DNA from: a virus
IMG/VR virus record: IMGVR_UViG_3300029989_000111
Coordinates: 1-31,955 of that record
Reading direction: 5' to 3' (one strand)
Length of the DNA stretch: 31,955 bases
Position numbers and translations under genes: made by a program. The notes beneath the pieces are model-generated. The model saw nothing but the letters and a program-made list of their open reading frames with translations. It was not told the DNA's origin and did not search any database. Below are positions 1 to 31,955 of the stretch, piece by piece (position 1 is the first letter of the stretch; each line of letters opens with the position of its first letter).

Positions 1-1855
1 TACGGCCAGATGTTGATCCAGTTCTAGCTATCGAAGTTGCAGTCGATAGCGCCAATGTACTTGCAATAGATCCACCAATAACTAAAGTACCATTTTTAAG
101 CCCGGTTAGGAATTTTGTAGATACTCTGCCTACAGTGTTAGGAATTTTTATGTCAATATATCCTGTACCTCCACCAGTGATCGTTGAAATGTCAATGTAT
201 TCTTTTGAAACTATAGCAGCAGAGTTTACATAAACATCTTTTGCAACGATACTCAGCAAATTATCTTGATAAATATGTATATTCTGCTTTGCAGCGGATG
301 CCTGCATTGCAGAGTTTAGAACTACACCAGTAAGTCTGGTATTTGCTCCCGAGACTGAAGCGGAGTATGTAGGGAAATATTGTGAAACCCTATCCGCAAC
401 TGTTATATAGATAGGGCCACTTACTTGCTGGATAAACTCAGTATAAGGAATAACAATATCAATATAGTTTGAACCAGCACCAGATAACGTACATTCTGCT
501 ACAAGTTTGTAGCGTAGGTTTTCTCTAAAATAAGCAGGGTAAATATCCCAAGGATTAATAGAAAGCAAGGCTGATCTAGCGGAAGCTTCTACTCGCCTAC
601 CTTCAGAAGCTGTTGGTTTTGGATTTGTTACCCTTGCTAATCCACGAATTCGAGCTGCGTCAGCTATTCCTGTCGGATGTACAAGGTTAGTCAAGAATGG
701 CAGCCCAGTTACTGCAGGCAAAGTAGTATCACTGTTTCCAAAATATTCTTTCCAAGAATCAATAAGTTTCGTTTTTGAAAACTCATTTTGTACAAGAATA
801 TAAGTAGCACGCAGAGATTGATTCCACTTTTCAACCAATGCTTGATCTATCGACAAATCTGCACCAAAAGTCGGATATGCCGTGTAGCTTGGAAATCCAG
901 GGCCGGGCGCAATAAATGGACGAGCCGTCATGGGATTGGGAATTTCCAGCACGATACTATCGCGTGGATACGTAGTCATGATGCTAGTGATGGCCGTGCG
1001 CAGCAGTGGCGCAAGATAATTAACAATCGCCTGCAGCGAAAGATTTCCTGTTGCGGCGTACAAAATCAGGTCATTGATTCCGTAGCAAATACGCCATAGC
1101 GCACGATCAGCCTTGCCAGCTCGCCATGCCATTGCAGTGGCTAGAGATATTGCACCAGCAGGCTTGTGTCCATAATAATCCCAATTGCTGATTGCAGAAA
1201 CACCAGTTGTTGGTATAATCGGTAGGGTTTGCAAAGCACCATTAACAAAACCTGATAATGTGTACCCACTTCCTCCAAAATTTACAAATCCAACCAGTTT
1301 TTCCCAAGCTTCGCCTAGATTACGCAAAATAGTTATTGCCTCAGACCCTCCGTTATTTCCATTAAATTGCTCAGTCGTTGAATCTCCACAAGCAATGATG
1401 ATCGTGCCTTCAGGCGTGAAATCCCCAAGTCCGCCAAACTTCATAATGTTAATTTTATTAATAGTATCATCCAACATCGCTTCTGCTTCCAGCTTTACTG
1501 CAATTGTTTGATCTTTAACTGTTTCAGTTTCTGCCAGAATTTCAGCTATGGTAGCTGTCACATCGCCATACAGCCGCTTCCAGCGCCGCTCCAGCGCATC
1601 GAGTATGACTGATCCATTTACATCGGCTGGACTACTGATGTCGTTGTCGTCGCGCTTATAAAATAGCACGTTTTCGCTGACGATCATACGCACCATCCGC
1701 GCCGAACCCTGGTATTCCTGGAGCTGGATCAGCGCCGTCATCGGGCGCATACCGTCTAGGTAGTCCTCTACATTAAGCCCATCATGGGACTTCGACTGAA
1801 AAAGATTGAAATCATCCGCATTCGGGACAGTTCCTTGAATAATTGGCAAACCCAT
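1..1855 (-). CDS. Tail fibre / receptor-binding protein with SGNH-hydrolase domain (partial)
   Basis: This frame is open from an ATG at 1855 to the window edge (about 618 codons), so the C-terminus is missing. It lies directly after the gp48-like gene, where Mu carries tail-fibre gene S. Residues 1-110 look like a virion-attachment head. Residues 150-400 carry SGNH/GDSL-esterase blocks: GDST at 157-160 (nucleophile Ser159), a glycine block at 194-197, GIND at 259-262, and NLVHP at 390-394 with the candidate catalytic His393. The usual Asp of the DxxH block is Asn here. The rest, rich in Gly, Ser, Thr and beta-type repeats, resembles a fibre shaft or tip. The likely role is binding and perhaps de-esterifying surface polysaccharide. 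DNA from about 1 to 1500 is much AT-richer than the rest of the phage, which suggests an exchanged module. The fold is a motif-level call. Confidence 0.8.
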   Translation of the reverse strand, partial: MGLPIIQGTVPNADDFNLFQSKSHDGLNVEDYLDGMRPMTALIQLQEYQGSARMVRMIVSENVLFYKRDDNDISSPADVNGSVILDALERRWKRLYGDVTATIAEILAETETVKDQTIAVKLEAEAMLDDTINKINIMKFGGLGDFTPEGTIIIACGDSTTEQFNGNNGGSEAITILRNLGEAWEKLVGFVNFGGSGYTLSGFVNGALQTLPIIPTTGVSAISNWDYYGHKPAGAISLATAMAWRAGKADRALWRICYGINDLILYAATGNLSLQAIVNYLAPLLRTAITSIMTTYPRDSIVLEIPNPMTARPFIAPGPGFPSYTAYPTFGADLSIDQALVEKWNQSLRATYILVQNEFSKTKLIDSWKEYFGNSDTTLPAVTGLPFLTNLVHPTGIADAARIRGLARVTNPKPTASEGRRVEASARSALLSINPWDIYPAYFRENLRYKLVAECTLSGAGSNYIDIVIPYTEFIQQVSGPIYITVADRVSQYFPTYSASVSGANTRLTGVVLNSAMQASAAKQNIHIYQDNLLSIVAKDVYVNSAAIVSKEYIDISTITGGGTGYIDIKIPNTVGRVSTKFLTGLKNGTLVIGGSIASTLALSTATSIARTGSTSGR

Positions 1856-1864
1856 TTTTAATCC

Positions 1865-2506
1865 TTAAAAAACTTGGCTTTCGCCCACGACATAGCTGAC
1901 CCCGATAAGCGGTACTGCATAAGCAAAAATCACAGTGGTGTGAGCGGGTTTTCGATCACGAATCGGGCATTCAGCCAGCGACGCATCGAACGCAAACAGC
2001 GGGCTCATGCAGGTGCTCTGGCTAGTGAATGGACGCACATTGGCAGCAGGGCGCGGAATGTTCACACGCCAAACAAATTGATCGTCCGGGCTGTAAAGTG
2101 CATCCGTGCAAGCGCTGCGGCAGGTGAACTGACTGAATTCAGTGATCGTCACGCCGGGCTCGCCATACAGCTCGGCCAGACGGATGTAATAAGCGCGGGA
2201 CTGGCCGCCTTGCTCTGTGAGCCGCTGGAACGCAATACTTTGGCGCTCAACCGTGCTCAGTGTGTCCAGCGGCAGGCAGGCGTCTGGTAGGCCCAGCAGT
2301 CGCTCCCAGTCGGGCAGCATGCCCATGGCCATGCGCGGATCAGCTTGCTCCAGCAGCGTCTCAAATTTGAGCTGGGCGGCAAGGTACATGGCCGCAATGC
2401 CATCCATCACCTTCGACAGCACGCTGTCCGGCTCACGCGTGAAGGCCCGGCCCGGCGGCAGCAAGGCCTGCAGCGAAGCCCGCCAGGCCTGCAGCGTCAC
2501 AGCCAC
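1865..2506 (-). CDS. Mu gp48-like tail/baseplate protein (YmfQ/DUF2313)
   Basis: 213 aa, the usual length for the YmfQ/DUF2313 family to which Mu gp48 belongs. The N-terminus has the typical pattern of a short helix, a LLPPGRAFTRE stretch, then a conserved PDWERLLGLPD segment near residues 65-75. The family sits at the baseplate periphery next to the fibre genes. The start overlaps the end of the gp47-like gene by 10 bases, and the fibre gene starts 9 bases after its stop, so the three are probably translated together. Place in the baseplate is known from Mu; the exact role here is inferred. Confidence 0.85.
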   Translation of the reverse strand: MAVTLQAWRASLQALLPPGRAFTREPDSVLSKVMDGIAAMYLAAQLKFETLLEQADPRMAMGMLPDWERLLGLPDACLPLDTLSTVERQSIAFQRLTEQGGQSRAYYIRLAELYGEPGVTITEFSQFTCRSACTDALYSPDDQFVWRVNIPRPAANVRPFTSQSTCMSPLFAFDASLAECPIRDRKPAHTTVIFAYAVPLIGVSYVVGESQVF

Positions 2507-3546
2507 GTAATCACTCCCAGGGTGGGGAACTGGCCAGTTGTGTGGGTCTGGTTGGCTGCAGGCACGACGAGCACATGGTCCGTCTCGCCTGCCGATGTCG
2601 AAATAGCCTCGCGCTGGTGGCTGACCAGCATCGTGCCGCCCGGCGTGGCCTCGCGCAGGTACAGCGCCTGCAGCTCGGCTTCGACCGATGCCCTGGTTGT
2701 TACCGTATCGGGCGTGAGCTGGATGCTGAAATTCTGCACAGTTGGGATCGGCGCCAGCACATAGGTCGTGGCCGTCACCGGCCGCACCGCATCAATCGCC
2801 GCCTGCACCGCCGCCACCTCGCCAGCGTCTGGAATGATGGCGGAATCGTCGTCGCGCACGAAGCGGACCACGACGGTGCCAGCGCCTTGCTCGCCAGGAT
2901 AGACCCAGGCCCGCGTCACGCCGGGCACCTCAAGCGCCCAGCTCACATAGTCGTAATCGGCTCCGCCCTGGGGCGGCTTGCGAATGCGCGCCAAGATGCG
3001 GGCGCGCCAGGCTTCAATGCCTTCAACGTCTGCGCCGCTGGCCAGAGCCGTTTGGGCTGTGGCCACAGAGTTGACGCCAGCAATCGGTGATGTGAGCGTG
3101 AGCGCTATGCCGGTGATGGCATTGCCCGCCTGGCCAGCCTCGACAGCCTCGACCTCGATGACGGCAACGCCTGCAGCAACAATGCCATCGGCCGTTGTCG
3201 CGTACTGCACAGCGTCTGCACGCTGCAGCACCGTGCCCAGCGGGATTGCCGAGCCATTGACGCCAGCGAATTGCACCGATCCGGTGGCCGCTGCTGCAGG
3301 CAGCCGGTTCTTACCCCAGCGCGCACCGTGCAGCGGCAGAAATTCGGCATCAGCCTGGTCCGGCCACCATTGATTGCTCAAATACTCAGCATATTTGTAG
3401 AGCGAATTCAGGCCGCCCGCAATCACCCGGTTGATGACGCCGATGGCGCTGTTGCGCAGGCGCGCCAGCACACCGGGCAGGCGGGTCTCGAATTCCGCCG
3501 CGCCCTGGTCGATCAGCGTGGGGAGTGTGTCGCGCTCAAATGGCAT
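2497..3546 (-). CDS. Mu gp47-like baseplate wedge protein (baseplate J family)
   Basis: 349 aa from the ATG at 3546, chosen over an upstream in-frame start because GGAGAA lies 6-7 bases before it and MPFERDTLPTLIDQG is a typical family N-terminus. The protein matches the baseplate J-like family (P2 gpJ, Mu gp47, T4 gp6 relatives): an N-terminal helical region, then WWPDQADAEFLPLHGARWG near residues 57-75, then PLGTVLQRADG-type and GIEAWRARIL segments. The role is a wedge subunit that links the hub to the fibres and opens on sheath contraction. It overlaps the gp46-like gene by 11 bases. Confidence 0.9.
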   Translation of the reverse strand: MPFERDTLPTLIDQGAAEFETRLPGVLARLRNSAIGVINRVIAGGLNSLYKYAEYLSNQWWPDQADAEFLPLHGARWGKNRLPAAAATGSVQFAGVNGSAIPLGTVLQRADAVQYATTADGIVAAGVAVIEVEAVEAGQAGNAITGIALTLTSPIAGVNSVATAQTALASGADVEGIEAWRARILARIRKPPQGGADYDYVSWALEVPGVTRAWVYPGEQGAGTVVVRFVRDDDSAIIPDAGEVAAVQAAIDAVRPVTATTYVLAPIPTVQNFSIQLTPDTVTTRASVEAELQALYLREATPGGTMLVSHQREAISTSAGETDHVLVVPAANQTHTTGQFPTLGVITWL

Positions 3547-4006
3547 TTGATTCTCCAGCCAGACGCCAGACCTGGCGGGCATCGTCGAATTCAAAGCGGA
3601 AATTGCGGCTCTGGCCGTTGATGGCAAACGCGATCAGCGCTACCAGCCAGCCCATGCGCGGAACGAACACGGCCACCGTGATGGCCGTGGCCAGGCCGTC
3701 GTCGATGAGCCATTGCAAGGCCTCTTCGCAATACTGCTTGCAGCGCAGCACCACGCCCGGCAACTGCTTTTCGCGCTCCAGCAGCCACAGGCGCGATCCG
3801 GTCTTGTGCTCGTTGTCCGCATAGGCATCAGCCCACCAGCCGCGCCGGTCTTGGCCCGGCTGGACCTCGTAGGGCTCGGCCAGCCGGTCGCACATCAGCG
3901 ATACCAGAACGGAACTGGCCAGCGTGTCGTCCGTAGCCAGGTCGGAGCCAGATAGCGCCAGGTCAAAAGCTTGCAGCTGGGGGTTGTAGATGAGAGCCAG
4001 ATCCAT
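3536..4006 (-). CDS. Mu gp46-like baseplate protein
   Basis: 156 aa from the ATG at 4006, which gives the family-like start MDLALIYNP. Other in-frame starts lie at 4021 (ATG), 4030 (GTG) and 4033 (TTG), none with a clear ribosome-binding site, so the start is uncertain by up to nine residues. GP46 proteins are the gpW/T4 gp25-like baseplate components. The LATDDTLASSVLVSLMCDRLA segment and the RRGWWADAY motif are typical of the family. It lies between the gp45- and gp47-like genes exactly as in Mu. Confidence 0.85.
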   Translation of the reverse strand: MDLALIYNPQLQAFDLALSGSDLATDDTLASSVLVSLMCDRLAEPYEVQPGQDRRGWWADAYADNEHKTGSRLWLLEREKQLPGVVLRCKQYCEEALQWLIDDGLATAITVAVFVPRMGWLVALIAFAINGQSRNFRFEFDDARQVWRLAGESNAI

Positions 4007-4052
4007 GCCCGCCAGTGTCATAAAAGACACCAAAAAGGGCTATTAAAGTGCT

Positions 4053-4583
4053 TTAGACCGGCGTGTCAGTGACCTGTGTCGTGATGCCCGTCTCTGCGTG
4101 CTTGTGCCCGTTGTAGGCAGCACGCAGCGCCTGTAGCGTCCCGCCGCCGCTGTCACAGTTGTCGGTGATGTTGCCCGTCGCATCAATGCCCGACTCGACG
4201 CGCAGCTTCGTCAAGTTCACTAGGTTGACCTGATGCCCCGCCCCGTCAATCACGATACCGTTGCGGGTCAGGTAGATCTTGTGGCCCAGTTCGTCATACA
4301 GGGCTACTTCGCCAGCCTGCAGGCCCGTCAAGCGGTAGCGCCGGTCATCAACATTGATCACCACCGTGTGCCCGGTGCTGCCGCCCACGGCCAGCGCAAT
4401 GCCCTCGGCGCCAGGGTGTGGCACGCTGGTCAGTCCATAGTGCTGGAAATGCTCCACGTCATCGGGCACCTGCTCGGCCAGCAGCGTGACCTGCAGCGCC
4501 TGTAGCTGGGTGCCATCGTTGACCAGGTTGACCACGGCCCGGCTGACCATGCCGCGCACGCGGGCCATCAGGCGCGCCATCAT
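4053..4583 (-). CDS. Mu gp45-like baseplate spike / assembly protein V
   Basis: 176 aa starting at the ATG at 4583, which overlaps the TGA of the upstream P gene as ATGA. The order is an N-terminal helical domain, an OB-like domain (about 25-110), then a C-terminal beta region (YLTRNGIVIDGAGHQVNLVN) ending in HKH at residues 160-162. In gpV and phi92 gp138 spikes an HxH pair at the tip binds iron and forms the membrane-piercing point; the HKH here probably does the same. It forms the trimeric spike under the P hub. Function by family is secure; iron binding is inferred. Confidence 0.88.
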   Translation of the reverse strand: MMARLMARVRGMVSRAVVNLVNDGTQLQALQVTLLAEQVPDDVEHFQHYGLTSVPHPGAEGIALAVGGSTGHTVVINVDDRRYRLTGLQAGEVALYDELGHKIYLTRNGIVIDGAGHQVNLVNLTKLRVESGIDATGNITDNCDSGGGTLQALRAAYNGHKHAETGITTQVTDTPV

Positions 4584-5746
4584 GGCGCGTCCCGATACCA
4601 CAACGGCGTGTAGGGCGTGTAGCCATCGCCTTTCCCGGTCTTTTTGTGCTTTTCTTTTTGTGTCTTGTCGTTCAGTTTGGCATTGAGTCGGCTGCGGCCT
4701 ATGCCCTCGACCAGCTCGAACGCTTCGGGCAGCGCAAACGTCAGGTCAGTGAATTTCCCCTGCTCACCGAGCTGGTAATTGCAGCTCACGATCAGCAGCT
4801 CCATATCTACATTCATCCGGGCGCTGGTCACTGGCACCAGCGTGTTGGGCTGCCATAGCGGGCCTTCCTGACCATCCTTGCCCGTGCGCCAGCCCACGAC
4901 CGTGCAGCCGCCGCGCTTGCCGCGCCCCATACGCACTTTCACTTCCCAAGCGGCCCGGTCAGCCATCGACTTGCTGCTGGTGCCGTGTTCGGCAATCACC
5001 ACCAGCGGGCGGTAGCGGTTGATTTCCGCGTCTTTTCCAGAGGCCTTCAGGTGCGCGGCGGCGGCGCCGTTTTCATGGTCGTCGCCGGGCACCTGTCCCT
5101 TCAATGTGATCTCGCTGTGCCGTTCTTTCCACGAGTGCCGGGAGTTGAACTTCTTCATATTCAGGCCTTCAACCAGTCGCACACCACTGCTCACGGTGCT
5201 GGCGCTGGTGATCAAGAGGTTGCCGTCAGGCGTGCTGGTCACCAGCACGGCGCGCAGCTTGCAAGCCCGGTCGATGGCGTCAAAAGCTTTCTCGCCTTCT
5301 TCGAGCGCAAAGCGTTTGAAGACCTCGCCGGTGTTTGTGCCTGGCGACACCGCCACCGTGATGCCAAACGGGCGGGCGATGTCGGCCACGATCTGCGCCA
5401 GCGTCACGCCGCGCCACTGCCCGGTTTTGAAGATGGCCGAGCAGTCCACTAGGTCGCCTGTTTTGTCGCGGCCCGACACCTTGACAGTCGAGCTGGTGTC
5501 GGTGTCGTCGGTGTCGTACTCGTCGATGTAGCCAGAAATCACCAGGTCATTGCCGAGCAGCACCTTGCACGCCAGCCCCTCGCGCAACTGCATCGGCACG
5601 TCCACGCCGGGGTAGCGGCTGGTGAGCTGCAGCGTAAATCCGCCCGCGATCTGCTCGATGCCGCGCTGCACTTCCAGCCCTGTCCAGCCGCCGTAGGCTT
5701 TTCCGTCGATCAGCAGCGTGCAGTCGTTCAGTTCAAATCCCGTCAT
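4580..5746 (-). CDS. P: Baseplate hub protein, Mu gp44/P (gpD family)
   Basis: 388 aa, the usual length of the Mu P / P2 gpD / T4 gp27-like hub. The N-terminal part (LLIDGKAYGGWTGLEVQRGIEQIAGGF is characteristic in pattern, residues 10-37) leads into tube-like domains; GRDKTGDLVDCSA near 90-102 and the VPVTSARMNVDMELLIVS region near 320 are typical of the family. It joins the tail tube to the gp45 spike. It is preceded by a 55-base gap holding a 17-base palindrome, the only real gap among these baseplate genes, and its stop overlaps the gp45 start. Confidence 0.9.
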   Translation of the reverse strand: MTGFELNDCTLLIDGKAYGGWTGLEVQRGIEQIAGGFTLQLTSRYPGVDVPMQLREGLACKVLLGNDLVISGYIDEYDTDDTDTSSTVKVSGRDKTGDLVDCSAIFKTGQWRGVTLAQIVADIARPFGITVAVSPGTNTGEVFKRFALEEGEKAFDAIDRACKLRAVLVTSTPDGNLLITSASTVSSGVRLVEGLNMKKFNSRHSWKERHSEITLKGQVPGDDHENGAAAAHLKASGKDAEINRYRPLVVIAEHGTSSKSMADRAAWEVKVRMGRGKRGGCTVVGWRTGKDGQEGPLWQPNTLVPVTSARMNVDMELLIVSCNYQLGEQGKFTDLTFALPEAFELVEGIGRSRLNAKLNDKTQKEKHKKTGKGDGYTPYTPLWYRDAP

Positions 5747-5766
5747 TGCACCACCTTGTTTCCGCC

Positions 5767-5783
5767 TTTACACCTGGTGTAAA
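5767..5783. repeat. 17-bp palindrome between N and P
   Basis: TTTACACCTGGTGTAAA is a perfect inverted repeat with 8-base arms around one central base. It lies in the only non-coding gap of the baseplate block (5747-5801). No T-run follows on the minus (coding) strand, so it does not look like a simple terminator. It could be an RNA hairpin that tunes P translation, or a protein-binding site. Confidence 0.6.
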
Positions 5784-5801
5784 GATGCATTTTTTCATCC
5801 A

Positions 5802-7127
5802 TCACCGCAGTATCTCCAGAGGACGAACAGGCATAAAGGCCGGGTTCGGCACGCCGTTGCGCGCTGCCAGCTCGTCGGCGCGCCAGGCATTCTGATAGAT
5901 GCGGTGGGCCAGCACCAGCGCAGGCAGCACGGCTTGCGGCGTGTAACTGGCTCGCTGCAGTAGGAACTCGCTGCGCACCGCCACGTCGCGCACCACCGCC
6001 GCCCGCACATTGGTCAGCGCCCTGGCCACGGCCGCAGGCGGGTCATTGACTTCCAGCTCGATGTCGATCTGTGCGACCAAGGCATCGCGTAGCGCCGTGG
6101 CCTGGGCGCTTGTGGCCACCACATCGGAAGTGGAAAAAGTCACTGTCTGCACCCGCGTCTGCGCCTGGACGCTGCTCGAAAGCACATCGGCGCTGGTCAA
6201 GGCCACGGCCAGCAGCCGTGCCTGATTCGTCAGCGCCAGGCGGCGCTGCAGGTCCGACTGGGCGGCATCGTTGGCTAGGCCGAGCGCCCGAGTCGAACCG
6301 GCGCGGGCCGTTCCCAGCGGGCGCGCATTTGCAGAAAATACAGATTGCAGCTCAGCCAGCGCCGACAGTGGCCGCTCCACTTCCTGCACCAGTTGGGCAT
6401 AGATGCTGCGCAGGCTTTGCACCAGCACCGCTGGTGTGCGGATCAGCGCCGTCAGGCTGCCCGAGAGCAGGCTGGCCTGGCGCACGATGGTAGCAAGGCC
6501 CGCCACGCTGGTCACCCGCGTGGCTAGCTGCAGCAGACCGTTGACCTTGGCCGTCATGCCTTTGAGTGCATCAGTGGCCAGCACGCTCATGCCGTCCACC
6601 GAAAAAACGTCTGAAAACGCCTTTTCAATTTCCGCATCCGCCGCATTGGTCGTGGACTCCACCTTGGCCACCGTGTCTTGCGCCGCCGCCGGAAAGGTGT
6701 TCGACGTGTCTTCGACAAACGTCACCGAGATGCGCGCCATCCCGCCCCGGTCAGGCGTTTCTTTGATGCTCACGTCCCCATCGACGGAGACTTTGCGCAG
6801 CCCGTAGCGTGGGTGATTCAGCTCGCCCGAACCCTTACCCTCGAACGCCGCGATCAGCGCGTCGCGCTCGGTACGGTAGCCGTCACCGATGACGTAAGCC
6901 TCGACGACAAAGCGGCGCGCCCGGCGGCCCAGATCGTCAACGTAGGGCAAGTCGCGCTGCGGGTATTCGTTGACCACGTTGCGTCTGCCAACGCGCATTT
7001 CGGCGTCCACCGTGCGAAAGGGCACGCCACGGAAAGTGCCCGCCACCAGTTTGCGGCCATCGGGCAGCACCAGTTTGCGGCCATCGGGCAGCGTCACCTG
7101 GCCCATTTCATCGCGCCAGGTTGCCAT
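5802..7127 (-). CDS. N: DNA circularisation / tail protein N (Mu gp43)
   Basis: 441 aa, family of the Mu gpN 'DNA circulation' proteins. The N-terminal domain (about residues 25-140, including FRGVPFRTVDAEMRVGRR and EYPQRDLPYVDDLGRRARRF) is the conserved part; the middle and C-terminus are mostly helical. In Mu, N is a tail/baseplate protein once linked to circularising injected DNA. Its ATG at 7127 shares one base with the tape-measure TGA (TGATG). Residues 13-28 contain LPDGRKLV twice in a row, from an exact 24-bp tandem duplication, so the N-terminus is eight residues longer than a single-copy form. Confidence 0.88.
   Translation of the reverse strand: MATWRDEMGQVTLPDGRKLVLPDGRKLVAGTFRGVPFRTVDAEMRVGRRNVVNEYPQRDLPYVDDLGRRARRFVVEAYVIGDGYRTERDALIAAFEGKGSGELNHPRYGLRKVSVDGDVSIKETPDRGGMARISVTFVEDTSNTFPAAAQDTVAKVESTTNAADAEIEKAFSDVFSVDGMSVLATDALKGMTAKVNGLLQLATRVTSVAGLATIVRQASLLSGSLTALIRTPAVLVQSLRSIYAQLVQEVERPLSALAELQSVFSANARPLGTARAGSTRALGLANDAAQSDLQRRLALTNQARLLAVALTSADVLSSSVQAQTRVQTVTFSTSDVVATSAQATALRDALVAQIDIELEVNDPPAAVARALTNVRAAVVRDVAVRSEFLLQRASYTPQAVLPALVLAHRIYQNAWRADELAARNGVPNPAFMPVRPLEILR
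7045..7092. repeat. Exact 24-bp tandem duplication in N
   Basis: Two identical 24-base units, 7045-7068 and 7069-7092, stand head to tail with no spacer. They encode LPDGRKLV twice in frame at the N-terminus of the N protein. Perfect identity suggests a recent slippage event; copy number could vary between related phages without breaking the frame. Confidence 0.95.
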
Positions 7128-9181
7128 CAGAATCCTGCCCCGGTATTGGTCTGCCCCAGATCCGTGCGAAACGGAATCCGTGGGCTGTTGGTTTTGCTCT
7201 CGGCCTGCACCGATAGGCCGGGCGCGCCCGTGATGCGCACCACGATTTCGCCCTTCAGGTCTTGCTGCAGCAGCGTGGGCAGCGCCGAGCCCTTGCCGCC
7301 TAGGCGCTGCTCCAGCGTCTTGGGTTGATTGGCGCGGTCAGCGTCGCGCTCTGCGCGCAGTGCGTCCTCGGCATTCTTGTTGCCAAAAAACGAGAAGACT
7401 TTGGCCTGGGCGCGGCCAATACCATCCGCAAAGGCCGTGCCTTCCAGCAAGTTGTCATAGAGCAGCGTGCCCACGCCATACCCGGCTGCGGCTGCAGTAC
7501 CCACAAGACCCGCCTTGCCAACCCCGCCCGCCACAGTGCCCGGACTGGGCAGGTACGCACGGTTTTGCGCTAAAAGCGCCAGCGTCGCCAGGCCCGCAGC
7601 TCCCGACAGCGCCCCCAGCGCCGTGGTGGCCAGCATGGTGTTTCCCGTCAGCAGCGGATACTGGGTGGCTAGGCTGGAAAATCCCTTGGCAACGTCGCCA
7701 ATGACCGGCGTCAGCTTGTCCATCGCCGCTTTCTGAGCCATAGCCGCATCTTCTATGGCCTGCTCCATCTTGTGGCCAGCCGTGTCGGAAATCACGTCGT
7801 ATGAAACCGCCGTCTCCGATTTTCCAGCTGGTAAGTAATACTGGGAACGCGTTTTGTCCAGCACGTCCTTGACGTATTCCTGATTGTTCAGAATGCCCAC
7901 CAAAGCCAGCAGCGACTGCTGGTTGTGGAAAATCTTGCCTAGCGCCGACCCCTGCACCTGGGCGATCATAGAGTTGGTAATCTCTCGTCGCCCGTCTGTG
8001 TCGTTTTTGTCGGTGGCGCGCAGCTTGTCCTGCAGCTTTTGGTAATTTTTATCTTTGGCAAACACCTTTTCGATCATCAGCATCGTGGCCGATACCTTGT
8101 CAACGCCTTGACTCTGGTAGTCGAGGTACATGTTGTCGATGTCCTTGGCGCGTTTGTTGCGCACGCCCCTTTTGCCGGGAGTGCCATCGCCCAGCAGCTG
8201 ATCACCCAGATACCGCTTGAAATGTGTTGTGTTCAACTCGTTGAACAGATCACGCAAGTTGTTTCCGCCTTGGTCCTTGGTGCCTGACGTGATCACGGAG
8301 GCCTGATTCCAGGCTACGGTTTTGGCAAACCCCTCTTTGCCCGACAAGCCCAGATTTTTAGCCATCGCCATCTGCTCCGGGAGCCATTTACCCATGTTCT
8401 TCAGCTCAAAGCCGCCCGCCTGCCCGCCCTTCATTGCTGCACTCAAGATGGCATCCACCTCTTCGGCCTTGATCCCGAAGGTCTGTGTAGCCCGGATGCC
8501 GATCATCGCCAGGTCGTTGGCATCTGTGCCCGATGCCGTGCTGGCTTTTATGATCCCCGGCAGCATCTTGAAGGCATCCTTTCTGGACACCACCCCCGAG
8601 GCAATTATGGTGTTCAGGGCTTCGGCGTTTTGATCACGGGTGCCACCGCCATAGCCCCGCGCCCTGTTCAATTCGGCTTCCATTTCCTGTCTGCCGGCGC
8701 GCCGTCCGTTCGCATCGCGTTCCGCATAACCCGTGTTGGCCATGTCCGACAAGCGCTGGTCATAGCTCATCGCCTTCTGCGCCGGTCCCGACAGGGCGTA
8801 ACCGGCGGCGCCGATGCCCACAGCGCCAGCCGCCCCCACCGTGAAGCCGCGCATCGCCCGCTGCCGCCCACTGAGCCGCCCCATCTCGTTGCCCAGGCGC
8901 TCGACCTCGCCGCGCAGCGCGGCGGCGGCGCGGCGCTGCTCGTTCAGGCTCATCGTCCCAGCGCGGGCCATCCGGTTGTAGGCCGCCTGTGTGCGCGAAA
9001 TCTCCCGCTGGACTTCATGCTCAGAGCGCACGCCTAGTAGCGAGCGCGCCCGCGCCATCCGATTGAACTCCTGAGTCGTCCCATTGCCAAGCTGCCGGGT
9101 CTGCGCCAGCGCATCCCTAGCCGCCCGAATCAGGCCTGCAGCCGAGCCAATAATCCTCACGCCGACGGTGTACATGCTCAT
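7127..9181 (-). CDS. Tail tape measure protein (Mu gp42-like)
   Basis: 684 aa. The N-terminal third is coiled-coil (about 20-110, Arg/Glu-rich). A Gly/Ala-rich hydrophobic segment follows at about 113-137, and a second hydrophobic stretch at about 515-560 (ALGALSGAAGLATLALLA). This is the usual build of a tape measure: it sets tail length and then leaves with the DNA, its hydrophobic parts entering the host membrane. It lies between the chaperone pair and N as in Mu. The ATG at 9181 is two bases after the stop of the frameshifted chaperone reading, so coupling is likely; a second ATG two codons on is possible. Confidence 0.9.
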   Translation of the reverse strand: MSMYTVGVRIIGSAAGLIRAARDALAQTRQLGNGTTQEFNRMARARSLLGVRSEHEVQREISRTQAAYNRMARAGTMSLNEQRRAAAALRGEVERLGNEMGRLSGRQRAMRGFTVGAAGAVGIGAAGYALSGPAQKAMSYDQRLSDMANTGYAERDANGRRAGRQEMEAELNRARGYGGGTRDQNAEALNTIIASGVVSRKDAFKMLPGIIKASTASGTDANDLAMIGIRATQTFGIKAEEVDAILSAAMKGGQAGGFELKNMGKWLPEQMAMAKNLGLSGKEGFAKTVAWNQASVITSGTKDQGGNNLRDLFNELNTTHFKRYLGDQLLGDGTPGKRGVRNKRAKDIDNMYLDYQSQGVDKVSATMLMIEKVFAKDKNYQKLQDKLRATDKNDTDGRREITNSMIAQVQGSALGKIFHNQQSLLALVGILNNQEYVKDVLDKTRSQYYLPAGKSETAVSYDVISDTAGHKMEQAIEDAAMAQKAAMDKLTPVIGDVAKGFSSLATQYPLLTGNTMLATTALGALSGAAGLATLALLAQNRAYLPSPGTVAGGVGKAGLVGTAAAAGYGVGTLLYDNLLEGTAFADGIGRAQAKVFSFFGNKNAEDALRAERDADRANQPKTLEQRLGGKGSALPTLLQQDLKGEIVVRITGAPGLSVQAESKTNSPRIPFRTDLGQTNTGAGF

Positions 9182-9183
9182 GA

Positions 9184-9626
9184 TCAGGGCTTCTCAGGTT
9201 CTCGTGTCAACAATTCGATGTGGGCGTTGAATTCGGCCACCGGCAGGGCCAGTATTTCCGCCCGGCTCCAGTGCAGCTCCCGCGCAATCAGGGCGACCTG
9301 CATGCGCAGCAGCCCGGCGCGGGCGGCTAGGCTTCCCCCAACGCTTCAGCTTCCTGCATCGCATCGCGCACCACAAACCAGGAGCGCGAGCCCATGCCGC
9401 TGAACTGGCCCGGCGCAAACGGGCCGGTGTAGGTGCCAGCGCGCACCATCGTGCGACAGGCCAGCGCCACGTTAAAAGCGTTCGGCCCCATTGCCGGATT
9501 GGCTTCTTTCTCGGCCTCGACCAGGTCGCGCACCGTGGGCTCACGCATTTCGATGTCGGCGGCATCCTGACCGCCCACGCGCCAGGGCTTGGGCAATTGC
9601 TTGGTGATGGTTCCAGATTCGTTCAT
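9184..9626 (-). CDS. Tail assembly chaperone, -1 frameshift product (gp41-type fusion)
   Basis: The zero-frame gene (9327-9626) ends soon after a G5 run at 9335-9339. Moving to the -1 frame there avoids the TAG and continues for about 48 codons to a TGA at 9184, giving 147 aa. The extension reads well as protein (MQVALIARELHWSRAEILALP and so on, then NAHIELLTREPEKP), typical of the longer chaperone partner. An 8-bp hairpin with one mismatch lies at 9308-9328, 4 bases after GGGGGAA. Tail-chaperone frameshifts just before the tape-measure gene are known widely (lambda G/GT, P2 E/E', Mu). The shift itself is inferred, not shown. Confidence 0.7.
9308..9339 (-). promoter_or_regulatory. Predicted -1 ribosomal frameshift site (G5 slip + hairpin)
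   Basis: On the minus strand the codons TTG GGG GAA GCC TAG contain a run of five G. Glycine tRNA on GGG can re-pair with GGG in the -1 frame. A stem of AGC(C)GCCCG with CGGGC(T)GCT around a CGC loop follows at 9328-9308, four bases past the GAA. The site is not a textbook X XXY YYZ heptamer, because the A-site codon GAA would have to read GGA, so a P-site slip is more likely. Confidence 0.6.
9327..9626 (-). CDS. Tail assembly chaperone, short form (Mu gp41-like)
   Basis: 99 aa, the zero-frame product. It has the usual make-up: MNESGTITKQLPKPW at the start, then LREPTVRDLVEAEKEA-type sequence near residues 28-43 and an acidic helical end (MQEAEALGEA). Such proteins coat the tape measure during tail assembly and are not in the virion. 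It lies after the tube gene and a terminator-like hairpin, so it is probably made in smaller amounts than tube and sheath. GGAAAA lies upstream of the ATG. Confidence 0.85.
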   Translation of the reverse strand: MNESGTITKQLPKPWRVGGQDAADIEMREPTVRDLVEAEKEANPAMGPNAFNVALACRTMVRAGTYTGPFAPGQFSGMGSRSWFVVRDAMQEAEALGEA

Positions 9627-9657
9627 GGTTTTTTCCAGGGTTTAAAGGCTGTTTTTT

Positions 9658-9699
9658 GAAGCACCTGCTTCAGTGGGAAAAGCCGCCCGTGGGCGGCTT
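9658..9699 (-). terminator. Terminator-like hairpin after the tube gene
   Basis: Reading leftward, a 9-bp perfect stem (AAGCCGCCC with GGGCGGCTT, two-base loop; 9699-9680) is followed by TTTTCCC, a fair intrinsic terminator. A second hairpin, GAAGCA with TGCTTC, lies at 9671-9658. The pair separates sheath and tube, needed in many copies, from the chaperone and tape measure, needed in few. It is probably a partial terminator, since the genes beyond it need late transcription too. Confidence 0.7.
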
Positions 9700-9719
9700 G
9701 GGTCATGAGCGTGGCGCGG

Positions 9720-10070
9720 TCAGCCTTCCAGGCACTCGACGGCGCCAAACTCCAACGTCACCTCGCCCTTTTCCAGCTTGGGCGGCTTGGCGCACCAGGC
9801 ACCGGTCAGCGTGTACACCCGGCCCGTGTCGGTTTCAAACACCAGCGTGCCATTCTTAAAGGCTTGCAGGTCTTTGAGCTTGATTTCATCCGTCAAGCTG
9901 ACCTTGCAGTCCACCTTGGGCGCGGTTTCCTTTTCCATGAAGCCGTCCACGCCGCTGTCGCTTACCACCGCTTCGCGCTCGATGCCGCCTGTTTCCAGGC
10001 TGGCGCCTTCTTTGCTGCGCAGCCGCTTGCCACTGATCGAAATAAAAACTCTTCCCGCTACTTGTGCCAT
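9720..10070 (-). CDS. Tail tube protein (Mu gp40-like)
   Basis: 116 aa. The sequence is beta-rich with the family pattern GRVFISISGKRLRSKEGASLE at the start and a long middle strand region, matching Mu-type tail tube proteins. It polymerises into the inner tube through which DNA passes. AGGAG precedes its ATG, and it lies 8 bases after the sheath gene, so the two major tail proteins are made together. A strong hairpin follows it. Confidence 0.88.
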   Translation of the reverse strand: MAQVAGRVFISISGKRLRSKEGASLETGGIEREAVVSDSGVDGFMEKETAPKVDCKVSLTDEIKLKDLQAFKNGTLVFETDTGRVYTLTGAWCAKPPKLEKGEVTLEFGAVECLEG

Positions 10071-10078
10071 TTGGACTC

Positions 10079-11551
10079 CTAAAGAATGAATTGAACCGAC
10101 GCGGCAAACACGCGGAACTGGTTGACCACATTCGGCGGCAGCACGGCGTTGACCCGGTTTCGGTCGGCATCGCTGCGCACCACCAACAACTGGTCCTTGA
10201 ACTGGTCAAACCCTTCGAGGAGGCCAGCCAGCTCCAGCTGGCGCGCCACGTCGAGCAGCTCGCCGCGAATCACGTTCGGCGTGGCCACGGCCTGGCCCGG
10301 CGCAAAGCTGGTGCCGTTGTCGGCCAGCTTGTGGCGCGGAAAGCGCAGGGCAATGCGCGCCCGGAACGCAAAGCGGATGTAGTCCACCGTCCACTTCGTC
10401 TCCAGGTCCAGGTAGCTCACATCGTCGATGCCGTAGGCGTTGACCTGGTACGTGGTCACCACGCGCTCAATCAGCACATTGCCGCCCTGATCGACCAAGA
10501 AGGTGCTGATGCCATCGCGCAGCAGCAGGTCGCGCTCGGGCCGCGTGTAGCGATCCGCCTCGGCGGGTGGCAGGATGCCGGGCAGCGCCAGCGTCTGGAA
10601 TGGCCGGGCCGGGTCGATGGCGCCGCTCAGCTCGCACACTGCGGCCAGCACGGCCACATAGTGGTAGGTGGGCGAGGGCGCGCTCTTGAGGCCCAGCACC
10701 GTGCTGTGCGGGCTGTTGCGCGCCGAGCCGTAAGTTGTCAGCGCCGAATGCGTGCCCTTCAGGCCGCAGAAAAGGTGCCCGGTGCGCATGTCCATGCCGC
10801 CCCAGCGCGCAGCCAGCTCGGTTTCAATTTTGGTCACATTGCTGGCATCGTTGTACGGCGTCACGATGGTGTAGTACGCCTCCAGGCTGATCGCGGCCAG
10901 CGCCGCCGCCACGTCAGGGTTTCCGGCGCCCGCCGTGGCGTCTGCAATCGTGACGGCCACGCCGTCCGGCACGCGGTCGTCTGGGTAGTAGTTGAGCCGG
11001 GCGTCGATGTCGCTGCTGAAGGCGCCTTTGTGGCGCGCCGTCAGCGTCACCACGCCTGCCACCGCTGCAGCGGTCATCGGGCCATCGGCCCAGGCGTTGA
11101 TGGTGGCGGCAATGGCGGCGCCGATCACGGTGGCCGTGTCGCCCGAAGTCACGCCAACGCTCAGCTTGTGCGCGTTGATGTACAGCGCCAGCGTGCCCGA
11201 AGCCGTGGCCGGGCCGGTGACGGTGACGGTCTTGGTGTGCGCCGTGCCGCCCGCATCGTCGGCCAGGCCCATTGCCCAGATGTCGCTGGTCGTGTTGGCG
11301 GCGCGCGCCAGCACCAGCATTTCATGCAACACCGAGCCGCGCCCGAACAGCGTGGCCGCTTCGGCAGGGCTGTTGATGCGGTGCAAGGTAGCTGCTGCAG
11401 CCGTGCCGGTGACAAGCTTGTTGCCGACAAACAGCATACGCCGGTTCATGGACAGCAGGCCCGTGACGGCTTTGGTATTGTCAATTTCGAGGTATTGACC
11501 CGGCGTGCGAACGTCGATAGGGATTGTCGAAAACGTGATGTTGTCAGGCAT
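10079..11551 (-). CDS. L: Tail sheath protein L (Mu gp39)
   Basis: 490 aa, the expected length of Mu gpL. Family features include FSTIPIDVRTPGQYLEIDNTKA at the start, a hydrophobic Ala-rich surface domain in the middle (about 90-200), and a conserved C-terminal domain with TWQVNAYGIDDVSYLDLETKWTVDYIR-like sequence near 360-390. The C-terminal domain forms the contractile lattice. AAGGAG lies before the ATG. A long open frame on the other strand across this gene is a by-product of GC-rich codon use. Confidence 0.93.
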   Translation of the reverse strand: MPDNITFSTIPIDVRTPGQYLEIDNTKAVTGLLSMNRRMLFVGNKLVTGTAAAATLHRINSPAEAATLFGRGSVLHEMLVLARAANTTSDIWAMGLADDAGGTAHTKTVTVTGPATASGTLALYINAHKLSVGVTSGDTATVIGAAIAATINAWADGPMTAAAVAGVVTLTARHKGAFSSDIDARLNYYPDDRVPDGVAVTIADATAGAGNPDVAAALAAISLEAYYTIVTPYNDASNVTKIETELAARWGGMDMRTGHLFCGLKGTHSALTTYGSARNSPHSTVLGLKSAPSPTYHYVAVLAAVCELSGAIDPARPFQTLALPGILPPAEADRYTRPERDLLLRDGISTFLVDQGGNVLIERVVTTYQVNAYGIDDVSYLDLETKWTVDYIRFAFRARIALRFPRHKLADNGTSFAPGQAVATPNVIRGELLDVARQLELAGLLEGFDQFKDQLLVVRSDADRNRVNAVLPPNVVNQFRVFAASVQFIL

Positions 11552-11560
11552 AAATGCTCC

Positions 11561-11764
11561 TTAAATACTGGGTTTGCTTGCCTTGGCGACTTGCGGCGCG
11601 GCAGCGTCTGCCGGGCGGGCGGCTTCGACTACGTCGCCATCGGCCTTGCGGCGCAGCCAGTAGCTGTCGGCGTTGACCTCTTCGCCCTCGGCGGCCAGAT
11701 AGCCGTTGACCGGCTTACGCACCTTCAGTTCGGGCTTTGCGGGTTTGATAAAAATGCGGTCCAT
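11561..11764 (-). CDS. Mu gp38-like small protein (DUF2635)
   Basis: 67 aa, the typical DUF2635 length. It begins MDRIFIKPAKP and has KVRKPVNGYLAAEGEEV with a YWLRRKADGDV end, the family pattern. Its position just before the sheath gene matches Mu gp38. The ATG overlaps the gp37-like stop by one base. Its function is not known; conservation of place suggests a small part in tail assembly. Confidence 0.85.
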   Translation of the reverse strand: MDRIFIKPAKPELKVRKPVNGYLAAEGEEVNADSYWLRRKADGDVVEAARPADAAAPQVAKASKPSI

Positions 11765-12426
11765 CAGGGAGTTGCTCCAGGTAATTGCACGTCCAGGTCG
11801 GCATCGGGGCGGCTGTTTGTGTAAATCGGGGGTTCGGCCAGCCAGCTGGCGTACTCCAGCGCGCCCGCATTGGGCGGCAAATCAATGTCGGCGTGGAAGC
11901 GGGTGAAGTCCCCCACCTCACTGTCAGCGCCGCCACCGGCGCCAGCGCCAGCGCCAGGAAGCTGCGCGATCTGGGCCGCGCCGTAGTCGTAATCCAGCTC
12001 GACGGGCGTGCTCTCCAGCGTGATTTCAACGGCAGCAATGCCAGCGGCGTCAAAAAGCTCGTCATCCATCATCTCGCCGCCGGTCACCGACCAGCCGCAG
12101 TCGCCAATGCGCTGGCCGTGCAGCGCCCGGATGGCCAGCGTCACCAAGTGATCGCAGCCGATGTCGATGCCGTCGCCCTTACGAGCCTGTTCCTGTCCAG
12201 CCACATTGCGCACGACACCGGCGACGGTGAAGATCATCGTGGCCTGGCTGTCCCTGACCGTAAAACGGCCAGGCACTATATAGAGAGCAGGCGCATCAGC
12301 GTAATAGCGCTGCAGCAGCTCTTTCTCGGGCACCTTGGGCAGGGTGCCCACAGTGCGCACCAGGAGCGCAATGTCGCGGTGGCCCTTCAGCCGGGCAATC
12401 AGGGCGTCTTCAGCGTGTCCGAGCAT
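11764..12426 (-). CDS. Mu gp37-like tail protein (DUF1834)
   Basis: 220 aa, close to the family length. It begins MLGHAEDALIARLKGHRD and has a conserved middle (YYADAPALYIVPGRF near 42-56) and a CDHLV/IRALHGQRIG region near 113-128. In Mu, gp37 is an essential tail gene placed before gp38 and the sheath. A Gly/Ala-rich stretch near 157-166 (GAGAGAGGGAD) is a likely flexible linker. The start overlaps the G gene stop (TAATG). Confidence 0.82.
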   Translation of the reverse strand: MLGHAEDALIARLKGHRDIALLVRTVGTLPKVPEKELLQRYYADAPALYIVPGRFTVRDSQATMIFTVAGVVRNVAGQEQARKGDGIDIGCDHLVTLAIRALHGQRIGDCGWSVTGGEMMDDELFDAAGIAAVEITLESTPVELDYDYGAAQIAQLPGAGAGAGGGADSEVGDFTRFHADIDLPPNAGALEYASWLAEPPIYTNSRPDADLDVQLPGATP

Positions 12427-13025
12427 TACGGAGTTCCTCCCTGGTTGCGGGCGGACAGGTCAACCGCCGCCTCGGCGAGCCTGAGGATTTCGCGGCCATC
12501 CTCGGCATTGACGCCCAGGAAGGGACGCGCTGGCATGGTGATCGCGTGCGCGCCCACGGTGTAGCGGCGCTCGACCGCCTGCTTGTGCGACTTCCTGGCG
12601 AACACCGACAGGTTGGCATGGTCTTTTTGCCGCAGCAGCGCGCCGCCCTTGCCGGTGCGCAAGCGCAACGTCGAGGAAAACGCCAGCTTGTTGATCTTGC
12701 CGCCGAACTGGTGGATGGCGCCATAGACCTTGTTCGTGCCCCACTCAGCGCCCCGGTTGCTGGCGTGGTAGCTGATACTTCCCAGCAGGTGGCCCTTGAG
12801 CCGCAAAGTCTGCCCGCCCGTTTTCAGTGCGCGCTTGCTGGGTTTCCAGCGCTGGCCGTCCGGGCCAACTTGCCGGGCAAAGCGCAGCCGGGTGCTGCTC
12901 TCGCCATACTGGCCAATGGCATCCCAGATCGGGCTGGGGCGCTGGCCCAGCGCGTGCATGCGCAACAAGGCCTTTGCCAGCGGGTCAATGCCATCGACCC
13001 GCGTCTCAATCATCACGCCGCTCAC
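12426..13025 (-). CDS. G: Phage virion morphogenesis protein (Mu gpG / P2 gpS-like)
   Basis: 199 aa. The protein fits the Phage_tail_S / virion morphogenesis family: RFARQVGPDGQRWKPSKRAL (about 49-68), then LRLKGHLLGSISYHAS and YGAIHQFGGKI near 100-112. This family includes Mu gpG and P2 gpS, needed for tail completion. Here it lies between gp36 and gp37 rather than near F as in Mu, a small change in order. It overlaps gp36 by 4 bases. Confidence 0.85.
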   Translation of the reverse strand: MSGVMIETRVDGIDPLAKALLRMHALGQRPSPIWDAIGQYGESSTRLRFARQVGPDGQRWKPSKRALKTGGQTLRLKGHLLGSISYHASNRGAEWGTNKVYGAIHQFGGKINKLAFSSTLRLRTGKGGALLRQKDHANLSVFARKSHKQAVERRYTVGAHAITMPARPFLGVNAEDGREILRLAEAAVDLSARNQGGTP

Positions 13026-13528
13026 AGAAAGCTCCGGCTGTTTTCGCGCTTCCAGACCGGGGCGCTGGTCACCAGCTCAGCCCCGGCGCTGCTGACCGGC
13101 TGCACGCCGCTGGCCGCGTCGGCGCCCAGGCTGACGGTGCCCCTTGACACCTCGCCCAGCCACTTCACATTGGCGGCGTGCCGGTCCTTGATCGGCTCAG
13201 TCACCTGGTCGTCATACAAATAGAAGCGGGCCAGCTCGCAGGCCACCCGCTGCAGCACGGCAGGCACCGGCGCCAGCGGCAGGGTGTAGCGGGCGCTGAT
13301 ATAGCCGTTGATCGTGTCATCGGCGTCTTGCAAAGCGCGCTGCAGCACCACCAGCGCCGTCTGGGCGCGCCCGGCTGACTCAAGCGGGTAAGCGGCCAGG
13401 CTGGCGCCAGCGGCTGCATCCTGCATGAGCTGGGCCGTGACGAGGCGCGGCACGCCCCGGTCGATGCGCTGGGCAATTTCCGAGGCGCCGAAGCGGGTCA
13501 GCATGTCGGTGGCGGTGGCGTAGGTCAT
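13022..13528 (-). CDS. Mu gp36-like protein (DUF1320)
   Basis: 168 aa, family-like start MTYATATDMLTRFGASEIAQRIDRG and the conserved DADDTINGYISARYTLPLA segment near 86-105, with LYDDQVTEPIKDRH following. Members of this family form head-tail connector parts, and gp36 in Mu lies just after the capsid gene block. The role in the connector is inferred from family and place. The stop overlaps the G gene start by 4 bases (ATGA). Confidence 0.87.
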   Translation of the reverse strand: MTYATATDMLTRFGASEIAQRIDRGVPRLVTAQLMQDAAAGASLAAYPLESAGRAQTALVVLQRALQDADDTINGYISARYTLPLAPVPAVLQRVACELARFYLYDDQVTEPIKDRHAANVKWLGEVSRGTVSLGADAASGVQPVSSAGAELVTSAPVWKRENSRSFL

Positions 13529-13545
13529 GGTGTTTCAGGCCCGCT

Positions 13546-13794
13546 TCAGGTCTTGTCGCCGTCTTTTTCCGGCTTGCCTGCTTCTTTTTCCGGCTTGATG
13601 TCCACCAGCTGGCAGACCAAGTTGGCGTCCGCCTTGATGGACTCGGCCTGCTCTTTCGTCAGCTCGCTCAGCGGGATGATGCTGGCCTCGCCGCTGAAGG
13701 CAAAGCCGCCCCGGCGAAAGCTGGGCGGGCGCGATGTCACTTTCAGGCCCTTGTCGGCCGGGCCTGCGGCCAGTTCTTTTTTAACGGTTGCCAT
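13546..13794 (-). CDS. Mu gp35-like small protein (FluMu HI1506 type)
   Basis: 82 aa. The FRRGGFAFSGEASIIPLSELTKEQAESIKAD stretch in the middle is characteristic of the short N-terminal domain shared by Mu gp35 and Haemophilus FluMu proteins. The end is Lys/Glu/Asp-rich and probably disordered. It stands between T and gp36 as in Mu. The function is unknown, perhaps a minor head or connector part. Confidence 0.78.
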   Translation of the reverse strand: MATVKKELAAGPADKGLKVTSRPPSFRRGGFAFSGEASIIPLSELTKEQAESIKADANLVCQLVDIKPEKEAGKPEKDGDKT

Positions 13795-13831
13795 TGGGTA
13801 GTTCTCCAGAAGTTGATCAGTGGGGTGGCGC

Positions 13832-14725
13832 TCAAGGCAACCAGGGGCAGGTCACCACCGTTGCGCTGTTGCGATAGATGTTGTCGGCGCCGTTGGCCAG
13901 ACGCTCGGCTGTGACAACTTTCAGAGCTGCTTTTTCATTGGTTGGGCCAACAAGCAACAGGTTTGGAATGATGCCCAGCGGCTTGCCAGCATCGGATTTG
14001 AAGCTCATCATGGCTTGGCGGGCAGCGCTATAGCCATCCTCGTCCAAAGACGCCTTGCTGCAATAGGCTTGCTGCCACAGGCTAAAGCCGACGTTGAGCC
14101 GGCCATCGACACCAAAGACGAACTCGTTCTTGTTGAACACGTTTTCATCGGTCAAGCCAGTCTTGGACACGAACGCATAGTCGCGACGCGTCTGCAGGAT
14201 GAACGGCTTGAGCACCTTACTGGTGTCCAGCAGATACCAAGGGTTGTTGCCACCGGCGCTGGTGTAGTTGCTGACGCTGACTTCCGAGCCCTGGAGGCCG
14301 ACCGCGTGATCCGTGTCAAAGAAATACTGGCCGTCGTAGCAGGGCGTCGAGATGCCGCTCGCGATCAGGGCGAACAGCAGCTCGTCTGGGTGCGACTTGG
14401 CATCCTGGCCCATCTGGGCCACCAGGGGTGTGTAAACGCCGAACTGGTCGTCTTCCAAAGCCTCGCGAGGCACCACGACCGTGCCCTCGAAGGTCTTGTT
14501 CTTGATCGTGTAGCCGTGCGTCTTGAGATTTTGGTAAACGCGCTCGCCAATCCACTCGCGCAGCTTGGTGTTGGCGCCCAGCCAGGCGTACACCTCTTCA
14601 GAGGTCGTCGATGGCACCTTCATGGCGAGCTTGTCCCACATTGGGGCCACGGCGCCAAAAGCGTTTTTGAAAGAGGCGTTGAAGCCCTGTTTCAGCAACA
14701 GCAGGTTGCTTGGATTGATGATCAT
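13832..14725 (-). CDS. T: Major capsid protein T (Mu gp34)
   Basis: 297 aa, very close to Mu gpT length. The N-terminus MIINPSNLLLLKQGFNASFKNAFG matches the Mu-like major head subunit pattern; MKVPSTTSEEVYAWLGANTKLREW follows near 35-58. A HK97-type fold is expected for the family. The end includes the conserved PNLLLVGPTNEKAALKVV-type segment. GGAAAA precedes the ATG. A 622-codon open frame on the opposite strand overlies this gene and is a shadow. Confidence 0.93.
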   Translation of the reverse strand: MIINPSNLLLLKQGFNASFKNAFGAVAPMWDKLAMKVPSTTSEEVYAWLGANTKLREWIGERVYQNLKTHGYTIKNKTFEGTVVVPREALEDDQFGVYTPLVAQMGQDAKSHPDELLFALIASGISTPCYDGQYFFDTDHAVGLQGSEVSVSNYTSAGGNNPWYLLDTSKVLKPFILQTRRDYAFVSKTGLTDENVFNKNEFVFGVDGRLNVGFSLWQQAYCSKASLDEDGYSAARQAMMSFKSDAGKPLGIIPNLLLVGPTNEKAALKVVTAERLANGADNIYRNSATVVTCPWLP

Positions 14726-14749
14726 GATTTTTCCAGGATTGAGAAGGGG

Positions 14750-15163
14750 TTAGACGAATTCGATCCAGACGCCAGTGGCGTCAACGTCGCGCACCTTTCC
14801 CGCCACGCTGCGGGTGCCAGTGCCGTCAGTCTTGGCGACGGTCTGGTTGTCCACGATGTAGCAACTGGCGCTGATGTCGGCGATCGTGAGCAGGTCGCCC
14901 GCCGCGCTGTTGAAAAAGTGAAACCAGCCGTCGCGCCGCACAGTGACCTTGATGTCACCGCTGGCGCCAGCGGTGTTGTCAGCGGTTTCTTGCGCCATGC
15001 CCACGGCTTTGAGAGTCGTAGCCACGGCGCCTCCCTGGGCGTAACCGGCGGCGGTCAGCACCACCAGCGTGCCAGCCAACACCTTGGTCGAGGCCAGCAC
15101 GGGGTAAGCCGCCATGCTGCCGAGGCGGCGCTGGGTGTCGCGTTCTGTTGTGATTGCGGTCAT
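14750..15163 (-). CDS. Small head protein, probable capsid cement (Mu gp33 position)
   Basis: 137 aa. It stands between scaffold/protease and the capsid gene, where Mu has gp33 and other phages have a decoration protein. It starts MTAITTERDTQRRLGSM and continues with a compact beta-rich domain (VLASTKVLAGTLVVLTAAGYA, then DIKVTVRRDGWFHFFNSA). Glycine and small residues dominate, with no TM segment. AAGGAG lies ahead of the ATG. A cement role is inferred from place and composition. Confidence 0.75.
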   Translation of the reverse strand: MTAITTERDTQRRLGSMAAYPVLASTKVLAGTLVVLTAAGYAQGGAVATTLKAVGMAQETADNTAGASGDIKVTVRRDGWFHFFNSAAGDLLTIADISASCYIVDNQTVAKTDGTGTRSVAGKVRDVDATGVWIEFV

Positions 15164-15175
15164 CGTGTTGACTCC

Positions 15176-15682
15176 TTACGCGCCAGCGCGGAACTGTTCG
15201 AGGGTCATGCCCATCACCTTGCACATGGCCACTTCTTGTTCAGTGGCGGCTGCTGGATCTGTCGAGAGAGGCTTTTTGCCATCGGTCTGGCTTTGGCCGG
15301 TCAGCGCCGGGTTGCCGGGGGTCTTGTCGATCAGTGCTTTGAGCTGGGCAATGTTTTGGCGGCCCACGTCGCGCCAGACGCTTTCGACCACAGCAGAGCA
15401 TTTGCCTTGGGCGCGAGCATCGGTGAGCAGCCTGTCGATTTCGCCCTCGCCGTGGCTGGCCGTGAGCTGGGCGACCTGGGTGCTCAGCTCGGTGAACTTG
15501 TCCAGCGCGACCCATTTGCTCGGGTCAGGGTTGCCCGCGCTTTTGAGCGTGGCGTTTTCTTTACACATCGCCGTGGCGTTGGCTTTGAGCGCCTCCACGG
15601 CGGCGACGGCTTGCTCGGCAGTCGTCGCGTCGGTTTCGGGCAGTCCGAGCGCTGCCAGCAGCGCCTTCAAAACTGGATTCAT
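15176..15682 (-). CDS. Z: Nested scaffold protein Z (in-frame internal start in I)
   Basis: 168 aa in the same frame as I, from an internal ATG at 15682 with a good ribosome-binding site: CCGGAGAAATTACC stands just before it. The product, MNPVLKALLAALGLPE and onward, is the helical scaffold part without protease, ending in the hydrophilic EQEVAMCKVMGMTLEQFRAG tail. Mu, like lambda C/Nu3, makes its scaffold from such an internal start. The strong site suggests Z is made in larger amounts than I. Confidence 0.8.
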   Translation of the reverse strand: MNPVLKALLAALGLPETDATTAEQAVAAVEALKANATAMCKENATLKSAGNPDPSKWVALDKFTELSTQVAQLTASHGEGEIDRLLTDARAQGKCSAVVESVWRDVGRQNIAQLKALIDKTPGNPALTGQSQTDGKKPLSTDPAAATEQEVAMCKVMGMTLEQFRAGA

Positions 15683-16249
15683 TGGTAATTTCTCCGGGGG
15701 GTTATCGACCTGAAGGCGGGCCGGGTCGGTGTCGGCCATAGAAAAGCGTGCGGTGAGGGCGGCGAGCTGGACGGCATCCATGCCGTGCAGGCCGGGGTTG
15801 TTCGTCAGGGCCGCGCACAGCAACTTGAGGACGACGCCCGTTTTCTCGTCAAAATCGAACACGGCGCTGATGTATTTGTATTCTTCAGCTTCGATGTACT
15901 GCCTGGCGCGCGCCGTCCAGCGCACGTCGATGGCCCACAGCCCATTTCCGGGGCGGAACTCCAGTGTCTTGAACCATCCAGCGGCGGGGGCGGGCTGGCC
16001 ATTGGTATCCGCAAGCTGAGTCTGGTGTTCGTAGTCAATGACGAATTCGTTGATGCGCTGGTTTGCCAGCGCCACCACGACGGGTGCGTTGGACTCGGTC
16101 AGCTTCCAGGTGCCCCACGGGGTAGGCCGCCCGTCGATGGGGCTGAATTCGCCAGCGGGCAGCAGCTGGACTTCAGCGCCCGCGCCTGCGCCGACCTGGA
16201 ATGTCAGCGCGGCGATATTGGACTTGCGGGGTTTTGCTTTGATCGTCAT
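15176..16249 (-). CDS. I: Prohead protease/scaffold I (Mu gp32)
   Basis: 357 aa from the ATG at 16249, with GGAG upstream; the longer open frame starting at 16321 adds residues not like the family. The N-terminal two-fifths is the Mu-I protease domain: GRPTPWGTWKLT, then NEFVIDYEHQTQLA near 90-103, then VRWTARARQYIEAEEYKYISAVF. The C-terminal part is the scaffold, helical with charged coiled-coil sequence. In Mu the full protein cuts the scaffold during head maturation. It is followed by the nested Z start. Confidence 0.9.
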   Translation of the reverse strand: MTIKAKPRKSNIAALTFQVGAGAGAEVQLLPAGEFSPIDGRPTPWGTWKLTESNAPVVVALANQRINEFVIDYEHQTQLADTNGQPAPAAGWFKTLEFRPGNGLWAIDVRWTARARQYIEAEEYKYISAVFDFDEKTGVVLKLLCAALTNNPGLHGMDAVQLAALTARFSMADTDPARLQVDNPPEKLPMNPVLKALLAALGLPETDATTAEQAVAAVEALKANATAMCKENATLKSAGNPDPSKWVALDKFTELSTQVAQLTASHGEGEIDRLLTDARAQGKCSAVVESVWRDVGRQNIAQLKALIDKTPGNPALTGQSQTDGKKPLSTDPAAATEQEVAMCKVMGMTLEQFRAGA

Positions 16250-16321
16250 GAGGCGCCAATGCTCCCGCAACGGCGCCCATGAGACTACTAAAGTCTTTTG
16301 GGCCGATAGCCGAATTAACAA

Positions 16322-16366
16322 ATTGACGAATTGCGCAATTTGTCAATTTGCATTCGTCAATTGACG
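16322..16366. repeat. Nested palindromes between F and I
   Basis: This AT-rich gap (16250-16367) holds a 26-base inverted repeat at 16322-16347 (ATTGAC and GTCAAT arms, with the perfect palindrome AATTGCGCAATT at its centre, one mismatched pair) and a 12-base perfect palindrome CGTCAATTGACG at 16355-16366. AATTGACGAAT and its complement recur. On the minus strand an exact TTGACA lies at 16347-16342 within it. It could be a promoter/operator for the head genes or an RNA processing hairpin; no T-run marks it as a terminator. Confidence 0.65.
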
Positions 16367-16367
16367 T

Positions 16368-17150
16368 TTATTTCTCTGACTTGAATGCGTCGGTCTTGTC
16401 CTGGAGCATCTGTTCCAGGTGCGCCCGGCGCCCGCCCGGCGGGTAGTGAAAGGCCGGATCCACGCCGGTCGGCACCTGCATGATCTCGCCGGTGCGCTTG
16501 TTGACCATTTCGCGCATCACCTCGGGCGGCGCGGTGCCCACCTTCAGGCCCTCACGCTCAAGCATGGGGGCCGTGTGCTGGATGACCGTGCATTTGCACT
16601 TCCATTCCTTGATCGGATAGTGCGTTTGCCAGAACGGATGATCGGCGGGCAGCACCAGCCCGGCATAGGCCAGGTGCGTGTGGCGCGGGTTCATTGAGGC
16701 GCTGCGCACATATTCTAAAAATGGGAACAGCGCCTGGTTGCGCTGGATACGCTCCCACTGGCCCTCGCTGTAAGCCGTGGCCAGGTTGGTGTCATAAATG
16801 GTTTCCAGCCGCCTTGGGCTGCCCAACTGCACCAGCTTGGTTTCGCCGGTGAGCGGATCGGCCATTTCCTTCTTGCCCCACCAGCCGCGCTTGACCAGGC
16901 GCGGCATCAGCGCCTTTTGAAATGTGGCCAGCGTGGTGCCATCGGCAATGGCCGCATCGACAAAGGACCGGATCTCGGTCAGCAGGTCCAGCTGCATGGC
17001 TTTTGCGACCGTCCAAGCCGCCTGATGCTCCTGCTGCCAGACATCGCGGTAGTCGAAGCTGATGCGAAAGCCTTTCTGGCGGAAAAAGTTGATGGCTTCT
17101 TCCGGGTTGACGGCTTTCAGCAAAGGCTTCAAATCAAACTTTTTAGCCAT
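16368..17150 (-). CDS. F: Head morphogenesis protein F (Mu gp30 / SPP1 gp7 family)
   Basis: 260 aa, shorter than Mu F (about 420 aa) and matching mainly its N-terminal domain. Conserved features are YDTNLATAYSEGQWERIQ (119-136), RHTHLAYAGLVLPADHPFW (156-174), and EWKCKCTVIQ (182-191), typical of the Mu F-like family. The protein belongs to the portal-proximal minor head group and probably enters the head with the portal. The ATG directly follows the stop of the small gene upstream (TAAATG). Confidence 0.88.
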   Translation of the reverse strand: MAKKFDLKPLLKAVNPEEAINFFRQKGFRISFDYRDVWQQEHQAAWTVAKAMQLDLLTEIRSFVDAAIADGTTLATFQKALMPRLVKRGWWGKKEMADPLTGETKLVQLGSPRRLETIYDTNLATAYSEGQWERIQRNQALFPFLEYVRSASMNPRHTHLAYAGLVLPADHPFWQTHYPIKEWKCKCTVIQHTAPMLEREGLKVGTAPPEVMREMVNKRTGEIMQVPTGVDPAFHYPPGGRRAHLEQMLQDKTDAFKSEK

Positions 17151-17318
17151 TTAATGCAGCGATCCCTCAATCCGGCCGCAGGTGCAGCTGAGCTTGCGGA
17201 TCAACTCGCAAGCCAAGGCATTTAAGACCCGTTTAGCCGCCTCGCACGGAAAAATCCTAGGGGTCTGTAGCCCCGTCCCAGAAAAACGCCTTAAAACGCC
17301 CCTTATTTTGAGCATCAT
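17151..17318 (-). CDS. Small protein between portal and F (unrecognised)
   Basis: 55 aa from ATGATG at 17318, which overlaps the portal stop (TGATG), to a TAA that directly touches the F start. It therefore fits the gap exactly, as a coupled gene would. The sequence is basic with Cys near the end (CTC near 46-48) and has no family I recognise. The 5' part is AT-rich with rare-looking codons (TTA, AGG) and holds a GGGG/CCCC hairpin at about 17261-17275. It may instead be an untranslated spacer. Confidence 0.4.
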   Translation of the reverse strand: MMLKIRGVLRRFSGTGLQTPRIFPCEAAKRVLNALACELIRKLSCTCGRIEGSLH

Positions 17319-18925
17319 CACGCGCCTGGCTTCTTGACCTGGTTGAGCTGGCCCCACGCCCTCGCCGCAAACTGGCCACGCGCCAGCATTTCGACCAACT
17401 TTACCGGGTCAACCTGGCTCAACGCGCCCTCCAGCAAATCGCGGAACTCCTGCAAACTGCTGGCGCTGTCCAGCGCAGTCTGGATGGGCTTGAGGGTCTC
17501 TCCCAGCACTTCTTGCCAGTCGCCCTGCATTTCGGCGCTCAGGTCGTCCAGCTCGTCGCCTTCACCGGCACCGGCAACCGGCGCCAGCGGTGGTTGGGCC
17601 TTGAGTCTGGCGCTGGGCGGCGCGCCCGTATTGACCGCCGGGCGGTCTTCGGGCGGCACCGTCATTTCTGGGCGAGCCAGCTGCAGTACCTCGTCGCCCG
17701 CATCGGCCATCGGGATTTTGAGCTTTTCGTGTGCCCATGCGCGCTTGATGCGCATGCCCATGCCCACAAACTTGGGCATGGCCTCGCTGTAGAGCTTGAT
17801 GTCCTCCGGCTCCTGGGTGTCAAACACAAGGCGCGGGCAGCGGCGAGGATCAGCCAGCCCCTTGTTCAGCGCCAAAATCGGGTAAATCAACTGGCGGGTC
17901 AGCGTGGCGGCCAGTTGCTTGGCATCGGCATCGCGCAGGTCTTTGCGCACTTCGTTGTGGACATTGCCCAGCGCCTGGCTGCCGTGTGTGCCTTCGCCGC
18001 TGGTCAGCGTGCCGCCCAAGATGGCCTTGGACATCGTGCGCTCCATCAGGCTGATCATGGCGTCGAACGTCTTGTGGTCGCCTTGGGCGGCGGTCTTGAA
18101 GTCGATCATCATGCCCTGCGGGATGATGGCCGCTGCATCGTGTCCAATGCCCACTACGGCGCGCAGCAGCGTGGCCTTGTCCTCTTTGGTGGCGCTGGCG
18201 TTGTACGTGCCCAAGCGCAGCGGCAGGCCGTAGATTTCCAGAAACTCGGCCAGGTCGCGCACCGCGTAGTTCTTGAACAAAAACGGCCAAGTCAGCACCC
18301 GGAACAGGCCAGAGCGCGACACATAGCCGCTGCGCGCCCGGTGCTGGTGCATCAGCCAGCCAAACTCCCACAGCCGCTCGCCGTCGGCGGTGTTGTCGCG
18401 CAGGCGCAGCTCGTTGCGGCTGATGTCAGGGTTTAAAGCTGTCTTGAACCAGCCTTGAGGCCGGTGCTTGATCTTGACCGGAACATCCCAGCCATCCACC
18501 CGGCCCCAGCTCATTTCCAGCGGCGCAAAGCCGTGGCCAATGCCGTCCGTCATATCAAACAGCACGTCGCCAAAGTCCTCCATCGCCTCCAGCGTCTCGC
18601 AGACAAACTCGGCGTCGGCCTTTTCTGCCGCTGTCGCGTTCTTCGGCGGCACGATGGCCCAGTCGAGCTGCTGCACTGCCATGCGGCGTTTTTGCAGCTC
18701 GCTGAACAGGTGGCCGTCCTTTTCCTCCATGTCGGCAAACAGCTCGTGCTGGGCCGTCAGGTCGCCCTGTTCGGCGCTTTGCAGGATGTTGGCCAGGCGC
18801 GGCGGCGTCAAGCCCCGGCTGGGGTGGTTGTCGAATTCGTGGCGCAGCTGCGCCAGGCGCGCCGTCTGCGGTTCTTCCAGGCGGGCGCTTTCAATCGGAT
18901 TGCCGAATTGGTCAAGGATGGCCAT
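17318..18925 (-). CDS. Portal protein (Mu gp29, DUF935)
   Basis: 535 aa, near the family length. Recognisable segments are LRHEFDNHPSRGLTPPRLANIL (about 27-48), LFSELQKRRMAVQQLDW (73-89), DMTDGIGHGFAPLEMSWG, and FLEIYGLPLRLGTYNASATKEDKATL (about 229-254), all typical of DUF935 portals of Mu-like phages. It forms the ring through which DNA enters the head and joins terminase. The C-terminus is less conserved. Confidence 0.92.
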   Translation of the reverse strand: MAILDQFGNPIESARLEEPQTARLAQLRHEFDNHPSRGLTPPRLANILQSAEQGDLTAQHELFADMEEKDGHLFSELQKRRMAVQQLDWAIVPPKNATAAEKADAEFVCETLEAMEDFGDVLFDMTDGIGHGFAPLEMSWGRVDGWDVPVKIKHRPQGWFKTALNPDISRNELRLRDNTADGERLWEFGWLMHQHRARSGYVSRSGLFRVLTWPFLFKNYAVRDLAEFLEIYGLPLRLGTYNASATKEDKATLLRAVVGIGHDAAAIIPQGMMIDFKTAAQGDHKTFDAMISLMERTMSKAILGGTLTSGEGTHGSQALGNVHNEVRKDLRDADAKQLAATLTRQLIYPILALNKGLADPRRCPRLVFDTQEPEDIKLYSEAMPKFVGMGMRIKRAWAHEKLKIPMADAGDEVLQLARPEMTVPPEDRPAVNTGAPPSARLKAQPPLAPVAGAGEGDELDDLSAEMQGDWQEVLGETLKPIQTALDSASSLQEFRDLLEGALSQVDPVKLVEMLARGQFAARAWGQLNQVKKPGA

Positions 18926-18952
18926 GCAGGTCTTTCTTATTAGATGGGCGGC

Positions 18953-20551
18953 TTACCAGGCACCGCGCTGGGAGCTGCCCAGATCGCGGTCGAGGTCGCT
19001 GTCGCGGTCATTGGCGGGCGCATCCCAGCGGCTGTGGCTCGGTGGCGCGCCTTCATAGGCATAGTCACCGAGTCCGGCCAGCGTGCGGCTAGCAAACCAG
19101 GCCAGCGACCCGGCAATGAAGGTGTCGCCGTGGCGCTTTTTCTTTTGCGCGTCCTGGGTGCGCAGCTCTGGAATCTGCGGGATGCCTTTGATGACTCTAG
19201 GCACCCGGTGGTCGGCCAGCACGTCGGCGTCCATCGGCAGCTCGATGAGCCGGTCTTCAAACGCGGCTTTGTAGGGCGGCAGATGCTCAAGATACCAGGG
19301 CTGCGTGGCCATGACGCACAGGATGCGTGTGGGGCCGTATTTTTGGGCCGTCTCTTCGGCCATTTGCGAGCCTAGGCCGCGCCCGTCCAGCCCGGCACCG
19401 ACAAAGCGCGGCAGCCGGTCGAGGATGTACCAGAGCAACTGCAGTTGCTGGCGAAACGGCATGCCGCGTAGCTCCACCACGAACGGGCAGTACCGGCTCA
19501 GGTTCTGGCGCTGCAGCAGCGGGAAAAAGGCGCTCAGGTCACCCGTGCGCGCAAAGTCGCCGCCCAGGAAGCTGGTTTCATGCTTGGGCAAGGCGTCCAG
19601 CAGCGGCTTGAGGTTGTCCTCGCACCAGCCCAGAATCGTCGAGATTCGGCGCTCTTCAGGCTCAAAAGTGAAAGCTGGGGCGCGTTGGTCGCGCAGCACC
19701 GGCCAGCCTTGGCGCATCTGGCCCTCGACCAGCTCACGGGTCAGGAAGGCGCCGCTGCCGTGCTTGGGCACGCAGTCCAGCTCTTCCTCGGCGTCATCGC
19801 CATAGTTGGCCCGGATTTTGGCCTCCCAGGCGGCTTGCCCCTCGGCGCTCCAGGCTTCGCCCGTGCGCAGGCAGATGCGCTCGTACAGACCCTCGGCCAG
19901 CGCCTCGCCAAAAGTGAACCGGTGGACGCTGTACGGAAAGCGCTCGGCCCGCGTGTCTTTGATCAACTGGTTGAACGGGTTGTCGTCGCCGTCGTGGGTG
20001 CTGATGATGCGCAGGTCGCCGCCCCAGATCAACAGGGCCATCGCCGCTTTCAGAATCTCGCCCTGAGCCTCGTGGAAGGCGGCCTCGTCCAGAATCACCC
20101 GGCCCTGTTTGCCGCGCAAGTTGCGCGGCTTGGAGCTGAGCGCGGTGATGCGGTTGCCGCTGGCAAACTTGATGCTGAAAGCAAAGACCGATTTCTTCTC
20201 TTCGCCCTCCAGCCAGACCTCCTCAGACACCTTGATGGCCTCGGCCACGCTGTTGAAGTGCTCGGCCCACTGGGCGCAGTCGAGAATGAACTCGATGGCC
20301 ATATCCTTCACATAACCGATATACCAAACATCCTGCCCGCTCTTCGCCGCCGCGCACAGCACCGAGTCGCAGGCCTCGGCCCAGCTCAGGCCGATACGGC
20401 GCGACTTCTCCACGACCTTGACCTGCGCCTTGTCGGCCAGCCAGCGCTGCTGGTAGGGCAACAAGACGGCGGGCACACGCGACTCGAACTTGTAGTCGGC
20501 CTGCACGCCCAGCGCCCGCATTTCAGGCGTGATGAGGCTGGCGCCGCTCAT
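18953..20551 (-). CDS. Terminase large subunit (Mu gp28)
   Basis: 532 aa. The ATPase part has a Walker A-like motif EKSRRIGLSWA at 48-58 and Walker B RVILDEAA at 151-158, with a coupling motif near IISTHDGDDNP (182-192). The nuclease part shows GGDFARTGDLS near 330-340 (Asp332) and GAGLDGRGLGSQ near 385-396 (Asp389) as candidate metal-binding Asp residues. It packages DNA, with host flanking DNA in Mu-type headful cutting. The start overlaps the small-subunit stop as ATGA. Confidence 0.92.
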   Translation of the reverse strand: MSGASLITPEMRALGVQADYKFESRVPAVLLPYQQRWLADKAQVKVVEKSRRIGLSWAEACDSVLCAAAKSGQDVWYIGYVKDMAIEFILDCAQWAEHFNSVAEAIKVSEEVWLEGEEKKSVFAFSIKFASGNRITALSSKPRNLRGKQGRVILDEAAFHEAQGEILKAAMALLIWGGDLRIISTHDGDDNPFNQLIKDTRAERFPYSVHRFTFGEALAEGLYERICLRTGEAWSAEGQAAWEAKIRANYGDDAEEELDCVPKHGSGAFLTRELVEGQMRQGWPVLRDQRAPAFTFEPEERRISTILGWCEDNLKPLLDALPKHETSFLGGDFARTGDLSAFFPLLQRQNLSRYCPFVVELRGMPFRQQLQLLWYILDRLPRFVGAGLDGRGLGSQMAEETAQKYGPTRILCVMATQPWYLEHLPPYKAAFEDRLIELPMDADVLADHRVPRVIKGIPQIPELRTQDAQKKKRHGDTFIAGSLAWFASRTLAGLGDYAYEGAPPSHSRWDAPANDRDSDLDRDLGSSQRGAW

Positions 20552-21120
20552 GCCTTCTTGGCCTCGGGAATTCCCAGAATCTTGGTGCGGATCAGTTCGA
20601 CGGCCTCATCGCTCAAGCCGGCCTTTTTCGCGGTCTTGGCCACATCGGTGGCGACCTTGGCCGCTTCGGCAGCAATCAGCTTGCGCAGGTTGATCGCCTT
20701 GTCCACCGCCAGTTTGTCGGCGCTGGCCAAGTCCTTGATCGCCTTGCCCAAAAACATCAGGTCTTCCGGGCTGGCCGTGTCCAAGTCTCCAATGCTCTTC
20801 CAGGCCACCACCCGCAGCATCTCCAGCAGCATGCGGCCCACGTCGCCCTCGGGTTCTTTGCCCAGCTTGTCAACCCACACGGCGGCCACTTGAGTGGCTT
20901 GGCGAAAATCTTCTAGGCGCTCACGGGCATTCTTGACGTAGCGCCCCACCGATGAGCGCGACGCTTCGCCGCCCAGCGCCTCGACGAGCCGGACGATTTC
21001 ATTGATCGTTGCGCGGCCCTCGCGCACCGCCGCGTCCACTGCTTCCTTGATCTTCGGGTCCAGCTTGGTGACGTTGCTCGGGCGCGAGGGCGTGCGCTTG
21101 AAGGTGCTTTTATCGGCCAT
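20548..21120 (-). CDS. Terminase small subunit-like protein (Mu gp27, DUF3486)
   Basis: 190 aa, the DUF3486 family. It begins MADKSTFKRTPSRPSNVTKLDP, has a probable HTH (ATINEIVRLVEALGGEASRSSVGRYVKNARERL, about 38-70, itself a resolvase-like fold), and a helical end. It occupies the Mu gp27 position beside the large subunit; recognition of phage ends for packaging is the likely role. Confidence 0.88.
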   Translation of the reverse strand: MADKSTFKRTPSRPSNVTKLDPKIKEAVDAAVREGRATINEIVRLVEALGGEASRSSVGRYVKNARERLEDFRQATQVAAVWVDKLGKEPEGDVGRMLLEMLRVVAWKSIGDLDTASPEDLMFLGKAIKDLASADKLAVDKAINLRKLIAAEAAKVATDVAKTAKKAGLSDEAVELIRTKILGIPEAKKA

Positions 21121-21129
21121 AAAACGCGC

Positions 21130-21435
21130 TCAGGGCATCGGCTTTTTGACGCCCGGAACGCTGGCGCGCCCGGCGGCCACGTCCGCGCCACGGGTGGTCA
21201 GCGTAGCCAGCGTCACTTCGCCCACGGCGCGGGCCGTCACCAGCGCCTGCTCGGCCAGCCAGGCAATGTCGGTACGCACCTGGTCAATGCTGGCGTTGTG
21301 GCCGTAAATCTGGCCGATGGCGTCGCGCAGCAAAAACACGCTGGCGCTGTAGCCGGGCGTCTGCGCCAGCACCAGCAGCACCGACAGGCGGCGGTCTTCG
21401 GTCAGGTGGGCGAGAAAGTCGGTGGTCATGGTCAT
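21130..21435 (-). CDS. Mu gp26-like winged-helix protein
   Basis: 101 aa with a winged-helix-like pattern (DRRLSVLLVLAQTPGYSASVFLLRDAI, then SIDQVRTDIAWLAEQALVTAR and a beta wing ending TLTTRGADVAAGRA). Related phage proteins are often listed as VpaChn25_0724 type. It lies between gp25- and gp27-like genes as in Mu. The ATG at 21435 overlaps the upstream stop (ATGA); a second ATG lies two codons further. Its role is not known. Confidence 0.78.
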   Translation of the reverse strand: MTMTTDFLAHLTEDRRLSVLLVLAQTPGYSASVFLLRDAIGQIYGHNASIDQVRTDIAWLAEQALVTARAVGEVTLATLTTRGADVAAGRASVPGVKKPMP

Positions 21436-21794
21436 TTGGCCTTCAGCAAAAAATCTTCAATCCGGTTCAGCGACTGGCGGATGGTGTGCCACTCGCGCTG
21501 AGTGGCTTCCTGGTTGGCTTTGATGGCTTTCATGTCGCCCTGCAGCTCGCTGATTTCGTCTTGGCTGGGCATGTATTTCAGGGTTTGCTCAATGCCCACC
21601 ACCTTGGTGTTCAGGTCGGTCATCTTCAGGCTGTAGGCGGCGATGCGCTGGCTCAGCGCCTCCTCGACGGCCTTGATGTGCTGCGCGTTGTCCTTGTCGC
21701 GGGTGGCAAACCAGGTGTATCCAAAAACGGCCACCGTGCCCAGCGCGTTCAGCACCCCGAGCCAGAACCGGCCCGCTTCGTAATCAATATTCAT
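21432..21794 (-). CDS. Mu gp25-like membrane coiled-coil protein (DUF2730)
   Basis: 120 aa: one TM segment near 9-30 (FWLGVLNALGTVAVFGYTWF), then a long coiled coil (about 35-118). This is the DUF2730 layout. In Mu the gp25 gene is in the lysis/terminase neighbourhood. An N-out single-TM protein with a coiled coil could act as an Rz-like spanin or holin helper, but no evidence proves that. It overlaps the holin gene by 4 bases. Confidence 0.78.
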   Translation of the reverse strand: MNIDYEAGRFWLGVLNALGTVAVFGYTWFATRDKDNAQHIKAVEEALSQRIAAYSLKMTDLNTKVVGIEQTLKYMPSQDEISELQGDMKAIKANQEATQREWHTIRQSLNRIEDFLLKAK

Positions 21795-22333
21795 TCGTTG
21801 GCTCCCTCGTTGCGAGCGGCGAGCGTGCCGATCACGTTGTCTTTCTCACGGGAGCCACGGCTCGACCCAAATTCAAACTGGTGTGCATCGCGCAGGCACA
21901 GCCCGAAAATGCTGGCGACAGTGGACAGCAGGCCCACCACCTCGCCCGGAATGTCCTTGCGGAAAAACGTCAGCACGACCAGGCAGGAAACCAGGCCGAT
22001 CACGTCACCCAGCACCATCAGATCAGCCCGCGTGTTGGTGCGCCCAGCCTTGATGAATTCCACGTCGCGTGTGCGGGCTCCCTGCCGGTCAGCCAGGTAG
22101 GCCAGCTCCAGATCCTTGTCAGCGCCCAGCACTGCCAGGTTGAACTGCTGCGCCAGCTCGGCATTAGCCTGAAGCGCCTGCAGCGCTTCTTGCGGCGTTT
22201 TCACACCAGCAACATTTTGGGCGATGGCCACCACCTTTTGAGCGGTATCCAGCGAGCCTTGACCGGCGCCAAAAAACCGCATGATGGACGGCGCGAACTG
22301 GCCCAAAGCGAGGGCGATTGAAATGGGGTCCAT
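21791..22333 (-). CDS. Holin, GTA_holin_3TM family
   Basis: 180 aa. The pattern is a hydrophobic N-terminus (MDPISIALALGQFAPSIMRFFG), a helical soluble part (28-100), two TM segments (about 105-124 and 131-147), and an end with FEFGSSRGSREKDN that is typical of the family. Such holins open the inner membrane so that endolysin reaches the wall. It lies between the endolysin and DUF2730 genes in a lysis cassette. Confidence 0.75.
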   Translation of the reverse strand: MDPISIALALGQFAPSIMRFFGAGQGSLDTAQKVVAIAQNVAGVKTPQEALQALQANAELAQQFNLAVLGADKDLELAYLADRQGARTRDVEFIKAGRTNTRADLMVLGDVIGLVSCLVVLTFFRKDIPGEVVGLLSTVASIFGLCLRDAHQFEFGSSRGSREKDNVIGTLAARNEGANE

Positions 22334-22384
22334 GAGTGATCCTTTAGCGGTGTGCCTGGCGAGTGGTGGGGGTGGAAAGGCGGG

Positions 22385-22843
22385 TCATACGATGCCCTGG
22401 AGGTAGCGCGTGGGCTGGCAGCTTAAAAACACCGCCGTCAGCACATGGCGCCGCGCCGGTGCGGCCGGGGCGGCCAGGTGGACCCAGCTGCCCTCGAAGA
22501 TGAGCTGGTCAAACGGCAGGGGGGAGTCGGCAATGGCCTGCGCCACCTGGCGCGGCGTGCCGTAGCCGGGGCAAATGAAGTCAGCGGCCAGGCCCTGCAT
22601 GTGGGCCGAGCGCAAAGAGCCGCCCGCCAGGTTGTTGACCGCCGGGCTGCGAAAGCCCGAGCTGATGAAGAGGGGCGCGCTGCCCAGCAGCGTGCGCACC
22701 TGCTCCAGCAGCAGCGCCAGGCGCTTGAGGTTGTCCAGCTGCGCGGGCAGCGGCTCATTGCGCAGGCCAGCGCGGGCGGCGGCCTGTGAGCTGGTGAACT
22801 CGGAGAGCTGGAAGTGCGGGCTGAGCGGGATGTCGGGCGTCAT
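22385..22843 (-). CDS. Endolysin, peptidase M15-type
   Basis: 152 aa of the Peptidase_M15_3 family, also seen as phage D-Ala-D-Ala or L-Ala-D-Glu peptidases. The zinc site is visible: SAHMQGLAADF with His81 and Asp88, and WVHLA with His122. An FISSGFRSPAVN segment (59-70) is the usual substrate-site strand. There is no signal peptide, so it needs the holin. It is the first gene of the leftward late operon as read here. Only a weak ribosome-binding site precedes the ATG. Confidence 0.87.
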   Translation of the reverse strand: MTPDIPLSPHFQLSEFTSSQAAARAGLRNEPLPAQLDNLKRLALLLEQVRTLLGSAPLFISSGFRSPAVNNLAGGSLRSAHMQGLAADFICPGYGTPRQVAQAIADSPLPFDQLIFEGSWVHLAAPAAPARRHVLTAVFLSCQPTRYLQGIV

Positions 22844-22869
22844 GCACGCACTTTGCCGCGTGCGCGCTG

Positions 22870-22910
22870 CCTTGGCTATTAAAACAGTTTAGGGTGAAAC
22901 CTAGGAAACC
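22870..22910 (-). promoter_or_regulatory. Possible late promoter region before the endolysin
   Basis: The 57 bases between the membrane-protein stop and the endolysin start are AT-richer than their surroundings. On the minus strand they hold a TTTAAT (22883-22878) that could be a -10 box and a GGTTTC-CTA-GGTTTC direct repeat (22910-22896) upstream, a possible activator site. No good -35 box is seen, which fits an activator-dependent late promoter of the Mu C type, but the evidence is weak. Confidence 0.3.
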
Positions 22911-23638
22911 GACAGAATGATCACGTCCCTAATCATGGTGCAGGCAATTTCTTTGTCCTGCACTTTTTCCTTGAAGGTAGTGCCTTCTTTTTTCATGGCG
23001 CTAGCGCACAGCTTCATTGTCAAGTCTGGAACGCCTACCTGTAGGGGGTTTTCAAAGGCTGCCATCGTTGTGAGGGTCATTGAAGTTATAGAGTCTATCC
23101 CCTGCGTTGTATCGCCCCTAAGGTCTCTTAAAAGAGTCACGTTTGAAAGCTTTGTCCTGTCTGCTCCGTAGGCGATAAAGACTGAAGTTAGAGCATCCAC
23201 ACTCATCCGAATACTCAGACCTTTTGCCTCTTTCATGACCTTGCCCTCTTTGAGCTGTAGGCGCATTCGCGTATGCAGCTCCTTTGCAAGCTTATTGAAT
23301 CTTTCAGCATAGACCACTGAAGAAATCCCCAGGCCTGCTGTGAACGAGCTGGGTTCTTGAACTAATTCCCGAGTTGGCCGTTCAAGGCCGGCATCTACAG
23401 GAGGCGGCGGTGCCGGGCTATTTGCGCTGGCCTGCTGTGAGGCAGCCATGATGTTCTCGCTCTTGTTGTCGTCGAGCTTTAAACCCACAAAAAAGACCAA
23501 TGCAACACCTCCCGGAACCAGCGCCCAAGCAATGCTGCGCTGATATTTGGACGCCCATCCAGAGCGAGAGCCGCCCACCATCAGCCCTGAAAGCAAGGCT
23601 ACATAAAGCCCAATGACTAGGTAGCCACCTCCAGTCAT
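22901..23638 (-). CDS. Repressor-linked two-TM membrane protein (unrecognised)
   Basis: 245 aa. TM segments lie at about 5-23 and 36-54, with a basic loop between them (R25, K31, R34), so both ends should face the periplasm. A Pro-rich linker (74-80, SPAPPPP) leads to a folded region of about 150 residues. No known family is recognised. The start overlaps the repressor stop as ATGA, so it is probably expressed in the lysogen. The DNA is clearly lower in GC than its neighbours. This suggests an acquired lysogenic-conversion gene, perhaps for superinfection exclusion or another surface effect; the role is inferred only. Confidence 0.7.
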   Translation of the reverse strand: MTGGGYLVIGLYVALLSGLMVGGSRSGWASKYQRSIAWALVPGGVALVFFVGLKLDDNKSENIMAASQQASANSPAPPPPVDAGLERPTRELVQEPSSFTAGLGISSVVYAERFNKLAKELHTRMRLQLKEGKVMKEAKGLSIRMSVDALTSVFIAYGADRTKLSNVTLLRDLRGDTTQGIDSITSMTLTTMAAFENPLQVGVPDLTMKLCASAMKKEGTTFKEKVQDKEIACTMIRDVIILSVS

Positions 23639-24084
23639 GCTGGGTTCCTTTCTGCGGACAGCCTCGAAGCCAGATTCATCACCATTGCCAGATCGTCGTC
23701 ACTGCACCTGTCCAGCATGACTTCCAAATCTTTGTATTTGTTCTTGCGGGTTTTCTGCCGCGCTGGGGTGAGCTTGTAGGCATCCAGCATCTTTTGGCTG
23801 ATTGGCCCATCGCCAGCGGGCTCCAGTTTGCTGACAACTTCCGCCGTGCGGGCCAGCACATCGCGCTCCCACTCTGACACGCGCTCGCCCGTGAGGACGT
23901 AAGTCACGTCCGCGCCGATTGCAGCCAAAGCAGCCAAGTAGGTGGCGTCCGGCGACCTTTCACCTGATTCGTAGTTCCGTTGTGATCTCACAACGATTCC
24001 GCATCGTTCAGCCATCGCCTGCTGGCTAAGACCAAGCGCCTCTCGCGCTTCACGTAAGCGATCAGAAATTTTAGGCACAAACAT
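23635..24084 (-). CDS. XRE-family prophage repressor
   Basis: 149 aa from the ATG at 24084; the longer open frame reads through the promoter and operator and is not used. A helix-turn-helix runs about 16-42 (LGLSQQAMAERCGIVVRSQRNYESGERSP), followed by a helical dimerisation region with no protease-cleavage motif visible. It faces the early operon across about 80 bases with an operator palindrome, so it should repress that operon and probably itself. It differs from Mu c, which has a Mu-type winged helix. An AGGA box lies almost touching the ATG. Confidence 0.83.
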   Translation of the reverse strand: MFVPKISDRLREAREALGLSQQAMAERCGIVVRSQRNYESGERSPDATYLAALAAIGADVTYVLTGERVSEWERDVLARTAEVVSKLEPAGDGPISQKMLDAYKLTPARQKTRKNKYKDLEVMLDRCSDDDLAMVMNLASRLSAERNPA

Positions 24085-24120
24085 TCCTATTCTTGTTGAC
24101 AAGAGGCACAAACGTGCCTC
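24073..24120. promoter_or_regulatory. Operator pair between repressor and early operon
   Basis: O1 is a perfect inverted repeat GAGGCAC-AAAC-GTGCCTC at 24103-24120. A second, weaker site carries the same AGGCACAAAC half (24073-24082 versus 24104-24113), 31 bp away, or three helical turns, so two dimers could bind on one face. O1 lies between -35 and -10 of the rightward promoter; the second covers the repressor start. Confidence 0.75.
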
Positions 24121-24125
24121 ATAAT
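24096..24125 (+). promoter_or_regulatory. Early rightward promoter
   Basis: TTGACA at 24096-24101 (exact -35) and CATAAT at 24120-24125 (one mismatch to the -10) with an 18-base spacer. The operator palindrome fills the spacer. Transcription would start near 24132 and leave a 30-base leader before the first early gene. Confidence 0.78.
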
Positions 24126-24163
24126 TAGACCGGCACACAAACTAAACCTAACCCATCCAAATT

Positions 24164-24409
24164 ATGAAGCCATTCACTTCCGAACAGATCGCCGCCGTAC
24201 GCACTCGTTTTACCGAGCGCGGTGAAACGGTGCAGGACTTCTGCAAAAAGCATGACCTGTCCTATCACGTAGTCATGGACATTTTTCATGGCCGCTCCGC
24301 AGCAAGCCGTGGCGAAGGCCACCGCGCCGCTGTGCTGCTCGGGCTCAAGCGCGAGCCCGCCAGTCCAGCTTTTGATAGCTCAACCCCTGTTTCCCAACCC
24401 AAAGCCTGA
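24164..24409 (+). CDS. BcepMu gp16-type DNA-binding regulator
   Basis: 81 aa. It fits the small phage-associated BcepMu gp16 family: FTSEQIAAVRTRFTERGETVQDFCKKHDLSYHVVMDIFHGRSAASRGEGHRAAVLLGL, with a HTH-like centre near 21-45. It is the first gene of the early operon, where Mu has ner, so it probably acts as a Ner/Cro-like regulator of the switch. There is no clear ribosome-binding site in its CA-rich leader. Confidence 0.8.
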   Translation: MKPFTSEQIAAVRTRFTERGETVQDFCKKHDLSYHVVMDIFHGRSAASRGEGHRAAVLLGLKREPASPAFDSSTPVSQPKA

Positions 24410-24421
24410 AAGAGTTATTTC

Positions 24422-25120
24422 ATGTCATCGCCCAAACCAATCCAACTCACCTTTGGTGATGTCCAGTTCCATGTTCTTCAACGTGACGGCGAGCCGTGGC
24501 TCAGGGCAGGGCAAATTGCCCAAGCCTTGGGGTATTCAGATCAGCGCGATTTGCTCAAGCTCTACCGGCGTCGAGCAGACGAATTTACCGACAAGATGAC
24601 TGCGGTGGCTACCTTGCCCGACCTGCGGGGGGGATTAGTCCCCTCAGGTCAAATGAGAGAGGTTCGCATCTTCAGCTTGCGTGGTGCTCACTTGCTGGCA
24701 ATGCACAGCAACACCACATGGGCCAAGGTCTTTCGCATTTGGGCACTCGACGTTCTGGACGGAAAGGCTGCACCGGCAGTCAAAGCCGTAGCCCAGCCCG
24801 ACCTGTTCGCCCAGCCCGCCCCTGATCTGACAGCCAAGTTTGCCGAGCTTGAAGTCAAGCTGGCTCACTCGCAGACGCAAACCCAGGAACTCAAAGACCG
24901 CCTGTTGGCTTCTCTGTCCTCAGAGCTGCAAGCTTTTAAAGATTTGCACCTGGCCAAGCCCAAGCGCACCAGCAAACGGCGCGAGCCCATCACCGCCGCT
25001 GAAATGGAGGCGATGCGCAAGCTGCACGCCGATGGCATGTCGAACACGGCCATTGCCAAGAAGCTGGGCCGCAGCACTGCCTCGGTGAGCTGGGCGGTGC
25101 GCGCCAAGGTGGCCGCATGA
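24422..25120 (+). CDS. BRO-N domain protein fused to a C-terminal HTH
   Basis: 232 aa. Residues 8-112 form a BRO-N domain (QFHVLQRDGEPWLRAGQIAQALGY, LYRRRADEFT, then LRGAHLLAMHSNTTWAKVFRIWALDVLDG), as in phage antirepressors. A linker and coiled coil (135-175) lead to a HTH at 190-228 (TAAEMEAMRKLHADGMSNTAIAKKLGRSTASVSWAV), like that of resolvases. The make-up suggests a regulator that binds DNA at both ends or an antirepressor with its own targeting domain. A G7 run in a strong hairpin lies at 24621-24649. Confidence 0.8.
   Translation: MSSPKPIQLTFGDVQFHVLQRDGEPWLRAGQIAQALGYSDQRDLLKLYRRRADEFTDKMTAVATLPDLRGGLVPSGQMREVRIFSLRGAHLLAMHSNTTWAKVFRIWALDVLDGKAAPAVKAVAQPDLFAQPAPDLTAKFAELEVKLAHSQTQTQELKDRLLASLSSELQAFKDLHLAKPKRTSKRREPITAAEMEAMRKLHADGMSNTAIAKKLGRSTASVSWAVRAKVAA
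24621..24649 (+). repeat. Inverted repeat with G7 run in the BRO gene
   Basis: ACCTG at 24621-24625 pairs with CAGGT at 24645-24649, and a GGGG stretch of the G7 run (24627-24633) pairs with CCCC (24639-24642) around the TTAG-centred loop. A run of seven G can slip, and the hairpin may affect translation. Confidence 0.7.
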
Positions 25121-25380
25121 AACGGCAGATGACCCAAAAAGAAGCGCAGTTGCGTCAGCAAATTGCAGCTCTGAAAGCTGAGATAGATGCCAGAAACACC
25201 CCCGAGCATCAAGCATGGCTGCGCACCGAAGCGACTCCCGCCCACCGTGCTGAGTTGGAGAAGAAAGAACAGCAAATCCAACAGGGCTTTGCCCTTATTC
25301 AGCAAATCGACGATTTCCACGAAGCGCAAGCGCGGTTGGTGGAGATAAACGAAACCCAGTTCAGCCAAGAGCTGCACTGA
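25117..25380 (+). CDS. Small coiled-coil protein (unrecognised)
   Basis: 87 aa, starting at an ATG that overlaps the BRO-gene stop (ATGA). Nearly all of it is helical and charged, with heptad-like runs (KEAQLRQQIAALKAEIDARN, then ELEKKEQQIQQGFALIQQIDDFHEAQARL). No known domain is recognised. Coupling to the BRO gene suggests a partner or modulator, but nothing more can be said. Confidence 0.72.
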   Translation: MKRQMTQKEAQLRQQIAALKAEIDARNTPEHQAWLRTEATPAHRAELEKKEQQIQQGFALIQQIDDFHEAQARLVEINETQFSQELH

Positions 25381-25433
25381 GCCGCTTAAGCACCGCAAAA
25401 ACCCTGTTTTACAGCCACCCAAGGAGATCAACT

Positions 25434-25802
25434 ATGAAACCAACCATGAAACGTCAATGCACCAACGAGCGCATGCTGCGCGCCAAGTCTGAGCGCCAAA
25501 ACAAAAAGCGCATCGCCCCCATCGTCCAGATCGCCCTCAAAGCGATGGACTGGATGATGGCCAGGCGCCCCAGCGACGGCAGTGCGCTCAATAGCCGCTA
25601 CGCGAGCGCCTTCATGTACCCGTCGCCGCCGCCTTTCACGCCCGAGCAGGAACGGGCCGCCGTGGCCCTGCGGGCGCGCCACATTGCCGAAGACTGGAGC
25701 ACCGAGCGTTATTGCCTCGAATTGCAGGCTATCCGGGAAACGGTGCCTGCGGCTGCTCCGGGTACGGACGCGGATCAGTTGCCCAAGCCATTTGCTGGAT
25801 GA
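25434..25802 (+). CDS. Hypothetical early protein
   Basis: 122 aa. AAGGAG lies 8 bases before the ATG; a second ATG is four codons on. The first 45 residues are strongly basic (MKPTMKRQCTNERMLRAKSERQNKKR), which could bind nucleic acid; the rest is Pro/Ala-rich with a helical end. I do not recognise the family. The last 74 bases overlap the end of a probable gene on the other strand. Confidence 0.65.
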   Translation: MKPTMKRQCTNERMLRAKSERQNKKRIAPIVQIALKAMDWMMARRPSDGSALNSRYASAFMYPSPPPFTPEQERAAVALRARHIAEDWSTERYCLELQAIRETVPAAAPGTDADQLPKPFAG

Positions 25803-26010
25803 GTGTCATGGCGTCTATGAAACCCTCCTTTTCAGCCGCCGAGGTCCACACCCGTTTATTGGCGTCGTTGCTCAGCGCCTGGTACATGTCCCAGGGCTGG
25901 ATGAGCTTTTGCCGGATTAGCTGCTCGGTCAGTGCTTTCCACAGCCACAACTGCATGGCGTGGGCGATTTCCGGGTCAAAGGCTTGCGGGCTGGGGGTCT
26001 CGGGTTTCAT
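25729..26010 (-). CDS. Probable antisense gene in the early operon (unrecognised)
   Basis: 93 aa from an ATG at 26010 with AAGAAAG upstream. The larger open frame to 26625 on this strand is mostly a shadow, but this end is different: GC-rich third codon positions, many aromatic and charged residues (LWLWKALTEQLIRQKLIQPWDMYQALSNDA, then KEGFIDAMTLIQQMAWATD), and it fills a 300-base stretch with no plus-strand gene. It converges with the preceding gene, overlapping by 74 bases. No known family is recognised. Confidence 0.58.
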   Translation of the reverse strand: MKPETPSPQAFDPEIAHAMQLWLWKALTEQLIRQKLIQPWDMYQALSNDANKRVWTSAAEKEGFIDAMTLIQQMAWATDPRPYPEQPQAPFPG

Positions 26011-26106
26011 GGGCGCTTTCTTGTTGGGGAGGGCGGCGCAAGTTTGCGCAGTCCTCTCCAGTCTATCCCGCAGGCGCAGCGCCTGCTTTTCACAAGGATC
26101 AGTCGT

Positions 26107-26604
26107 ATGAGCTGGCTTTCTGCTCCCGCACTCGCAGGCCTGCCGGGCCTGCCAAAGACTTCTCATGGCGTCATCTTGCGCAGCAAGTCGGCAGGCTGGG
26201 CCAAACGGCCCCGCTCCGGCCCTGGCCGCAGCGGCTTTGAATACCTCAGCACCGACCTGCCCCCAGAAACCCAGCAGGCGCTGGCCGCGCAAGCCGCCGG
26301 GGCTATCAAGCCCGCCGTCGATGCCTTGGCCGCTGGCCAGCGCGCCAAAGAGGTCGCCCAGGTGACGCTCCATCCCCTCAAAGCCACGCTCACCCGCTGT
26401 CGCCACGGCCAGGCGCTGGTGGTGCTTGAAAGTGAGCCGTTCAACGGCCTCGAAATGCGCCCCGGCCAGTTGCGCGCTCTGGCGCAGCAGCTCACGGCCA
26501 TTGCCGACATGGCCGACAGCCTGCCCACTCATGGCAAGCACTGGCGCGCCACGCCGGTGAGCGTGGATGCAAATGGGCTTGTCCAGAAAGGCAATGCGGC
26601 ATGA
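26107..26604 (+). CDS. Stand-alone Mu-type HTH protein, paralogue of the transposase N-terminus
   Basis: 165 aa from an ATG with AAGGA eight bases before it. Residues 1-86 match the first 87 residues of the transposase in the next gene (SWLSA..GLPGLP.., then EYLSTDLP.ETQ.ALAAQAAGAIKPAVDALAAGQRAKEVAQV). This is a Mu-type winged-helix, the kind found in MuA and Mu c. Residues 87-165 have another origin (LHPLKATLTRCRHGQALVVLESEPFNGLEMRPGQLRALAQQLT). It could bind transposase sites and act as a regulator; this is inferred. Its stop overlaps the transposase start (ATGA). Confidence 0.78.
   Translation: MSWLSAPALAGLPGLPKTSHGVILRSKSAGWAKRPRSGPGRSGFEYLSTDLPPETQQALAAQAAGAIKPAVDALAAGQRAKEVAQVTLHPLKATLTRCRHGQALVVLESEPFNGLEMRPGQLRALAQQLTAIADMADSLPTHGKHWRATPVSVDANGLVQKGNAA
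26239..26363 (+). repeat. Direct repeat copy 1 (with 26736-26860)
   Basis: 125 bases of this HTH gene match 26736-26860 in the transposase gene with about ten differences; 47 bases (26305-26351 and 26802-26848) are identical. The copies lie 497 bp apart in the same orientation. This indicates recent duplication or gene conversion. Confidence 0.9.
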
Positions 26605-28805
26605 GCTGGCTATCTGCGTCATCACTCATCGGACTTCCAGGACTGCCCGGAACACACCAGGGTGTACTGGCCCGCGCCAAGCTCGCAAACTGGACGGCAC
26701 GCCCACGAACCGAGGGCGTAGGCCGCAAGGGACTTGAATACCTGAGCACCGACTTACCACTGGAAACCCAGCGGGCGCTGGCCGCGCAAGCCGCCGGTGC
26801 GATCAAGCCCGCCGTCGATGCCTTGGCCGCTGGCCAGCGCGCCAAAGAAGTCGCCCAGGTACATGCCTGCGCCACGTCGATGGCCAAGTACGGCATCAAC
26901 CTGGAGGCCGCTGGCGGCTTTGACCCGGCCCGCAATCCCAAGCTGGACCTGTTCCAGCGCTTTGAGGCCTACCACGCCGTGCGCGGCGCCGCCGTCTGGC
27001 CCACCATCCTGGAGTTTGTCCAGGTCTGGGCTGCTGGCCATATCGAGTCGCACCCGGCCACGCGGGCCGCTTATCCCACCATCCCGGCCAAGACGCTGGA
27101 CAAGTGGTATCGCGCCTGGCGCACCCAGGGCGTCGAGGCGCTGCTGGAGCGCAAGCCGCGCAAAGACAAAGGCCAGACCGGCCTCAAGCGCGACGACGAA
27201 CTTTATGACGTGTTTTTGGCCGCGCTGGCCGAGATGCATGACCCCACCGCCCGCCAGGTCGAGCGCGTCATCCGCGACCAGCTCGGCAAAGACCGCACGC
27301 CGCCGGTCAGCACCCTCAAACGCTGGATTCGGGAGTTCAAGGCCAGCAACGCCCCGGCGCTGCTGATGTTCAAGAATCCAGATGGCTACAAGAACAAATA
27401 CCGCTCGGCTTTCGGCTCACAGATGGACGGCATCACGCGCCCGAACCAGCAGTGGCAGCAAGACAGCACGATTGGCGACGCCATGCAGCGCGCCGATCTG
27501 GCCTTTGACCTGGTTGACCTTGACACCGGCGAGATCCGGCGCCACGCCATCATTGCCAGCATCGACGTGTTCACGCGCCGCGCCAAAGTCGTGGTGGCGC
27601 CGACCAGCAGCAGCAACGCGGTCAAGGCCGTGACCCGGCTGTGCATGCTGGCCTGGGGCAAGCCCGAGCAGATCAAGACCGACAACGGCAAGGACTACAC
27701 CGCGCAGGACTTCAACTTTGCGCTCAAAAGCCTGGGCATTGAGCACCCGCTTTGCACGCCGTTCAGCCCAGAGCAAAAGCCCTATGTCGAGCGCTTCATC
27801 GGCACGCTGATGCACGACCTGTTCCCGATGCTGGAGGGTTTTGTCGGCAAGAGCGTGGCTGAGCGCAAAGCCATCGAGTCGGCCAAGAGCTTTGCCCAGC
27901 GCTTCGGACTGGGCGCGATTGACCTGCGCATGGGAGCGCGCCAGTTGCAAGACGTGATCAACGGCTGGCTTGACGAGTACCACAGCCGCACCCATTCAGA
28001 GCTGGGCTGCAGCCCGGACGAGATGGCCGAACTACACACCACGCACATCGTGCGGATCGACGAGCGGGCGCTGGACATTTTCCTCATGCGGGTTGCGGGC
28101 AAAGAAACCCGTGTTGTGACTAAAAAAGGCATTGCCATGCCCGGCAGCAATGGCTTTGCTGCGCCGGAGCTGGCCGCGCACATCGGTAGCACAGTGCGCT
28201 GCAGGCAGGACGAGCTGGACTTGGGCGCAATGTATGTGTTTGCGATGGACGGCAGCTTTATCTGCAAAGCGCTGGACCACTCGATGCTGGGCATCAACCG
28301 GGGCGAGCTGGCCGCCAAGGCCCATGCCATCGAAACCGCAACGATCAAACCGATGGTGGACCAGTTGCGCAAGTCCATGAAAAAGCGCCTGACCCAGCAG
28401 GCGGTGCAGTCGCTCTACAACGACAAGGAGCGCGCCGCCGAGGCCAGCGCCAGCAATGTCCACCGGCTCGCGCCGCGTGTAGTGGCGCACACCACGCCCG
28501 CCATCGACTCGGTGCTGGCCAGCTTTGACACCTCGGTGCAAGACGCCGCCCGCGCCAACGCCCGCGCCCTGTTCGACGAGCAGGACGCTCGGCCCGCACC
28601 GGCTCCCGTGATTTCGATGACCAGCGTCAACCCGATTGGCCGCTACAGCGCCTGGGTGCGGCTGCAGGCGCGCAAGGAGCGCGGCGAGGTCATCAGCAAG
28701 CGTGACCTGGACTGGTTCGCCAGCTACCAGGGCAGCAAAGAGTTTTGCAGCTGGCATGAGCTGCACGAAGGTTCTGACCCGCTGGCTGAAGAGGCCACTG
28801 GGTAA
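26601..28805 (+). CDS. A: DDE transposase A (MuA-type)
   Basis: 734 aa, near MuA length (663 aa) but longer. An N-terminal Mu-type winged helix (1-87), then end-binding HTH domains (about 100-250), the catalytic RNase H-like core with Asp288 (QQDST), Asp361 (KTDNGKDY) and Glu397 (PYVERFIG), and a C-terminal region that should contact ATPase B. The second Asp and Glu are 35 residues apart, against 55 in MuA. It catalyses end cleavage and strand transfer in replicative transposition. Its start overlaps the paralogue gene's stop. Confidence 0.95.
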   Translation: MSWLSASSLIGLPGLPGTHQGVLARAKLANWTARPRTEGVGRKGLEYLSTDLPLETQRALAAQAAGAIKPAVDALAAGQRAKEVAQVHACATSMAKYGINLEAAGGFDPARNPKLDLFQRFEAYHAVRGAAVWPTILEFVQVWAAGHIESHPATRAAYPTIPAKTLDKWYRAWRTQGVEALLERKPRKDKGQTGLKRDDELYDVFLAALAEMHDPTARQVERVIRDQLGKDRTPPVSTLKRWIREFKASNAPALLMFKNPDGYKNKYRSAFGSQMDGITRPNQQWQQDSTIGDAMQRADLAFDLVDLDTGEIRRHAIIASIDVFTRRAKVVVAPTSSSNAVKAVTRLCMLAWGKPEQIKTDNGKDYTAQDFNFALKSLGIEHPLCTPFSPEQKPYVERFIGTLMHDLFPMLEGFVGKSVAERKAIESAKSFAQRFGLGAIDLRMGARQLQDVINGWLDEYHSRTHSELGCSPDEMAELHTTHIVRIDERALDIFLMRVAGKETRVVTKKGIAMPGSNGFAAPELAAHIGSTVRCRQDELDLGAMYVFAMDGSFICKALDHSMLGINRGELAAKAHAIETATIKPMVDQLRKSMKKRLTQQAVQSLYNDKERAAEASASNVHRLAPRVVAHTTPAIDSVLASFDTSVQDAARANARALFDEQDARPAPAPVISMTSVNPIGRYSAWVRLQARKERGEVISKRDLDWFASYQGSKEFCSWHELHEGSDPLAEEATG
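26736..26860 (+). repeat. Direct repeat copy 2 (with 26239-26363)
   Basis: The transposase copy of the 125-base repeat. It encodes residues about 46-87 of the transposase, the end of the Mu-type HTH domain and a linker. Confidence 0.9.
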
Positions 28806-28839
28806 AGAAAAACCCGCCAGCGATTCCAGCGCGGGCGGG
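28804..28839 (-). terminator. Hairpin with T-run between A and B
   Basis: CCCGCC at 28813-28818 pairs with GGCGGG at 28834-28839. Reading leftward the stem is followed by TTTTTCTTT, so it looks like an intrinsic terminator for transcripts on the minus strand. In the plus direction there is no T-run, so A and B could stay on one mRNA. It may stop antisense transcripts from entering the transposase gene. Confidence 0.5.
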
Positions 28840-28896
28840 CTCTCAGGGTATCCAAACCAAAACGACAAGCAATTTTAGCCAAGAAAGTGAAAGTGT

Positions 28897-29652
28897 ATGA
28901 CAAAGCCATCCGATAACCAAACCGACCTTTTCCAAGGCAACCAGGTCGCCAAGCTGACCAACGTGGCGTTTGCCATTGAAGCGATCAACCAAATCACCGA
29001 TGTGGACGACATCGGCGCGCCGCACATGGCTGTGCTTTTCGGCCCGCCGGGCTACGGCAAGACGCAGGCGGCCATGTACCTGGCGCACCCACAGGGCCGC
29101 AACGCCGTGTTTGTCGCCATCCGCATGTTCGACACAACCAAGACGCTGGCACAACTTTTGTGCTTGGAGCTGGGCATTGCCACCAAGCCCCAGTGGCCGG
29201 TGGCCACGCTGTACGACCACATCGTGCGCCGCCTGCAGCAGCTCGACCGCCCGCTGGTGATCGACGAGGTCGATTACATCGCCGAAAAAAGCACCATCGA
29301 CTTCATTCGCACCATCCACGACAACACGACGATTCCCATCGTGCTGATCGGCGAGCAGGACTTGAAGCGCAAGCTGATGTCGCGCCACGAGCGTTTTCAC
29401 GACCGCGTGCTGGTCTGGAAAGAGGCCCAGCCCTGCGACGCCCACGACGTTAAAAAGCTGGCCGCGCATCACGCGGGTGACTTGAGCTTTACGCAAGACG
29501 TGATTGATGCGCTGGTTGTCAAGACGTCTGGTGTGGCACGCCGCGTTTACAACGAGCTGAAGGCGCTGCGCGAAGAGTGCAAGCGCGCTGGCACCAGCGC
29601 ACCCACCTTGGCCATGCTCGGCAACCTTCGCGTTGCCAAGGGGGCACGATGA
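28897..29652 (+). CDS. B: DNA transposition ATPase B (MuB / AAA)
   Basis: 251 aa, shorter than MuB (312 aa), without the N-terminal HTH. Walker A is GPPGYGKT at 49-56 and Walker B is VIDEVD at 121-126; a sensor-type segment IPIVLIGEQDL follows near 146-156. It belongs to the AAA group shared with TniB and BcepMu TnpB. It probably binds target DNA and activates A. The start follows the 91-base gap holding a hairpin; the stop overlaps the next gene (ATGA). Confidence 0.92.
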   Translation: MTKPSDNQTDLFQGNQVAKLTNVAFAIEAINQITDVDDIGAPHMAVLFGPPGYGKTQAAMYLAHPQGRNAVFVAIRMFDTTKTLAQLLCLELGIATKPQWPVATLYDHIVRRLQQLDRPLVIDEVDYIAEKSTIDFIRTIHDNTTIPIVLIGEQDLKRKLMSRHERFHDRVLVWKEAQPCDAHDVKKLAAHHAGDLSFTQDVIDALVVKTSGVARRVYNELKALREECKRAGTSAPTLAMLGNLRVAKGAR

Positions 29653-30281
29653 GCCGCAAGCCGATAAACGTCGAGTTACGCGGTCTTAAAACTCCGCGTG
29701 AGCGTGTCTGGAATGCCATTTTGGTGGTGGGCGCTGGTGGTGCGCAATTTGACCGCGACACCATTCAGGACCACTGCAGCCCAATGGTCAACTGGACGCA
29801 GGTCGATGACTACACCGATGACCTGGAAAAAGGCGGATTTATCCAGCGTGTGCAAGGGACCGGAACCCGTGAGGTTTTGCAGACTGCGCTGCAATTCACG
29901 CTGGTCAAAGCCCAAGGCATTGCACCGAGGATCAGCGCAAAGGGCGAGAAAGTCACCCAAGGCTCAGGCACAGAGTCCATGTGGCGCGCAATGAAAGTGC
30001 TGGGCACGTTCGACCACAACGACATCGCCAGGGCCGCCACGATGGGCAGCATTGTCGTCAAGCCGCAGACGGCGAAGAGCTACGTTGCGCACCTGGCGCG
30101 GGCGGGCTACCTCATCATGGTTCGACCTTCCAAACCGGGAATCCCCGCAAAGCACCGGCTCGGAAAAAACACCGGTATGCACGCGCCAGCCATCACCCGC
30201 ATGAAAGTCGTGTTTGACCGCAACACGGGACAACTTGCCACTCTGGAAACTGCGCAGGAGGTCTGCGATGCGCTCGAATAA
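29649..30281 (+). CDS. Hypothetical early protein with two winged-helix-like parts
   Basis: 210 aa from the ATG at 29649, with AGGGGG upstream. Two repeats look winged-helix-like: about 15-75 (RERVWNAILVVGAGGAQFDRDTIQDH, then VDDYTDDLEKGGFIQRV) and 109-163 (ESMWRAMKVLGTFDHNDIARAA, then AKSYVAHLARAGYLIMV). A DNA-binding role is inferred. Such genes follow B in other Mu-like phages. It ends just inside the next gene. Confidence 0.7.
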   Translation: MSRKPINVELRGLKTPRERVWNAILVVGAGGAQFDRDTIQDHCSPMVNWTQVDDYTDDLEKGGFIQRVQGTGTREVLQTALQFTLVKAQGIAPRISAKGEKVTQGSGTESMWRAMKVLGTFDHNDIARAATMGSIVVKPQTAKSYVAHLARAGYLIMVRPSKPGIPAKHRLGKNTGMHAPAITRMKVVFDRNTGQLATLETAQEVCDALE

Positions 30282-30624
30282 GCCCTGCAAGGTGTGCGGC
30301 GTGCTGCCTGCCGATGTCAAAACTGCCTTGCATGAAGCCGTTACCCGCTTCGGCTCCCAGACCAAGGTGGCCGATCAGTTGGGCGTGAGCACTGCGGTGG
30401 TGAGCACGCTGCTCAACGACAAATACCCCGGAAACGTCGAGCAGATGGCCCAGCGCATCCGGGGCCAGTACATGCACGCCATCGTGATGTGCCCAGTCAT
30501 GGGCACCTTGGGCAAACGCAACTGCCTCGACAACCAGGCTATGCCCGTGGCCTTCACCAACCCACTGCGGGCCGCGCTGGGCCGTGCCTGCAAAACCTGC
30601 AGCAATCGAAAGGACTTGACGTGA
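30268..30624 (+). CDS. HTH / cysteine-cluster regulator
   Basis: 118 aa. AGGAGG stands before the ATG at 30268. An N-terminal CKVCG (Cys7, Cys10), a HTH near 30-52 (SQTKVADQLGVSTAVVSTLLNDKYPG) and later Cys at 75, 86, 108 and 111 (ACKTC) suggest a small metal-binding DNA-binding protein. A regulator of early or middle genes is likely; the partner sites are unknown. Confidence 0.72.
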   Translation: MRSNKPCKVCGVLPADVKTALHEAVTRFGSQTKVADQLGVSTAVVSTLLNDKYPGNVEQMAQRIRGQYMHAIVMCPVMGTLGKRNCLDNQAMPVAFTNPLRAALGRACKTCSNRKDLT

Positions 30625-30896
30625 TTCGCTCTACTCTTACCCGGCGCCGCCCTGCGACGCACTTTCGCAAATGCATCCGCAGCTGGTTTCGGCATGAGGG
30701 CCGCATCGTGCGGATGCTGTCCTATACAGACTACAGCGCCTGCGAAACCGGCGGTGAGCCACGCATCTTCTACAAGCTGCTCGACCACACCCGCTACGCA
30801 AAGGGGATGCATTGCCTTCCGAATGAGGCCGACTTTCTCGTATTGCAAGTTCTGCCGCATCTCCAGCCAGGCGAATGGATCGAGGTGGTTTATTAA
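30621..30896 (+). CDS. Small hypothetical protein (GTG start)
   Basis: 91 aa. The GTG at 30621 overlaps the TGA of the gene before (GTGA) and has AAGGA eight bases before it. The sequence is basic at the start, then a compact region (MLSYTDYSACETGGEPRIFYKLLDHTRYAKG). I do not recognise it. It is part of the overlapping early train. Confidence 0.7.
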   Translation: MIRSTLTRRRPATHFRKCIRSWFRHEGRIVRMLSYTDYSACETGGEPRIFYKLLDHTRYAKGMHCLPNEADFLVLQVLPHLQPGEWIEVVY

Positions 30897-31042
30897 TGAA
30901 AACCTACCTGATCACCATCGTGATGCCTGACGGCTCACAGGGCCGCTGCCGTGGCCAGTTCTTCAGTGACTGGGATGCCATCGACTGCATGCTGGTTACC
31001 TTTTTTAATGCCCAACGCATCAGCGCCCGGAGGCTCGCATGA
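30896..31042 (+). CDS. Very small early protein, 48 aa
   Basis: 48 aa (MKTYLITIVMPDGSQGRCRGQFFSDWDAIDC and onward), too short for most gene callers. Its ATG uses the last base of the preceding TAA, GAGGTGG lies upstream, and its TGA overlaps the next ATG. Small genes of this look are common in Mu-like prophages. The function is unknown. Confidence 0.65.
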   Translation: MKTYLITIVMPDGSQGRCRGQFFSDWDAIDCMLVTFFNAQRISARRLA

Positions 31043-31257
31043 AACTCAAAACCTGCCACGCCCAAGGCGCATGCCTTGCGCTGCGCCGCTGCCCATATTG
31101 CCGGGCGCCTTATTACCCCTTTGCCCCCGGCGCGATTGAACACCAGCCGCGCCGCTGGTCCAAAACGACTCGCATCAACGTCGCCCGCGCTGTCTGGCTG
31201 CTGGTGCTCGGCGTGATTGCCGCCCTTGCGCGCTTGCTGACTGGAGGCCTGCTGTGA
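31039..31257 (+). CDS. Small Cys/TM protein
   Basis: 72 aa. A Cys-rich front (C6, C12, then CPYC at 18-21) like half a zinc ribbon is followed by a basic linker and one TM segment (about 51-71, AVWLLVLGVIAALARLLTGGLL). The start overlaps the 48-aa gene (ATGA) and the stop overlaps the next GTG. The family is not recognised. Confidence 0.65.
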   Translation: MKLKTCHAQGACLALRRCPYCRAPYYPFAPGAIEHQPRRWSKTTRINVARAVWLLVLGVIAALARLLTGGLL

Positions 31258-31715
31258 GCCAAAACACTGCACCCCTCATCGTCCCTCATGCATCGCGTAG
31301 CGCGGGCAGCACCGCAATTTTGGAATACCTGGCGCGGCTGTGGCCAATGGATGCCACGCGCACCGAGCTTGAGACTGTGTTTTCCAACGCTGAACCAGAT
31401 CCGCATCACATTCCTGTAGCCAGGCGCATGAGCATGACACTGGCCAATCTGCGCGCCACTGCGCAGTTGACCCGCCTGGGCTCCGGCAAAGAATCTAAAT
31501 TTATTCTGGGTCCAGGAGCTCAGCTCATCAAAGGCAAGCCCGAGCCAGCCAGCGCTGCAAAGCGCGCCAAACCCCCTACCGCTGCCGGTGAACGCACCAA
31601 GGCGCGCGATTGCGAAGTGCTGACCAGCTCGATTTATCAGCCCAAACCGTGGCCGATAAACCGCACCGGCGCTCAAGATTTTCAAGCCGCGCCCAGCGTC
31701 GGCACCCATTGCTGA
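31254..31715 (+). CDS. Hypothetical winged-helix-like protein (GTG start)
   Basis: 153 aa from a GTG that overlaps the TGA before it. Residues 20-88 look like a winged helix (STAILEYLARLWPMDATRTELETVF, then ANLRATAQLTRLGSGKESKFIL). The rest is Lys/Ala/Pro-rich and probably disordered. A DNA-binding role is possible. No family is recognised. Confidence 0.62.
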   Translation: MSQNTAPLIVPHASRSAGSTAILEYLARLWPMDATRTELETVFSNAEPDPHHIPVARRMSMTLANLRATAQLTRLGSGKESKFILGPGAQLIKGKPEPASAAKRAKPPTAAGERTKARDCEVLTSSIYQPKPWPINRTGAQDFQAAPSVGTHC

Positions 31716-31722
31716 GTCAGTC

Positions 31723-31955
31723 ATGGACAACGAAGCAATCCAAGAGCGCAAAGCGCACATCGAACGTCTGGCGGGCAAGCTGCTGAGCGCCGCTGAAGGC
31801 GCAAGTCACACGCTGCTGATTGAAGCCCTGATTACAGCGTTTGTCGCTGTTGCAGAGAAGCACAGTTGCTGCACCCAAATGGCCGCCTATGCCGCGCTGC
31901 TGGCCACTCAGCGGCTGCAAAACACCATTGACACAAATGCGGCCACCACCCGCCC
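31723..31955 (+). CDS. Hypothetical early protein (partial)
   Basis: Open from an ATG at 31723 to the window edge (77 full codons). It starts MDNEAIQERKAHIERLAGKLL and is helical, with two Cys (SCCTQ) near 49. The ribosome-binding site is weak. It continues the early operon to the right; the C-terminus is not seen. Confidence 0.6.
   Translation, partial: MDNEAIQERKAHIERLAGKLLSAAEGASHTLLIEALITAFVAVAEKHSCCTQMAAYAALLATQRLQNTIDTNAATTR

Follow-up and report, generated by a model that had tools for sequence, protein, structure and literature searches.

A predicted two-TM membrane protein encoded beside the repressor of a Mu-like phage: a candidate superinfection-exclusion cargo

Genes next to a phage repressor can protect the lysogen that carries them. 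In both lambda and the P. putida prophage P1, defense genes (rexAB and RexABpp, respectively) follow directly on the repressor (PMC12894663); from a different gene position, P22 encodes SieA, an inner-membrane prophage protein that blocks DNA injection (PMC10883804). Here we describe P0001, a 245-residue protein encoded directly after the repressor in a viral sequence of 31,955 nucleotides (IMG/VR record IMGVR_UViG_3300029989_000111, positions 1 to 31,955; herein the window), and compare the position that its gene occupies, between repressor and endolysin, with the same slot in related phages.

The slot gene and its distant relative

The window comes from a Mu-like phage whose hosts are Polaromonas-type bacteria and whose genes are arranged in the manner of BcepMu/KS10 (Table 1). 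Early genes (ner-like, Bro-N antirepressor-like, transposase and MuB-like ATPase) run rightward; the repressor, the slot gene encoding P0001 and the late genes run leftward. A dyad read from the sequence lies inside the early promoter-like site and is likely its operator. The ORF ahead of the transposase gene has near-identical stretches (FEYLSTDLPPETQQALAAQAAGAIKPAVDALAAGQRAKEVAQV) in common with the transposase start; by eye, the Mu-type DNA-binding part looks to have been duplicated locally. The tail-fibre-like ORF at the contig end contains a GDS-like stretch (IIIACGDSTTEQ) that, again by eye, resembles SGNH esterases.

Table 1. Coordinates of features in the window (no locus given) and in related loci
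Feature	Position	Strand	Basis or remark
Tail-fibre-like ORF, low GC	2-1855	-	open at contig end
Palindromic late-promoter-like element, further copy	4044-4055		TAAASNGNTTTA
DUF2730 protein	21432-21794	-	Pfam PF10805, 1.4e-6
Membrane protein after endolysin	21791-22333	-	phrog_1544 (function unknown)
M15-type endolysin, first lysis-operon gene	22385-22843	-	PF08291, 1.8e-17; phrog_894, 1.1e-33
Stem-loop abutting endolysin start codon	22844-22869	-	
Late-promoter-like element before endolysin	22862-22891	-	conserved in seven phages
Slot gene P0001, 245 aa, predicted two-TM inner-membrane protein, large periplasmic domain	22901-23638	-	
Predicted periplasmic part, residues 58-245 (~185 residues)	22904-23467	-	
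Predicted TM2, about residues 35-55	23474-23536	-	hydropathy
Basic loop between TMs, residues 23-34	23537-23572	-	GSRSGWASKYQR; predicted cytoplasmic
Predicted TM1, about residues 3-23	23570-23632	-	hydropathy
HTH repressor	23635-24138	-	stop 23635-23637; probable start, internal ATG at 24084
Early promoter-like site TTGACA-18-CATAAT	24096-24125	+	11/12 matches
Dyad GAGGCAC-AAAC-GTGCCTC	24103-24120	strandless	inside early promoter
ner-like gene	24164-24409	rightward	
Bro-N antirepressor-like gene	24422-25120	rightward	
ORF ahead of transposase	25960-26604		
Transposase	26601-28805	rightward	
MuB-like ATPase	28897-29652	rightward	
P0002 locus (L101)	repressor 1053-1439; P0002 1498-1962; endolysin from 2021		
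P0002, second listing (L107)	6001-6465		
Motif-TM-PGL-KYA fusions	L029 3028-4005; L044 2826-3875; L047 2675-3661		
Repressor-neighbour motif pairs	L009 3153-3916; L010 3242-3984; L023 1978-3326; L029 2606-4005; L044; L069; L075; L080; L095; L096; L126 2752-3810		L126, KS10 gp13/gp12
Slot protein with 2TM region	L085 4569-5114; L010 4679-5191; L086 3565-4098; L075 5082-5639		

P0001 is read on the minus strand; the plus strand of the same interval is full of stops. Its ATG (23636-23638) overlaps the repressor stop as ATGA, with an AAAGGA ribosome site 7 nt 5' of the start codon, and the endolysin gene starts 57 bp downstream; the coordinates thus confirm both the overlap and the location before the lysis genes reported in the first-pass annotation. 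That annotation had also described a GC content unlike that of the neighbors. P0001 has a GC of 0.511 and a GC3 of 0.54 (endolysin, 0.70 and 0.90; terL, 0.65 and 0.84; repressor, 0.56 and 0.63), and GC3 is 0.73 to 0.90 in the late genes and 0.61 to 0.68 in the repressor, ner and antirepressor; the contrast is sharp against the late genes and only mild against the repressor module.

Hydropathy and loop charges bear out, as a prediction, the two TM segments and the large periplasmic domain attributed to P0001 earlier. The N terminus (MTGGG) is uncharged and the loop between the TMs (GGSRSGWASKYQRS) carries R25, K31 and R34; an N-out/C-out topology is therefore predicted, placing residues ~58 through 245 in the periplasm. 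This part consists of a Pro-rich linker followed by a basic orphan domain with Cys211 and Cys234. Structure prediction, proposed as a check in the first-pass annotation, did yield an AlphaFold2 model from the single sequence, but with a mean pLDDT of 43 only its helix hints are usable and the fold is not.

P0001 had been called unrecognized, and it has indeed no match in Pfam, PHROG, NCBIfam, PADLOC or the PDB and no relative among 50,697 phage records searched with tblastn. A second viral contig (L001) encodes an identical P0001 with the neighbors kept too. Searching genomes that hold related prophages gave one distant relative, P0002 of Polaromonas sp. 39-63-25 (residues 2 through 70, 38% identity, E 3.5e-9). 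No relative appeared in a genome-contig scan, among Comamonadaceae (400 genomes beyond G003) or among Burkholderiales (399 genomes; a scan without a positive control); the family and the order, some 800 genomes in all, held no further clear relative. Weak genome matches to the hairpin profile (L111 through L124, E 1e-4 to 0.01) were judged to be chance, those inspected (L111 through L114) being unrelated membrane proteins or non-coding frames; a plasmid match (H1, E 0.7) was likewise attributed to chance.

P0002 (154 aa) sits in the slot of P0001, between repressor and endolysin, in a different Mu-like prophage. Because a protein-level relative occupies the same slot in another prophage, P0001 is, judged from its sequence, a real ORF beyond chance. 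The two proteins are alike in the membrane hairpin, where 13 of 23 residues are identical in the loop and TM2 start versus 4 of 18 in TM1; the basic loop is the part best conserved. The C-terminal part of P0002, in contrast, is unlike that of P0001: it is a shorter periplasmic domain of a two-Cys type that also occurs in the L024 slot protein (phmmer E 7.7e-9), and hence the hairpin is kept while the periplasmic domain differs. A GC lower than that of the late genes and a very narrow distribution would suit recently acquired or decaying cargo with no present function. We give this explanation very little credence, as P0001 is intact in two contigs from different samples, has a good ribosome site together with translational coupling, and retains a hairpin that is conserved at the protein level in a distant phage.

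Boundary with the lysis operon

Between the slot gene and the endolysin lies a late-promoter-like element, STAAASNGNTTTANNAG followed by a CGCGCGC run, that is present in seven phages (the window, L006, L008, L009, L010, L011 and L085). Its longer pattern occurs once in the window and never in shuffles; in L010, L011 and L085 the element is found twice, the other copy lying deeper in the late region. From its position, the element would mark the start of a late lysis transcript, comparable in this respect to Plys of Mu. No terminator-like site was found after P0001 in the window, so read-through into the lysis genes is possible. The palindromic form of the element recurs in the window (Table 1) and is possibly a late activator binding site. 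A stem-loop abuts the endolysin start codon, and stem-loops of differing sequence are found there in L006, L008, L010, L011, L018, L023, L024, L085 and L101 (about -13 to -24 kcal/mol per 42 nt; weak in L009; few controls); their presence in nearly all these phages suggests translational control of lysis.

Beyond the endolysin, the membrane protein is a holin candidate by position, and the DUF2730 protein is of the same family as the Mu releasin gp25 (PMC9239132). No Rz-like spanin was recognized in the lysis region of the window with Pfam or PHROG, which, together with the location of a two-TM protein directly ahead of the endolysin, would fit a lysis function (holin, antiholin or spanin) for P0001. 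An i-spanin, however, has one TM, and a class II holin has no large periplasmic domain; P0001, with two TMs and a large predicted periplasmic part in its 245 residues, is unlike either. Its gene precedes the endolysin and lies upstream of the separate late-promoter-like element. A match to a late lysis protein such as a spanin had been named beforehand as the result that would count against a lysogenic role; none was found for P0001, and no PHROG lysis family matched it. The phage that carries P0002 has its own holin-like and Rz-like (i-spanin-like) genes after the endolysin (sequences read by eye), so a hairpin protein would be needless as a spanin there. Taken together, a lysis role is highly improbable.

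The repressor-endolysin slot in related phages

A comparison of the same slot in related prophages, as the first-pass annotation had advised, reveals other, unrelated exported proteins. Among twelve related loci in which both borders (repressor and endolysin) are present, nine have, under a fixed rule, a slot ORF whose N-terminal part includes a hydrophobic segment; of 108 late ORFs, 11 do so (Fisher p 2.7e-6, which is only a guide because rule and borders were chosen after viewing the loci). In L023 and L024 a slot ORF likewise has a hydrophobic segment, placed further in or after a later start. The cargo varies, as expected of moron-like genes at a fixed slot, and includes a YGYEQGIS lipoprotein (L006, L007 and L011), the PGL-KYA family, two-Cys proteins (a descriptive group, in which a common domain is established for P0002 and L024 only) and others. 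Since other exported proteins stand in the same spot of related phages, the slot probably houses genes whose proteins are produced during dormancy of the phage.

The commonest slot cargo is the exported PGL-KYA family (alignment A3; part of phrog_10002), which extends from Comamonadaceae to Enterobacterales and to the Klebsiella phage KP12. Its predicted core is good, with 95 residues at a pLDDT of 90 or more, and no solved or viral structure stood out when compared with the model (best Z 3.7; Foldseek E 0.33 for the PDB and 0.027 for viral structures). The family resembles P0001 in being exported and in its slot but consists of another domain; profile comparison gave no relation of it to P0001, whose C-terminal domain showed none to either of the two cargo families compared. 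In KS10 (NC_011216) the gene order is repressor gp13, gp12, gp11, holin gp10 and endolysin gp09. KS10 gp11 is a predicted lipoprotein (PMC2628397) with no tie by sequence to the two-Cys proteins; gp12 and gp11 occupy the same slot as P0001 but have no sequence relation to it. Four relatives (Table 1) also encode a slot protein that contains a 2TM region. It has a weak likeness to the PADLOC model of "2TM" effectors (L085, E 3.9e-5) and is preceded by proline-rich ORFs in L085, L086 and L075.

A short motif is common to the repressor tail and the N-terminal 80 residues of the following ORF in 10 of 17 relatives; in each, the repressor's own neighbor ranks first or second of 17, and the scores of these pairs are far above those of shuffles. 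KS10, where gp12 bears the motif of the gp13 repressor tail (score 41, reached by 1 of 1,000 shuffles), brings the total to 11 of 18. Some copies have an IQIG/VQIG core as in RHIM and others read FHG...G.VAGG(N/D); by eye, the motif looks like the RHIM and bacterial amyloid signaling motifs, which pair receptors with effectors and include the RHIM-related BASS3 (PMC12261475). L029, L044 and L047 encode single polypeptides in which the repressor-tail motif is followed by a cytosolic domain, a TM and a periplasmic PGL-KYA domain, the last of which is a separate exported protein in other phages.

These arrangements raise the possibility that P0001 is a membrane sensor that signals events at the envelope to the repressor, using its conserved cytoplasmic hairpin loop to tune induction. 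The greater conservation of the loop and TM2 start than of TM1 would fit, as would the motif held in common by the relatives' repressors and next proteins and the passage of the next protein through a TM into a periplasmic domain in L029, L044 and L047. The window repressor and P0001, however, have no such motif in common (score 25, reached by 44 of 1,000 shuffles), so the pattern bears on P0001 only by analogy, and we regard a sensor as unlikely. In a broader form of the idea, the repressor-operon slot of BcepMu-like phages would be a trans-envelope signaling device, its periplasmic domain informing the repressor of an event at the envelope, such as the arrival of a phage. The signal would travel via the RHIM/BASS-like motif of repressor tail and neighbor in many relatives, and via the conserved cytoplasmic hairpin loop in this phage and its Polaromonas sibling. 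We hold this general scheme to be decidedly unlikely; the motif pairs nevertheless make an envelope-to-repressor link testable.

Proposed role and comparison with known systems

We tentatively favor, with a probability of roughly 0.45, the reading that P0001 is an inner-membrane protein that belongs to the cargo of the repressor operon, is expressed in lysogeny and acts on the periplasmic side, with superinfection exclusion as its likeliest role. The evidence comprises the ATGA overlap with its ribosome site, the relative at the equivalent position, the swapped domain, the variable exported cargo and the late-promoter-like element. We infer expression in the lysogen from two features, the repressor coupling and the late-promoter-like element that follows the gene: translation coupled to that of the repressor would lead to synthesis in the prophage state. 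The hairpin would sit in the inner membrane with both ends outside, displaying the ~185-residue part in the periplasm, where it could bind the injection component of an incoming phage, or a host factor used by it, and so block entry. The hairpin may serve as a common platform on which the periplasmic domain is swapped between phages, changing the target.

By position and topology, P0001 could just as well serve another lysogeny function. One is lysogenic conversion, in which the protein would modify or support the envelope of the host (stress, surface or secretion) and exclude no phages; the same evidence applies, and variable slot cargo in relatives is what host-benefit genes would show. Against this, P0001 has no similarity to known envelope, stress or secretion proteins, and frequent replacement of cargo suits a phage arms race at least equally; we consider conversion somewhat unlikely. 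Superinfection exclusion is our preferred reading, although P0001 has no family match to known exclusion proteins in Pfam, PHROG, NCBIfam or PADLOC, a single distant relative and no terminator-like site behind its gene, all of which count against it. Unrelated exported proteins interchange beside the repressor across a widespread group of phages (from Comamonadaceae to Enterobacterales, including the cultivated KS10 and KP12), and here one membrane platform bears exchangeable periplasmic domains; such slots are a good hunting ground for new superinfection-exclusion mechanisms.

Among described systems, lambda RexAB and RexABpp resemble the locus in having genes downstream of the repressor and a membrane component, and P0001 is encoded on the same strand just downstream of its repressor. 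A RexB-type protein, in contrast, has four TMs and a cytoplasmic partner, RexA, whereas P0001 has two hydrophobic segments and a large predicted periplasmic part, and its gene stands without a partner, alone between repressor and endolysin; with two TMs and no RexA gene, P0001 is therefore not a RexB member. Lysogeny-expressed defense is a feature of the Rex systems, and for P0001 we infer it. P22 SieA differs in gene position, and the searches with P0001, against Pfam, PHROGs and phage records, showed no sequence relation; like P0001, however, SieA is prophage-encoded and predicted or known to reside in the inner membrane, respectively, and its block of injection is the role that we propose for P0001.
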